From the NCBI RefSeq assembly GCF_013343005.1, contig NZ_CP054491.1:186001-250000 (forward strand): DNA of 64,000 bases, given 5' to 3'. The translations under genes and the position numbers were made by a program. Positions within the stretch are counted from its first letter, which is position 1. The number at the start of each line of letters is the position of its first letter. The stretch comes from Candidatus Reidiella endopervernicosa. GTDB taxonomy: Bacteria; Pseudomonadota; Gammaproteobacteria; GCF-013343005. This document shows positions 1 to 64,000 of this stretch, piece by piece. The notes under the pieces were generated by a model that saw only the letters and a list, made by a program, of their open reading frames with translations, did not search any database and was not told where the DNA came from.

Positions 1-1
1 T

Positions 2-1969
2 ATATTGATGGACGTCGGTGGACTGACCCTCAATATCATGACCCTGGGTGGCCTGACCGTCGGTATCGGAATGCTGGTCGATAACACCATCGTGATGCTG
101 GAGAACATCTACCGCCATCAGCGCGAGGGGGAGCGGTGGGATGAGGCAGGCCGCCATGCTGCCGGTGAAATCAACAGCGCCATCGTCGCCTCCACCTCAA
201 CCAACCTCGCGGCGATCCTCCCCTTTCTCTTCATTAGCGGTCTGATCGGGCTACTATTTCGCGAGCTGATCTTCACCATCTCGGCGGCGATCTTCGCCTC
301 ACTACTGGTAGCACTCACGCTGGTACCCTCACTTGCGGTGCGGGTGCCCCTCGGTCAGATCAGTCCTCTGCGAAAACACATCGATACCCTGATCAGGGCG
401 CTGCAACTACGCTACGGCAACACCCTGGAGCGAGTCATCGCGAGCACTGGACGCAGAGTGTTCATGGTCGCACTCTTCTGTTCCGCCCTCTTCATCTCGC
501 TGCAGGGCATCCTTGGCGAGAATCAGACCTTCCTGCCGCGCCTTGATGATGGCAACGTCAACATCCACATCACCGGTGACAGCGGCATCACCATGACTGA
601 GATGGATCAGCAGGTCGCCACCATTGAGGCGCTACTCAATGAGCAACCCGAGGTGGTCTCAATCTTCTCTACCGTCGGTGGTTTTATCTTTGGTCGCTCA
701 CAGTATGAGTCGAGTAATCGCGGCAGCCTGGTGGTACAGCTCACACCACGCAGTCAACGCGACAGCAACACCGATAGCTGGGTGGCGAAGATGCGCAAAC
801 TGGTCGCCAAACAGCAGCTGCCCGGCATTAAGGTGCGCATCCGAACCCGAGGGGTACGCGGCATCCGCATCAGCAGCGGCGATGACGACATCAGCATGCG
901 CCTGCAGGGACCCGACCTTGATCGACTCGATGAGCTCGCCTATCAGATCGTAGATCAGCTGCAGGGGGTTGAGGGTATCAGCAACCTGAGCCACTCCTCT
1001 GAGGAGCTGCGCCAGGAGCTGGCAGTCACCATTGATCGTGACCGCGCTGCTACCCTGGGGCTAAGTGCCAAAGAGATCTCCGATGCGATCCAACTCGCTA
1101 TCACCGGGCGTATCGTCACCGACTATCTTGAGGGCGACCGCAGCTACGATATCCGCGTACGACTTCCACGCAGCGAGATCAGCGGTATCGAATCGCTTCA
1201 GCAACTCCTGCTCTACACCAATAATGGCGAACAGCAGGCGATCCATCTGCGTGAGGTGGCACAGATCGCGCTGGTCCCTGCCGCCGCTCAGATCATGCGC
1301 GACAACCAACAGCGCATCGTCGAGGTAAGCGCATCACTAAGTGGCAGCGCCACGCTGGGCGAGGTGTTGCAGCATATCGATTCACGACTCAGCGAACTTC
1401 AGCTACCCGAGGGTTACGTGATCTACGAAGCGGGCGCCTCTGAAACCCTTAAACGCGGTCAGACAACCACCACCATGCTGCTCGGTCTGGCGCTATTTCT
1501 CGTCTTTGTGGTGATGGCGGTCCAATATGAGTCGCTACGTAATCCACTGATCATCCTGCTCGCCATCCCCTTCACCCTGATCGGTGTCGCCACCGGCATC
1601 AATGCGCTTGAGCTGCCCCTTTCAATGCCGGTCTGGCTCGGGGTGATCATGCTGGTCGGTATTGTGGTCAACAACGCCATCGTGCTGGTGGAGACCATTG
1701 AGCTGTTGCGGCAACAGGGAAGCCTGCTGCTGGAGGCGATTGTTGAGGCGGCTCGCATCCGCCTGCGCCCTATCCTGATGACCACCCTCACCACCATAGT
1801 CGGCCTGCTTCCGTTAGCACTCGGGCTCGGTGAAGGGGCTGAGATGCTACGCCCTCTGGCGGTCTGCATCGTCTTTGGTCTCTCCTTCTCGGCACTTGTA
1901 ACCCTCTTTCTGCTACCTGCTATCTATCACATACTGCACAGCGACAACGAGGCTGCATACCAGCGCTGA
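2..1969 (+). CDS. RND-family efflux permease, C-terminal part (5' truncated by window edge)
   Basis: The reading frame is open to the left edge and ends at TGA 1967-1969. About 655 residues are visible; family members are about 1,030, so roughly the first third is missing. The visible part starts in the TM2-TM4 region, and GMLVDNTIVMLENI is the conserved TM4 segment with a proton-relay Asp (a second Asp found in AcrB is Asn here). It continues with TM5-6, a large periplasmic porter domain, then the C-terminal TM bundle (LVGIVVNNAIVLVE). RND permeases drive substrate/proton antiport in the inner membrane with a fusion protein and an outer-membrane channel, which would lie upstream of the window. 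Substrate cannot be told. It could equally be called AcrB- or CusA-like. Confidence 0.9.
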   Translation: MLMDVGGLTLNIMTLGGLTVGIGMLVDNTIVMLENIYRHQREGERWDEAGRHAAGEINSAIVASTSTNLAAILPFLFISGLIGLLFRELIFTISAAIFASLLVALTLVPSLAVRVPLGQISPLRKHIDTLIRALQLRYGNTLERVIASTGRRVFMVALFCSALFISLQGILGENQTFLPRLDDGNVNIHITGDSGITMTEMDQQVATIEALLNEQPEVVSIFSTVGGFIFGRSQYESSNRGSLVVQLTPRSQRDSNTDSWVAKMRKLVAKQQLPGIKVRIRTRGVRGIRISSGDDDISMRLQGPDLDRLDELAYQIVDQLQGVEGISNLSHSSEELRQELAVTIDRDRAATLGLSAKEISDAIQLAITGRIVTDYLEGDRSYDIRVRLPRSEISGIESLQQLLLYTNNGEQQAIHLREVAQIALVPAAAQIMRDNQQRIVEVSASLSGSATLGEVLQHIDSRLSELQLPEGYVIYEAGASETLKRGQTTTTMLLGLALFLVFVVMAVQYESLRNPLIILLAIPFTLIGVATGINALELPLSMPVWLGVIMLVGIVVNNAIVLVETIELLRQQGSLLLEAIVEAARIRLRPILMTTLTTIVGLLPLALGLGEGAEMLRPLAVCIVFGLSFSALVTLFLLPAIYHILHSDNEAAYQR

Positions 1970-2019
1970 GGATCGTGCTATATCTATAGTCAGCCACACC
2001 TATTGAGAATGGAGATCAC

Positions 2020-2373
2020 ATGAGTACACCCGAGATACGAGACGATCCACTCTACCAGCTACTACGTCACGGTAAGGTCGAAGAGTTCAATGAACAGATC
2101 CGTGCCGGTGCAACGTGTGATCTCACCGGCGCAGACCTACGCGGACTCGATCTGCGGGGAATGATTGCCGACGGCCTTGATCTCTCTGACAGCTACCTGC
2201 GCCAGTCGGATCTGCGCGGCATCGATTTCCGAAACTGCAACATACGAGGCACCAGTCTGTTTGGCGCCAAAATCTCCGGTACCTACTTCCCCAAGGAGCT
2301 ACGCGCGGAAGAGATTACCCTCTCTCTGTTACACGGTATTCGCATACGTTACGAGGATCAATCGGAGCGGTAA
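2020..2373 (+). CDS. Small pentapeptide-repeat protein
   Basis: The 117-residue product has a polar N-terminal helix (residues 1-32) followed by about eight tandem A(D/N)Lxx-type pentapeptides (GADLRGLDLRGMIADGLDLS, then SDLRGIDFRNCNIRG), which fold as a right-handed quadrilateral beta-helix. A GGAG Shine-Dalgarno lies seven bases before the ATG. Its stop codon overlaps the 3' end of the convergent YyaL-like gene by 16 bp. Pentapeptide proteins act as scaffolds or DNA mimics; nothing here shows which, so the function is unknown. Confidence 0.8.
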   Translation: MSTPEIRDDPLYQLLRHGKVEEFNEQIRAGATCDLTGADLRGLDLRGMIADGLDLSDSYLRQSDLRGIDFRNCNIRGTSLFGAKISGTYFPKELRAEEITLSLLHGIRIRYEDQSER

Positions 2374-4172
2374 TTTGCCAGCAGGTCGATTTGGCTTGCA
2401 TACCAGAAGGGCGAACCTTTCATCTCACCGTAACCCTTTCCAAGGGCCTGCTCTGCACGCTGTAGTAACGCTCGACTCTTTAACCGTTTGGCGACCTGTA
2501 GCGTCACCTTTAGCAGCCGCGATGAGGGTGATCCGATCGGTCCATCACTCACCACCTGTTCTGCCACACCGAATGGGACCAGCGCTTCCGCCTGCAACTG
2601 CCACCCCTGCTCGGTCATGAAGTCACGCCATGCTCGACGCAACACTCTTTCCGCCAGTTTTAGATAGCGCTCTGAATGAGTCACCTTCGCCCATGAGGCC
2701 AGTCCCTCAGCGACTGCGGCGTAATCGCCCAGTACCGCGCGACCAACACGCTGCTGGCGCGAAGCCATCCTGAAGAGCTGCTGACCATCCCACTGGCGTG
2801 TTGCCAGGAACTCGGCCAACCCCTCGGCCGCTGCGCGATACTCTTTGCGGTCACTCACCATGACAGCTCGACTCAGCGCCGTCAGCAGCAGCCCATTCCA
2901 CTCCGCAATCTGTTTAACATCACGTGGAAACTGTTCCAGGCGACGATGTTTTATCAGTTTGCTACGCGCACTCATCAACCGTTGTTGTGCCTGCCGCTCA
3001 CTGAGCCCAAGACTGATTGCCGCTACGGTCAACATCACTGTCTGACGTGGAAGCTGTTCGGCCGCACCACTCAGATCGACGCCCCAGTAGCGCTTTAACA
3101 GCTGCCACTCATCAGCACTCAGCAACCGCTGCATCTCCTTACGCCAGAAGTAGGCACCACCCTCCTCGCCTAGCTCATCGACCGCCGAGAGGCTGGCGAT
3201 GTAGGCACCATCACCCGCCATCTCACGCAGCACAAAATTGAGTGTATCGAGCCCTACCTCGCGATAGTACGGCTCTTCTAACAGCACCGCTGCCTCAAGA
3301 TAGAGGTCGGCCAACTGCGCATTATCGTAGAGCATCTTCTCGAAGTGGGGTATCTGCCAACCGGGGTCTACGGTGTAACGGAAAAAGCCGCCACCGACCT
3401 GATCACGCAGACCCGCAGCAGCCATCTGTTTAAGTGTCAGATGGAGAAATGCCTCAAGCGCTGAGTCAGTGGCCTTTGCATTGGCGTGCAGAATGGTCCG
3501 TAGCTGGGGTACCGAGGGAAACTTGCTCTGATTTCCAAAACCGCCCTCAAACTCGTCCCAGTGGTCATCCAGCTGCTGCAGGAATCGCTGCTGCAGCTCT
3601 GCAGCCCCATCCTCAGGCATCGGCTCTTGCGCCTCACTGGCCTCGGCCTGCATTGCCCTGGCAGCTGTTTCAGCCATTCGTGCCAGCGATTGATGTTCAC
3701 TCACCCAACGTCCCTGCAATCCCTCAAGCAGCCGTTTGAAGGTGGGCTGCGGCTGGTAGACAGTACCGACAAGTGGATTGCCCGCAGGGGTGATAAAGAC
3801 GTTAAGCGGCCAGCCACCGCGCCCTTCGGTGCGCTCAACAAAACCCATCAACCACTCATCCAGCGCCGGCTGCAGCTCTCGGTCGACCTTCACGGCAATG
3901 AAGTAGCGGTTTAGCAGCGCAGCCACGGCGGGATCACGGAAGCTCTCCTTCTGCATTACATGGCACCAGTAGCAGGCGAAATAGCCCACTGAGACAAACA
4001 GCAACTTATTCTCGCGACGCGCACGCTCAAGCACCTCTGGCCCCCACGCCTGCCACTCAACAGGGTCTTCAGCGTGCATGGCTAGATAGGGAGAGGGGTG
4101 ACCGGCCAGGGTGTTGGCCGCGTTAAGCAGCGGTAGATAGAGCAGGAGTAGTAGAATTGCGATCAGACGCAT
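2358..4172 (-). CDS. YyaL/DUF255 thioredoxin-fold protein with signal peptide
   Basis: This is a 604-residue member of the YyaL/spermatogenesis-associated protein 20 family. Residues 1-18 form a hydrophobic signal peptide (IAILLLLLYLPLLNA), so the protein is probably exported, unlike typical cytoplasmic YyaL. The family N-terminus HPSPYLAMHAEDPVEW follows, then a thioredoxin-like domain with the CxxC pair in FACYWCHVM near residue 68, GGWPLNVFITP near 120, and a C-terminal alpha/alpha-barrel typical of six-hairpin glycosidases (HFEKMLYDNAQL near 280). At 604 residues it is shorter than the usual 650-700. A thiol-disulfide role is likely from the CxxC; the substrate is unknown. Confidence 0.85.
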   Translation of the reverse strand: MRLIAILLLLLYLPLLNAANTLAGHPSPYLAMHAEDPVEWQAWGPEVLERARRENKLLFVSVGYFACYWCHVMQKESFRDPAVAALLNRYFIAVKVDRELQPALDEWLMGFVERTEGRGGWPLNVFITPAGNPLVGTVYQPQPTFKRLLEGLQGRWVSEHQSLARMAETAARAMQAEASEAQEPMPEDGAAELQQRFLQQLDDHWDEFEGGFGNQSKFPSVPQLRTILHANAKATDSALEAFLHLTLKQMAAAGLRDQVGGGFFRYTVDPGWQIPHFEKMLYDNAQLADLYLEAAVLLEEPYYREVGLDTLNFVLREMAGDGAYIASLSAVDELGEEGGAYFWRKEMQRLLSADEWQLLKRYWGVDLSGAAEQLPRQTVMLTVAAISLGLSERQAQQRLMSARSKLIKHRRLEQFPRDVKQIAEWNGLLLTALSRAVMVSDRKEYRAAAEGLAEFLATRQWDGQQLFRMASRQQRVGRAVLGDYAAVAEGLASWAKVTHSERYLKLAERVLRRAWRDFMTEQGWQLQAEALVPFGVAEQVVSDGPIGSPSSRLLKVTLQVAKRLKSRALLQRAEQALGKGYGEMKGSPFWYASQIDLLANYRSD

Positions 4173-4255
4173 GGCGCGGCCTCAATGAAATAGCTCGATA
4201 GGGTGAGCCTAGCAGCTGGGTATGCGGGGTGTGAGGAGCGTGGGGTGGGTGGAGT

Positions 4256-4313
4256 GCGCCCTGAGCGAAGCGAGAAAGTCTCCTTGGTGTAAAGAGAAAC
4301 CCACCAAGGGCGC
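4256..4313. repeat. Long nested inverted repeat between YyaL-like gene and tatC
   Basis: GCGCCC (4256-4261) pairs with GGGCGC (4308-4313), and CCTTGGTG (4282-4289) pairs with CACCAAGG (4302-4309). No T-run follows on either strand, so it is not a typical intrinsic terminator. It lies in the 197-bp gap between two minus-strand genes, which otherwise shows nothing coding. It may be a REP-like dispersed palindrome. Confidence 0.55.
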
Positions 4314-4369
4314 AGCAGTTAAGTTCTTGGGCATATATTGGGTATCACTTCGTTCAACCCAAGCTACGA

Positions 4370-5293
4370 CTAACTCTTCTTTGGCGTCTCTTCCTCATCG
4401 TCGTCGTAAAACGCCTCTTCGGCCTCAATGCGGTCGAGCTCTTCGTCCATCTCTTCGTCGCTCATCGGTGTAAAACGCGCCTCACCGGACTCATCAACGT
4501 CGCTCTCCGCCTCTGGATCGATCAACCCCTCATCAATCTCACGTTTACGTTTGCGCTTGACCAGGATGCGTGAGTACCAGACTCCGACCTCAAACAGAAT
4601 CCACATCGGAATCGCCAGCAGGGTCTGAGAGAAGATATCGGGCGGGGTGAGCAGCATGCCAAAGATAAAGGCGAAGACGATCACATAGGGGCGTTTCTCG
4701 GTCAGACTTTCCGGGGTCGTCATACCGGTCGTGACGAGCAGAATGGTGGCAATCGGCACCTCAAAGGCGAGACCGAAGGCGAAAAAGAGCTTCAGTACGA
4801 TCTCCAGATAGCGTCCAATGTCGGGCATCATCTGCGCCCCTTCCGGTGTGTAGCCAACCAGGAATGGGAACATGATCGGGAAGACGACAAAGTAGGCAAA
4901 GGCCATGCCAGCATAGAAAAGCAGCGAGCTAGAGGCCATTAGTGGGAATACCAGCTGGCGCTCGTGCGTATAGAGGCCCGGTGCGATGAAGCCCCAGACC
5001 TGGAGCAGGATGAAGGGCATCACGATGTAGATCGAGAGAACCAGGGTCAGCTTCATCGGCGTAAAGAAAGCGTCGATCGGGCCGGTGACGATCATCGTCG
5101 AACCGGTCGGCAGACTCTCCAGCAACGGTCCCGCCACAATCACATAGATATCGTTAGCAAAGGGAAAGAGGCCAAGAAAGAGGACCAGTATCGCTAATAC
5201 AACCCGTAGTAGGCGATCGCGTAGTTCAAACAGGTGGGAGACGAAGGGTTGTTCGTTGACCTGGTCGTCAGGCGTAGCGCTGTTCTCACTCAT
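4370..5293 (-). CDS. tatC: Sec-independent protein translocase TatC
   Basis: TatC is the multispanning inner-membrane receptor for twin-arginine signal peptides. The 307-residue product begins with the conserved [14 protein letters not shown] motif (about residues 17-30) and contains six hydrophobic segments and the family Pro/Glu-rich loops ([10 protein letters not shown] near 180). It has an unusually long acidic C-terminal tail of about 55 residues ([19 protein letters not shown]) absent from E. coli TatC. Its start overlaps the tatB stop by 4 bp (ATGA), indicating translational coupling. It is the last gene of the his-HIT-tat run. Confidence 0.97.
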
Positions 5294-5688
5294 TTAGCGC
5301 TCGACTCCTCACTCGTAGGCTCTTTTGTCTCAGGGCTGTTGCCGCTCTTATCGTCCGACTTGGACGATATATCGGCCAGGGTATCGGCGATCTCATCACC
5401 ATCGAGAATCTCAAGATTCTCATCCAGTGCCGCCTCATCGAGTGCGGTGCTGGTCTCATCGTAGATCTCGTGCAGACCACTGCTATCGGCCTGCTCCTTC
5501 ATCATGCGCTGTAGATCTTCCGCCTTAATCTCACGATCGATATCGGCCTTCACCGAGGAGACAAAATAGCGTGCCTTGCCGAACCAGTGACCGGCGGTAC
5601 GCGCCACTTTGGGCATGCGTTCAGGACCGACGACCAGCAGCAGTACGACGCCGATCAGAGAGAGCTCCATGAAACCGATATCAAACAT
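5290..5688 (-). CDS. tatB: Sec-independent protein translocase TatB
   Basis: TatB forms the receptor complex with TatC. The 132-residue product starts [20 protein letters not shown], a single N-terminal TM helix with the conserved Glu and Gly, followed by [16 protein letters not shown] and an amphipathic helix, then an acidic tail (residues 60-132). The family Pro-Glu-Arg hinge is present. It sits 53 bp downstream of tatA and overlaps tatC by 4 bp. Confidence 0.96.
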
Positions 5689-5741
5689 GGTCTAGTTACC
5701 CAGCGAGGAGTTTATTGGTGGATATAACGCGCAGCAGCTGC

Positions 5742-5969
5742 TTAGGCGTTTTTATCCTTCTCCTCTTCGGTGACCTCACCCTCGATGATGTTATCGGACT
5801 TCTCATCGATCTTGGCCTGCTTAGCCTCGCCCTCCCCATCCTTCACCGCGCTCTTAAAGCTCTTGATCGCACCACCGAGATCGCCACCCACATTACGCAG
5901 CTTCTTGGTACCGAACAGCAGCAGTACGATGACCAGAACGATAACCAGTTGCCAGATGCTAAAACCCAT
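5742..5969 (-). CDS. tatA: Sec-independent protein translocase TatA
   Basis: This 75-residue protein forms the oligomeric pore-like part of the Tat translocon. It has a single N-terminal TM helix ([20 protein letters not shown]), the FGTKKLRN hinge, and an amphipathic helix with [16 protein letters not shown], then a charged tail. It lies 21 bp downstream of the HIT gene in the same direction, which places tatABC in one transcript with hisE and HIT. Confidence 0.97.
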
Positions 5970-5990
5970 AATTAATTTCCTTCAGTTGTG

Positions 5991-6326
5991 TCAGAAGCCC
6001 GGCAGGTCGTCGCCGCCAAGCAGGTGAATATGGAGATGGAAGACCTCTTGGCCACCACCCTTACCGGTGTTGATAATGGTACGAAAACCGGTCTCTAGCC
6101 CTTCGCGCGCCGCCAGCTCTGGCAGCAGTCGCAACATGTGCGCCATCAGCGCATCGTGCTCACTATTAATACCATTTAAACCCGTAACATGAATACGGGG
6201 AATTACCAGAAGATGCACTTTCGCCTTCGGGTTGATATCACGAAACACCACCACCTGATCGTCCTGATGGACAATATCAGCCGGTATCTCACCTGCAACG
6301 ATCTTACAGAAGAGGCAGTCGCTCAT
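5991..6326 (-). CDS. HIT-family hydrolase (HinT-like)
   Basis: This 111-residue histidine-triad protein has the N-terminal [16 protein letters not shown] and the catalytic triad [11 protein letters not shown] (about residues 94-104). HinT proteins hydrolyse purine nucleoside phosphoramidates in the cytoplasm. The ATG overlaps the hisE stop by 4 bp, so it is translationally coupled to histidine biosynthesis; the his-HIT-tat linkage is common in gammaproteobacteria. Confidence 0.94.
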
Positions 6327-6643
6327 TTGTTACCCCGACTCGCCTTCTCTTCAATCCCTGAGAGTCCGAAACGGCGATCAAGTTCATCGAGTACGGCGTG
6401 GTGGTCGATATCGAGATGTTTGAGCATCACCAGGGTATGGAACCAGAGATCAGCCGTTTCATAGACCACCTGCTGTTCAACCCCATCCTTGGCGGCGATC
6501 ACCGTCTCGGTCGCCTCCTCACCCACCTTTTTCAGGATCGAGTCGAGGCCCTTGGCGTAGAGAGAGGCGACATAGGAGCTATCGGGCTCCGCCTGCTTGC
6601 GTGCCTCTAGTACCTCGGCGAGTCGATCGAGTACGTCACTCAT
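6323..6643 (-). CDS. hisE: Phosphoribosyl-ATP pyrophosphatase HisE
   Basis: HisE hydrolyses phosphoribosyl-ATP to phosphoribosyl-AMP, step 2 of histidine synthesis. The ATG at 6643 ([16 protein letters not shown]) is chosen over an upstream in-frame start because it begins 1 bp after the hisI stop and gives the family length (106 residues). The MazG-like motif [14 protein letters not shown] and the [13 protein letters not shown] helix are present. HisE and HisI are separate genes here, not fused as in E. coli. Confidence 0.96.
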
Positions 6644-6644
6644 G

Positions 6645-7034
6645 CTATTTACCGTAGATATCCTTGGGATCTTTAAGCACCGGATCGGCCTCAGTCCAGT
6701 GTCCTGCATCGAGTCGTTTATAAAAGCAGCTGCGTCGTCCGGTATGGCAGGCGATATCACCGATCTGATTCACCTTCATCAGCAACACATCACTATCACA
6801 GTCGACACGAAACTCTTTGACCTGCTGCACATGGCCCGACTCTTCGCCCTTGCGCCACAGCTTGCCGCGTGAACGTGACCAATAGATGGCACGTCCCTCT
6901 TCAACTGAAAGCGCCAGCGATTCACGGTTCATCCAGGCAAACATCAGGATCTCGCCCGTCTCAGCATCCTGGGCAATTGCGGGTAGCAGACCGTCACTAT
7001 CCCACTTAATCTCGTCGAGCCAGGCGCTGCTCAT
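6645..7034 (-). CDS. hisI: Phosphoribosyl-AMP cyclohydrolase HisI
   Basis: HisI opens the purine ring of phosphoribosyl-AMP, step 3 of histidine synthesis, using Zn. In the 129-residue product the metal-binding CDSD ([14 protein letters not shown]) and the [13 protein letters not shown] motif near residue 100 are clear. It directly abuts hisF (7034/7035) and is followed by hisE 1 bp later. Confidence 0.97.
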
Positions 7035-7808
7035 CTAGAGTCGCACCTCGATACCGGCGCTCTGCATGCGATGCTTGCACTCCTCAACGGTGTGCTCGCC
7101 GAAGTGGAAGATACTTGCCGCCAGCACCGCATCGGCGTTGCCTTCGGTCACCCCCTCGACCATGTGGTCAAGGTTACCGACACCGCCCGAGGCGATTAGC
7201 GGCACGCGCACCACACGACTGATGGCGCGGTAGAGCTCATTATCAAAACCAATCTTGGTGCCATCGCGATCCATGCTGGTGACCAGCAGCTCACCGGCGC
7301 CAAAGTCGACCATCTTCTCGGCCCACTCCAGTGCATCGATTCCGGTTGGCTTGCGACCACCGTGGGTAAAGATCTCCCAGCGTAGCGGCTCACCCTCTGC
7401 GCTAACACGCTTGGCATCAATCGCCACTACGATGCACTGCGAGCCAAATTTCTCGGCCGCCTCTTTAACAAATTCAGGGTTAAACACCGCTGCGGTATTG
7501 ATACCGACCTTGTCGGCGCCGGCGTTAAGCATGCGACGAATATCGTCGACGTTGCGAATCCCACCACCGACGGTTAGCGGAATAAAGACCTGTCCGGCCA
7601 CCTGCTCGACCACGTGTACGATCGTCTCACGGTCATCGGAAGAGGCGGTAATATCGAGAAACACCAGCTCATCGGCACCCTGCTCGTCGTAGCGACGAGC
7701 AATCTCGACCGGATCACCCGCGTCACGGATTTCGACAAACTGTACGCCCTTCACCACACGACCATTGTCGACATCGAGACAGGGGATAATGCGTTTTGCG
7801 AGTCCCAT
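7035..7808 (-). CDS. hisF: Imidazole glycerol phosphate synthase cyclase subunit HisF
   Basis: HisF makes imidazole glycerol phosphate and AICAR from PRFAR with ammonia supplied by HisH. The 257-residue TIM barrel has the two catalytic aspartates in [12 protein letters not shown] (D11) and VVAIDAKR (about D131), and phosphate-binding glycines in VGGGI and ASGGVG. It abuts hisI and lies 5 bp after hisA. Confidence 0.98.
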
Positions 7809-7813
7809 CTGAA

Positions 7814-8554
7814 TTAGTCGGCCGCCAGCTCATCGGCGAGCTGCTGACCTTCAACAAAGTCGAGCGTACCTTCATAGATGGCACGGCCGGTGATCGCACC
7901 AGTAATACCCTCATCAGCGACCTTGGCCAGATCACGAATATCATCGAGATTGGTGATACCGCCCGAGGCGATCACCGGAATATGGATCGAACCAGCCAGC
8001 TTGGCGGTCGCCTCAACATTGACACCGTTCATCATGCCGTCTCGGCCGATATCGGTATAGATGATTGCTTCAACACCGTCTGACTCGAAGTGCTGCGCCA
8101 TGTCGATCACATCGTGGTGGGAGAGCTTCGACCAGCCATCAATCGCCACCTTGCCATCTTTGGCATCGAGGCCGACGATGATGTGGCCGGGGAAGTCGAG
8201 ACAGAGATCGTTGACAAAATGCGGCGCACTGACCGCCTTGGTGCCGATAATCACATACTGCACACCAATATCGAGGTAGGACTGTACCGTCTCCTCATCG
8301 CGAATACCGCCGCCAATCTGGATCGGCAGATCGGGGAATGCCTCGGCAATGCGGCGCACCACATCTCCGTTAACCGGCTTGCCGGCAAAGGCACCGTTCA
8401 GGTCGACCAGGTGCAGGCGCCGTGCGCCCTTCTCCACCCACTGCGCGGCCATCTCCACCGGATCATCGGCAAAAATAGTCTCATCTTCCATCTTGCCCTG
8501 ACGCAGGCGCACACACTTACCGTCTTTGATATCGATCGCGGGAATTAAAAGCAT
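7814..8554 (-). CDS. hisA: ProFAR isomerase HisA
   Basis: HisA isomerises ProFAR to PRFAR. The 246-residue TIM barrel has catalytic Asp residues in [13 protein letters not shown] (D8) and VGLDAKDG, and phosphate loops QIGGGIRD and ASGGITN. A 42-bp gap separates it from hisH; hisF follows after 5 bp. Confidence 0.98.
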
Positions 8555-8596
8555 CTCAACATCCTCTCCAACTTTTGAAGATTATCATTATGGGTC

Positions 8597-9244
8597 TCAG
8601 TCACTCTCACCATTCCAACGCAGGAAGTTGGCGTAGAGCTGCAGTCCGGCGTGCTGACTCTTCTCTGGGTGAAACTGTACTGCAAACAAATTGCCACGCG
8701 TTACCGCTGAGGTAAATTGGGTACCGTAGTCAGAACTCGCGGCCGCCAGCGACTCATCGGCCACCTCTACATAGTAGCTGTGTACGAAGTAGAAGCGGCT
8801 ATCCTGGGCAATCTCACGCCACATCGGATGCGCTACCCGCTGGTGAACCTGATTCCAGCCCATGTGGGGAATCTTCAGCTCCGCGGTAGCAGTTGCATCG
8901 AAGGCATCACCAAAGTAACGCACCCGACCCGGCAGCATACCGATACACTCAACGCCGCCGTTCTCCGCGCTCTCATCAAGCAGCGCCTGCATACCCACGC
9001 AGACACCAAGCAGTGGTTTATTCTCAGCCACCTCGCGCACCACCTGATCGATGCCGAGACGTTTGATCTCACCCATACAGTCACGGATGGCACCAACACC
9101 CGGCAGAACCACGCGGTCGGCTTTGAGGATCTGCGCGGGGTCGCTTGTAACCAGCACACGCTCGCCATCGGCGACATGCTCCAACGCCTTGGAGACGGAG
9201 TGGAGGTTACCCATACCATAATCGATGACTGCGACGGTGCTCAT
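8597..9244 (-). CDS. hisH: Imidazole glycerol phosphate synthase glutamine amidotransferase HisH
   Basis: HisH hydrolyses glutamine and channels ammonia to HisF. The 215-residue class I amidotransferase has the nucleophile Cys in [11 protein letters not shown] (about C82) and the His-Glu pair in [12 protein letters not shown] near the C-terminus. It is 23 bp downstream of hisB in the same operon. Confidence 0.97.
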
Positions 9245-9267
9245 AACGGGTCCAGAGATATTGTGGC

Positions 9268-9861
9268 TTAGAGACTGCCCTTGGTCGATGGCAACTGGTC
9301 ACCCATGCGGCTATCTGACTCAATCGCCATGCGAACTGCACGCCCAAACGCCTTGAAGATCGTCTCGGCGATGTGATGACTGTTCACACCACACAGACTA
9401 TCGATGTGCAGCGTTACCAAGGCGTGGTTAACAAAACCCTGGAAGAACTCGTGGAAGAGATCGGTCTCAAAATCACCGATAGAGGCACGCGGAAACGAGA
9501 CCCCGTACTCCATGCCGGGTCGGCCTGAGAAGTCGATTACAACGCGGGAGAGCGCCTCATCGAGCGGCACATAGGCGTGACCATAGCGATAGATACCTTT
9601 TTTATTACCCAGCGCCTGGGCAAAGGCCTGGCCGAGGGTAATACCGATATCTTCAGCGGTGTGGTGTCCATCGATGTGCAGATCACCCTTGGCTTCGATC
9701 TCGAGATCGATCAGACCGTGGCGTGCCACCTGGTCGAGCATATGCTCAAGGAAAGGGAGTCCAGTATCGAACTGTGACTTTCCGCTGCCATCCAGGTCGA
9801 TCTTGACCGTAACCTGGGTTTCGAGCGTCTCGCGATTTACGGTGGCCTTACGTTCAGCCAT
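9268..9861 (-). CDS. hisB: Imidazoleglycerol-phosphate dehydratase HisB
   Basis: HisB dehydrates IGP to imidazole acetol phosphate using Mn. I chose the ATG at 9861 ([12 protein letters not shown]), which gives 197 residues, the normal monofunctional length; a longer frame upstream shows no homologous sequence. The metal motifs are DGHHTAED near residue 68 and VNSHHIAE near 168. It is the first gene of the minus-strand his-HIT-tat run and is divergent from fnr copy 1. Confidence 0.96.
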
Positions 9862-10035
9862 AGCTCTCTTCTCTGCGCTAGTAGGGGCAATCTGCCCCGA
9901 GGAAAAATTAAAGCGTAAGCATACCCGGAACCGTCGCGGCGGGAAACACACTAACCTATATTATGAACCACAATTGATTAACCCTGCTGCATCTGTTGGA
10001 ATGTGTGCAGCAGAATCGAGCAGAAACCCCACATC

Positions 10036-10812
10036 ATGAGCGCACCCAAAGAGAAAAAAGTCGTTGATCTCACAGGTCTGAATGTCGCTTGCAAGGATTG
10101 CAGCCTGCATCAGCTCTGCCTGCCGACCGGTATCAGTAAAGATGATATGGATCGCATCGACGAGATCATCCGTCGCCGTCGTCCGATCGCCCGCGGTGAG
10201 ACGCTGTTTCGTGCGGGTGACTCGTTTCACTCCATCTACGCAGTGCGCTCCGGTTCGATCAAGACCTATACACCCAACCGTGACGGCCTCGAGCAGGTGA
10301 CCGGTTTCCATCTCCCAGGTGAGATGGTCGGACTCGATGCCATCAGTGACGGCGCCCACCCCTGCACCGCCAAGGCGCTGGAGACCGCCAGCCTTTGTGA
10401 AATACCGTTCGATGAGCTGGAAATCCTGAGTCACGGTATCCCCAGCCTGCAGCGCCAACTACTCAAGATCATGAGTCGCGAGATTCTGCACGATCACAAC
10501 CTTCTAATGTAAATCGGCAAGAAGAGCGCCGAGGAGCGCCTTGCCAGCCTGCTGCTCAGCCTCTCTGATCGACTGCAGCAGCGCGGCTTCTCCGCCCACA
10601 AATTCAACCTCAGCATGTCTCGCAACGATATTGGCAACTATCTCGGCCTCGCGGTTGAGACCGTCAGTCGCCACTTCAGCCGTTTTTGCGATCAGCACCT
10701 GCTGACGGTCAATCGTCGCAGTATTCAGATCAACGATCTTGAAAAACTGAAAGAGACGGCGGGTGAGCTGCTGCCCCAGTCAGAGCCCACCTTCCCAGTG
10801 CACACCCGCTAA
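10036..10812 (+). pseudogene. FNR-type regulator, copy 1, split by in-frame TAA
   Basis: The frame encodes an FNR/ANR homologue with the N-terminal [4Fe-4S] cysteines (ACKDCSLHQLC), the fourth Cys in SLCEIPFDEL, and a cNMP-binding fold. After residue 158 (HDHNLLM) a single TAA at 10510-10512 stops translation. The same frame then continues with the normal family sequence [14 protein letters not shown], the helix-turn-helix [20 protein letters not shown] and a stop at 10810. One C-to-T change (CAA to TAA) would explain it. The short product would keep sensor and dimerisation parts but lack DNA binding. Start choice is uncertain: an in-frame ATG at 10003 also exists. Alternatives are readthrough or a base-call error. 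Confidence 0.8.
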
Positions 10813-10821
10813 AGCCTCGCC

Positions 10822-11565
10822 ATGAGCAAGCATGCTAAACCCCTGATTCTCGACCACTGTAACCATAAACACACCTCCAACGAGGTTGCCTGTGATCTCT
10901 GCGCGCTCTATGGCATCTGTCGTGTAGCTGGCCTGGAAAGCGACGACCTGGAGCAGCTAGACAAGGTCGTTAAACGCCGTGAAACAGTAAAGCGCGGGGC
11001 GGTCCTGTTTGAGGAGGGTGAGCCCTTCCACGCCATCTACGCGATCAAGTCTGGATCGTTCAAGAGCAGCTGCGGCAGCCAGGATAAACGACCTCGCGTT
11101 ACCGCCTTCCACTTTTCCGGTGAGTTGATCGGGCTCGATGCAATACAGGCTGGCCACTACACCTACAGCGTCACCGCACTGGAAGCGAGCAGCATCTGTC
11201 GTCTCGAATTCGACCAGCTAGAGCAGCTCGGCGAACAGCTACCCGCCTTTCAGCAAGAGCTGATTGCCACCCTTAGCGGTCAGCTTTCGCAGCTACAGAT
11301 CACCGCGCTGATTAATCAGCAGATAGCCAACAAACGCCTCGCCACCTTCCTTCTCGATCTCTCAGTCCGTTTTGCAGAACGAGAGATGCCCGCCTCCACC
11401 TTCCGTCTCAGCATGTCGCGCAGCGATATCGGCAACTACCTTGGTCTCGCCGTGGAAACAATCAGCCGTCTCTTTTCGCAACTTCAGGAGCAAAAGGTGC
11501 TCGATGTAAAAAACCGCATGATCGAGATCCTCGATCCGGCGGCACTAAGAAAGATCGCCCTCTAA
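10822..11565 (+). CDS. FNR/ANR-type oxygen-sensing transcription regulator, copy 2
   Basis: This intact 247-residue CRP/FNR protein begins 9 bp after copy 1. Cysteines ACDLCALYGIC (residues about 20-30) and SICRLEF form the oxygen-labile cluster. A cNMP-fold beta-roll, a long dimer helix and the [23 protein letters not shown] complete it; the ETISR recognition helix (E-xx-SR) predicts binding to TTGAT-N4-ATCAA. It lies directly upstream of the cbb3 locus, whose leader has a near-perfect FNR box, so it likely induces ccoN at low oxygen. Confidence 0.92.
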   Translation: MSKHAKPLILDHCNHKHTSNEVACDLCALYGICRVAGLESDDLEQLDKVVKRRETVKRGAVLFEEGEPFHAIYAIKSGSFKSSCGSQDKRPRVTAFHFSGELIGLDAIQAGHYTYSVTALEASSICRLEFDQLEQLGEQLPAFQQELIATLSGQLSQLQITALINQQIANKRLATFLLDLSVRFAEREMPASTFRLSMSRSDIGNYLGLAVETISRLFSQLQEQKVLDVKNRMIEILDPAALRKIAL

Positions 11566-11592
11566 CTACCCCCTTCTGAATAGACGTATGAA

Positions 11593-11648
11593 CGACCGGA
11601 AACGGTCGATGACACCCTTTATTGTTGTAAGTTCGCAACAAAATAGGG
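11593..11648 (+). terminator. Two stem-loops just after fnr copy 2 (possible 3' end)
   Basis: CGACCG-GAAA-CGGTCG at 11593-11608 is a perfect 6-bp stem with a GNRA loop, 28 bp after the stop. At 11615-11648 a second inverted repeat pairs CCCTTTATTGTTG with CAACAAAATAGGG. Neither is followed by a T-run, so they may be 3'-end stabilising structures and not strict intrinsic terminators. Confidence 0.45.
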
Positions 11649-11663
11649 CAAATAGCCAGTTAA

Positions 11664-11677
11664 TTGACAAATATCAA
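11664..11677. promoter_or_regulatory. FNR/ANR box upstream of ccoNOQP
   Basis: TTGACAAATATCAA matches the FNR consensus TTGAT-N4-ATCAA with one mismatch. It stands 394 bp before the ccoN start, implying a long 5' leader or an additional downstream promoter. The window encodes two FNR proteins with matching recognition helices immediately upstream. Confidence 0.75.
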
Positions 11678-12071
11678 TGTTCTGATATCTTTCCAGTCGC
11701 TATTATCCCCTTCCGGTATATGGGATAGTTACCACCATAGGTATACAATACCGCGTGCATTGGGTAGGGGCAGCGCAATATTCCTTTTGCAAAATCACGA
11801 AACACCCATAGCAGAACAAGAAGTTACAAGGGAATACTCATGTCGATTACTCCATGTAAGCTCACTCGAAAAACGAGGCTACATGGAGTGGTCGATAGAG
11901 CGGCCTGAATTTCTTTGAGGCGACCTGAATAACGCATCATTTTGGTGCGATTTCCGTTCGAAGCTAATCTCGAACGTCATTCTGGGAGCCAACACCATTT
12001 ATTTAAGTAGTACTAGGCAGTAAATCAGCAACACAACTTTTAGTAGCAACAACCTGTAAAGGAGGCATCTC
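11678..12071 (+). other. Long non-coding leader of the cco operon with hairpins
   Basis: No convincing gene is seen in this stretch; an 84-codon frame from 11664 overlaps the FNR box, has no ribosome site and no family features. Two perfect inverted repeats stand out: TCCATGTA...TACATGGA at 11851-11887, with an inner CTCG-AAAAA-CGAG stem, and CGTTCGA...TCGAACG at 11955-11976. A strong AAAGGAGG Shine-Dalgarno at 12058-12065 precedes the ccoN GTG. The stretch could be a structured 5' UTR or hold a small RNA. Confidence 0.5.
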
Positions 12072-13496
12072 GTGGAAGCGACGCAAGACCAGAAGTATAA
12101 CTTCGAGGTCGTCAGATGGTTCACCGTCATGGCGATCGTCTACCTCGTCGTGGGCACCCTGGTGGGTGTTTACGTAGCATCAGAGCTGGCATGGCCAGTT
12201 CTTAACCTGGATATGGCTGAATTGAGCTTTGGGCGTCTACGTCCTCTGCACACCAATGCCGTTATCTTCGCTTTCGGTGGCTGTGCCCTGATGGCGACAT
12301 CGTTCTATAGCGTACAGCGTACCTGTGGCGTTTCACTGTTCAGCAACAAGCTGGCATGGTTCGTCTTCTGGGGCTGGAACCTGATCATCGTTTCTGCAGT
12401 TATCACCCTGCCACTGGGCATCACCCAGGGTAAGGAGTATGCAGAGCTGGAGTGGCCAATTGACCTTGCGATTGCCGTTGTCTGGCTGGTCTATAGCTTC
12501 AACTTCCTGATGACCATCCACCAGCGCAAGAGCAGCCACATCTATGTGTCGAACTGGTTCTTCCTCGGCATGATGGTGATGATCACCTACCTGCACGTGG
12601 TTAACAGCCTCGCGATCCCTGTCGGTCTGTTCAAATCCTACTCGGTATTCTCCGGTGTACAGGATGCGATGATCCAGTGGTGGTACGGCCATAATGCCGT
12701 AGGCTTCTACCTCACTGCAGGCTTCCTCGGCATCATGTACTACTTCGTACCGAAGCAGGCTGGTCGTCCGGTCTTCTCATACCGCCTCTCAGTTATCCAC
12801 TTCTGGGCACTGATGTTCGGTTATGTATGGCTGGGTGCTCACCACCTTCAGTACACCGCTCTTCCAGACTGGACCGGTTCTCTGGGTGCGGCTGTCTCAC
12901 TCGCGATGATCATTCCTTCTTGGGGTGGCGCGGTGAACGGTATGATGACCCTCTCCGGAGCCTGGGATAAGCTGCGTACTGACTACGTTCTGCGCTTCCT
13001 GATCATGTCTCTCGCCTTCTATGCCATGTCGACCTTCGAGGGTCCGGTCATGTCATCGAAGACCGTTAACGCCCTCTCTCACTACACCGACTGGACCGTT
13101 GGTCACGTACACTCCGGTGCACTGGGTTGGGTTGCAATGGTTGCCTGCGGCGCGCTTTACCATATGGTAATGAAGCTGTGGAACACCGATATGTACTCCT
13201 CCAAGCTGGTTAACCTCCACTTCTGGCTCGCCACCATCGGTGCCGTAGTCTACATCATCGCGATGTGGGTATCGGGCATCATGCAGGGTCTGATGTGGCG
13301 TAGCTACGACGAGTTCGGCACCCTGACCTACACCTTCGCCGAGTCAGTAGCAGCGATGCACCCCTACTACGCGATGCGTGCCATTGGCGGCATGATCTAC
13401 TGGTTGGGCGGCGCCATCATGCTCTACAACGTCGTTATGACCATCCGTCAAGCAGCAGGCGCACGTGACACCAGTGCAGCCCCCGCTAACGCCTAA
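12072..13496 (+). CDS. ccoN: cbb3-type cytochrome c oxidase subunit I CcoN
   Basis: CcoN is the catalytic heme-copper subunit of the high-affinity cbb3 oxidase. The 474-residue product has 12 predicted TM helices, the low-spin heme ligand His in [10 protein letters not shown] (H60), the CuB/heme region [13 protein letters not shown] and [11 protein letters not shown], and [10 protein letters not shown] near residue 350. The GTG start is fixed by AAAGGAGG seven bases upstream. ccoO follows after 21 bp. Confidence 0.98.
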
Positions 13497-13517
13497 GCCG
13501 GAAAGGAGCGAATAACA

Positions 13518-14228
13518 ATGGCAAATCAGATTCATTCAACCAAGCTGCAGGATACGATCGAACGTAAAGTGTTCGTAATGCTCGTATTCCTGCTCGTCCT
13601 GCTCTCTGTCGGCGGTATCGTCGAGATCGTGCCCCTCTTCTACCTGAAGGACACGATGGAGCATAACAAGAGCCCTGAGATCGCATGGGAGCGTGGCGAC
13701 AAGTCATTCAACGACTGGAAGGCAGGCGACGGTGTTCGTCCCTACACTCCGCTCGAGCTGGCTGGCCGTGACGTCTACATCCGTGAAGGCTGCTACACCT
13801 GCCACTCACAGATGATTCGTCCCTTCCGTGATGAAAAGGAGCGTTATGGTCACTACTCACTCGCTTCCGAGTCGATGTATGACCACCCCTTCCAGTGGGG
13901 CTCTAAACGTACCGGTCCTGACCTCGCCCGCGTTGGTGGTAAGTACTCCGACGACTGGCACATCCGCCACCTGCGCGCTCCGCGTTCTGTGGTTCCGGAG
14001 TCGGTCATGCCCAACTACCCGTGGTTTGATGAGAACATCATCGATGGCGATGCTCTGGCAGCCAACATGGGTGGCCTGAGAATGGTAGGTGTTCCATACA
14101 CCGACGCCGACATCGCCTCTGCAGCCGCTGAAGTTCAGGGCAAGACAGAGATGGATGCGATGGTCGCATACCTGCAGGTCATGGGCACCATGGTCAAGTT
14201 CGACGAGACCAAGGACTATCGTGAGTAA
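13518..14228 (+). CDS. ccoO: cbb3 oxidase mono-heme subunit CcoO
   Basis: This 236-residue membrane-anchored cytochrome c passes electrons from CcoP to CcoN. It has an N-terminal TM helix ([20 protein letters not shown]), a heme c site [13 protein letters not shown] (C92-H96) and an axial Met in ESVMPNYPW. The GAAAGGAG site precedes its ATG, and the last 8 bp overlap ccoQ. Confidence 0.97.
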
Positions 14229-14427
14229 TCTGAGCGAATATTTTGATACGGACTGGGCGTCGATGACGCTCAACGACTGGGTCGGTTTGATCGTCACAGT
14301 CGGTATCTTCCTCCTTATGATCTGGGCCTACGTCTATACGTTCCACCCAGCGAATAAGGAGAAGCTTGAGTCCCAAAAACATATTCCGCTTGATGACGAC
14401 CGTTTTGATACGGAGGAAAAGAAATGA
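14221..14427 (+). CDS. ccoQ: cbb3 oxidase small subunit CcoQ
   Basis: This 68-residue protein starts at GTG 14221 ([12 protein letters not shown]) inside the ccoO tail. It has one TM helix ([20 protein letters not shown]) followed by the family PANKEKLE segment and an acidic tail. CcoQ stabilises the CcoNO-CcoP interaction. It overlaps ccoO by 8 bp and ccoP by 4 bp, consistent with coupled translation. Confidence 0.92.
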
Positions 14428-15263
14428 GTGAAAATAACCCGTTCCCAGGTGAAAACAACACCGGGCATATCTGGGATGACAATCTGCGCGAGCTTCTGAA
14501 TGAACCACCAGGATGGTGGCGTATCGGTTTCCATGCCAGCTGGATCTGCGTGGTGCTATACACCATCTGGTACCCCTCATGGCCACTGATCGACGGCCAC
14601 TTCAAGGGTGTCAGCGGCTGGACTTCAATTGGTGAGTACAAAGAGGATCTCAGCGCCATCGAAGAGATTCGTGCTCCCTACGAGGCGAAACTGCAGGGCA
14701 TGTCAGCAGCCGCTATCCTGGCCGATGACGAGCTCTCCAGCTACGTCAGTGCATCTGCCAAGGTACTGTTCGGTGACAACTGTGCAGCCTGTCACGGCAG
14801 CGGCGGCCAGGGTGGTCCTAACTTCCCTGTTCTGGCCGATGATGACTGGCTCTACGGTGGTAGCATCGATGCCATCCAGGCCAGCATCAGCAATGGTCGC
14901 CAGGGCATGATGACCGCCCACGGCAAGACCCTCAGCAGCGACGAGGTCGATTCACTGGCCCAGTCTATCGTTGATGGCAATGTCACCGGCAATGCGCTCT
15001 ACATGGGCAAGGCATGTTTCGCCTGTCACGGTGCAGATGGCAAGGGTATGGCCGCACTCGGCTCTGCCAACCTGACCGATAGTATCTACCGCTTTGCTGG
15101 CGATCAGCTCGAGAGCGTCAAGTACACCATCAGCCACGGTGTTAACGACCCTTCAGATGCTGAGACCCGCAACGCTGTAATGCCGAAGTTTGGTGACAAG
15201 CTGAGTGAGACCGACATCAAGAAGCTGGCAGTCTATGTCCGTAAGATGGGCGGCGGTCAGTAA
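14424..15263 (+). CDS. ccoP: cbb3 oxidase di-heme subunit CcoP
   Basis: This 279-residue membrane-bound di-heme cytochrome c is the electron entry subunit. The N-terminal motif GHIWDDNLRELLNEPPGWW and a TM helix (residues 36-55) are typical. Heme c sites are CAACH (120-124) and CFACH (198-202), each followed by a Met ligand region. It is the last structural gene of ccoNOQP and is followed by a strong hairpin. Confidence 0.97.
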   Translation: MSENNPFPGENNTGHIWDDNLRELLNEPPGWWRIGFHASWICVVLYTIWYPSWPLIDGHFKGVSGWTSIGEYKEDLSAIEEIRAPYEAKLQGMSAAAILADDELSSYVSASAKVLFGDNCAACHGSGGQGGPNFPVLADDDWLYGGSIDAIQASISNGRQGMMTAHGKTLSSDEVDSLAQSIVDGNVTGNALYMGKACFACHGADGKGMAALGSANLTDSIYRFAGDQLESVKYTISHGVNDPSDAETRNAVMPKFGDKLSETDIKKLAVYVRKMGGGQ

Positions 15264-15275
15264 GAGCCAAGGATT

Positions 15276-15306
15276 GGGGCTACGGCGGCTAACGCCCTGT
15301 AGCCCC
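15276..15306 (+). other. Strong hairpin between ccoP and the small membrane ORF
   Basis: GGGGCTAC (15276-15283) pairs with GTAGCCCC (15299-15306), with an inner GGCG/CGCC stem. No T-run follows, so it more likely protects the ccoNOQP mRNA 3' end or attenuates than terminates fully. Confidence 0.6.
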
Positions 15307-15339
15307 ACTTCTCAACCTGATATTTGGGAGTGACAAACT

Positions 15340-15456
15340 ATGAGTGATTGGGTAGCAATTGGTTCCTACATCAGCGTAGCTGTATCTATCGTCGTCTTCG
15401 TATTTCTAGTAGTAAAAGTACGTAAGCTGATGAATACGGACAAATCCGACGACTAG
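15340..15456 (+). CDS. 38-residue single-TM protein in the cbb3 locus (CcoM-like candidate)
   Basis: ATG at 15340 is preceded by a GGGAG site eight bases upstream and reads 38 codons to TAG. The product MSDWVAIGSYISVAVSIVVF then FLVVKVRKL is one TM helix with a basic, then polar/acidic tail (MNTDKSDD). It lies 76 bp after ccoP and directly before a good intrinsic terminator, so it is probably the last cistron of the oxidase operon. The size, topology and position recall CcoM, the small extra subunit of Pseudomonas cbb3 oxidase, but I cannot align it; that identity is inference. Confidence 0.7.
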   Translation: MSDWVAIGSYISVAVSIVVFVFLVVKVRKLMNTDKSDD

Positions 15457-15463
15457 TAACCGG

Positions 15464-15488
15464 AAAGGGGGCTTCTAGCCCCTTTTCT
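15464..15488 (+). terminator. Intrinsic terminator of ccoNOQP-small ORF
   Basis: AAGGGGGCT-TCT-AGCCCCTT forms a stem followed by TTTTCTTATT, eight bases after the small ORF stop. Confidence 0.8.
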
Positions 15489-15495
15489 TATTAAG

Positions 15496-15544
15496 TACGT
15501 GCTAATATACCTAGGTCGGGATATCCCGTTTGAGTTAGCACGTA
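15496..15544. promoter_or_regulatory. Nested palindromes upstream of ccoG
   Basis: TACGTGCTAA (15496-15505) and TTAGCACGTA (15535-15544) are perfect inverted arms enclosing a 12-bp perfect palindrome CGGGATATCCCG (15517-15528). A further stem AAAAGCCC...GGGGGTTTT lies at about 15568-15590. The arrangement suggests an operator or attenuator for the ccoGHIS unit; the factor is unknown. Confidence 0.5.
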
Positions 15545-15657
15545 GTACGACCTTTCAGCGGCATGCTGAAAAGCCCTCAAGGGGGTTTTCCACCATTCTG
15601 TTGTAACCAAATTCCCACGCTGCAGTCCATTCGGTGCTGCGGCTTCTGGAGGCGACT

Positions 15658-17079
15658 GTGAGCGAGCAAGAGAAGCGAGTTGATCAGGGCGGTGTCGACG
15701 CCCTCTATGAGGAGTCGACCCACTGGCACGTCAATACCGGCGAAGAGACGATCCACGCCAAACGCATGCCCGGCATGTGGCGTAACCTGAAGTGGCTCAG
15801 CTCCACGGTCTGGATCTTCTTCTTCCTCGGCCCCTATCTGCGCTGGGATGATCGCCAGGCGATTCTGCTCGATATCCCCAACGAGAAGTTCCACATCCTC
15901 AACATCACCATCCTGCCACAGGATGTCTGGATGCTGGCACTGGTACTGCTCTTTTTCTCCATCCTACTCGCCGCCGTCACCTCGGTTGCCGGACGCGTCT
16001 ACTGCGGCTTCTTCTGCTTCCAGACCATCTGGACCGATATCTACACCCTGATTGAGGAGAAGCTTGAGGGTGGACCTGCCAAACGGCGCAAGCTGGAGAA
16101 GGCACCGTGGGATCTGAACAAGATCCGTATCAAGACGATCAAACACACCCTGTGGCTGCTGATTGGCGCACTCACCGGCGTCACCTTCGCCGCCTGGTTC
16201 ACCGATGCCTACGACCTCTGGATCGGCTACTTCACCTTCACCGCACCGACGGTGGCCTGGACCGTGCTGGGCCTGTTCACTGTTGGCACCTACGTACTTG
16301 CCGGATTTATGCGTGAACAGACCTGCTTCTGGCTCTGTCCCTACGCCCGCATTCAGGGCGTTATGTATGACGAGGAGACAGTGCTGCCCACCTACGATCT
16401 CAACCGTGGTGAGCCGCGCGGCAAGCTGAAGAAGGGGCAACACGTCGAGGGCATGGGTGATTGCATCGAATGCAACCAGTGTGTGGCCGTCTGCCCAACC
16501 GGAATCGACATTCGTGAAGGGCAGCAGGAGGGGTGTATCACCTGCGCACTCTGTATTGATGCCTGTGACTCGGTGATGGACAAGATCAATCGACCTCGTG
16601 GCCTGATCCGTTACGCCTCTTATGATGAGATTCAAGGCAAACCGACCCTCCCACTGCGCAAGCGCCCACGCGTACTGGTCTACTTCACCATCATGACCCT
16701 GGCGGTTGTTGGGCTGGTCTATGGCCTGACCCATCTCGGTGCGATCGAACTCAAGGTACTGCACGATCGCCAGCCGCTGTTTGTGCAGCAGAGCGATGGT
16801 TCGATCCAGAACAAATACTTCATCAAGCTGTTGAACAAGACCGACGCCGATATGAAGATCCGGATCAGTGCAACCGGCCCAGAGCAGATGGTCGTGGTTG
16901 GTGCCGACAAGACACTGGTGGCACGTAAGGGGCGCCTTAACAGCTATACCCTCTTTGTTCGTGTACCATCACGACTGCTTGAGAGCGCGAGCACCCCAAT
17001 CGTGTTCAAAGTCGAGCAGGTCGATGCCGAAGAGATCACGGCGGAATACACCAGCATGTTCATGGGACCGCGCCGCTAG
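15658..17079 (+). CDS. ccoG: cbb3 oxidase maturation ferredoxin-type protein CcoG
   Basis: CcoG reduces Cu(II) for assembly of the oxidase copper centre. I take the GTG at 15658 (MSEQEKRVDQGG), preceded by GGAGG, over the upstream TTG-type frame; this gives 473 residues. Several TM helices, the CGFFCFQTIW region near 120, and two [4Fe-4S] motifs CIECNQCVAVCP and CITCALCIDACD near 275-305 are present, followed by an Ig-like C-terminal domain. It starts a second cco unit, ccoGHIS. Confidence 0.95.
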   Translation: MSEQEKRVDQGGVDALYEESTHWHVNTGEETIHAKRMPGMWRNLKWLSSTVWIFFFLGPYLRWDDRQAILLDIPNEKFHILNITILPQDVWMLALVLLFFSILLAAVTSVAGRVYCGFFCFQTIWTDIYTLIEEKLEGGPAKRRKLEKAPWDLNKIRIKTIKHTLWLLIGALTGVTFAAWFTDAYDLWIGYFTFTAPTVAWTVLGLFTVGTYVLAGFMREQTCFWLCPYARIQGVMYDEETVLPTYDLNRGEPRGKLKKGQHVEGMGDCIECNQCVAVCPTGIDIREGQQEGCITCALCIDACDSVMDKINRPRGLIRYASYDEIQGKPTLPLRKRPRVLVYFTIMTLAVVGLVYGLTHLGAIELKVLHDRQPLFVQQSDGSIQNKYFIKLLNKTDADMKIRISATGPEQMVVVGADKTLVARKGRLNSYTLFVRVPSRLLESASTPIVFKVEQVDAEEITAEYTSMFMGPRR

Positions 17080-17115
17080 GCGTGCATCGAGCCAGAGACA
17101 GAGAGAACTAACCAT

Positions 17116-17646
17116 ATGAGTGGAGCTACCGAGATGGGCCTCTTATCACAATCGAGTAAAAAAGCCTTTCGCAACCCCTGGGTTATCGGTTGGATCACGC
17201 TGATCCTGATCGTACTGGGCGTCAATATCGCATTTATCTCACTGGCGGTGGTCACCAACCCCGGACTGGTCTCAGACGACTACTACGAGCGCGGTCAGGA
17301 CCACGAAAAGAATATCAACACTCGCAAAGCCGCACGTAGTGCGCTTGGCTGGCAGGTCAGCCTCGATGTTCCTACAGACACCACCCTTGGTCGTGAGACA
17401 CCCTTCCGCTTCACCGCCGTCGACAAGGTAGGCCGTCCGCTGGTCGATGGCTCCGCCACCCTGCACGCCTACCGCCCCTCCGACGCCGCCGCCGACTTCG
17501 AGGTCGCAATGTTCGAGAAGCGTCCCGGGCAGTATGTCGCACCCGTCGTCTTCCCACTGAAGGGATACTGGCGCGTCATCATCACACTGCAGCGCGGTGA
17601 AGATAGCTGGGAACTGACCGAGAAGGTCAACGTCCTCGTCCCCTGA
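17116..17646 (+). CDS. ccoH: cbb3 oxidase assembly protein CcoH (FixH family)
   Basis: This 176-residue protein has one N-terminal TM helix (NPWVIGWITLILIVLGVNIA) and the family motif VSDDYYERGQDHEKNI near residue 55, followed by a periplasmic beta-sandwich domain. CcoH is needed for stable cbb3 assembly. It lies 36 bp after ccoG and 18 bp before ccoI. Confidence 0.93.
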   Translation: MSGATEMGLLSQSSKKAFRNPWVIGWITLILIVLGVNIAFISLAVVTNPGLVSDDYYERGQDHEKNINTRKAARSALGWQVSLDVPTDTTLGRETPFRFTAVDKVGRPLVDGSATLHAYRPSDAAADFEVAMFEKRPGQYVAPVVFPLKGYWRVIITLQRGEDSWELTEKVNVLVP

Positions 17647-17664
17647 ATCTAACCGTTACCGAAG

Positions 17665-20136
17665 ATGAATGACCGGAGCGTCGTAGCCGACGATTCCCAA
17701 TGTTACCACTGCGGCCTGCCGCTTCCCGAACCGCCGTTCGAGGAGGCCATTGAATCGCTTCCCCGACAGTTCTGCTGTATCGGCTGCCAGTCGGTCTGCA
17801 AAGCGATCTACGACGCCGGCCTTGAGGGTTTCTACCAACGTACCCCCGACGGCACCCTGCTCGCACCACCCCCGCCACCGCCTCAGGACTCCGCACTCTA
17901 CGATCTCGACGATGTGCAGAGCGAGTTTGTCACCACACTCGGCGATAGCCGCGATATCCATCTGCTGGTCGAGGGGATCCACTGTGCCGCCTGCGTCTGG
18001 CTGATTGAACACACACTCAGCCGTGTTACAGGGGTAGTTGAAGCCAAGGTCAATCTGGCCGGGAAACGTCTCCATCTGCGCTGGGACAACAGTGCCATCC
18101 CGCTCTCAAAGATCATCGACAGACTGGCACAGGTTGGCTACAAGGCGGTCCCCTACGATCCGGAGAATGCCGAGGGAGCATTGGCAAAGCAGAACCGGTC
18201 CCTGCTCTACCGTATGGCCTTTGCCGGTTTTACCATGATGAACCTGCTCTGGATCTCGATCGCCCTCTACTCGGGGGCCGATCAGGGTGAGTTTCGTGGC
18301 ATGTTCCACTGGATCGGTTTTGCCCTGGCCACCCCCACCCTGCTCTACTCCGGCTGGCCCTTTCTCAAGGGAGCCTGGACCGGGTTACGCAGTCTCCACC
18401 TCACCATGGATCTACCGATCGCCATCGGCGCCTCCACCACCTACAGCTACTCACTCTATGTGATGCTCAGCCAGAGCAGCGTGGGTGAGGTCTACTACGA
18501 CACGGTGGTCAACTTCATCTTTGTCATCCTGGTGGGGCGCTATCTCGAAGCGATCTCCAAGAAACAGGCGGTATCCTCAACCCAGCGATTACTCGATCTG
18601 CAGCCACGTGTCGCCACTCTGCTGCGCGACGGCGAGCCCCATATCGTACCCATTCGCACCGTAAAACCGGGTGAGATCGTACTGGTAAAGGCGGGCGACA
18701 AGATCCCCGTTGACGGCACCATTATCGATGGACGTAGCCGGGTCGATGAGTCGATGCTCAGCGGAGAGTCAGAGCCGGTCGCCAAACTGATCGGCGACAG
18801 CGTCTCTGCCGGTACGGTCAATATCGAGAGTGCCCTGACCCTCAATATTGAAGGCACCCTCAAGGACACCGCCCTGGGCCGCATCATCCGCCTGGTTGAG
18901 GATGCACAGGCCTCCAAGGCGCCGATCCAGTGTGTTGCCGACCGCATCGTGCCCTGGTTTGTTGCTATCACCCTGCTACTGGCAAGTCTCACCTTCGCCT
19001 TCTGGCACTCCACCGACTTCGAGATCGCGCTGATGGCCGCCACCGCGGTGCTGATCATCACCTGCCCCTGCGCCTTCGGGCTCGCCACCCCGATGGCCAT
19101 CGCCGTCGCCTCAGGACTCGGCGCACGCTACGGCATTCTGGTGAAAAATGGTGCCGTGCTCGAGACACTCTCCGATATCGACCACTTCATCTTCGACAAG
19201 ACCGGCACCCTCACCGAGGGGCGTATGGGACTGGTGAAGGTGGTCAGCTACGGCAACATCGACGATCAGCAGCTGCTCGGACTCGCAGCGCGCGTGGAGC
19301 GCTTCTCCGAGCACACCACCGCGAGGGCGATTGTTGCCGCTGCCGATGAACTGGAACTCAACACCCCCGGTGAGACCTCCGATTTTGAGAGCAAACCCGG
19401 CTTCGGTGTCCGTGCGCGGGTCGACGGTATCGAAGTCATGCTCGGCACAGAGGCGTGGCTCACCGAGGCAGATATCGAGATGGGTGAGACCTTCTCCAAT
19501 CAGATTGAGCAGCTCGAGGGGGACGGGGTGACCTGCATCCACATTGCGGTTGGCGGCAAGCTGCTCGGCTTTATTGCACTGGCCGATCGTCTGCGCCCCG
19601 ATGCCGCCACCCTGATCGAGAATCTGCGCCAGTCGGGAGCCCACCTGACGCTGCTAAGCGGCGACCGTCAACGTGTCGCCGAGGCGATCGCCAAACAGCT
19701 TGGCGGCATGGAGGTTATCGCAGAGGTGCTGCCGCAGGATAAGGATCGCGTGATCCAGGAACTGCAGCAACAGGGCGCACAGGTAGCGATGATCGGTGAC
19801 GGTGTTAACGACGCCCCGGCACTGATTCGCGCCGATGTCGGCATTGCCGTCGGCTCAGGTACCGATGTCTCGATGGAGAGTGCCGATATCGTCCTGATCA
19901 GCAGTGAGCTGGAGAAGGTGGCACTCGCCAGCCGCCTCTCGCGCCGCACCCTGCGCACCATCCGGCAGAATATCGGTATCTCGATCACCTACAATGTCAT
20001 CATGGTGCCGCTAGCGATGATGGCCTTTGTCACCCCGCTGGTAGCAGCGGTCTCGATGCCGATCAGCTCGCTACTGGTAATCGGCAATGCAGCCCGAATC
20101 CGCACCCTCTTTAAGGGGTTGACCTCGAAGCGCTGA
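17665..20136 (+). CDS. ccoI: Copper-transporting P-type ATPase CcoI
   Basis: This 823-residue P1B ATPase delivers copper for cbb3 oxidase biogenesis. It has an N-terminal Cys-rich segment (CYHCGLPLPEPPF and FCCIGCQSVC, residues 12-46) typical of FixI/CcoI, a heavy-metal-associated domain with GIHCAACVWLIEH near 108, the ion-pathway CPC (C467-C469), phosphorylated Asp in DKTGTLTEG (D511), and GDGVNDAPALIRADVGIAVG near 710. Length and cysteine-rich head match CcoI better than a general CopA. Confidence 0.96.
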   Translation: MNDRSVVADDSQCYHCGLPLPEPPFEEAIESLPRQFCCIGCQSVCKAIYDAGLEGFYQRTPDGTLLAPPPPPPQDSALYDLDDVQSEFVTTLGDSRDIHLLVEGIHCAACVWLIEHTLSRVTGVVEAKVNLAGKRLHLRWDNSAIPLSKIIDRLAQVGYKAVPYDPENAEGALAKQNRSLLYRMAFAGFTMMNLLWISIALYSGADQGEFRGMFHWIGFALATPTLLYSGWPFLKGAWTGLRSLHLTMDLPIAIGASTTYSYSLYVMLSQSSVGEVYYDTVVNFIFVILVGRYLEAISKKQAVSSTQRLLDLQPRVATLLRDGEPHIVPIRTVKPGEIVLVKAGDKIPVDGTIIDGRSRVDESMLSGESEPVAKLIGDSVSAGTVNIESALTLNIEGTLKDTALGRIIRLVEDAQASKAPIQCVADRIVPWFVAITLLLASLTFAFWHSTDFEIALMAATAVLIITCPCAFGLATPMAIAVASGLGARYGILVKNGAVLETLSDIDHFIFDKTGTLTEGRMGLVKVVSYGNIDDQQLLGLAARVERFSEHTTARAIVAAADELELNTPGETSDFESKPGFGVRARVDGIEVMLGTEAWLTEADIEMGETFSNQIEQLEGDGVTCIHIAVGGKLLGFIALADRLRPDAATLIENLRQSGAHLTLLSGDRQRVAEAIAKQLGGMEVIAEVLPQDKDRVIQELQQQGAQVAMIGDGVNDAPALIRADVGIAVGSGTDVSMESADIVLISSELEKVALASRLSRRTLRTIRQNIGISITYNVIMVPLAMMAFVTPLVAAVSMPISSLLVIGNAARIRTLFKGLTSKR

Positions 20137-20178
20137 GCGGTGAGAGTGGCGATCAGTTCAAGTTAGAGTGATAGAACG

Positions 20179-20409
20179 ATGGATGTAATCTACGGCCTCA
20201 TTCCCCTGATGATCCTGCTCGGCCTGTTCATGGTCGGACTTTTTATATGGACCGTGCGTAACGGCCAGTATGACGATCTTGACGGTGACGCCAACCGCAT
20301 CCTAATGGATGACGACGACCCCCTTCTGCCGACTAAAGGGAAAAAACAGTCCGGCAAAGAGGATGTTGAGAAGGGAGAAGACGCGCGAAACTGGCCCGAC
20401 GCCGATTAA
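20179..20409 (+). CDS. ccoS: cbb3 oxidase maturation protein CcoS
   Basis: This 76-residue protein has one N-terminal TM helix (IYGLIPLMILLGLFMVGLFI) followed by WTVRNGQYDDLDGDANRIL and DDDDPLLP, the hallmark of CcoS, required for cofactor insertion. It is 42 bp after ccoI and ends the cco locus; the next gene is convergent. Confidence 0.93.
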   Translation: MDVIYGLIPLMILLGLFMVGLFIWTVRNGQYDDLDGDANRILMDDDDPLLPTKGKKQSGKEDVEKGEDARNWPDAD

Positions 20410-20427
20410 CTATCGTATGGATGACGG

Positions 20428-21102
20428 TTAGTTAACGACCTCACCCGCCGTCTGCAGTGGTGCCATCACCCGGTCGAATTGCGAGGGTGGCAGGTATTGC
20501 AGCACCTCCTTCGCCTCTTCACTGAGCACCACATCGACACCCAACTCAGGGTAGAGCCAGTGGATCGCACCACCCTCCGGATCACGGATACGGGCCGCAG
20601 GCTGACCAAAACGCTGAGCGACCAGTTCACTCTCCAGATTGATTGATGGGATGTAGGTCAGGGTGGCGATGGCACTCTTACGCAGTTGCTCATAATCATC
20701 CGGATGCAACGTCACCTTTCGCGTGCCGCTGCCAAGGGTGCTGATGCGAATGCCGCGATCATACATCTCACGCACCTGTGTCTGCTCAAGATCGAAGGTG
20801 AACACCATCTTCGCCTTCAGACCACTGAGACGCGTCTCATTGAAATAGGCCTCAATCGTGTAGTCACCCTGCTCGGGGGCGAAAAGCGTCGCCTTTGAGG
20901 GCTCACGGAAGGCCAGCTCAGCCTCACCCAGAGTCGTATGGGCCAGCTCAATTCCGAAGACCCGAATCGATCCCCTCTCGGTCTGTTCAATCTGCCACGG
21001 CAGTCCGACGGGCCGGTCGACCTGACCGGAGGGGAGCATAATGCCCACCGCGAGCAGCACCAGGGTGAAGATCAAGACACTGAGAAAGGTATGGCGTTCC
21101 AT
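20428..21102 (-). CDS. Unknown protein with N-terminal membrane anchor
   Basis: The product is about 224 residues from the ATG at 21102 (MERHTFLSVLIFTLVLLAVG), a TM anchor or uncleaved signal, followed by a soluble, probably periplasmic domain rich in beta-type sequence. No family is recognised. Motifs that can be seen are LAHTTLGEAELAFREPSKATL and a C-terminal ARIRDPEGGAIHWLYPELGVD. It converges on ccoS with an 18-bp gap. A membrane-linked accessory role is only a guess from position. Confidence 0.7.
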   Translation of the reverse strand: MERHTFLSVLIFTLVLLAVGIMLPSGQVDRPVGLPWQIEQTERGSIRVFGIELAHTTLGEAELAFREPSKATLFAPEQGDYTIEAYFNETRLSGLKAKMVFTFDLEQTQVREMYDRGIRISTLGSGTRKVTLHPDDYEQLRKSAIATLTYIPSINLESELVAQRFGQPAARIRDPEGGAIHWLYPELGVDVVLSEEAKEVLQYLPPSQFDRVMAPLQTAGEVVN

Positions 21103-21164
21103 AAATATCAACTAGTTAAGCAGGTAAAAGTGCGTCTGCCATGAGGCAGACAGGGGTGCGACAG

Positions 21165-21665
21165 TTACTCTTCGATCGGTTCTAGTGCACCCTCGGGGTA
21201 GCGCTCCGCAACCGTCTTCGAGACCATGCCCTGATTAGCCTGATGCATCGCATCCGACTCCATCACGATCAGCACCAGCACCGTAATCATCGTCGGTAGT
21301 GCACCAACACCAGCTAGCGCCCAGTGCTGTGGTTTGAGATCCCCTCCAGACCAGAGATAGACGATCACCATAACAACGAGCATGATCGCGAGCATGGTTA
21401 AAAAACCGAGGCTACGACGTGCACAGATCTGCCAGTGACACTTCACAAACCAGGGATCAATCTTTAGCGAGCGACGTGCACGATAAAAGGTATAGGTGAG
21501 CACGGTCACAGAGAAGATCGGTACGATTAGTAGCAGGAACTGCAGTGACTGTGCGGTGAGGAAGGCGACAAAGAGGAGGACATGGTTAAAAACCAGATTG
21601 ATCAGAAAGATCTCATGGGGGGTTTTCGCCCGCTTGATATCCTCTGCGGAGACCTCGTATTTCAT
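21165..21665 (-). CDS. Unknown four-TM inner-membrane protein
   Basis: The 166-residue product from ATG 21665 (MKYEVSAEDIKRAKTPHEIF; GAGGCAGG site upstream) has four predicted TM helices, in two pairs near residues 25-60 and 90-135, and a cytoplasmic tail rich in acidic residues. I do not recognise the family. It lies upstream of and in the same direction as the 20.4-kb membrane-anchored protein, separated by 62 bp, suggesting cotranscription. Confidence 0.7.
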   Translation of the reverse strand: MKYEVSAEDIKRAKTPHEIFLINLVFNHVLLFVAFLTAQSLQFLLLIVPIFSVTVLTYTFYRARRSLKIDPWFVKCHWQICARRSLGFLTMLAIMLVVMVIVYLWSGGDLKPQHWALAGVGALPTMITVLVLIVMESDAMHQANQGMVSKTVAERYPEGALEPIEE

Positions 21666-21762
21666 CGTATTACCTGCCTCTAGCTGTGAACTGGCCGCAC
21701 CGAGTGGCACGGTGGCGACAATCTACCACCTACGGGGTATAAAATCCATGCAAATCGGCTGG

Positions 21763-22209
21763 TTACACCGGTTTAACCTGCAACCAGAAGGTCACCGGGC
21801 CATCGTTGGTCAATGAGACCTGCATGTCGGCACCAAAGCGCCCTGTAGCCACATCGGGATGATTGTTTTCCGCCTCTGCAACAAGATAATTGAACAGCCG
21901 TTCGCCCTCATCGGGGGAGGCAGCCGGAGTGAAGCTGGGGCGCATTCCCTTTTGCGTATCGGCTGGCAGGGTGAACTGCGGCACCAGCAGCAGGCCACCA
22001 TCGATATCGGTCAGCCCCAGATTCATCTTTCCATCATGATCAGGAAAAACGCGATATCCGAGCAGCCGCTGCAGGAGTCGATCGGCCTGCGCTTTGCTAT
22101 CGTTCCGCTCCACGCCGACCAGCACCATCAGACCCCGTTCAATCACACCCACCGACTCTCCCGACACCACCACCTCAGCCTGGCTAACACGCTGCAGCAG
22201 TCCGATCAC
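21763..22209 (-). CDS. dtd: D-aminoacyl-tRNA deacylase Dtd
   Basis: Dtd hydrolyses D-aminoacyl-tRNAs, a proofreading step. The 148-residue product has the family start [15 protein letters not shown], the [16 protein letters not shown] motif near residue 78 and the Gly-cisPro motif [11 protein letters not shown] at the C-terminus. The usual SQFTL reads PQFTL here. Its start overlaps the iminopeptidase stop by 4 bp. Confidence 0.96.
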
Positions 22210-23156
22210 GCCAGCATCCCCGCCATCGCGTCGCTGGCTCGAATCAGTGCGTCGACAATGCCAGGCTCTGTCGCAGAGTGACCGGCATCAGCGATGACCT
22301 CAAGCTGCGCCTCAGGCCATGCCTGGTGCAGCGCCCACGCCTGTGACAGGGGGCAGACGAGATCGTAGCGCCCATGCACGATCACACCTGGAATACCGGC
22401 CAATTTACCTGCATCTCGGAGTATTTGATTGGGCTCGAGAAAACTGTCATTTACAAAGTAGTGCGCCTCAATCCGCGCCAGACTGACGGCGGTATGGGGA
22501 TCGCCAAAATGGTCAACCACTGACCGCTTCGGCAGCAGCGTCGAACTGTACCCCTCCCAGAGTGACCACGCCTTCGCCGCCGACATTGCCGCTACTTCAT
22601 CATCACCGGTCAGGCGACGGTAGTAGGCGTTAACCATTTCATGACGCTCCACCTCAGGGATCGGTGCAATGAACTGTTGCCACTGGTCGGGACAGAGACG
22701 GTCAGCCCCTGACTGATAAAACCAATCGATATCCTCGGGGCGACAGAGAAAAATCCCTCGAAGGATCAACCCTGCTACCCGATCGGGATAGGTCTCGGCA
22801 TAGACCAGCGCCAGGGTCGAACCCCAGGAACCACCAAATACCATCCAGCGCTCGATACCAAGCTGCTGTCTAATCGTCTCAATATCAGCCACCAGCGCCT
22901 GAGTCGTATTACCCTCGAGCGCGGCATGTGGCGTCGATTTACCGCAACCTCGTTGATCGAACAGCACTATACGATAGCGCTCCGGATCGAAAAAACTACG
23001 GTGGTATTTCTCACAGCCAGACCCAGGGCCACCATGCAGGAAGAGCACCGGTATACCGTCAGGATTGCCACACTCTTCAACGTGTAGCTGATGGGGTGAA
23101 TCCACTGTCAGCGTATGGGAAACATAGGGCTGCAGTGGTGGGTAGAGTTGTCGCAT
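22206..23156 (-). CDS. pip: Proline iminopeptidase
   Basis: This 316-residue alpha/beta hydrolase of peptidase family S33 removes N-terminal proline. [20 protein letters not shown] near residue 41, the nucleophile elbow [15 protein letters not shown] near 107, the acid region [10 protein letters not shown] and the catalytic His in [10 protein letters not shown] are all clear. It is upstream of dtd and translationally coupled to it. Confidence 0.95.
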
Positions 23157-23243
23157 TGAATTCCCTGTGGCACTGGATATCTATCAAAGGATACGTCTGC
23201 ACCCAGACAACGACAATCATTAAAGCGTGGAACAATTCCAATA

Positions 23244-23261
23244 CGTAAGAAAATGCTTACA
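23244..23261. promoter_or_regulatory. GacA-type upstream activating box
   Basis: CGTAAG-AAAATG-CTTACA matches the GacA box TGTAAG-N6-CTTACA at 11 of 12 defined positions. It stands about 70 bp before the inferred start of a small RNA, the distance usual for rsmY/rsmZ/csrB promoters. Confidence 0.75.
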
Positions 23262-23320
23262 CAAGCTGTCGTCTCTACCTGACTGTATCGGGACGTCCCC
23301 TGTGCGAATATTCACTTGCA

Positions 23321-23492
23321 CCAGGTAAGGATGCTCGGTGTGAAGCAGGAAGCTTACTGAGGAATAATAATTTCAGGTAACAGGGATGCCAGAAGTTAAC
23401 AAAACCTCAGCGGCCAGGACGGCCACTCATCAATCGCCTTCCAGCCAAGAAAGGCAAATGATTACCCCCGGCTTTAGTCGGGGGTTTTTTTT
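23321..23492 (+). ncRNA. Candidate CsrA-sequestering small RNA (RsmZ/CsrB type)
   Basis: A stretch of about 170 bases without coding potential carries five GGA motifs (GGA at 23329, 23348, 23361, 23384 and 23417). At least two sit in hairpin loops: AAGC-AGGAA-GCTT (23343-23355) and GGCC-AGGAC-GGCC (23412-23424). It ends in a strong intrinsic terminator. A TATTCA -10-like box at 23309-23314 and the GacA box upstream fit a GacA-controlled promoter. CsrB/RsmZ RNAs titrate the translational repressor CsrA through such loops. The exact 5' end is inferred. No csrA or gacSA is in the window. Confidence 0.7.
23465..23492 (+). terminator. Intrinsic terminator of the candidate small RNA
   Basis: CCCCCG (23465-23470) pairs with CGGGGG (23479-23484) and is followed by eight T residues. 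Confidence 0.9.
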
Positions 23493-23655
23493 GCCTCTCA
23501 TTCAGGAACCAAGCCCACAAGCGCCTGCATCCAACCTGTGTCACGCCAACGGCAACTGGCAGCCTCCCATGTGCTCATGGGATTAGACGGACACAAAAAA
23601 GGCGCACCCACACCCATTGTTGAGTATGCATACGCCTCTACGATTCGACTATCGA

Positions 23656-24129
23656 CTAAGGACGGACGTAGGCGTAACCGGCCTCCTGAAGCTCCATAAT
23701 CCGCGCCACACCGGCGGGGACGATCTGCACACCCTCAGCCAGCGCCACCTGCTTGCCTGATTTCTTCTCCATCTTCGACTTGGTATTGCCGCAGGCGCTG
23801 AAGGTTATATCCTGCATCGCCAGGCTCGAGACACGCGACTGATGTGCGCTCGACTGGGTCAACATACCGAGACCGGGTCCGTAGGCAACAATCTCGACAT
23901 CGACATTATCCATACCATAGTGTTTCTGTAGATTGACCGCGTTGTTCATCGCAATCGTCTGTGTCTTGGCATCGTTACTGCTGACCTGGATGACAATTTT
24001 ATGTTTCGATACTGCGGCCTCAGCCATTGCCGCATCTCCACTCTTACCCTCCGGGGTACAGCCCACCAGCCCAAGTATCAAGCCAGATAACAGCGCGAGC
24101 AGGCTAACTTTCAATTTTTTTCCAAACAT
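23656..24129 (-). CDS. DsrE-family lipoprotein
   Basis: The 157-residue product has a lipoprotein signal peptide with lipobox LGLVGC (Cys near residue 24), then a DsrE/DsrF-like fold: KIVIQVSSNDAKTQTIAMNN, VDVEIVAYGPGLGML and a Cys in ITFSACGNT near residue 112. Members are common in sulfur-metabolising bacteria, but exported versions have unknown roles. A T-rich, promoter-like upstream region separates it from typA. Confidence 0.85.
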   Translation of the reverse strand: MFGKKLKVSLLALLSGLILGLVGCTPEGKSGDAAMAEAAVSKHKIVIQVSSNDAKTQTIAMNNAVNLQKHYGMDNVDVEIVAYGPGLGMLTQSSAHQSRVSSLAMQDITFSACGNTKSKMEKKSGKQVALAEGVQIVPAGVARIMELQEAGYAYVRP

Positions 24130-24319
24130 ATAACTAACTCCTTTGATCTCTTGTAATAGTCATGGATGAAATAGACCTATAAGGATCGGTCACTTCATAG
24201 CACCATTTCAGACGCAAAGGGCAAGTTGAACCATTGGGAATTACCCCAACGATTTAGTCGGACATTAACTTGGTTACTGTTGTGGAGCGAGACACGGCCG
24301 TCCCGCTCCGACAGGAAGT

Positions 24320-26131
<1,812 letters not shown>

Positions 26132-26502
26132 TGGGGTAATCCATATATAAGGTCAAAATAGGGCGCGATTGTACCCTAAAAACGGCCATTACGATCACAT
26201 CTAGCCACAACCCGGTAATTCACCCAGCTTTCGTCAGCTACACCAGGCTATTGCCGCTTTTACACCCGACAAAATCTCACTAGGATAAAATATTAGAATA
26301 AACTGATATATCAACTGCTTAGGCCAAACAGATCCGTTGACAAACAGACTCGTCAGGGGACAATCGATACAGACTGCATTGATGATTGCATCAAATCCAA
26401 CAACTTATAAAAATTGTTAGATCTCATATTCCACCACCGTTTTGGCGCTGTTTGGGATCAATCAACACCATTTTCACCGACTGAGCGCCGACTGTTATTG
26501 AA
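26132..26502. other. 371-bp intergenic region upstream of typA
   Basis: No gene is seen. On the minus strand TTGATA and TATTTT spaced 16 bp (about 26286-26313) could be a sigma70-type promoter for typA. An inverted repeat GGCGCT...AGCGCC (about 26444-26490) lies beyond the yhcB stop but lacks a T-run. Confidence 0.35.
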
Positions 26503-27018
26503 TCAATGGGGCCGTTTTAACGACTCTTCATGCATCGCAGCCGCATCCGCCGGAACCGCCTCGGCCTGCTCTGCCCAGTCGAGTCCCTCAGACTCGTCGC
26601 TGCTCGGTTCAGCCGCCTCGACCGCCGCGGCATCGGGAAGCTGTTCATTGGGCTCGTCCGATGAGTCGCTCTCCTCCGGCACTTCACTGCGTTGGTCCTC
26701 GATAATTCGTCCATCGGGCTGCTCCATCGCCAATCGGGTGGTATCCATATCGGCCAGCGTGTGAGCCCCTTCAACGATGTGACTAAAGACTGCGCGGTAA
26801 CTCGCCGTCATCTCATTGACCAGACCAGCGGTCTTGATAAAGTGATCACCGACCTCAGCACGATACTCATCGTTACGCTGACGGAGCGTGTGGAGTTCGC
26901 TCTCCAGCTCCTCGACCTTACGAATGGCGGGGCCGGTTGCACGACCAACCCAGAAACCGAAACCACCACCAGCCAGCAGCGCTGCCACTGCCATTAACAC
27001 CACCCACTGCAAGGTCAT
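26503..27018 (-). CDS. YhcB/ZapG-family (DUF1043) cell-division protein
   Basis: The 171-residue product has one N-terminal TM helix (VVLMAVAALLAGGGFGFWVG), a coiled coil (ELESELHTLRQRNDEYRAEV), and VGDHFIKTAGLVNEMTASYR near residue 57, which is diagnostic of DUF1043. The tail is long, acidic and Ser-rich. E. coli YhcB/ZapG links the divisome and elongasome. It lies 40 bp downstream of the GGDEF gene stop. Confidence 0.9.
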   Translation of the reverse strand: MTLQWVVLMAVAALLAGGGFGFWVGRATGPAIRKVEELESELHTLRQRNDEYRAEVGDHFIKTAGLVNEMTASYRAVFSHIVEGAHTLADMDTTRLAMEQPDGRIIEDQRSEVPEESDSSDEPNEQLPDAAAVEAAEPSSDESEGLDWAEQAEAVPADAAAMHEESLKRPH

Positions 27019-27058
27019 TGATCAAAACTCCAAAAGCGATTCAAAAAAGTTGGCCTAA

Positions 27059-29352
27059 TCTACCACTCTCCGAAGAAGACCGTGCAACTCTTTCCCTGTC
27101 GCTTGGCTCGATACATCGCCTGGTCGGCCATCACGATCAGCGCATCGGCTTCTTCGGCATTTTCTGGGTAGAGCGCCACTCCTATGCTCGCCCCAACCGA
27201 CACCTCTTCGCCCTTCACCGCCGCTGACCGCCATGGATAGCGAAGCGAAGGCGGTTAGTCCGCGATAGTCGACGCCGTCTGCATATTCGTAGTTGAGGGG
27301 CGAGCGGACGACGAAGAAGATGCAGCAGCGGCTTTATGTCGGCGTAGAGTCACTGAGGGAGTTGTGTAGAGCCGCGAAGAGGTGATTACGCAACGAACGC
27401 AGGACGTCGGGGCGCCGTAGGCATAAATGGTCGCGTTAAGTTTTTGCTGTTTGCTTGGGCTTGGATGCCCAAAACAAACTTTCGCAAAAATAGCGACTCC
27501 CCGTCACCGGACTTGAGATCGCCTTTAGCATAGAGATTGCGAGTCGCTCCACCACCTCACGTCCAGCTCCCCCCTGCAGGATGACAACAAACTCATCACC
27601 CGCATAGCGCGCCACCGTATCGTTCTCTCGCACACTCCCTTTCAGCATCCTGGCCACATGTACCAGCAGGTCGTCGCCAGCGTCATGATCCAGGGTATCG
27701 TTAACCTCTTTAAATCCGTCGAGATCGATCAGCAGCACGGCCATTGGCTCTTTATTACGATCTGACTGCGCAACCGCCATCTGCAACCGCGCGTAGAGCA
27801 GACTACGATTGGGCAGATCCGTCAGAGCATCATGATGAGCATCGTGCCAGAGCGACTGCTCATTTGCCTTGGCGGCCGATATGTCCCGGAAAAGTGCCAC
27901 ATAGTTACTGAGTCGATCACGCTCATCCTTGACGACATTGATAGTCATATTAAGCGGAATCACCTCACCCTCTTTATTGCGATCCCAAATTTCACCCTGC
28001 CACTCGCCGTGGGTTTCGAGATTGCTCCATAACAGCTGGTAGAATGCATTATCATGCTGCCCCGACTGTAAAATTTTCGGGTCCTCGCCCAGCACATCCT
28101 CCAGCTCATAACCGGTAATGCGTGTAAATGCCTCATTAACATCGAGGATGCGATTATTGCGATCAGAGATCATCACCCCATCGCCTGCATTCTGGAACAC
28201 ACTGGCCGAGAAGCGCAGTCGCTCCTCCATCGCTTTGCGCTCAGTAATATCGAGTACCGTGCCCAGCATCCGTAGCGCCAGGCCAGCGCTATCCCGATAG
28301 ACCACACCCCGTTCGTGCACCATGCGCACCTGCCCATCGGGCTGGAGAATACGATGGTCGATACTGTAATCTGCCGTACCCGCCACAGCAGCCTCAACGG
28401 CGGCGACCACCTCATCACGATCATCGGGGTGTACCGACTCGAGAAATAGCTCGTAGCTCGGCTCAATCTGCTCTGCATCCACGCCAAACATACGGAAAAT
28501 CTCATCCGACCAACGCAGCGCACCGGTAGGAACGATCCACTCCCAGTGACCAAGGCGAGAGATCTTTTGTGCCTCGGAGAGCAACTCACTCTTCTCGCGT
28601 AGTTCGCGCGTCCGAAGTTCGACGGCTCGCTCCAACGTGTCGCGTGCATTCTGCAGATCCTGTTCGATCTCGATCCGCTCATCGATCTCATGAAGTAGCA
28701 CACGTCGATCAGAAGAGATGCGGCGCAACACATAGATGGCAATGGCCAGAATCATCACCAGCACACCGCCGCCCAACCAAACCACGTTTTCTCGCCAACC
28801 GTGCTGCACCTGCTGAGCATCTTGAGACTGCTTAGAGACCAGCCCGGTGTAATAATCGACCAATAGGTCGCTCTGTGCCATCACCCGCTCTTGCAGCGGC
28901 ATCACCTGCTCCAACAGTAGCTGGGTCGCGGCTGCCTGCTCACCCTTTCTAGCCAGCTCAACCGCAGTCTCAATAATCGGTGTCCCCTCAACCGTCAGCG
29001 CACGTAACCTGACTAACCTACGATGCTCATCATCATGCTCAATATGCGACTCAAGCTCACGCCGCTTCAACACGTAACGATTACCAAGATTGAGAAAATC
29101 GATATAGAGCTCTTCAACCCTGAATGGGTCGGGTTCGATCAGCATAGTGTTGAGGGTGATCACGCGCTCACGAACAATATTGCGCAGGTCGTGTACGCGT
29201 CTCACCTTATTATTATGGGTATCGACAATTAGTTCGATGCGCTCTTGCAGCTCATCTGCGTGGTAGAAATCGAGTAGGAACTCGGCGGCGACCAGTACGA
29301 CGATAATCGTAAAACCGAGCAATAGATGCCGCATGGGATGACGCAGAGACAT
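27059..29352 (-). pseudogene. PAS-GGDEF diguanylate cyclase interrupted by 280-bp element
   Basis: Two TM helices flank a helical periplasmic sensor (residues 8-210). Two PAS/PAC domains follow (LGHWEWIVPTGALRWSDEIF; GDGVMISDRNNRILDVNEAF), then a GGDEF domain (DALTDLPNRSLLYARL, RYAGDEFVVIL; first Gly of GGDEF is Ala, usually tolerated). After ISSPVT the reading frame runs into the element at 27222-27503. Beyond it the domain resumes in frame with VKGEEVSVGASIGVALYPEN and ends at TAG 27059. Removing the element plus one CG gives CCG GTG ACG GCG GTG AAG, an intact domain of about 670 residues in total. As it stands, translation enters the element and stops, losing the last 55 residues including the conserved GASIGVA segment. 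Confidence 0.88.
27222..27503 (-). mobile_element. 280-bp dispersed element, copy 1
   Basis: It is bounded by CG on both sides and runs sense to the host GGDEF gene. The A end (GGGGAGTCGCTATTTTTGCG) lies toward 27503. The A-end hairpin is of the GTTTG/CAAAC type while the B end is of the second subtype (GATAGCGAAGCGAAGG), so the copy looks recombinant. Confidence 0.9.
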
Positions 29353-29446
29353 GAAACCTCAAAACAAAGTAAAAGTGCTAGATCAGATACTACCGCGAGT
29401 CATCGAAATTCTACCGTACAATCTGCGCTGATATCTGACGCAGGAC

Positions 29447-29920
29447 TTACTTAACTTTCAGCGCCTGCAGTGCCCGTACGGCATCACTCTGCCCACCACG
29501 AGCCGCCTGTGAAAACCAGCGATGCGCTACGCCAAAGTCAGGCTCAACACCCAGGCCATCCCGATGGATTACACCGAGCAGATAGGCCGCATCCACCACG
29601 CCCTGTTCCGCGGCACGCTCAAGCCACTCAGCCGCCGTCCGGTAACTCTGAGGCACACCAAGTCCACTGGCATAGAGGTGACCAAGATTAAACTGCGCTT
29701 CTGCCACCCCCTGCTCAGCCGCCGCCCGGTACCAGTAAAAAGCCTGCTCATGGTCTCGCCTCACACCGAAGCCATTATCAAAGGCAGCACCCAAATTGAG
29801 CTGAGCATAGGCATCGCCCGCAATAGCTTGGCGTTGGAGTTGCTCAATTTGAAATTCGGGTTCGCCACCGGCGTGGGCGAACGAAGTCAGCAACAAGCCG
29901 AGTAAGAGGAGGTAACGCAT
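29447..29920 (-). CDS. Exported Sel1-repeat protein
   Basis: The 157-residue product from ATG 29920 (MRYLLLLGLLLTSFAHAGG) has a signal peptide and about three Sel1/TPR-like repeats (AIAGDAYAQLNLGAAFDNGF, AAEQGVAEAQFNLGHLYASG, AAEQGVVDAAYLLGVIHRDG). Sel1 proteins are scaffolds. The start is 2 bp from the stop of the RluE-like gene, suggesting one transcript. Confidence 0.88.
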   Translation of the reverse strand: MRYLLLLGLLLTSFAHAGGEPEFQIEQLQRQAIAGDAYAQLNLGAAFDNGFGVRRDHEQAFYWYRAAAEQGVAEAQFNLGHLYASGLGVPQSYRTAAEWLERAAEQGVVDAAYLLGVIHRDGLGVEPDFGVAHRWFSQAARGGQSDAVRALQALKVK

Positions 29921-29921
29921 C

Positions 29922-30545
29922 TCAAGCGGTACGCCCACGGTTGGTGCGACGCCGCCCACGTTGAGCCATTGGTCTACGGGGATTGGGATTGGGTTTGCGT
30001 TTCGCCCTTGGTGGGGAGTCGATCTCTCGCCATTGACCTGGCGCCAGACCGTTCAGCGTCCAATCACCAATTGAGTAGCGCACCAGACGCAGGGTGGGGA
30101 AACCGACGGCTGCGGTCATACGTCGCACCTGACGATTGCGTCCTTCAGTAATGGTCAGCGCAAGCCACGAGGTAGGAATCTCCTTGCGAAAACGCACCGG
30201 TGGATTACGCGGCCAGAGCTCAGGCTCTTCGATATGTTCCGCCTTCGCCGGGCGTGTCTTGCCATCCTTCAACAGCACGCCCTGGCGCAGCTGTTCCAGC
30301 GCTGCCGCGTCGACATCGCCCTCGACCTGCACCCAGTAGCACTTCGGTTTTTTATATTTGGGATGACTGATCTCAGCCTGCAGCGGCCCATCGTCGGTCA
30401 GCAACAGCAGGCCTTCACTGTCTCGGTCGAGACGACCAGCTGGATAGACACCTTTCAGATCGACATAGTCGGCGAGCGTTTCACGCCCCTCTCTGTCGGT
30501 GAACTGGGTCAAGACGCCATAAGGTTTGTTAAGCAGAATCAGCAC
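29922..30545 (-). CDS. RluE-like 23S rRNA pseudouridine synthase
   Basis: This 207-residue RsuA-family enzyme lacks an S4 domain, like RluE. The catalytic Asp is in [16 protein letters not shown] (about D40), with [12 protein letters not shown] at the N-terminus and [20 protein letters not shown] near 137. RluE modifies U2457 of 23S rRNA. A basic tail ([20 protein letters not shown]) is present. Confidence 0.92.
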
Positions 30546-30589
30546 GGCACCGAGTTAACCACTCCGGGCCACCATGCATCAAGAGGTAG

Positions 30590-30970
30590 CTACCACTCGG
30601 GCACGCCTTCCATGTGGTTACGCACCCGCTCCATCCCATCGATACCACCAACTATCATCACCTCAAGTGGCGACTGGTTGTTGAAACGTTCACTCGGTGT
30701 GGTCACCCACATATCACCCAACACCGGATTGTAGGAGAACATGACAGAGAGGTACTGCTGGATCGCGATCAGATGGGTAATGCGCGCCATGCTGTCACCC
30801 TGCTCCGGCAGCGGAGTCGACTCTGTATATCGCTTCAGTGCACGCGGTTTGGTCTTCTCCGGCAGACCGAGCAGTTTGACCTGATCGGCAGGATCGACCT
30901 TCCACTCACTCAGGATACGCATCACGGTATGGGTCAGATCAACACTAATTTCTGCTGCGGTGGAAGACAT
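30590..30970 (-). CDS. DUF2384 (MbcA/ParS-type antitoxin fold) protein, no RES partner
   Basis: The 126-residue product from ATG 30970 (AGAGG site upstream) has a helical N-terminus (LTHTVMRILSEWKVDPADQV) and a C-terminal DUF2384-like stretch ending with WVTTPSERFNNQSPLEVMIV. The family usually pairs with a RES-domain toxin; neither neighbour is one, so this may be an orphan regulator. Confidence in the family is moderate. Confidence 0.65.
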   Translation of the reverse strand: MSSTAAEISVDLTHTVMRILSEWKVDPADQVKLLGLPEKTKPRALKRYTESTPLPEQGDSMARITHLIAIQQYLSVMFSYNPVLGDMWVTTPSERFNNQSPLEVMIVGGIDGMERVRNHMEGVPEW

Positions 30971-31072
30971 GGGGAAAACCTCTTCGGGGATAGACTGACG
31001 CACCCTGCGGAGAGGATGCAATTACTGAAAAACGAGCATACCACAGTAACACCCTCAACATTTCCACGCCGA

Positions 31073-32063
31073 TTAAGCGGAAAGCAGCAGACCAGGCAGC
31101 TCAGCAACGGAAGCGACCTCATAATCGACATGCTGTCGACGCTGCTCGACCGCCTCCGTCGTGTATGAACGCCCCAGATACTGGGTCGTCAGCACCGGGC
31201 GCATCCCCACCGCCGCCGCACCGCGGTGCTCATCGCTACCGCCATCACCGACAAACAGACACTGCGCCGCCGCCACCCCCAGCCGCTCACTGGCGAGATG
31301 GTAGATCTGTGCATCGGGCTTGGCATGGCCACTCTCACAGCTAAATAACACCGCATCGAAGTGTGGTGCCAGTGGTGACTCAGACCATGCCGCAACCTCA
31401 GCAGTAGAGGCGTTAGAGATCAGTGCCAGTGAAAGCCCGGCCCCTTAAGCCGTGCGAGGGCCGCCACGATCTCACCATCGACCTGCTTTGCGCTGACCGC
31501 CATGGATAGCGAAGCGAAGGCGGTTAGTCCCCGATAGTCGACGCCGTCTGCCTATTCGTAGTTGAGAGCGTGAGCGAACGACGGAGAAGATGCAGCAGCG
31601 GCTTTATGTCGGCGTAGAGTCACTGAGGGAGTTGTGTAGAGCCGCGAAGAAGTGATTACGCAACGTACGCAGGACGGTCGGGGCGCCGTAGGCATAAACG
31701 GTCGCGTTAGTATTTGCCGCTTGCTTGGGCTTGGATGCCCAAAACAAGCTTCCGCAAAAATAGCGACTCCCGAAGGCTGTAGTCGAAGCGGCGCTGACGC
31801 GCCGCACTCGCCTCCTCGATCAGACCCATCGGGATCTGCGGATCGAGGTGGTGGGCCATCTTCCTGATCACCTCCAGCTGGGTGGTGGTGCGACAGATAT
31901 CGTGTGCACCGCTAAAACATGCACCGTTCCAGGCGCTACGATCGAGACCTAGGATATCGGCGGTATAGCCGCCAACAGATGCGGGCACACTGCCGACATC
32001 TACCAGGGTATGGAAAAGGTCGAAGCAGACCGCCTCCACCCCAGAAAACAGATTCCGATCCAT
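31073..32063 (-). pseudogene. HAD-superfamily hydrolase interrupted by 280-bp element
   Basis: The frame from ATG 32063 (AAGGTGG site upstream) begins with the HAD motif I AVCFDLFHTLVDVG and a cap region up to RQRRFDYSL. The element occupies 31491-31772. Beyond it AKQVDGEIVAALARLK leads to motif II (LALISNAS), motif III Lys (SGHAKPDAQIYHLA) and motif IV (LFVGDGGSDE). The join is off by one base if one CG is removed, and a further shift lies at AAGGGGCCGGG (about 31440), where one G seems missing. Thus at least one indel exists besides the insertion. Confidence 0.82.
31491..31772 (-). mobile_element. 280-bp dispersed element, copy 2
   Basis: It is bounded by CG on both sides and runs sense to the HAD gene. 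The A-end stem reads GCTTG...CAAGC where copy 1 has GTTTG...CAAAC, a compensatory base-pair change. Confidence 0.9.
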
Positions 32064-32179
32064 TTGTGAAACACCACCTTGACTAAACGGGCCGCTATTA
32101 TCGGTCGACGCAGGCGATCTCGCCAGAGCCGTCTTTGGCCCTATAATGCCCAATCGCATCTATTTGGAGCCTGGCCCTG

Positions 32180-32944
32180 ATGTCACGAGGCCGTTTTATT
32201 CTTACCCACCTGGTCGCCACCCTGCTGCTACTGGCGACCTTTCTCGCAATCGCGCTAATCCAGTGGTATCCACACCCCTACGACGAGATCGAATCGATCC
32301 ACCAACTGCTGTCGATCATTGCTCTGCTGGTCGTGGTGCTTGGACCCGGCCTCTCCTTTGTACTCTTTAAACCGGGCAAGCGCGGCCTCTGGTACGACCT
32401 GTTGCTTATCTTCGTCTTACAGAGCGGCTTCTTCACCGCAGCGATCTGGCACACCTACCGTGAACGCCCGACCCTATTGCTCTTCAGCATCGACCGCTTC
32501 ATTACGCTACGCGACGATCAGTTCGATCCACGGAAGCTCGATCCGACGCTCACCCTTGCCGAGCACGGTCCCAGCCAGCTCTATGTGGCGCCACCTAGCA
32601 GCGATGCGGAACGGGCTGAGCTGGTTCAACAGTGGGCCTTCGAGGGTGGCGTCGATTTCACCTATGCAGCTGAGCGCTATCGAAACTATCACCCCCACCT
32701 GAACAGCGTGCTGGCTCGTGAGCTCGATATCGTCACCGCCGTGACCCGGCAGCCCCAGCTTGCCGCTGCCGTTGAGGAGAAACTGCAGCAGTTGGGCATG
32801 ACCCTTGATCAGCTCGCCTTTCTGCCGCTCGAGAGCCGTGGCCACTTCGTCACCGCAATCATCGACCGTCACGACGGCAAACTGCTCGGCCAACTGAAAC
32901 TTGATCCCTGGGATAGCGGCATAATGGATAGCGAAAATGAGTGA
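32180..32944 (+). CDS. TfpX/TfpZ-type pilin accessory protein homologue
   Basis: The 254-residue product has an N-terminal TM (LVATLLLLATFLAIALIQWY) followed by YPHPYDEIESIHQLLSIIAL, VVLGPGLSFVLFKPGKRGLW and two more TM helices; this GP-L-FKPGK-GL pattern is that of TfpZ, which assists type IV pilin. A soluble domain forms the rest. No pilin gene is visible nearby, so the role is uncertain. It overlaps the next gene by 8 bp. Confidence 0.75.
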   Translation: MSRGRFILTHLVATLLLLATFLAIALIQWYPHPYDEIESIHQLLSIIALLVVVLGPGLSFVLFKPGKRGLWYDLLLIFVLQSGFFTAAIWHTYRERPTLLLFSIDRFITLRDDQFDPRKLDPTLTLAEHGPSQLYVAPPSSDAERAELVQQWAFEGGVDFTYAAERYRNYHPHLNSVLARELDIVTAVTRQPQLAAAVEEKLQQLGMTLDQLAFLPLESRGHFVTAIIDRHDGKLLGQLKLDPWDSGIMDSENE

Positions 32945-33332
32945 GGCGTGTCCCTGTGGTTCCGGTCAGCCCTATGAGCGCTGCTGCGGCCCCATTATTG
33001 AAGGTCAGCGCGAGGCAGAGAGCGCCGAGGCACTGATGCGCTCTCGCTACACCGCCTACACACGCGGCGATAGCCACTATCTACTCAAGAGCTGGCACCC
33101 CGATACACGCCCCGAGCAGCTCGACCTGACGAGCGAACCACAGCCCAGGTGGCTGGGACTTAAGATCGTGCGAACCGAAGCAGGAACCATTAATGACCAG
33201 GAGGGTCGCGTAGAATTTATTGCGCGATATAAATCATCTGGGCGCGCAGAGCGCCTCCACGAGGTAAGTCGCTTCATTAAACTAGCAGGGCAGTGGTTAT
33301 ACCGCGACGGCGTTCTAAACCAGCATAATTAA
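32937..33332 (+). CDS. YchJ-family SEC-C motif protein
   Basis: This 131-residue protein has the N-terminal zinc motif CPCGSGQPYERCCGPII, then SAEALMRSRYTAYTRGD and FIARYKSSGRAERLHEVSRF, as in YchJ/UPF0225. Function is unknown; SEC-C zinc knuckles suggest nucleic acid or protein contact. The start lies within the tail of the TfpZ-like gene. Confidence 0.92.
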   Translation: MSEACPCGSGQPYERCCGPIIEGQREAESAEALMRSRYTAYTRGDSHYLLKSWHPDTRPEQLDLTSEPQPRWLGLKIVRTEAGTINDQEGRVEFIARYKSSGRAERLHEVSRFIKLAGQWLYRDGVLNQHN

Positions 33333-33431
33333 TCATCATAATCAAAAACGGTATCTACCCCTGCGAATGGTGCTTTAAATATAAATGGTGCTGCGTTGTC
33401 AGCAATCAAGACCTCGTATCACTGACTGAAA

Positions 33432-34577
33432 TCAATCTCCGTTCAATGCGCCCAACAGCGTCGACCTCACCTGCTCACGATGTGCGATCAATCGCTGATG
33501 CAGCGACTCGAACAGAGCTCCCTTCTCGATCAACTTGAAGTAAGAGTCACAGAACTTGGAAAAATCTTCATCGCGCCGCACAGCTTCGTGAAGCTCCTCA
33601 AGATAGATGTAATAATCGCTAGCCAGATGTTGCCTGAAAAAGACCTCCTTTTTCTTATCAGAGAGCGACCCATCCACCCTTCCACCGCCTTTGCCAATGC
33701 ACAACACAGGGACACCTTCTCGCAAACTGTTCACTGAAACATGGTAGATATCGGTCACGACAAACTTGGCGCGTTTGATAACAGAGAGTCTGTTATGGAG
33801 CGCCTCCACCCCCATCGGCTTACCAAACCAGGCGAGATCGATCAGCTGCACACCTGCCAGACGAGCCAGATGTTTGGCGAAAACTTTCGACAACTGCTTG
33901 GCCCCCGAGCGACCGAATGAACAGAGCGCATAATTTTCGGGAAGCTCAGGATTCGCTTGATAGGGCAAATTTGTTACATTCTCGTAGAAGAGCGCGCAAT
34001 CACAACCAAATGTCATTACTGGTTTCTGAGTTAGTTGTGAGACAAAACCTGCTGAGAAGACATCTCGCATCAACACCAGCGTCGATTCTCGATACAGAGA
34101 ACTGAGTGCCTCATGATAACGACGATTCGATAACTGCTCCTCACGCAGCCCATAGATAGTCCCACCGAAGCAGACCACTCTCCTTTTTAACTCAAGCGGC
34201 GCACCTTCAAGCAGTAGCAACTTGTACCACTGATCAAGGATTTCACTATAACTTTTCTCGGGATCACGCCTTCTACTCCTTCTGTAAAAGTCGCTATTTG
34301 CATAGGTTATCCAGTGGAGAAAATCCCCCCAGAAGATAACCCTGTCGAACTCAACCAGCTGATCGACACTCTCATAGAGCTCATACCGATGCTCTCCGCC
34401 GGAATAGGTGTACTGTACAGTTTGCTCCGTACAGAAATAGGCCACCTCTACTTCACCCTCAACGCCCGACAGCACACCGCTTGTCGCCAGATCAACCGAG
34501 AGCATCCCCGGGTTAGACCTAGGCGGAAATGCGCAGACAAAAGCAACTCGCTTCACAACCAACTCACTTTTTTCCAA
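33432..34577 (-). CDS. Polysaccharide pyruvyltransferase-like protein
   Basis: The 381-residue product resembles the pyruvyltransferase fold: an N-terminal region with VIFWGDFLHWITYANSDFY, a middle with LVLMRDVFSAGFVSQ and FGCDCALFYENV, and a C-terminal part with FVVTDIYHVSVNSLREGVPV, matching the conserved (S/T)DRxH-like segment. Such enzymes transfer pyruvate to surface sugars. It lies 13 bp after a GT2 gene and two sulfotransferases upstream, consistent with a surface-glycan cluster. Confidence 0.6.
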   Translation of the reverse strand: MEKSELVVKRVAFVCAFPPRSNPGMLSVDLATSGVLSGVEGEVEVAYFCTEQTVQYTYSGGEHRYELYESVDQLVEFDRVIFWGDFLHWITYANSDFYRRSRRRDPEKSYSEILDQWYKLLLLEGAPLELKRRVVCFGGTIYGLREEQLSNRRYHEALSSLYRESTLVLMRDVFSAGFVSQLTQKPVMTFGCDCALFYENVTNLPYQANPELPENYALCSFGRSGAKQLSKVFAKHLARLAGVQLIDLAWFGKPMGVEALHNRLSVIKRAKFVVTDIYHVSVNSLREGVPVLCIGKGGGRVDGSLSDKKKEVFFRQHLASDYYIYLEELHEAVRRDEDFSKFCDSYFKLIEKGALFESLHQRLIAHREQVRSTLLGALNGD

Positions 34578-34589
34578 AATAGCACTACC

Positions 34590-35822
34590 TCATTCTCCCC
34601 TGGCAGATTCAACAAGCACGCCAATGCTTAGCAGCCTGCCCATAATCTCTACAACCCTCATGCGCTCTTTAGTTAATATCGGCATATAGAGCGGCCCCGC
34701 TAATAGCTGCTTCAAATTACTATTTGCGAGCACTTGGCTCTCGAATCCTTCACAACCATCTCGACCGCGCCCATCTACACCACTGGCCAATCCAAGCACA
34801 GCAGATAGCTTTGCCATAACGCGTCCAAACTCTTCATCACCTCGCGGTGCGATCATCCTGATCAAGCGCCTTAGCAGCAGATAAGAGTAAGCCTCCATCG
34901 TCTGCCCCCCCTGACAACCCCCCAATGCGACGATCAAATTCTTCTCGGCTGCACTCAGTTCTACACGCTCAGCACCCTTTTCTAATCTAACGAAAAAGGT
35001 CTCCCCATCCTTTTCAATATCCACCTCTCCCAGCTCAACCAGATTCCATGAGAGATTGAGCAGTGTCCGGTGCATGGCACTCATCTCTATTCTTGATTGA
35101 TCAAGATGCTCAGCTACCGCAGTAAAGATATCCCTGTTAGCAGCGGCCATCTCATCCTGACTGATATTCTTCGTCTCCTGTCCGGATGACCAGTTGTTAT
35201 AGATCGACACAGCACCGGGTGCGTAACGAAACACCGCTCCTACAGCTGCAACCAGCGAGATAGAAAGGCGGTCTTCATTAATCTTGATCTTGTGCTTAAT
35301 ATATTCGGGATAGACCGCCGCCATCACCTTGCGACGGGTCAGAAAACAGATCGGTGGCCGCCACTCATTAGCCAACAAGCGCAGCAGATAGTCGGAGTAG
35401 TTATCCGACTTGAAGTGGAGCGCACTGTAGCTCCCATCATCTCGCAGGAAACGCCACTCCCAGTCGCCATAGATCACATCGACGCCGACCGACACTTCAA
35501 ACTGCGCCATCTGCACGGCGATCTTCTCCGGCAACAACTCATCATCGGCATCGAGCAGCTGAATAAACTCGCCCTCTGAGTGTTCAAACCCCATTACGCG
35601 TGATGGCATCGAACCCTGCTCTGTGCAGCGAACGATCTTCGACCGAATAGCATTCGGCTCTAGTAGTCTCGAGGCCTCTTCAATACTGCCATCGGTAGAG
35701 TTGTTATCGACCAGAATGATCTCGAGGTTTTCGTAGCTCTGCACCAGACAGCTCTTGATACACGGCACCAACCGTGCACCGGCGTTGTAACTGGGAATAA
35801 TTATTGAGACGAGTGGTTTCAC
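34590..35822 (-). CDS. Family 2 glycosyltransferase
   Basis: This 410-residue GT-A enzyme has VSIIIPSYNAGARLVPCIKS at the N-terminus, EIILVDNNSTDGS, and the DXD-type IQLLDADDELLPEKIAVQM near residue 90. The GT2 domain covers about 1-230; the C-terminal 180 residues are helical and not recognised. No membrane segment is seen. It is cotranscribed with the pyruvyltransferase-like gene. Confidence 0.9.
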   Translation of the reverse strand: MKPLVSIIIPSYNAGARLVPCIKSCLVQSYENLEIILVDNNSTDGSIEEASRLLEPNAIRSKIVRCTEQGSMPSRVMGFEHSEGEFIQLLDADDELLPEKIAVQMAQFEVSVGVDVIYGDWEWRFLRDDGSYSALHFKSDNYSDYLLRLLANEWRPPICFLTRRKVMAAVYPEYIKHKIKINEDRLSISLVAAVGAVFRYAPGAVSIYNNWSSGQETKNISQDEMAAANRDIFTAVAEHLDQSRIEMSAMHRTLLNLSWNLVELGEVDIEKDGETFFVRLEKGAERVELSAAEKNLIVALGGCQGGQTMEAYSYLLLRRLIRMIAPRGDEEFGRVMAKLSAVLGLASGVDGRGRDGCEGFESQVLANSNLKQLLAGPLYMPILTKERMRVVEIMGRLLSIGVLVESARGE

Positions 35823-35881
35823 GCTAACTCTCTATACAAGACTGGCGCCGCTTACCCAGGCGGCGGCACTTTATTAATGGA

Positions 35882-36673
35882 CTATTGATCGGAGAGTCCG
35901 AGGTAACAGAGATACTCACTGCGCAGGCGGGCATTTAACTCATTTGCCTGCCGCTTTAGCTGCTGCTCCGGCACCGGCACACTCTCATCGACACCGATCA
36001 AGGTAAGCACCCTTCGCGACTCGCCCTCGTAGTCGGCTACCAGCTCTTCATAGCAGATCGACTCATAGCTGAGTTTGTGACGTTGTAAAAACTCAATCCA
36101 CATGCGCTCTTGCCAGACCATCCATTTCAGCTCGTTGGTAATCGCAATCGGATCGAAGAGCACTTCCACATCTCTGGTCGAATTCTGCCCATTGCTATCG
36201 TGCGTAACCATCCACTCATCGGTCTTCATGGCGATAAAGTTTGAGATTGCCTGAGAGAGCTTATCCCGGCGATAGAGACGAATCAGAACATCCATCTCCT
36301 GCAGAAAGTCTAATCCCTCCTGGATTATCACCTTATCCTTGTTACTAAAGACATCTGCAAACTGATCCCAATGAAGTTTGAGACCGAAGGTACCGTTGGC
36401 CGAGGTTCTGCGCCGCTCAAGCTCCTGCAGGTACGATTTTATTACCACATCTTTGATGCTATTGATGTTGGCATAGGCGCGGATATTTCTGATATTCAGA
36501 TACTCATCGGGCGCGCCCGCCAATCCAGTCCGCTCCATCATCTTGCTCAGCAGCCAACTACCCGAGCGGGGTACCGTCAGCAATGCAAAGCGATGGCTTG
36601 TCTCCACCCCTGTATTCAGGTCGTGCGATGCTGACATCGCCTCAACAATCTTTTTATCTGTGGTATCCGACAT
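35882..36673 (-). CDS. Stf0-type sulfotransferase, paralogue A
   Basis: The 263-residue product has the 5'-phosphosulfate-binding loop LLTVPRSGSWLLSKMMERTG (about residues 28-47), FGLKLHWDQF near 95, and LIRLYRRDKLSQAISNFIAM near 130 (3'-phosphate-binding). Stf0 enzymes transfer sulfate from PAPS to sugars such as trehalose. It is a tandem duplicate of the next gene upstream, 23 bp apart. Confidence 0.88.
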   Translation of the reverse strand: MSDTTDKKIVEAMSASHDLNTGVETSHRFALLTVPRSGSWLLSKMMERTGLAGAPDEYLNIRNIRAYANINSIKDVVIKSYLQELERRRTSANGTFGLKLHWDQFADVFSNKDKVIIQEGLDFLQEMDVLIRLYRRDKLSQAISNFIAMKTDEWMVTHDSNGQNSTRDVEVLFDPIAITNELKWMVWQERMWIEFLQRHKLSYESICYEELVADYEGESRRVLTLIGVDESVPVPEQQLKRQANELNARLRSEYLCYLGLSDQ

Positions 36674-36696
36674 CGCAATATTTCTCGAAGAGAACG

Positions 36697-37491
36697 TTAT
36701 AGCTGTGGAGCAGCCGCACCAATGTAGTCGACGTACTCCTGCTTCAGACGCTCATTCAACTCATTCGCCTGTTTCTTCGTAGCAGGCTCTGGAATGTCGA
36801 TCGATTGCCCATCAAGGCCCATCCAGCTCAATACTGTTCTGGAGCTCTCCTCATACTCACCCGCCAGCTGCTCATAACTGATCGAATGGTAGGGAATATT
36901 GCGCCTCTCAAGATATCGCTTCCACATCTGCTCCTCTCTGACCAGCCTGAGGAGACTTTCGGTAATGGCCAGTGGTGCGAACTTGATCGACTCCATATCA
37001 AACGAGTCCTCTTCCACATCGTCATGATCGACACGCCACTGGTCGCTCTGCTCGGCGATATAATGGGAGACGGCCTGTGCGACTTTGTCCTGGCGATAGA
37101 GGCGAATCAGACAATCCATTTGGGACAGGAATTGACGCCCCTCGTCACGAATACCCTGATCTGTACCGTAGACATTCAAAAACTGACTCCAGTGCATCTT
37201 CAGGCCGAAGACACCGTTCTCCGATGTCCTGCGCTGCTCAAGCTCGGAGAGATACTCATTGACTCGAACCCCATCCACCCCTGCATGAGCACCGTACGCC
37301 CGTAGGTATCTGACATTGAGATACTCCATCGGCAACCCACACAGGCCGGTATTGCCCAACATCTTGCTCAATAGCCAGCTACCCGACCTCGGTACCGTCA
37401 GCAGGCAATAGCGGTAACTCGTCTCGACACCACTATTCAGATCAGACGCTTTAGACATCATCTCTATGATTTTTTGGTCAGTTCTATTCAT
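36697..37491 (-). CDS. Stf0-type sulfotransferase, paralogue B
   Basis: The 264-residue product is clearly homologous to its neighbour along its length: LLTVPRSGSWLLSKMLGNTG, FGLKMHWSQF, LIRLYRQDKVAQAVSHYIAE, and a shared C-terminus KKQANELNERLKQEYVDYIG. PAPS-binding residues are conserved in both copies, so both are probably active, maybe on different positions of one glycan. Confidence 0.88.
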   Translation of the reverse strand: MNRTDQKIIEMMSKASDLNSGVETSYRYCLLTVPRSGSWLLSKMLGNTGLCGLPMEYLNVRYLRAYGAHAGVDGVRVNEYLSELEQRRTSENGVFGLKMHWSQFLNVYGTDQGIRDEGRQFLSQMDCLIRLYRQDKVAQAVSHYIAEQSDQWRVDHDDVEEDSFDMESIKFAPLAITESLLRLVREEQMWKRYLERRNIPYHSISYEQLAGEYEESSRTVLSWMGLDGQSIDIPEPATKKQANELNERLKQEYVDYIGAAAPQL

Positions 37492-37586
37492 CTACACATC
37501 CAATCTGTAACTCGGTCACCCCAAACATGTGCTACCGCATCCATCACTCAATCCTACCCAGATCCAATCGCCTGGCCTGCGTGATC

Positions 37587-37790
37587 TCAATAGTGGGGCG
37601 GCGGTGCCTCTTCCGACTGCGCTGCCAGTGGCGTGTTTGCCAGCGACTTAATGCGCTCCTTCAGCTGTTCGACCATCAGTCGCATCATCTCCAGCTCCTG
37701 CTCCTGACGGTGGACGGTATCGGAGAGAGACTCTATAGCCGCCTCCTGCTCAGTAAAACGGATCTCGAGTTCAGTCAGACGCGACTCCAT
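37587..37790 (-). CDS. slyX: SlyX-family protein
   Basis: This 67-residue coiled-coil protein (MESRLTELEIRFTEQEAAIE; LSDTVHRQEQELEMMRLMVE) ends EEAPPPHY, the diagnostic PPPHY tail of SlyX. The ATG at 37790 is chosen by family length. Function is unknown. Confidence 0.92.
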   Translation of the reverse strand: MESRLTELEIRFTEQEAAIESLSDTVHRQEQELEMMRLMVEQLKERIKSLANTPLAAQSEEAPPPHY

Positions 37791-37871
37791 AACAACCTCA
37801 GACAAAATAAAGGCCACATTGTAGAGATTTGTGTCGGCCACGTCCTGCCTGCGCCAAGGCGTAGCGTTCAC

Positions 37872-38252
37872 GACAATTCATCAAGATTCGTCTCGTTCAG
37901 AGTGTGATGATTATCGGGAGCATCTGGGGAAAAATGGGCGGGACGGCAAAGGGGAAGCGCCGCCCCACCATCTGGGGATAACCCCGGAAGAAATATAGGA
38001 ACTCATACCAATGCATCTCCTATAAACTTGAGTCTATAGGGCAAAGTATGATTAAAAAGTTCAAAATTCTGCTCATAAACATCTAAATAGCTGACATATC
38101 GATAGATTAAATAATTAAATCATACAGATACAACCAAACAAAAGATTGTCTCCAGCCCACCTGGAGATAAAAAGGCAAGAAAGACATAGAATTATTCGAT
38201 TGTTTTAGACACAATCCTGCGAATTAATCACCAACAAACGGATAGATCAACG
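37872..38252. promoter_or_regulatory. AT-rich region upstream of the LysR gene with two inverted repeats
   Basis: No gene is seen. TCTCCAG-CCCAC-CTGGAGA (38149-38167) and GATTGT-TTTAGAC-ACAATC (38198-38216) are perfect inverted repeats; the second lies 36 bp before the LysR start and is a reasonable autoregulatory site. Confidence 0.5.
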
Positions 38253-39167
38253 ATGCAAGCACCCCGCGTAACCCTTGAGCAATGGCGTACCCTTCAAGCC
38301 GTCATCGACTGCGGTGGCTACGCCCAGGCCGCCGAATCACTCAAACGCAGTCAGTCCTCGGTCAGCTACGCCATCGGCCGCCTGCAGAAGCAGCTCGGTG
38401 TCACCCTGCTGCGCATCAAGGGGCGCAAAGCAGTGCTCACCGAGGCGGGGGAGGTGCTGCTACAGCGCTCTCGCCAATTGCTGGCCGATGCCGTCAACCT
38501 CGAGACCCTGGGGCAGACGCTGGAGTCGGGCTGGGAGCCGGAGATTCGCTTAGTAGTCGATGAGGCGTTCCCTGCCCCGCTGCTGATGAGTGCGCTCAAG
38601 TCGTTCGAACCACTCAGTCGCGGTACCCGCATCCAGCTACGCGAGGTGGTCCTATCCGGCGCCTCCGAGGCTCTGCTTGATGGCGCCGATCTGGTCATCG
38701 GTTATCAGGTACCGCAGGGGTTTCTCGGTGACACCCTGCTCAACATTGAGTTCACCGCCGTTGCCCACCCCGACCACTCGCTGCATCAACACAACCGCGA
38801 ACTGAGCGCTAACGATATCGGCCATGAGATGCAGGTGGTGATTCGCGACTCCGGCAGTCGCCCTCAGGATGTCGGTTGGCTCGGTGCCGGCCACCGCTGG
38901 ACCGTCTCCAGCATTGCCACCGCCATCACCACCATCAGCAGTGGACTCGGCTTCGGCTGGTTACCAAACCACGCCATCGAGCGACAGCTGCAGGAGGGCA
39001 CGCTGAAACCGCTGCCACTACGCGGCAATCAGAGTTACAGCGCCCAGCTCTATCTCATTTTCGGACGACAGGAGGGGATCGGGCCCGCCACCCGCAAGCT
39101 GGCAGAGATCCTCTATCAGGCATGCGGCAACACCCCCACTGAGCAGCCTCCCACCGAGAGTAAATAA
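38253..39167 (+). CDS. LysR-family transcription regulator
   Basis: The 304-residue product has an N-terminal winged HTH (LEQWRTLQAVIDCGGYAQAA, SLKRSQSSVSYAIGRLQKQL) and a LysR substrate-binding domain from about residue 95. The effector is unknown. It is upstream of and parallel to a BaeS/BaeR-like pair with a 116-bp gap. Confidence 0.93.
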   Translation: MQAPRVTLEQWRTLQAVIDCGGYAQAAESLKRSQSSVSYAIGRLQKQLGVTLLRIKGRKAVLTEAGEVLLQRSRQLLADAVNLETLGQTLESGWEPEIRLVVDEAFPAPLLMSALKSFEPLSRGTRIQLREVVLSGASEALLDGADLVIGYQVPQGFLGDTLLNIEFTAVAHPDHSLHQHNRELSANDIGHEMQVVIRDSGSRPQDVGWLGAGHRWTVSSIATAITTISSGLGFGWLPNHAIERQLQEGTLKPLPLRGNQSYSAQLYLIFGRQEGIGPATRKLAEILYQACGNTPTEQPPTESK

Positions 39168-39283
39168 CGGCTGCATTCCAATTGCGAAGATTGTGTGAAG
39201 AGTCTCGCTAAACGGGTGTGCTGATTGAGAAAAAGTGAGATCGTACCCTTCACAACATTCGGATATCAGATGAGCGAATCGCG

Positions 39284-40728
39284 TTGAGACTTGGATTCAC
39301 CCACAAACTGTTACTGGCACTGCTGGCGGCCAATATCGTCCTGATCACTATCATGGCCACGGCCAGTCAGTGGAACTTCCAGCGCGGCTTCCTCAACTAT
39401 CTACGCCAGGTGGAGTTGCAGGAGCTCGACGGTATGCCGGGGCGCTGACCGATGCCTATCGGCAGGAGCAGAGCTGGGGCTTTCTCGAACGCAACCACAC
39501 GCTCTGGCATAACCGTTTTCTTCTACACCTCTCCAACACCCCAGAACTGACCGAACCGCCACCACCCTTAAGGGCTCGCCGTCCTGACGGCCGTGACCGG
39601 CAACTGACCCCGCCACCACCACCGGCAGCGCGTGGCGGCGACCGCAGTAGCCTCGGCAGCCGGATCAGCCTCTACGATGCAAACGGCACGCATATCATCG
39701 GCCCTCCCAGCAACAGCAACGAGGCACTCGAGCGCCCGATTACCCTCAAAGGAGAGACCGTTGCCTGGCTGAGACTCACCCCACTGCCGTGGCTCGACGA
39801 CAGTCTTGAACAACAGTTTCGCGATCAGCAGCGCAACGCGCTCTACCTCACCGCTATCGCCGCACTGCTGCTCTCGCTGCTGGTCTCGATCCCACTGGGT
39901 CGCCACCTGCTACAACCGGTCAAGCACCTCATCACCGGTGCCCGCGCACTCGCTGCAGGTGACTATGAAACGCGCATCGACATTGCGCAGAGTGATGAGC
40001 TGGGTCAGCTAAGTCACGACTTCAACCTGCTCGCCGAGGCGCTTGAGCGTAATGAGCAGTTACGCCGTCAGGGGATGGCCGATGTCTCCCACGAGCTGCG
40101 CACACCGCTATCGGTTCTACGCGCCGAGATCGAAGCGATGCAGGATGGGGTGCGGCCGATCGCCAGCGAACAGCTTGCCACGCTACACGACACCGTAATG
40201 GGGCTCAGCCGCCTGGTCGACGACCTCTATGAATTGGCGCTCTCCGACACCGGTGCACTCGACTATCACAGGCTGGATCTCGAGCTAACCACACTGCTCG
40301 AGCAGTGCATCGAGAGCGCCACACCGATGCTGACTGAGAAGGCACTGTTGATAGAGTCCGAGATTGGCGGAGAGATCGCGCTGCTGGCTGATGAACGTCG
40401 CCTGCGCCAGGTCTTCGCCAATCTGCTGAAAAACTCCGCCCGTTACACCGATGCAGGCGGGCGCGTTTCGATCAGCTGCCAGCAGCTCGGCAACCGCGCC
40501 GTGATCGACATTCAGGACTCCGCACCACGAGTTGACGACAAACTCCTGCCACGTCTCTTCGACCGTTTCTATCGGGTTGAGAGCTCTCGCAATCGCGCCC
40601 GCGGTGGTGCTGGACTGGGGCTGGCAATCACCAAGGAAATCGTCGAGGCGCACGGTGGCAACATCACTGCACAGCGCTCACCCCTCGGTGGTCTCTGGAT
40701 TGAGATCACCCTGCCTGTCAGCTCGTAG
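39284..40728 (+). pseudogene. BaeS-like sensor histidine kinase with a one-base frameshift
   Basis: The frame from TTG 39284 gives LRLGFTHKLLLALLAANIVL (TM1) and reaches LQELDGMPGR then TGA. In the next frame ALTDAYRQEQSWGFLERNHT continues without a break to the end. One base is missing near GGTATGCCGGGGCG (39431-39443). The rest is complete: sensor loop, TM2, HAMP (residues ~185-235), HisKA with MADVSHELRTPLSVLRAEIE, and an ATPase domain with LRQVFANLLKNSARYT and GGAGLGLAITKEI. Either the base is a read error or the kinase lost its TM1. Confidence 0.85.
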
Positions 40729-40791
40729 TGCATAAGATCCAACGCTACCCAGAGCCAATAACCATCCCGATATTCTGTTACCTTATCTCAG

Positions 40792-41481
40792 ATGAATCAG
40801 GGCAAGCAGATCATGGTCGTCGAGGATGAGGCGAAACTCGCCGATGTGCTGATCGACTACCTTCATAGCGCCGGTTACACCACCACCCATTTTGATCGGG
40901 GGAGCGGCGTGGTCGAACAGGTTAAAAGCGATCCACCCGACCTGATTCTGCTCGATCTGATGCTGCCGGGTAAGGATGGCATGGATATCTGTCGCGAGAT
41001 CCGCGCCTTCTCCAACGTTCCGATCATCATGGTCACCGCCAAGGTGGAGGAGATCGACCGACTGCTGGGACTGGAACTGGGCGCCGACGACTACGTCTGC
41101 AAACCCTATAGTCCGCGCGAGGTGATGGCACGGGTCAAAGCGGTACTGCGACGTACCGACACATCTCTACAACCCAACGACAGTTCAGGTCAGGGTCTGG
41201 TTCTCGACGAGACACGCTTTCTCGCCAAGCTCAATGATCAGCCGCTCGACCTCACCCCAGTGGAGTTCCGGCTTCTCAAGGCACTCACCGCACTTCCTGG
41301 ACGCGTCTTCTCGCGTGCCCAGCTACTCGAACACCTCTACACCGATGGGCGGGTCGTCTGTGACCGAACGGTCGACACCCACATAAAGAACCTGCGCAAG
41401 AAGTTGGAAGAGAAGCTGCCTGAGCAGGAGATCATCCACTCGATCTACGGTATCGGCTACAAGCTCGAGATTGAGCTCTGA
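40792..41481 (+). CDS. BaeR-like OmpR-family response regulator
   Basis: The 229-residue product has a receiver domain ([20 protein letters not shown], phospho-Asp in [12 protein letters not shown] about D55, Lys in [13 protein letters not shown]) and a winged-helix DNA-binding domain ([35 protein letters not shown]). It sits 63 bp after the kinase; the pair matches BaeSR in order and sequence type. Confidence 0.93.
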
Positions 41482-41490
41482 TTCAGCCGC

Positions 41491-42959
41491 CTAGAGCAGC
41501 GCCGTCAACCGCTCAGTCAGCAGGCTCGACATTCCGCCTCGATCAAAATCGCTGTACTTTTCTGCAAAGGCCATCGCTGCCTGTTTGTAGCGACCATCTT
41601 CGCAAAGCGCCTTGAGTTTCAGCTTCATCCCATCGGGGTGGAGTTTGGGCGCGCTCAGTCCCGCACCCAGCGCCTGCACCCGCTCACCGACCATATACTG
41701 CTCATGGTGGCGCGGCAGCACCAGGCTCGGTACACCGTGCAGCAGTAGCGTGGCAGTCGTGGCGTGGTTGCCATTGGTCAGCGCCACATCACACTGCTGA
41801 CAGACCTTGCCCATATCGAGTGGCCGTTTAACGAAATGGAGGTTCTTCGAGCCGAACTTTTTCATCACCTTGTGCGAGATCCCATCGGGGTAGATCAGTG
41901 TTGGCAGCTCATTCTCGTTGATCACCTTGAGCAGATCAGGCAACGTCTTAAACGGTTTCAGGTAACCGAACAGACGCCTCCCCGGCATCTTGGGCCACTT
42001 CGGGTCGGCACCAACCGGATCGGGTCCAACCCCGATAAACTCCATACCGTTACGTTGACCATAGTGGTCGAGCTCTCTGAAGGTGCAGAGCAGTTTCAGA
42101 TCGACCTCAAAAATCTGACCTACCCGCTCAACTGATTGCATGCCTGCAGCCGTAAGCGACTGATTGATCACATTAAACACCTGCGCCTCATCCTTGCGTG
42201 CTGCTGCTTCATCCACCTTGTTCCAGAAGGGCATCAGGGGCATCGGATCATCCTCAGGCGGAATCTGGAAGCCAGTACCAAACACGGCACGTTTCACACC
42301 CAGTTCACGCGAGGCGAGCTGAGCAACCGGCGCATGGTCGAACACCATCAGATCGGGTTTAATCAAATCGAACAGGCCACGCCAGGCGTTGATCAGCGAG
42401 GTGGTAATATCGACCGAGCTGAAGCCACAGTTATCCGGGAGTCGCTATTTTTGCGAAAGTTTGTTTTGGGCATCCAAGCCCAAGCAAACAGCAAAAACTT
42501 CACGCGACCGTTTATGCCTGCGGCGCCCCGACCGTCCTGCGTACGTTGCGTAATCACCTCTTCGCGGCTCTACACAACTCCCTCAGTGACTCTACGCCGA
42601 CATAAAGCCGCTGCTGCATCTTCTTCGTCGTTCGCTCGCGCTCTCAACTACGAATAGGCAGACGGCGTCGACTATCGGGGACTAACCGCCCTCACTTCGC
42701 TCTCCATGGCGGTCAGCGGGAGAATCTGCGCATAGAGCGCCGAGGTCTTCAGTCCCTCACGGAAATCGGGGTGGCAGGGTGCCTGCAGATACTTGACACC
42801 AGTACCATGGAAAAACCGCTCCGCACGCTGTAGCTCCTTCATCACGAAGAAGACCTCGTGCCCGGCACTGACTAGCTGTTTTGCCGTCTCCAGATAGGGC
42901 GCGATATGCCCCATGCCAGCGCCCATCTCCCAGTTAAACAGGATTCTTGCCAAGATCAT
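41491..42959 (-). pseudogene. MGT/UGT-type glycosyltransferase interrupted by 280-bp element
   Basis: The N-terminal part (ILFNWEMGAGMGHIAPYLET) runs to SALYAQIL, then meets the element at 42436-42718. The frame continues with PDNCGFSSVD, INAWRGLFDLIKPDLMVFDH and the GT-B C-terminal domain, with VALTNGNHATTATLLLHGVP (nucleotide-sugar motif) and a stop at 41491. Removing the element plus one CG gives ATT CTC CCG GAT AAC, an intact protein of about 395 residues. Likely substrates are nucleotide sugars; the acceptor is unknown. No other damage is seen, which suggests a recent insertion. Confidence 0.85.
42436..42718 (+). mobile_element. 280-bp dispersed element, copy 3
   Basis: It is bounded by CG on both sides, antisense to the glycosyltransferase. 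Subtype with GTTTG/CAAAC stem and TATCGGGGACT near the B end. Confidence 0.9.
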
Positions 42960-43009
42960 CTTCCTTTGAATACGGTGGGGGAGTTACCCTGCCACTCTTA
43001 GTTGAATAG

Positions 43010-44107
43010 TTAGTCCGCGAACCTGGTGGCTATCTCATCAAATTCGCTCTGCAGCGCAGCAAAAGCGTCCACCACCAGAGGATCGAAGTGTGCGCCACGC
43101 TCTCTGAGAATCATCTCTGCGGCGATCTCATGTGAAAATGCATCCTTGTAGACACGCTTGTTGATCAGGGCGTCGTAGACATCGGCCAGCGCCATTAATC
43201 GTCCAGAGATCGGAATCGCCTTCCCCTTTAGACCTTCCGGATAACCACTGCCATCCCACCGTTCGTGGTGCGTTAACGTTATCTCTTTGGCGATGTAGAG
43301 GAATGTCGTGGTACCGATATCTTGCTCTGCCCTGACCAGCGCCTCGTAACCGTGCGTGGTGTGACGCTTCATCTCATCCCACTCGTCGGCATCCAGCTTC
43401 CCGGGTTTAAGAAGAATATGATCGGGAATGCCCACCTTTCCGATATCGTGAAGCGGTGCCGAGCGGTAGAGGCGATTAATCGTCTCATCAGTCAGATAGT
43501 CGCAATAGTCGGGATGATCCTTCAGGTGCTCAGCCAGCAGCTTCACATAGTGCTGGGTCCGTTTGATATGGTTTCCCGTTTCGTTATCGCGAGTCTCGGC
43601 GAGCGATGCCAGGCAAACAATGGCCACATCCTGCGTCTTCAGAATCTCATCCGTTCTACGCATGACACGCTCTTCAAGAACCCGGTTCTGATCGCTCAAA
43701 ACACACTTGCTCTGTGCCAGTGCAATATGATTTTTAACACGACTACGAACAATCGGCGGACTGATCGGCTTGGTAATGTAATCGACCGCGCCGAGTTCGA
43801 ATCCCCGGACCTCATCATCGACCTCACTCTTTATCGTCAGGAATATCACCGGAATATCGGCCGTCGATGGATTCTCCTTCAGCTTACGACACACCTCCAG
43901 ACCGCTTATCTCGGGCATCAGGATATCGAGCAGTATCAGGTCGGGCACCTTGCCGCTAGCGACCCGCTGTAACGCCTGCACGCCATTCTTGGCAACGCTG
44001 ATGTTGTACCGCTCATTCAGCGCACCGACCAGTACATCGATATAGAAGGTCTCATCATCGACAATCAACACCCGCGGTCTCTGATCGTCATCCATCTCAC
44101 TATTCAT
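43010..44107 (-). CDS. HD-GYP response regulator (c-di-GMP phosphodiesterase, RpfG-like)
   Basis: The 365-residue product has a receiver domain (VLIVDDETFYIDVLVGALNE; phospho-Asp in LILLDILMPEISG) and an HD-GYP domain (LHDIGKVGIPDHILLKPGKL; HHERWDGSGYPEGLKG). The HD and GYP residues are intact, so it should hydrolyse c-di-GMP. Its start overlaps the hybrid-kinase stop by 8 bp, strongly suggesting it is the kinase output. Confidence 0.95.
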   Translation of the reverse strand: MNSEMDDDQRPRVLIVDDETFYIDVLVGALNERYNISVAKNGVQALQRVASGKVPDLILLDILMPEISGLEVCRKLKENPSTADIPVIFLTIKSEVDDEVRGFELGAVDYITKPISPPIVRSRVKNHIALAQSKCVLSDQNRVLEERVMRRTDEILKTQDVAIVCLASLAETRDNETGNHIKRTQHYVKLLAEHLKDHPDYCDYLTDETINRLYRSAPLHDIGKVGIPDHILLKPGKLDADEWDEMKRHTTHGYEALVRAEQDIGTTTFLYIAKEITLTHHERWDGSGYPEGLKGKAIPISGRLMALADVYDALINKRVYKDAFSHEIAAEMILRERGAHFDPLVVDAFAALQSEFDEIATRFAD

Positions 44108-47100
44108 CCAGATTAATTCCCATTAAAGTCGCAATCTCCCTCAGTGAGACGATCGCCTGGTCGAAATCGTAATCGTTGATCTGTTGGCCCAGCTGGGCGG
44201 CCAGCCCTGCCGCTCCATTATCTACTGCTTTCAAGGATACGGCCAAACGCCTGTAGATTTCCCCGGCATCTGGAGAACCCTGATTGAGCAGGTGAGCCAG
44301 ATTCGACAGCAGCTGCGATATCTCCCCTGCAGTGGTCGAATGCTGTAGATCCTCTTGCTTCAACGTCCCATCTGCCTCCTTCTCCCTCAGATCGAGACTT
44401 TCGATCCCCCTAAAGACGATACCTGCCTGCAGACAGAACTCATCAAGCAACGCTGCAATCTCCGCAGGCTTGTCACCGCTGTTTACCGCCAGACGAAGAT
44501 CTCGCGTCGCATCATGGAAGCTCGATGCACCGATATTTCCCGTTACGCCCTGCAGGGTATGCAGCAGTCGTCGTGACTCTTCAACCTCATCGCCCGCCAC
44601 CCAGGTACGCAATTGAGTGCAGTTGTCGGCATAGTTGTCATTGAAGTCCGTCAGCAGCTTGAAAAAGAGCGTGCGATTACCACCCACGCGCTTCAATCCC
44701 CAGGCGAGATCGATGCCCTCGACCTGATCGGGCAGCACATCCCCGGATGGCAGCTCACTCCTTTCGGGCACGGCCACCAAGTCCTCATCCGGCAGCCAGT
44801 TCTGTAACGTTGCCAATACCTTATCGGGTTCAATCGGCTTGGAGAGGTAATCGTTCATACCTGCCTCCAGGCAACGCTCTCTGTCTTCGGCCATCGCATG
44901 GGCCGTCATTGCAATGATCGTCAGATGGGTATTCTGTAACTCCTTGCGGATATAGCGTGTTGCCTCCAGTCCATCCATCACCGGCATCTGGATATCCATA
45001 AAGACCAGACTGAAATCGACCTCCTTGATGCGCTCTATCGCCTCTTCACCATTCTCGGCAACCATCACCAGCAGCCCCATCCCCTCCAGCAGCTCCTTGG
45101 CGACCAGCTGATTGATATCGTTATCCTCCACCAGCAGCACCTGTCCCTTGAAGCGTTTGCGCTGCACATCAGAGTGGTGCGCCTTCAACTGCGAAGGCGC
45201 ACCCTGAAAGAGCTCGTGGATGGTATCGAACAGCGTGGAGGGGTTGATCGGCTTGATCAGCACGCCATCGACCAAACTCCTCTTTTCATCGCTCTCCAGT
45301 TCATCTCGACCATAGGGGGAGATCAACAGAAGCTTCGGCTGTTTAATCAGTCCGAGTTCGTTTCTGATCCGTTTTGCCGCCTCAATCCCACTCATACCAG
45401 GCATATCCCAATCCATCAGCACCATATCGATCGACAAGCTATCCATTGACGTACGATCCAACTGCGGCTGCTCGAGCAGTTCGAACGCCTGCTGCGCGGA
45501 TTCAACAGTAGTCACCTCGCTGAATATCGAAGAGAGCATCTCCGATATCGCCTGCCGTGCGCTTCTGTTACCGATCACCAGTAGTACACGCATGGAACGC
45601 AGATCGACCCCGGAGCGCAGGAGAGGCTGTTCATCCTCATCAGGCAGAGGCAGTACCAGCTCGAAGGAGAATGTGCTTCCAGCGCCAAGCTCACTCTCAA
45701 CCTGTAGCCTTCCCCCCATCAGCAACACCAGGTTGTTGCTGATACTCAGCCCCAGACCGGTTCCCCCATGCTGGCGCGTGACTGAGCTGTCTGCCTGCAC
45801 AAAGGCCTCCAACAGATCCTCGACACGCCCCGCATCGATACCACTTCCCGTGTCGGTAACCTTAAACCTGAGCCTCACTCGATCGCCCATCTCCTCCACT
45901 AGTTCGACCGAGGTCACCACCTCACCCTCATCGGTAAACTTGATCGCGTTATGCACCAGATTTAGCAGTACCTGTCCGATACGCAGAGGATCACCAATCA
46001 GCTTGTTCGGCGCCTTCGCATCACGCTTGAGGATCAGCTCCAACCCCCTCCCTTCAGCTTTGACATTGACCATGCCAAAGAGATTTTCGAGTAGCGCATC
46101 GAGCTGAAATTCAGTCGATTCGATCTCAAGCTTGTTCGCCTCGATCTTGGAGAAATCCAGGATATCGTTAATGATGCCGAGCAGGTTATGCGCGGAGAGT
46201 TTGATCTTGCTCACATAGTCATGCTGCTTCTCATTCAGCTCGGTATTCAGTGCCAGATAAGACATACCGATAATGGCATTCATCGGCGTTCTGATTTCAT
46301 GACTCATGTTGGCCAGGAAGTCTCTCTTGAATCGATTTGCCTGCTCCGCAGCGAGGATCGCCTCGGAGAGTTCATGCTCCATGCTAATCCGCTCGGTCAT
46401 GTTCACCAAAATCGTCAGATTCATCATCTCATCGTTGAGCCGAACGGGAATAACTGAAAGCACACACTCCGCGGTATTCCCCTTTAGTGTCTTCACACTC
46501 ACCGCGCAGTTATCAACTCGCCCATCGCGTGCCAGCATTTGGCTTACCTTGGTACGACCCGCAGGATCGAAAAACATCTCGAGACCAGTACCCTCCAACG
46601 CATTTCCCTCAGACTCAAGTTCAGTGGTCACATATGAGTTGGTCATCACAATTCTATTCTTATGATCACTAATAATGATCGAGAGCGGCACGGTGTTGAT
46701 AATCAGCTTCAGTTGCTCTTCACTTCGTGCCAGTGCACGCTGCTGGCGCTTGACCTGAAATAACCAGGCCATAATCAGCACAAGAGCACCAACCGCAATG
46801 GCCACCACCTTCCATAGCAGCGAATAGTCGACACCGACATCGTAACGGATCGACATCCACTTCTTCCTCAGGTCGCTCTTCTCGGCATCGGAAAGATTGC
46901 CGATCGCTTTTTCGAGAATCGGAATCAGCTCCGGCCAATCCTTTCTCACACCGATCGAGAGGTCGTACTGGTATTGTGTCGGTGCCCCCACCTTTACGTT
47001 GCTCAACCCCTTCTGATTAATCAGATGGCTACCGACGGTAAGATTGCCGACATAACCGTCGACCTCACCCAGAGAGACCAGCTCCAGACCACAATAGGTG

Positions 47101-49115
47101 TTCTCAACACGCACCAGCTCGATCCCAGGATAGTCACGGCTCAAATAATCCTCGGTCACATACCCCTTCACCACCGCTATCCTCTTGCCGAGAAAGTCGT
47201 CGAGATCGGTCACGAACGGCAATCTGTCCGAAACAAAGATGACAAACGGAAAACTGGCATAGGGTTTTGTGAAGTTGAGATACTGCCTACGCTCTTCGGT
47301 ATTGACCGCAGCAGAGAGCAGATCGACACGCCTCTCCCTCGCCGCCTGCAACACCTGCTCCCACGCCATGTCGCCATCGGCCTGCATCTCGACCTCAAGC
47401 AGAGAGCTGATGTATTTGATGTACTCGGAGGAGACCCCCTGATGCTCGCCTCGACCATCCAGAAACTCGATCGGCGCCCAATCACGATCGATACCAACCC
47501 GCATCTGTGGATGATCTGCAAGCCAGAGACGCTCCTCGTCAGTCAGACCGATATCCTTTTTCACCACCTCACCACCACCGATGGAGACCCAGTTATTGAG
47601 GATCGTCAAACGCTGCTGGTCAGTAATATCACTCATCGCCTTGTCGATGACCGTCACCAACGGCTTCAAGCCTGGAGTTCGGTGAACGGCAATACGTTGC
47701 TCGGAAGAACCGATACCTGGATCACCGGTAAAGCGCAGATTGGCAAGCTGTGCCTGCTGAATAAGCCACTGCGCCACAACCCTGTTGCCGATGTAGGCGT
47801 CCGCCTTACCCCACGAAACCCCCTGTAGCGCCTCGACCGTTGAATCGAACAGCACCAACTCGATCTGTGGGTGATCCTGCTCCAGTTGGCGCATGGTGGA
47901 AAAATTGTTCTCTACCGCTACTCGCTTGCCGTAAAGGGTTTCAATGGCATCCAATTCCGCGTCTTCGTGACGCGCCACAATTGTCTTGTGCACAGTGAAG
48001 AATGGCTGAGTGAAGTAGAGATCCTTTGCTCGCTCCTCGGTCTTCACCACCGATGTCGCTACGGGCAGCGTGCCGCTGCGTACCTTCTCCAGCATCTGCT
48101 TGAAGGTCGGTCCCGGATGAACATTAAACGTAATGCCCAGTTTCTCTCCTATCAGCGCCAGATAGTCGGCGGCGATGCCACTGTGTTGCGTCTGCTGCCC
48201 CATAAAATCGATCGGCGGCCAGTTTCCATCCACACCAACATCGACAACCGGATTGCGACTAAGCCAATCACGTTCATCTTCACTGAGTTCGATCACCTCT
48301 CCACTATCGATGGCCCCGGTCTGCCACTGCAGTCCGAGCCACTTGTCGGTAATCGCCGTGAACTCACCGACCTCAATTTCATCGAGATATCGATTAACCA
48401 GCATCAGCAGCGCCACATTACCGCGCTGTACAGCGGCACGGTAAGGCCGCACATAGAGCGGTGAGGCCATCATGCGGAAGCCGCTCTTGATCCCGCTCTG
48501 CTTGAGATAGCGACTCAGGTAGTGGGGTTGGGTTACAAAGAGATCTATCTCTCCCTCAGTCGCTGCCGAGAAAAGTGCGTCGTACCCCTTGTAGAGCGCC
48601 AGCTCCACGGTGGGGAAATTCTTACGCATATAGCTCTCGTGATAGCTGCCCGCCGTGACACCGATTCGGTGAAGCACCAACTCGGCGTCATCTTCGATCA
48701 GCCCGACCTTACGACTTGAGAAGATGTGGTAGGCACTACTCAGAATCGGTGTTGAGAAGTCCATATACTGCTTGCGCTTCTCACTCTCAAAAAGACCGGC
48801 ATTGATATCGGCCACACCATCCCTGACCATCGCCTGTGCCTCTTTGTTATAGGCACCGACGAATTTCACCGGGATGCCTGACTTCTCACTCCACAGCTTC
48901 CAGATATCGATCAGAATACCGTCCGCCTCACCCGCGCTGTTACGAAACTGGGTCGGCTCGCTATCAAGTCGATAGGCAATCGTTACAGAAGCGCCGGCAC
49001 CATCAGACGGCTCTGCACCTTGAACGACAGCGGGGAGAAACGAGAGAGTGAGCAGCGAGAGCAACAGCGCAGTAAACAACGTGCGGAAACCACCATTTCC
49101 GTAGCTGTTATTCAT
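44100..49115 (-). CDS. Giant BvgS/EvgS-like hybrid sensor kinase with three periplasmic binding domains
   Basis: The 1,671-residue product has a signal/TM at residues 12-33, then three tandem SBP_bac_3 (Venus flytrap) domains beginning near VTIAYRLDSEPTQF (~43), NPVVDVGVDGNWPPIDF (~290) and PQMRVGIDRDWAPIEFL (~535). A TM helix (VVAIAVGALVLIMAWLF) near 775, a PAS domain (~800-905), HisKA with FLANMSHEIRTPMNAIIGMS (H939), an ATPase domain, two receivers (VLMDWDMPGMSG; LVFMDIQMPVMDG), and an HPt domain with LLHTLQGVTGNIGA (H1519) follow. BvgS and EvgS have two flytraps; three is unusual. Ligands are probably amino acids or small organic ions. Output is likely the coupled HD-GYP regulator. Confidence 0.95.
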   Translation of the reverse strand: MNNSYGNGGFRTLFTALLLSLLTLSFLPAVVQGAEPSDGAGASVTIAYRLDSEPTQFRNSAGEADGILIDIWKLWSEKSGIPVKFVGAYNKEAQAMVRDGVADINAGLFESEKRKQYMDFSTPILSSAYHIFSSRKVGLIEDDAELVLHRIGVTAGSYHESYMRKNFPTVELALYKGYDALFSAATEGEIDLFVTQPHYLSRYLKQSGIKSGFRMMASPLYVRPYRAAVQRGNVALLMLVNRYLDEIEVGEFTAITDKWLGLQWQTGAIDSGEVIELSEDERDWLSRNPVVDVGVDGNWPPIDFMGQQTQHSGIAADYLALIGEKLGITFNVHPGPTFKQMLEKVRSGTLPVATSVVKTEERAKDLYFTQPFFTVHKTIVARHEDAELDAIETLYGKRVAVENNFSTMRQLEQDHPQIELVLFDSTVEALQGVSWGKADAYIGNRVVAQWLIQQAQLANLRFTGDPGIGSSEQRIAVHRTPGLKPLVTVIDKAMSDITDQQRLTILNNWVSIGGGEVVKKDIGLTDEERLWLADHPQMRVGIDRDWAPIEFLDGRGEHQGVSSEYIKYISSLLEVEMQADGDMAWEQVLQAARERRVDLLSAAVNTEERRQYLNFTKPYASFPFVIFVSDRLPFVTDLDDFLGKRIAVVKGYVTEDYLSRDYPGIELVRVENTYCGLELVSLGEVDGYVGNLTVGSHLINQKGLSNVKVGAPTQYQYDLSIGVRKDWPELIPILEKAIGNLSDAEKSDLRKKWMSIRYDVGVDYSLLWKVVAIAVGALVLIMAWLFQVKRQQRALARSEEQLKLIINTVPLSIIISDHKNRIVMTNSYVTTELESEGNALEGTGLEMFFDPAGRTKVSQMLARDGRVDNCAVSVKTLKGNTAECVLSVIPVRLNDEMMNLTILVNMTERISMEHELSEAILAAEQANRFKRDFLANMSHEIRTPMNAIIGMSYLALNTELNEKQHDYVSKIKLSAHNLLGIINDILDFSKIEANKLEIESTEFQLDALLENLFGMVNVKAEGRGLELILKRDAKAPNKLIGDPLRIGQVLLNLVHNAIKFTDEGEVVTSVELVEEMGDRVRLRFKVTDTGSGIDAGRVEDLLEAFVQADSSVTRQHGGTGLGLSISNNLVLLMGGRLQVESELGAGSTFSFELVLPLPDEDEQPLLRSGVDLRSMRVLLVIGNRSARQAISEMLSSIFSEVTTVESAQQAFELLEQPQLDRTSMDSLSIDMVLMDWDMPGMSGIEAAKRIRNELGLIKQPKLLLISPYGRDELESDEKRSLVDGVLIKPINPSTLFDTIHELFQGAPSQLKAHHSDVQRKRFKGQVLLVEDNDINQLVAKELLEGMGLLVMVAENGEEAIERIKEVDFSLVFMDIQMPVMDGLEATRYIRKELQNTHLTIIAMTAHAMAEDRERCLEAGMNDYLSKPIEPDKVLATLQNWLPDEDLVAVPERSELPSGDVLPDQVEGIDLAWGLKRVGGNRTLFFKLLTDFNDNYADNCTQLRTWVAGDEVEESRRLLHTLQGVTGNIGASSFHDATRDLRLAVNSGDKPAEIAALLDEFCLQAGIVFRGIESLDLREKEADGTLKQEDLQHSTTAGEISQLLSNLAHLLNQGSPDAGEIYRRLAVSLKAVDNGAAGLAAQLGQQINDYDFDQAIVSLREIATLMGINLDE

Positions 49116-49257
49116 GACACCCTACCTGGCAGTTGGTGTGGCAAAGCGGGGACGCTCCTATCCACCCAGAAAACTGTTCAGCGCCAATGGCATGATCATG
49201 AGTTCAGGTCACACGGCACCGCAGCGTTCTCACTGATTAAACCACAACCGTAGCGCG

Positions 49258-51162
49258 TCAGGCAGAGAGTACCAACGCCTCCTCAAGCGCCTCTTCTGCC
49301 GCCAGCCACTGCTCCTCAATCTCAGCCAGTACCTGATCGACTCGAGCCTGCTCCAGTAGCAGCTCCTTCAGCTCGGCCTTGCGGGTATCGCTATAGAGAT
49401 CGCTATCACCCAGTCTGGTTTCAATTGTTGCCTTCTCATCACTGAGGCGCGTCATCGCCTTCTCCAGCTTATCGAGGCTCTTTTTAAGCGGCTGTAGCTG
49501 TTTTCGCTGCTCCGCCTCCAGGCGCTTCTGCTCCTTGCGATTAGTGGCACTGTTGCTGGCAGAGGGTTTCGCCTCAGCAGACTTCTCATCACGGCGCTGC
49601 TCGGCCAACCACTGGCGATAGCTCTCCAGATCACCATCGAAGGGCCTCGCGGCACCATCAGCAACCAGCCACATCTCATCAGCGACACTGCGCAGCAGAT
49701 GGCGGTCGTGCGAGACCACCACCATCGCCCCCTCAAATCCCTGCAGCGCCATGCCGAGGGCGTGACGCATCTCAAGATCGAGGTGGTTGGTCGGCTCATC
49801 GAGCAGTAGCAGATTGGGGCGCTGGTAGACCAGCAGCGCCAACACCAGCCGCGCCTTCTCGCCACCGGAGAAGGGGGCGATGGACTCGAAAACACGATCG
49901 CCGTTAAATCCGAATCCACCCAGGAAGTTACGCGCCGCCTGATCGGTGATCTTTGGATCGATGCGTGAGAGATGGGTGGCAGGGGTTGCCGCCGGATCGA
50001 GCTGTTCGAGCTGATGCTGTGCAAAGTAGCCGATCTGCAGATCGGGCGGCACCTCGCGTTCACCCGCCATCGACGACAACTCACCGGCCAGTAGACGAAT
50101 CAGGGTCGATTTACCGGCACCATTGTGACCAAGCAGGCCGATGCGCTGCCCCGGCAACAGGGTCATCTCAACGTTAGAGATAATCGGCTTGCCCTCATAG
50201 CCGACAGCCACCTCATCAAGGCGCAGCAGTGGACTCGGCTGCTTCTCCGGCACTGGAAACTCGAAGTGAAACGGGGAGTCGACATGGGCGGCAGCGATCA
50301 GCTCCATGCGCGCCATCGCCTTGAGGCGCGACTGCGCCTGCTTCGCCTTGGTCGCCTTGGCGCGGAAGCGATCAACAAAATGCTGCATATGGGCGATTTC
50401 GGCCTGCTGACGATCGTAGGCGACCTGCTGCTGGGCCAGCCGCTCGGCACGGCGCACCTCAAAATCGGAGTAGCCCCCAGCGTAGACCACCATCCCCTCC
50501 TGCTCGATATGGGCGATGTGGTGCACCACCCGATCGAGAAAGTCACGGTCGTGTGAGATCAGCAGCAGCGTGCCGGGGTAGCTGCAGAGCCACTCCTCAA
50601 GCCAGATCACGGTATCGAGATCGAGGTGGTTGGTCGGCTCATCGAGCAGCAGCAGATCGGAGCGGCACATCAGCGCCTGGGCGAGGTTGAGGCGCATGCG
50701 CCAGCCACCGGAGAAGCTGGTGACGGGTTGCTGCAGCTCCTCCTCGGCAAAACCGAGTCCGTGCAGCAGCTTGGCGGCACGTACCGGTGCGCCGTAACCG
50801 TCGATGTTTGAAATACTATCGTGCAGCGTCGCCTGCAGATGACCATCATCGACCGCCTCCGCCTCGGCGAGGCTCGCCTCAAGGGCACGCAGCTCACTAT
50901 CGCCATCAATCGCGTAATCGATAGCGCTACGCTCTACTGCCGGGGTCTCCTGGGCGACGTGGGCGATCACCGTCTTCGGCGGCATCGACCAGTTGCCCTC
51001 ATCGACCTGCAGCTCACCGCGCAGCAGCGCAAACAGGGATGATTTCCCGCAGCCATTGGCGCCCGTCACACCGACCCGCTGGCCGGCATGAATCGTAATA
51101 TCGACCTCTTTGAGCAGCGTGCGACTTCCACGCCGTAGGGTCATCTGATCGAGTTTCAACAT
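49258..51162 (-). CDS. ABC-F ATPase (YheS-like)
   Basis: The start is the ATG at 51162 (MLKLDQMTLRRGSRTLLKEV); the frame is open further upstream but runs through an inverted repeat and low-conservation sequence. The 634-residue product has two ABC domains with Walker A TGANGCGKSSLFALL and GHNGAGKSTLIRLL, signatures FSGGWRMRLNLAQAL and FSGGEKARLVLALL, each followed by LLLLDEPTNHLDL, a linker near 250-310, and a C-terminal coiled coil. ABC-F proteins act on the ribosomal E site. It matches YheS in length. Confidence 0.95.
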   Translation of the reverse strand: MLKLDQMTLRRGSRTLLKEVDITIHAGQRVGVTGANGCGKSSLFALLRGELQVDEGNWSMPPKTVIAHVAQETPAVERSAIDYAIDGDSELRALEASLAEAEAVDDGHLQATLHDSISNIDGYGAPVRAAKLLHGLGFAEEELQQPVTSFSGGWRMRLNLAQALMCRSDLLLLDEPTNHLDLDTVIWLEEWLCSYPGTLLLISHDRDFLDRVVHHIAHIEQEGMVVYAGGYSDFEVRRAERLAQQQVAYDRQQAEIAHMQHFVDRFRAKATKAKQAQSRLKAMARMELIAAAHVDSPFHFEFPVPEKQPSPLLRLDEVAVGYEGKPIISNVEMTLLPGQRIGLLGHNGAGKSTLIRLLAGELSSMAGEREVPPDLQIGYFAQHQLEQLDPAATPATHLSRIDPKITDQAARNFLGGFGFNGDRVFESIAPFSGGEKARLVLALLVYQRPNLLLLDEPTNHLDLEMRHALGMALQGFEGAMVVVSHDRHLLRSVADEMWLVADGAARPFDGDLESYRQWLAEQRRDEKSAEAKPSASNSATNRKEQKRLEAEQRKQLQPLKKSLDKLEKAMTRLSDEKATIETRLGDSDLYSDTRKAELKELLLEQARVDQVLAEIEEQWLAAEEALEEALVLSA

Positions 51163-51465
51163 GGCGCGGAGTTTAGCAGCTCTCTCCACAAGGAGGTGTT
51201 GTTGAGAAGTGTGTGGGCATCTGGGACCGATCAGCTCGTAGCCCGGATGGAGTAGCACGCAATCCGGGGTCTTGTAGCGATCTTCCCGGATTGCGCTTCG
51301 CTTCATCCGGGCTACAACGACAGAAACCTCTTCCCTCACTATTAGAATAAGGGGTAGAGGATGCAGCAAATCGACGCACTTTCAGGAGAGTGAGTTACGA
51401 GCATTGCCATGACATGGGCAGTTAATGGAGGCTTGTTCTCGGCAGTCTACTGCCGTCATACAGGT
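51163..51465. other. Intergenic region between ABC-F and DUF1566 genes
   Basis: Apart from the 78-bp palindrome at 51238-51315 nothing is recognised. The open frame continuing from the ABC-F gene has no ribosome site and is not considered coding. Confidence 0.5.
51238..51315. repeat. REP-like long palindrome
   Basis: GTAGCCCGGATG (51238-51249) pairs with CATCCGGGCTAC (51304-51315), and an inner GCAATCCGGG pairs with CCCGGATTGC. This GTAGCCCGGATG/GAAGCG-type palindrome is a common dispersed intergenic repeat in proteobacteria. Confidence 0.8.
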
Positions 51466-52884
51466 TCAGACTGCATCGCGTACACAGCGCGCATAGTTAT
51501 AGATGCGCACCTCATCACGCTGCCCGCCCATCGCCGGCCATGATTTCGGTTCACCGGTTTTTGGATCGCTGCGCTGTGCACCGGCACCGTGGGTATCGAC
51601 CCCATCAACCGAGGTACAGGCACCGAAACAGACGTAGTTCGCCATACCCGCACTATCGCCGTGGGTGGTACTCGACCAGAACCAGCCACGGCTATCGCGC
51701 TGGGCAAAAAAGCGCATATCGATTGCCGGGTAGGCGTTGCGGTAATCAACAATACTCTGCAACGCCTTCACGTTGGGCAGTCGCCAATCATCTTTGCCAG
51801 CCAGCTGCAGGTCGTTGCAGTAGGCGAGCAACTGCGGCCAGTCACGCTCCTTACCATCATCTGACTGCTGCCAGACCAGACCACTCTTCCGGTCGCTGAT
51901 GGTGCCATTACGATTGTCGACCAGTAGATTTTCGCCATAAGGCTCGCCACGCACGCAGCGGTAGAAGAGGCCGTAACGACCATTGGTCGGCGCCTGTTTG
52001 ATCCGACCATCGAGAAAGTTAAAAAAGAAGGCGGCCTCGACATTGCGCCCCCAGTGGTCACCCGCATAGATCGTACTCGACCAGGTCTGACCCATCATGC
52101 TGGTGCGGTGGGTGGAGCGGAAGCGGTCACCCGTAAGAATCGACTCATCCGGCTCCTCTAGTTCAAAATAACGACTGTTGATAAAGAAACGGCTACCGGT
52201 CACGCCACGCCAGTCACTGATCGAGAAGAGTGATTTGATATTAGGCAGCCGCCAGTCGTCACGCCCAGCCAGCTCGAGCTGTTCGCAGGCACGTTTCGCC
52301 GCATAAAAACCGAGCCGCTCCCGGTTATGCTCCTGCTGCCACTGCAGGCCCGTCGAGTGATCCGTCACTGTACCGTTGCCATGATCGGTATATGCCTGAG
52401 GTCCACCGACGAAGCTTGCATCCTGTCCATAGAAAGGCTCCCCCTCAGCCGGACAGTCGATCTTGCCTCGCCCATCGAAACAACTTCCCTGCATCGTATC
52501 GGCAATACGGCTCGAACTTGCCTGTGCCGTGGGGTTTGTCGCAGAGATATTCAGCGCAGAGGGTCGAGCACCACGTGGCTGCATCTCGCCCGATCCTCCC
52601 GGTCCAGCGGGTCTGCCCTGATCTCCTGTACCACCGGGACCACCGGGACCACCTCGACCACGCTCCGGCACACAGACCCTGCCATCCTGCCCCATGCTTC
52701 GGCAGCTTCCGCTCACCCTACCGTGCGGTGCCGTGAAGCTACATTGCGAACCTTCACTACTGCTCTGACACGCCGACTTCGCCTCCGGTGGCGGCCCACC
52801 CATCGGACCACGCTCCGGCATCTGTGCGGCCGTTACCGCCGCGGCAAACATAAACGCTGCAAATATTAGATAGAGGTAGTGCAT
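51466..52884 (-). CDS. Exported DUF1566 (Lcl C-terminal domain) protein, two repeats
   Basis: The 472-residue product from ATG 52884 (GGAG nine bases upstream) has a signal peptide (YLIFAAFMFAAAVTAAQ), a Gly/Pro-rich low-complexity stretch (GRGGPGGPGGTGDQGRPAGP, residues ~65-95), and two DUF1566 domains (TGLQWQQEHNRERLGF with DDWRLPNIKSLFSI; KSGLVWQQSDDGKERDWPQL with DDWRLPNVKALQSI). Such domains are found in adhesins and surface proteins. Function here is unknown. Confidence 0.88.
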   Translation of the reverse strand: MHYLYLIFAAFMFAAAVTAAQMPERGPMGGPPPEAKSACQSSSEGSQCSFTAPHGRVSGSCRSMGQDGRVCVPERGRGGPGGPGGTGDQGRPAGPGGSGEMQPRGARPSALNISATNPTAQASSSRIADTMQGSCFDGRGKIDCPAEGEPFYGQDASFVGGPQAYTDHGNGTVTDHSTGLQWQQEHNRERLGFYAAKRACEQLELAGRDDWRLPNIKSLFSISDWRGVTGSRFFINSRYFELEEPDESILTGDRFRSTHRTSMMGQTWSSTIYAGDHWGRNVEAAFFFNFLDGRIKQAPTNGRYGLFYRCVRGEPYGENLLVDNRNGTISDRKSGLVWQQSDDGKERDWPQLLAYCNDLQLAGKDDWRLPNVKALQSIVDYRNAYPAIDMRFFAQRDSRGWFWSSTTHGDSAGMANYVCFGACTSVDGVDTHGAGAQRSDPKTGEPKSWPAMGGQRDEVRIYNYARCVRDAV

Positions 52885-52982
52885 CTCATCGACTCCACAT
52901 TGCATTAATCACAATGTTGAGAGTAGGGATGGAATGTGAAGAGAGTGTGCAGATTAACCGCTTTTACAGACGGCGGATGAAA

Positions 52983-53216
52983 TCACTCGCCGGGAATCAC
53001 CTTGAGTGAAGGCAGATTGGTGCGACCGATCACATGCAGGACGATGCCGACGCCGACAAAGAAGACCACCGAGGCCATAAACGCCGCAGTGACGGGATGC
53101 TCAGAACCGTGCTCCTGATACTTCACATAGCTCAATACCATGCAGCCGATCGCCAACAGATAGTTGATATAAGCCGTAATGACGACGGCTTGCTGAATTT
53201 TTCCCTTCTTGGCCAT
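52983..53216 (-). CDS. Unknown two-TM small membrane protein
   Basis: The 77-residue product has two hydrophobic segments (ITAYINYLLAIGCMVLSYVK; AAFMASVVFFVGVGIVLHVI) and a conserved-looking tail GRTNLPSLKVIPGE. No family is recognised. Confidence 0.65.
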   Translation of the reverse strand: MAKKGKIQQAVVITAYINYLLAIGCMVLSYVKYQEHGSEHPVTAAFMASVVFFVGVGIVLHVIGRTNLPSLKVIPGE

Positions 53217-53377
53217 TTCTGCTGTTACCTCGTTTTCGTGGCGTGCAACTTAGCATAGGCATTGAAATATAAGATTGATACGGGTCAACACCGATTGGGC
53301 TGCAAAGTATCGTGCCATCCCCAGCCAGCCAGCAACATCGCTTATCATGCCCAATCCGATCTAAACCGAAACAGAAC

Positions 53378-53638
53378 ATGACCGACTCCATCGACGAGTG
53401 GCACACCTACATCGTGCGCTGCAGCGACGATACGCTCTACACCGGCATCGCCAAGGATCTTGAGCAGCGTATCGATCAACACAACGCGGGCAAGCTGGGG
53501 GCTCGTTATACCCGCGCCCGTCGTCCGGTGACCTTGATCTATTCCGAACCCTCCGCCTCGCGCTCCGAGGCGCAGAAACGCGAGTATGCGATCAAGCAGC
53601 TCACTCGTGCGCAGAAACTTACTCTCATCGATGACTAA
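53378..53638 (+). CDS. GIY-YIG domain protein (YhbQ-like)
   Basis: The 86-residue product from ATG 53378 has the GIY-YIG core HTYIVRCSDDTLYTGIAKDL, the catalytic Arg in LEQRIDQHN, and EAQKREYAIKQLTRAQK at the C-terminus. These small UPF0213-type proteins are presumed nucleases. It converges on the VIT-VWA gene. Confidence 0.93.
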   Translation: MTDSIDEWHTYIVRCSDDTLYTGIAKDLEQRIDQHNAGKLGARYTRARRPVTLIYSEPSASRSEAQKREYAIKQLTRAQKLTLIDD

Positions 53639-53800
53639 CGCATGGGTTCGGAGTCAAAACCGACTCCGACCCCTCATCGATGCCTCCTCATGACGTTTAC
53701 TCGTCGCGATTACGCTGTCCGATCCAGATCACCAGCGGCAACAGAAGCAGTAGACCCCAGGGACCCAATGCGCCGCCCCCGCCACCACCGAAGCTGGGTT

Positions 53801-54082
53801 CGGGGAGTCGCTATTTTGCGGAAGCATGTTTTGGGCATCCAAGCCCAAGCAAGCGGCAAATACTTAACGCGACTCGTTTATGCCTGCGGCGCCCGACGTC
53901 CTGCGTTCGTTGCGTAATCACCTCTTCGCGGCTCTACACAACTCCCTCAGTGACTCTACGCCGACATAAAGCCGCTGCTGCATCTTCTTCGTCGTTCGCT
54001 CGCGCTCTCAACTACGAATAGGCAGACGGCGTCGACTATCGCGGACTAACCGCCTTCGCTTCGCTATCCTTGGCGGTCAGCG
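53801..54082 (+). mobile_element. 280-bp dispersed element, copy 4
   Basis: It is bounded by CG on both sides, antisense to the VIT-VWA gene near its 3' end. Second subtype: GCATG/CAAGC stem, TATCGCGGACT, TTGGCGG at the B end. Confidence 0.9.
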
Positions 54083-55485
54083 CGTGAACCACTGAACATC
54101 GGCTGGCTGTTATCAACCCGGCGTTGCACCGGCGCCTGTGCCTTGCGTTGCTGCTGCGCTGCAACTTCCTGCTGACGTCTCGCCTGGTTGATGCGCTGAA
54201 TTCCGCGCTGCGCAAAGACCTCATCACGCACCACCACCATCGAGGTGTAGTCGGTTACCAGTGAAAACCCCTTGCCGAGATCGGTCACTGCCTGTTTCAG
54301 ATCGGCCTTCTCGCCAAAGTCCTCCATCTCACCCACCATCTGCTCGATGGTGGCGTAGGCCCAGAGTCGCTCGATCTCGGGGTTAGTGGTTGCCGTTGCC
54401 GGGAAGTTGAATCGACTCCGGTACTGTTTTTTATCACCGGAGATCTTCGCATTCAGGGTAATCTCCGCTTCGCCATCGCCCCAGTAGTGACCAAAGGCGA
54501 CTAGCTGCTGACCACGGTAGAGGCTACCGATCTGCTTCGGTGTGAGATCGGCTGTTTTAATGCCGTCGATTTTCAGCTCCACACCGTGCAGCGCCTGATG
54601 GGTCATCTTGCTGGTTGCAGCCAGCAGCTGACCGACGATGTCATCGCTGTTAGAGATACTCATCGCAAAGCCGTTGGAGGCCTTGCTTACCGCCTCCAGT
54701 AGTGGACGATTGGCGCTGTTGCCCATAATGAAGGTAAAGAGACGGATGTCCTTCTTCTCGATCAACTCGATGAACTTGCGCTGCACCGTCTCACCGACGT
54801 TGGCCACACCATCGGTGACCAGCACCACCGCACTACTGCGATCGGGATCGATCGATTTCAGCCCCAGCTCAATGCCACCGAAGAGGTTGGTACCACTGGT
54901 CGGCTGTACCGCTGCCACCTTGTCGCTATAACGCTGAACACTCTCAGCCGTCGCGGCGACATACCCTGGGGTCAGCTCACGTGCACCACTGTTAAAGAGC
55001 ACGATGCGGAAGCGGTCGTTACCGCTCATCTTCTGCAGCGCGCGGCTCACGCCATCGGCCAGCGTGGCGAACTTGCCTCGCATAGAACCTGAGATATCGA
55101 GTACAAAGATGTAATCACGACCCTCGGTGATCGGTTGCAGATCCTCACCGGGGGTCACCACCAGCATGAAGGTACCGCGACCGTTTGCATCGGTTTTGTG
55201 GGTGATCAGATCGACACTACCCGGCAGCCCCTCCTGCTGACGCCAGTAGACCACCAGATCCTTGTCGAGTGTGTAGGCGACTGCACCACCCTGCGGATTG
55301 AAGGGAATTGCCGTTGCACCCTGCTGATCGTCATCACCAGTGGTCGCACTCGATGCCGTCGCAGACGCGACCGAGGCGATGTTCACATCCCATACACCCC
55401 CGCTCCGCTGCGACACCTGCGCGGCGGTTTGCCCCGGTACGCGCACCGCATCAACTGGATAGGCGGGCGCAGCTCCAGATCGAAT

Positions 55486-55765
55486 CGGGGAGTCGCTATT
55501 TTTGCGGAAGCATGTTTTGGGCATCAGCCCAAGCAAGCGGCAAATACTTAACGCGACCGTTTATGCCTCGGCGCCCCGACCGTCCTGCGTTCGTTGCGTA
55601 ATCACCTCTTCGCGGCTCTACACAACCCCTCACTGACTCTACGCCGACATAAAGCCGCTGCTGCATCTTCTTCGTCGTTCGCTCGCGCTCTCAACTACGA
55701 ATAGGCAGACGGCGTCGACTATCGCGGACTAACCGCCTTCGCTTCGCTATCCTTGGCGGTCAGCG
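55486..55765 (+). mobile_element. 280-bp dispersed element, copy 5
   Basis: It is bounded by CG on both sides, antisense to the VIT-VWA gene between the VIT and VWA domains, and in direct orientation with copy 4. Second subtype, with small internal deletions in the hairpin loop. Confidence 0.9.
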
Positions 55766-56381
55766 ACTGAAACTGCCGGTCACCTTCTCGTTGGCAGTCC
55801 AGAAGGCGAGCTTCTGCTCATCGACACCCCCCTCCTCCAGTGGATAGACGTAACGGCCGATGCCGCTGTCGATATGGGCCGGTTGCAGGTAGACCAGGCG
55901 GATACGGGTATCGTCCCCAGCGCGCACCGGACTGACCGAGATATCGAAGGATTTATGGCTATCCTTCTCGGTAATGCCCGCCTCTCGCCCCGCCGCCTTC
56001 TCCTCCTCATAGACGCGGCGCGCCTCCCCCTTCTCCAGCACCTCACCGCTCACCGGCTTGCCATCGATCCACATCGTGAACTCCGCCACCGCACCGTGAG
56101 CCGGTACCGGGAAGGAGTAGACCGTCTCCAGATCCTGAGCGTGCGGGTTGTGGAACTGCTGCTCCACGGTGGTGATGGCGTAACCATCTTCGATCACCAC
56201 GCTGACGTTATGATCTCTGATCTCCAGCGCCGGCAGAGTGCCATCTTTGGGGTCAGCAGCCCGGCTGCCTGGGTCGCACCGCCCACGATCAGTGCCACGG
56301 TGGCAGCAACAGCTGCCAGATCGTTCCGTTGTCTCTTTTCTGTTCATTGTTTTCACCCTCCAGGGTTATTAAGCATTAATA

Positions 56382-56497
56382 AAAACACCGTTCAATTAAT
56401 GCTCTCTTTTAACCCCTCACGTGACTGGATTTGATGGGAGGGGTTGATTAATGAACAGTGCTCAGTTAATTTGTAGCACACAAATAAACACCGTTCA
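56382..56497. promoter_or_regulatory. Three TetR-type operator palindromes between VIT-VWA and tetR
   Basis: Related 13-mers AAAACACCGTTCA (56382-56394), TGAACAGTGCTCA (56452-56464) and TAAACACCGTTCA (56485-56497) share the partly palindromic pattern TGAAC-RGT-GTTYA. One faces the VIT-VWA promoter and two the tetR promoter, so the TetR protein probably controls both directions. Confidence 0.6.
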
Positions 56498-56563
56498 ATA
56501 TTTGCGCTACACTAGCTCAAAACAAGACAGCGCCCCGAGGCGCAACGGACAAGGAGAAACAGA

Positions 56564-57160
56564 ATGGCCAGACGCAGTGACCACAGCCGCGAGGAGATCA
56601 AGGAGATGGCGCTCGCCGCCGCCGAGCATATCGTGGCGATGGAGGGGTGCCAGGGGCTGAGCGCACGCAAGATCGCCAAGGCGATCGGCTACACCGTCGG
56701 CACCCTCTATCTGGTGTTCAAGAACCTCGAGGAGCTGATCCTCCACGTCAACGCCCGCACCCTCGACACCCTCTACGCTGAGATGGTCGACGCCGCCAAC
56801 GACTGCGAGACACCCGAGCAGTGCGTGATGGCGCTCGGAAACTGCTATATCCACCACGCCAACAGCTACAGCCGCCGCTGGGGGATGATCTACGAGCACA
56901 TCACTCCCGAGGGTGAGGAGGTGCCGGATTGGTACCAGGCGAAGGTTTCACGCATGTTCGCACTGGTGGAGAGGGCGCTGGAGCCGATGACCACCCTCTC
57001 CGACGAGGAGCGCAAACGCGCTGCGCGGGTTCTCTGGAGCGGGGTGCACGGCATCTGCAATCTGCAGCACGCCAATAAGCTCGACGTGGTCGGCGAATCC
57101 TCGGGCCAGGAGCTGGCCGAGGCGTTGATCAGCAACTATCTGAAGGGGATCTCGGCATGA
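56564..57160 (+). CDS. TetR-family regulator
   Basis: The 198-residue product has the HTH GCQGLSARKIAKAIGYTVGT then LYLVFKNLEELI at residues 30-60 and a helical ligand domain similar to TetR_C-type regulators of fatty-acid or membrane genes. AAGGAG lies eight bases before the ATG. The stop overlaps the aas start (ATGA), so it is cotranscribed with aas-lplT and probably senses a lipid-derived signal. Confidence 0.93.
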   Translation: MARRSDHSREEIKEMALAAAEHIVAMEGCQGLSARKIAKAIGYTVGTLYLVFKNLEELILHVNARTLDTLYAEMVDAANDCETPEQCVMALGNCYIHHANSYSRRWGMIYEHITPEGEEVPDWYQAKVSRMFALVERALEPMTTLSDEERKRAARVLWSGVHGICNLQHANKLDVVGESSGQELAEALISNYLKGISA

Positions 57161-59327
57161 AACAACTGATCCTCAAGGCGCTGAAACTCACCTTCCGCAC
57201 CCTGCTGAAGCTACTCTTCCGTGTTGAGCTGGTCGGCGAGGAGCACTACCACGCCGCCGGCGAGCGGGTCCTGATTGTCGCCAACCACACCTCCTTTCTC
57301 GACGCCGCACTGCTCACCCTCTTCCTGCCCGGCAAGCCGACCTTTGCCATCAACACCGAGATGGCACAGCGCAAGATATTCCGCCCCTTCTACGCCTTCG
57401 CCACCCTCTTCCCGATGGACCCGACCAATCCGCTCTCGACCAAGGCGCTGATCAAGTACCTGAAGGGTGACCGCAAGGCGGTGATCTTCCCCGAGGGGCG
57501 CATCACCACCACCGGCTCGCTGATGAAGATCTACGATGGCCCCGGCATGGTCGCCGAGCACGCCGAGTCGACCATCCTGCCGGTCCGCATCGACGGCGCC
57601 GAGCGCTCCCCCCTCTCGCGGCTGCAGGGGATTGTGCCGCTGCGCTGGTTGCCGAAGATCAAAATCACCATTCTCCCTCGACGCGCATCGTCCCGCCGGA
57701 GGGGATCAGCCGCCACGAACAGCGCAAATACTCGGGCGAGCGGCTCCACCGCATCATGGTCGATATGATGTTCGAGACCAGTGAGCGCGATAGCACCCTG
57801 TTCCAGGCGGTCATCGATGCGTCGAAGAGCTATGGCCGTGACACGCTGGTACTGGAGGATATCAACGCAAACCACTCAGCTACACACGGCTGATCGCCGG
57901 CGCCTTCGTGCTCGGAAAAAGCTCTCAAAATTCAGTAAGCGAGGCGAACGGGTCGGACTGCTGCTACCCAACGCCAACGCGACCGTGGTCTCCCTGCTGG
58001 GTCTGCAGAGTCATGCCCGTATCCCGGCGATGCTCAACTACACTGCCGGTCTCAAAGGTTTACGTGGCGCCTGCGAGACGGCCCAGATCAATACCGTGAT
58101 CACCTCGCGCAGTTTCATAGAGAAGGGGAAGCTGGAGCCGGTGATTGAAGGTCTCCGCGAGACGGTCACGATCCGCTACCTCGAGGATATCGGCGCCGAG
58201 ATCACCCGTCTCGATAAACTGCGCGGCCTGCTCGCCAGTCGTTTTGCCAACAGCAGCTACCGACGCAGCGCAGGTGCCGTCACCCTGACGAGGCAGCGGT
58301 GGTGATCTTCACCTCCGGCTCCGAGGGGGTACCGAAGGGGGTGGTACTGAGCCACCTCAATCTGCTCGCCAACTACCAGCAGATGCGCGCCAGCGTGCCA
58401 TTCAACCCGACCGACTCGATCATCAACGTGCTGCCGATCTTCCACTCCTTCGGCCTCACCGCAGCGACCATCCTGCCGCTACTCTCCGGCATCAAGTGCT
58501 TCCTCTACCCCTCGCCGCTCCACTACCGCATCATTCCGGAGATCGCCTACGAGATCGGTGCCACGGTGATCTTCGGCACCAACACCTTCCTCGCCGGCTA
58601 CGCCAAGCACGCCCACCCCTACGACTTCCACAAACTGCGCTACGTCTTCGCCGGGGCGGAGAAGGTGCACGAGCAGACCCGCAAGGTCTGGATGGATGAG
58701 TTCGGCCACCGCATCCTCGATGGTTACGGCGCCTCCGAAACCAGCCCTGTGCTCTCCTTCAACACCCCGATGGCGTGCAAGCTCGGCAGTGTTGGTCAGC
58801 TGATGCCCGCCATCGACTACCGCCTCGAGCCGGTCGAGGGTGTCGCCGAGGGTGGCCGACTCCACGTGCGCGGCCCCAACGTGATGAGCGGCTACCTGCT
58901 GCACGACAATCCCGGTGTACTGGTGCCGCCGCAGAGCAGCATGGGTGCTGGTTGGTACGACACCGGCGATATCGTCACCGTCGATGACGAGGGTTTCGTC
59001 ACCATCCAGGGGCGTGCCAAGCGCTTTGCCAAGATCGGCGGTGAAATGGTTTCGCTGGCGGCGGTCGAGGAGCTGGTCAACAGGGTCTGGCCCGATGCAT
59101 TGCATGCGGTGGTCTCGGTGGCCGATGCGCAGAAGGGCGAACAGCTGGTATTGATCACCGAACAGAAGCAGGCACCTCGTGCCGAGCTGCTCGCCTTTGC
59201 CAGATCCACGGGTGTGAGCGAACTCACGGTACCGCGCAAGATCATCACCGGTAGCAGCGTACCGCTGCTCGGCACCGGCAAGATCGACTACCCCGCCGCG
59301 CAGCGCATCGCCGACGCAGCACAGTAG
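57157..59327 (+). pseudogene. aas: Aas bifunctional acyltransferase/acyl-ACP synthetase with several frameshifts
   Basis: The N-terminal PlsC domain (IVANHTSFLDAALLTLFLPG; FPEGRITTTGSLMKIYDGPG) is followed by an acyl-ACP synthetase/AMP-binding domain (VVIFTSGSEGVPKGVVLSHL; DGYGASETSPVLSF; GWYDTGDIVTVDDEGFV). E. coli Aas reacylates lysophosphatidylethanolamine and is 719 residues. Here the frame shifts near 57676, 57872, 57915-57935 and 58280, mostly at homopolymers (AAAAA, AAAA, CCC). All segments are recognisable across the shifts and no domain is missing. Either the gene has decayed or the sequence has read errors. Confidence 0.85.
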
Positions 59328-59923
59328 AGCAGTCGTTATGAATCGCGGCATCTACACCTTGATGGTGGCGCAGTTTCTTACCGCCTTCGCCGACAACGCA
59401 ATCCTCTTCGCCGCCTTCGCCATGCTCAGCGAGATGGCGAGCGTCGGCGAGTGGTACAAACCGGCACTGCAGGGCGCCTTTCTGCTCGCCTTCGTGGTGC
59501 TGGCCCCCTGGGTCGGGCGCTTTGCCGACCGACACGCCAAGCGTTCGGTACTGACCATCGGCAATGCGATCAAAGCACTCGGCGCACTGCTGCTGATGCT
59601 CAACCTCGAACCGCTGCTCGCCTACGCAGTGGTCGGTATCGGAGCCGCCGTCTACGGCCCGGCCAAGTACGGCATCCTTCCCGAGCTGACCGGCCACAAG
59701 AAACTGGTGAAGGCGAACGCCCTGATCGAGGGATCGACCATCATCGCCATCGTGCTTGGTGCAGTGATTGGTGCCAATATCGCCGACCAGAGCATAAGCT
59801 ATGCCTTACTGCTGATCGTCACCGCCTATCTGCTCTCACTTGTCGGTAGCCTGCTGGTACCGAAGACAACGAGCAAGACACAGCCACCTACGGGTTCGGC
59901 CATCCGTCACTTCGGCACCATGC

Positions 59924-60204
59924 CGGGGAGTCGCTATTTTTGCGAAAGTTTGTTTTGGGCATCCAAGCCCAAGCAAACAGCAAAACTTCACGCGACCGTT
60001 TATGCCTTCGGCGCCCCGACCGTCCTGCGTACGTTGCGTAATCACCTCTTCGCGGCTCTACACAACTCCCTCAGTGACTCTACGCCGACATAAGCCGCTG
60101 CTGCATCTTCTTCGTCGTCCGCTCGCGCCTCAACTACGAATATGCAGACGGCGTCGACTATCGGGGACTAACCGCCCTCACTTCGCTCTCCATGGCGGTC
60201 AGCG
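59924..60204 (+). mobile_element. 280-bp dispersed element, copy 6
   Basis: It is bounded by CG on both sides, sense to lplT. First subtype. It is inverted relative to copy 7, 503 bp away. Confidence 0.9.
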
Positions 60205-60707
60205 ATGGCGCGCTTCTTCACCACCAGCCACGCCCGCTTCTCAATGCTCGGAGCCAGCATCTTCTGGGCCGCTGCGGTGGTGTTGCGGGTGATGATGGTC
60301 GCCTGGGCTCCGGCGGTGCTCTTAACCAGCTCCACCGCCGAGATTGCCAATCTCACCGTCTTCATCGCCATTGGTATCGCCCTTGGTGCCTTCATCGTGC
60401 CGTGGCTGGTACCGATAGAGCGGCTACGTCGGGCCAGAGTCGCCGCCTATGTAATGGGCGCACTGATCGTCGTACTGGCAACGGTTAACGACCCTACCCT
60501 CGCCAAGATCGTGCTGCTCCTGATCGGCATGTCCGGAGGCATCTTCGTCGTACCGATCAACGCCGCCCTGCAGGAGCTCGGCCACCGCTCCATCGGTGCC
60601 GGTGGCGCGGTAGCGATCCAGAACTTCTTTGAGAACCTCGCCATGCTCGCCGGCACTGGCCTTTACACCCTGGCCCTTGGTGGCGGGATCGACCCGGTAG
60701 TTGCGAT

Positions 60708-60990
60708 CGCTGACCGCCATGGAGAGCGAAGTGAGGGCGGTTAGTCCCCGATAGTCGACGCCGTCTGCCTATTCGTAGTTGAGAGCGCGAGCGGACGACG
60801 AAGAAGATGCAGCAGCGGCTTTATGTCGGCGTAGAGTCACTGAGGGAGTTGTGTAGAGCCGCGAAGAGGTGATTACGCAACGTACGCAGGACGGTCGGGG
60901 CGCCGCAGGCATAAACGGTCGCGTGAAGTTTTGCTGTTTGCTTGGGCTTGGATGCCCAAAACAAACTCTCGCAAAAATAGCGACTCCCCG
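60708..60990 (-). mobile_element. 280-bp dispersed element, copy 7
   Basis: It is bounded by CG on both sides, antisense to lplT. First subtype, nearly identical to copies 3, 6 and 8. Confidence 0.9.
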
Positions 60991-61103
60991 GTCATGTTCT
61001 GGGGATATTGGTTATTGGTGCGACAACGATCATCGCCTGGCATCTGCCAAAGGTGGCGGAGGCGTGGCCGCCTGCAGATTAGACATAACCAGAGAAGTAC
61101 CGA

Positions 61104-62065
61104 CTACGTCGTGAAGTCGAGCGGACTACGAACCGCATTGCCACCCCTCTTCACAACATGGGTGTAGATCTGGGTCGTCTTTACATCGCTATGCCCCAGA
61201 AGCTCCTGAAGCGTTCGAATATCTGTTCCCCTCAAGCAGATGAGTCGCAAAGCAGTGCCTGAACGTATGAGGCGTTACTCGTTTTAGCGAGCCACAATTT
61301 CGCGCTGCACTTCGAACAGCACGTTGAACATTCTTCTCATCGAGATGGTGGCGGCGAATTGATCCGTCGCGTGGATCGGTTGAACGGTTGTTTGATGGAA
61401 AAGATACTGCCAACGCCACTCTCGGCAAGCGTTAGGATACTTTTTTGGCCAAGGCATGCGGCAGAAACACACAACCAAAGCCCTCTTCCAGATCGGTCTC
61501 GTGTTTGCGTTTTGCATGTGTCAGTTGCTCCTTGAGCTGTGGTTCCAGCGTTTGTGGAAGCATCGTTACTCTATCTTTTCCTCCCTTGCCATGACGGACA
61601 ACAATCTGTCGACAATCGAAATCGATATCCTGAACCCTTAAGCGCATCGCCTCCATCAAACGCAAACCCGTACCGTAGAGAAGGCGAGCGATCAGCGCAT
61701 TGGTGCCTGACATTGCACCAAGTATCTGCAATACCTGCTCTTTGGGAAGAACCTCCGGCAGACGGGAAGGCTTCTTCGCCCGAACCACATCATCCAACCA
61801 CGCCAACTCAATTCCAAGCACCTGTTTATAAAGAAGAGCAGCGCTGAGAGCGCTTGATTTTGGGTAGAGGGTGTAACATTCTTCTCTACAGCAAGATGAG
61901 TCAGGAAGGCCGTGAGTTCCACCTCGCCCAGATCAGCAGGATGCTTCTTATGATGAAAATAGATATAGCCTTTATCCACTGAACATAGGCCTGTTCAGTA
62001 CGGATACTGTAGTGTTTAACGCGGATAGCGCGGCGAACCTCGTCCAAAAGACGCGATCTAGCCAT
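61104..62065 (-). pseudogene. intI: Integron integrase IntI with five homopolymer frameshifts
   Basis: The frame starts at ATG 62065 after GGGAGG with ARSRLLDEVRRAIRVKHYSI, RTEQAYVQWIK. It continues with HHKKHPADLGEVELTAFLTH, catalytic Arg in YGTGLRLMEAMRLRVQDIDF, the integron-specific patch [32 protein letters not shown], and the Tyr in [13 protein letters not shown]. Five single-base indels, all in homopolymers (AAA, TTT, AAAAAA, TTTT, GGGG), break the frame. The gene is divergent from the cassettes, as in integrons generally. Confidence 0.88.
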
Positions 62066-62069
62066 AGAG

Positions 62070-62192
62070 ACCTCCCTGCTCCGTTAGCAAATCCTTTTAG
62101 GCTCCGTTTTTGAGCTAACCCATTGTTTTCATAAACCCAGATTTTTATACCTAAATGCTCCGTTAGCAACGGAGCATTTAGGTGTATAAAAA
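62070..62192. other. attI-side region with a 50-bp near-perfect palindrome
   Basis: Core-like GTTAGC occurs at 62093 and 62163. TTTTTATACCTAAATGCTCC GTT (62142-62164), loop AGC, and AAC GGAGCATTTAGGTGTATA AAAA (to 62192) form an inverted repeat with only a two-base bulge. It lies between intI and the first cassette, where attI is expected. No T-run follows on either strand. Confidence 0.6.
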
Positions 62193-62197
62193 TAGTT

Positions 62198-62671
62198 ATG
62201 TATAAAGTGAAAATAGTAATATTTAGTCTTCTTGTGCTAGTTCTTCTAGTTATCTTTATATTTGATGTAAGGATTGCTCCACGTCATAGCGAGATAACTG
62301 GCGCTGGATTTATATCCGATAATCAGTCGCTTGTGAAAAAATATACTGACGCTTTTAATAACTCTGGAATTTCTTACAAATTAGAAAATCTTGAAGACGG
62401 GAAGCTAAGTTTAGTTTGGAGTAAAGCCGATTTTGATAGAGTCGAGAAAATTAAAAGAGAGGTGTTAAAAATAATGCCTTATTCAAAATATCAGATTTGC
62501 TTTCCCTACCAGGACTCAACTGATAGTTTTACTTTAAAACTAAAGAACGCTTCTGTTAAGTATGAAATTGGCAGCCAACTTGGGGATAAGGAATGTGTTT
62601 ATTGGTCAAAAGAAGATGATGCAAAAATCCTCGAAATTGAGCCCAATATCGCAGAAATAAGACAATTATAA
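62198..62671 (+). CDS. Integron cassette 1 protein: single-TM, unknown
   Basis: The 157-residue product begins with a TM helix (IVIFSLLVLVLLVIFIFDVR) and a soluble region with two similar halves of Lys-rich beta/alpha type (LVKKYTDAFNNSGISYKLEN; LKLKNASVKYEIGSQLGDKE). No family is recognised. The base composition is much more AT-rich than the chromosome to the left, as usual for cassettes. A typical attC follows. Confidence 0.75.
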   Translation: MYKVKIVIFSLLVLVLLVIFIFDVRIAPRHSEITGAGFISDNQSLVKKYTDAFNNSGISYKLENLEDGKLSLVWSKADFDRVEKIKREVLKIMPYSKYQICFPYQDSTDSFTLKLKNASVKYEIGSQLGDKECVYWSKEDDAKILEIEPNIAEIRQL

Positions 62672-62723
62672 GAGGAGCGTAGGAAAGCGCTAAAAAGCAA
62701 GGAAACAAAAATTTGATAATACA

Positions 62724-62806
62724 TAACAATCAGCTCAAGGTCGCTCACTTTGTTCGCTGGGACGCTTCGCCACTGCACGGCTCGCGCCCTTAGCAAAACG
62801 TTAGCT
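62724..62806 (+). other. attC site 1
   Basis: TAACAA (62724-62729) opens and CCCTTAGC-AAAAC-GTTAGCT (to 62806) closes an imperfect inverted repeat with an extended variable centre, the attC layout (RYYYAAC...GTTRRRY). Confidence 0.82.
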
Positions 62807-62821
62807 GCAAAAGAGGGAGTC

Positions 62822-63313
62822 ATGGATTTACCTACAGTATTAATCTCTGGTGTTGTGGCTGGCCTGGTTGCAGGCTTAGTGACGCTCCGTACAACAGAAA
62901 GAAAGATTGCTATTGAAAATATCACCCAGCAACGAAATGTGTGGCGTGACAAGGTAAGAGAAAAAGCTCTTGAGGTATCAAAAGCATATAAAGACAGTGA
63001 CACCACAAAGATGAAAAGTCTTTATGGTGAATTTCAGTTATTTCTAAATCCTGAAGATAATGACGACAAATCAATTCTTGACACATTATGGGCGATGCAG
63101 AGTAAAGACGGAAATAGTGATGTAGCCATAGAGCTTATTGAAAAATTGGCGCTACTTTTAAAGTATGATTGGGAACGAGCAAAATTAGAAACAAAACCAG
63201 CATGGCATTTTTGGGGTAAACCAAAGCGCATATCTTATACAAACTTCAAGAATAAGCGTAATGCAAAAGCAGCTAACAAGTCAATCAACAGGACAAACCT
63301 CCGCGGCACTTGA
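62822..63313 (+). CDS. Integron cassette 2 protein: single-TM, unknown
   Basis: The 163-residue product from ATG 62822 has an N-terminal TM helix (TVLISGVVAGLVAGLVTLRT) and a charged helical region (ENITQQRNVWRDKVREKALE) ending in a basic tail. Its last 13 codons lie inside the following attC. The pattern resembles short membrane-anchored proteins of unknown role common in cassettes. Confidence 0.75.
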   Translation: MDLPTVLISGVVAGLVAGLVTLRTTERKIAIENITQQRNVWRDKVREKALEVSKAYKDSDTTKMKSLYGEFQLFLNPEDNDDKSILDTLWAMQSKDGNSDVAIELIEKLALLLKYDWERAKLETKPAWHFWGKPKRISYTNFKNKRNAKAANKSINRTNLRGT

Positions 63314-63383
63314 GCTGCGCTTATCGCTACGCTAGCACAGCTCAAGCCCCACTACGGTTTGCCTGTTATCGTGAACGTTAGAT
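63274..63383 (+). other. attC site 2
   Basis: TAACAAG at 63274 and GTGAACGTTAGAT ending at 63383 are the outer arms; AACAGGACAAACC pairs with GGTTTGCCTGTT, and an inner TTGAGCTG/CAGCTCAA stem forms the variable terminal structure. Confidence 0.8.
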
Positions 63384-64000
63384 GCCAATGAAATTATTAT
63401 TCATATTTCTGCTTACAATATTATTGGTTGCTTGTAGTTCCATTGATAAGCGTGCCAACTTGCTAACCAATAATCCAGAAGAATTGAGTTATACGATGTT
63501 TTTGGTGGAGGCATAGTTTCGGCTTCGGACAGAAATGATCTGCCGTTAACCGGGGAGTCGCTATTTTTGCGAAAGTTTGTTTTGGGCATCCAAGCCCAAG
63601 CAAACAGCAAAACTTCACGCGACCGTTTATGCCTGCGGCGCCCGACCGTCCTGCGTACGTTGCGTAATCACCTCTTCGCGGCTCTACACAACTCCCTCAG
63701 TGACTCTACGCCGACATAAAGCCGCTGCTGCATCTTCTCCGTCGTTCGCTCGCGCTCTCAACTACGAATATACAGACGGCGTCGACTATCGGGGACTAAC
63801 CGCCCTCACTTCGCTCTCCATGGCGGTCAGCGAAAGCGGTATAAGTTATTTGAAAATATACTAAATGAGTACTTGCAGAAGGATGTAAATACAGAGCAGT
63901 GCAACGTCGTAACTGGCTCAATTAGCATAAGCCCTCTAGGACCAGGCGGCTCAGTGCGCGTCAAGTGCTTGGCAAGAGTTCCTGTAGTAGTTGATAAAGC
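63382..64000 (+). pseudogene. Integron cassette 3: lipoprotein gene interrupted by 280-bp element (runs off window)
   Basis: ATG 63382 gives MPMKLLFIFLLTILLVACSS, a lipoprotein signal with lipobox LVAC, then SIDKRANLLTNNPEELS. A frame change near 63485 continues YDVFGGGIVSASDRNDLPLT up to the element at 63551-63832. After it the longest open frame reads RKRYKLFENILNEYLQKDVN to the window end. The last join is off by one base if one CG is removed. No family is recognised. Confidence 0.6.
63551..63832 (+). mobile_element. 280-bp dispersed element, copy 8 (inside an integron cassette)
   Basis: It is bounded by CG on both sides, sense to the cassette lipoprotein gene. First subtype. Confidence 0.9.

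Follow-up and report, generated by a model that had tools for sequence, protein, structure and literature searches.

A stretch of DNA lying between the pip and typA genes of the gammaproteobacterium Candidatus Reidiella endopervernicosa, analyzed here within a genomic segment of 64,000 nucleotides (hereafter the window), very probably encodes a GacA-activated, trans-acting sponge RNA of the Csr/Rsm type, about 170 nt long, that would titrate CsrA. The locus is real and old, because a GacA-type palindrome followed by a GGA-rich RNA recurs upstream of pip in other bacteria. According to the proposed mechanism, a kinase of the GacS/BarA type would phosphorylate and drive GacA (UvrY), which would then bind the palindrome at 23244-23261 and activate transcription from near 23320, the RNA ending at its terminator at position 23492; four hairpins would present GGA motifs in their loops to dimers of CsrA, the binding of which would titrate this protein away from its mRNA targets. 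Titration of CsrA by GacA-activated RNAs is established for RsmX/Y/Z and CsrB/C (PMC7652899); for the window RNA we infer that it is transcribed in dependence on GacA and that it binds and titrates CsrA. The features of the locus are listed in table 1.

Table 1. Genes, predicted RNA elements and regulatory site of the pip-linked locus (positions are those of the window)
Feature	Position	Strand	Basis
dtd, D-aminoacyl-tRNA deacylase; adjoins pip also in L019	21763..22209	-	TIGR00256
pip, prolyl aminopeptidase; divergently oriented neighbour, used as anchor for synteny	22206..23156	-	TIGR01249, 446 bits
GacA/UvrY-type upstream activating palindrome, CGTAAG-AAAATG-CTTACA	23244..23261	.	Consensus match and relatives
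Predicted Csr/Rsm-type small RNA, ~170 nt	23320..23492 (5' end estimated)	+	Fold z, loop GGAs, box-to-end length
Predicted CsrA-site hairpin, GGUA-AGGA-UGCU	23324..23335	+	Minimum-energy fold
Predicted CsrA-site hairpin, AAGC-AGGAA-GCUU	23343..23355	+	Minimum-energy fold
Predicted CsrA-site hairpin, GGUA-ACAGGGA-UGCC, including ACAGGGAUG	23376..23390	+	Minimum-energy fold and SELEX consensus
Predicted CsrA-site hairpin, GGCC-AGGAC-GGCC	23412..23424	+	Minimum-energy fold
Conserved 3' module, AUCGCCUUCC then hairpin GCC-loop-GGC	23433..23455	+	Position in relatives, covariation, matrix rank
Intrinsic terminator, 9-bp stem and eight U	23464..23492	+	Stem 23464-23485, then T run
Small putative lipoprotein between sRNA and typA; DsrE-like by eye only	23656..24129	-	ORF
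typA/bipA	24320..26131	-	TIGR01394, 940 bits

The palindrome agrees with the consensus TGTAAG-N6-CTTACA at 11 of 12 bases. Taken alone it is weak evidence, since the genome of 3.45 Mb contains six such boxes with one mismatch and about three are expected by chance (an estimate scaled from the expectation in shuffled sequence). On the plus strand there is no recognisable sigma-70-like promoter, so that the start of the RNA, around 23320, is only estimated. Within the RNA thus delimited, GGA motifs are found at 23329, 23348, 23361, 23384 and 23417, with an additional one at 23291 that is probably upstream of the start. Their number is not in excess of that in shuffled sequences, as many or more being present in 259 of 1000 sequences shuffled by mononucleotide and in 105 of 300 shuffled by dinucleotide. 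Four of the five, however, lie in hairpin loops of 4-7 nt in the minimum-energy fold, a count that none of 1000 dinucleotide shuffles reaches (mean 0.23), and the predicted fold is unusually stable (z = -4.0); these two properties make the combination of features not weak, even if each feature is weak singly. In the hairpin at 23376-23390, ACAGGGAUG matches exactly the ACARGGAUG core of the CsrA SELEX consensus, RUACARGGAUGU (PMC7652899). The hairpin at 23412-23424 resembles the GACC-AGGAY-GGUC of the relatives L148, L026, L027 and L201 described below. The elements reported in the sequence-only reading, namely a near-perfect GacA palindrome, five GGA motifs with at least two in hairpin loops, and a strong terminator with eight T residues, were all recovered, four of the GGAs being in loops. 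Its description of the stretch as non-coding holds as well, for no ORF of at least 60 aa occurs inside the RNA apart from a 66-aa ATG frame (23386-23586) that reads through the terminator.

The genome, a single contig of 3,446,950 bases rated 100% complete, also encodes the proteins with which such an RNA would operate. It has one csrA gene, for a canonical CsrA of 60 aa, and a GacA/UvrY ortholog that matches NF007018 at 305.9 bits (the NCBIfam equivalog cut-off being 280); both are genes on whose presence the sequence-only reading had made its proposal depend. A frame of 1001 aa at 2278157-2281099 aligns to the BarA model starting with its first positions, at a score below the cut-off, and its assignment as the BarA/GacS kinase is plausible.

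Searches by sequence did not retrieve relatives of the RNA. At gathering threshold no Rfam family matches it, and the models of RsmY (RF00195), PrrB/RsmZ, CsrB (RF00018) and CsrC (RF00084) give no match in the window up to E = 10, which is the negative outcome of the Infernal comparison with CsrB, RsmY and RsmZ models that had been proposed as a check. Matches at permissive thresholds were terminator-like chance matches only. Similarly, blastn of the sRNA against 55 and 368 other gammaproteobacterial genomes found no homolog, the matches obtained being terminator fragments and short chance matches.

Relatives were instead found by synteny. A search for pip in named contigs yielded no close relative of the source organism and brought up L019 (PABG01000131.1, a metagenome-assembled contig), which has the same dtd-pip order, a perfect box, TGTAAGCCCAGGCTTACA, and an RNA-sized stretch whose terminator ends 251 nt after the box begins; GCCTTCCAGCC is common to this contig and the window. 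At the place of the lipoprotein ORF of the window, which has no match in NCBIfam, L019 carries a different DsrE-like gene. GacA-type palindromes lie directly upstream of pip in members of about ten other families. They occur in 10 of 127 sampled pip-upstream regions, while 179 permuted palindromes had 0.11 occurrences on average and only two of them reached high counts (seven each), both being degenerate overlaps of the same sites. The relatives with a pip-linked palindrome include L148, L159, L196, L201, L207, L208, L209, L214, L226, L241, L243 and L253, to which L026, L027 and L029 from named contigs are added, together with the weaker cases L232 and L248; most of the pip-bearing genomes sampled have no box. 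Nearly all boxes of the relatives conform to TGTARG-N6-CYTACA, and nearly all are followed by a GGA-rich RNA with a terminator, many of these RNAs being strongly enriched in GGA and ANGGA. L159 shows only one GGA hairpin in the loop test and no excess over shuffles. The gene following the sRNA in L148 and L196 has, by eye, a typA-like 3' end; in the window typA follows beyond the small lipoprotein gene. The predicted small RNA of the window occupies a corresponding position in the genomes of other Gammaproteobacteria, with a sequence that has changed almost beyond recognition.

The form TGTAGG-N6-CCTACA replaces TGTAAG-N6-CTTACA in L026, L027, L029, L196, L201, L207, L208, L209, L214 and L243, a variation which suggests that the specificity of GacA may have shifted in those lineages.

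The same comparison bears on the possibility that the palindrome is a site for GacA, or another regulator, serving the divergent pip gene, the RNA then being a transcribed spacer with a terminator. The start codon of pip is only about 88 bp from the box, which lies upstream of this gene, and the box stays beside pip in the relatives. Nevertheless, the distance from box to pip varies widely among them, whereas on the far side a GGA-rich RNA with its terminator ends 218-296 nt from the box in the main relatives (249 nt in the window), and a spacer would not be expected to hold four loop GGAs; we therefore consider this explanation very unlikely.

Aligned over their full length with MAFFT, the relatives give a trustworthy result only at the box, the 3' module and the terminator, unreliability elsewhere precluding a covariance model. 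In most lineages the 3' module consists of AUCRCC or close variants, situated 51-63 nt from the RNA end, and then a short hairpin. The latter has 87% standard pairs (counted as cells) in an alignment of 12 sequences, which fall to 10-37% when it is slid by 1-3 columns, and both sides have changed at three of its four pairs. The window element ranks first among 127,968 positions for a matrix derived from the relatives without the window, although the segments of these relatives were picked partly for their resemblance to it. An AUCRCCU(U/C)CC-like element at a near-fixed distance from the 3' end is seen in the window (23433-23442) and in L241, L232, L208, L207, L209, L148 and L159. Several relatives read AUCACCUCC in the module, a sequence identical to the anti-Shine-Dalgarno end of 16S rRNA. 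It is conceivable, if rather doubtful, that the pip-linked RNAs form a family of Csr sponges with an anti-Shine-Dalgarno-like module (AUCACCUCC, or AUCGCCUUCC in the window) and a dual function, combining CsrA titration with pairing to ribosome-binding sites of mRNAs.

A different proposition is that the molecule is a terminator-ended sRNA acting by base pairing, for instance via AUCGCCUUCC, and not mainly as a CsrA sponge. AUCRCCU is indeed the most conserved sequence of the pip-linked RNAs besides the box, with AUCACCUCC recurring in several of them, and the number of GGAs is within the range of chance; yet four GGAs in small loops, one of them in an exact SELEX-core site (PMC7652899), combined with a GacA-type box constitute the architecture of a sponge, and we give base pairing as the main activity little credence. 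Chance assembly, in which a GacA-like palindrome would have arisen at random close to an ordinary terminator and for which the genomic frequency of one-mismatch boxes (six against about three expected) and the unremarkable GGA count could be cited, is the least probable explanation, a highly improbable one given the syntenic recurrence, the loop placement of the GGAs and the covarying 3' hairpin. The identification of a Csr/Rsm-type small RNA is supported by its architecture, the presence of csrA and gacA/uvrY, the loop GGAs and, most of all, the recurrence next to pip of box, GGA-rich RNA and terminator in several further families of Gammaproteobacteria.

As to known systems, the sequence-only reading had likened the stretch to rsmY, rsmZ and csrB, a comparison that stands for the box, the loop GGAs and the terminator and fails for the Rfam models. 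The predicted window RNA shares architecture and a probable mode of action with RsmY, RsmZ, CsrB and CsrC, and not demonstrable descent, because their models do not match it. It resembles RsmY/RsmX/RsmZ of Pseudomonas (RF00195 and relatives) in its GacA-type palindrome, several loop GGAs, Rho-independent terminator and size, but differs from them in the lack of an Rfam match and the extra AUCRCCU 3' module. The Pseudomonas loci presumably have another genomic address than pip-typA. Distant common descent with RsmY is possible, since the relative L148 weakly resembles the RsmY model (25.9 bits over its full length; gathering threshold 57). With CsrB/CsrC of Enterobacteria (RF00018, RF00084) the window RNA has in common loop GGAs and, putatively, binding of CsrA under BarA-UvrY, but it is shorter, unmatched in Rfam and has five GGAs, whereas CsrB has 22 (PMC7652899). 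RgsA of Pseudomonas is likewise a GacA-influenced sRNA, but its single GGA motif, its dependence on RpoS and the absence of the palindromic box set it apart (PMC2375449).

Another candidate Csr RNA is present elsewhere in the genome, at C1:2692716-2692872 on the minus strand (L008:1167-1323). A one-mismatch GacA box (2693050-2693067) precedes by about 190 nt a stretch with nine GGAs and a strong terminator; the GGA count is modestly high, being reached in 21 of 1000 mononucleotide and 76 of 500 dinucleotide shuffles, and the candidate has no match in Rfam and no blastn homolog in 368 genomes. Four more one-mismatch boxes are located at C1:371852, 477695, 2041854 and 2952839 (L005, L006, L007 and L009), two of them upstream of apparent genes, a response regulator-like ORF (L006) and a small ORF (L009). 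These four may possibly be direct GacA targets or chance occurrences.

The literature searched on pip/typA and on other genera describes no Csr RNA at this locus, even if older predictions may include members. RNAs of this kind are well known; the pip-linked family itself does not seem to have been described, either in Rfam or in the literature searched. Csr/Rsm RNAs diverge rapidly and are therefore missed by sequence and Rfam searches; the pip neighbourhood combined with a GacA palindrome provides a practical finder of this regulator among Gammaproteobacteria that have not been cultured, and a concrete clue to a second activity is offered by the 3' module that the pip-linked RNAs share.
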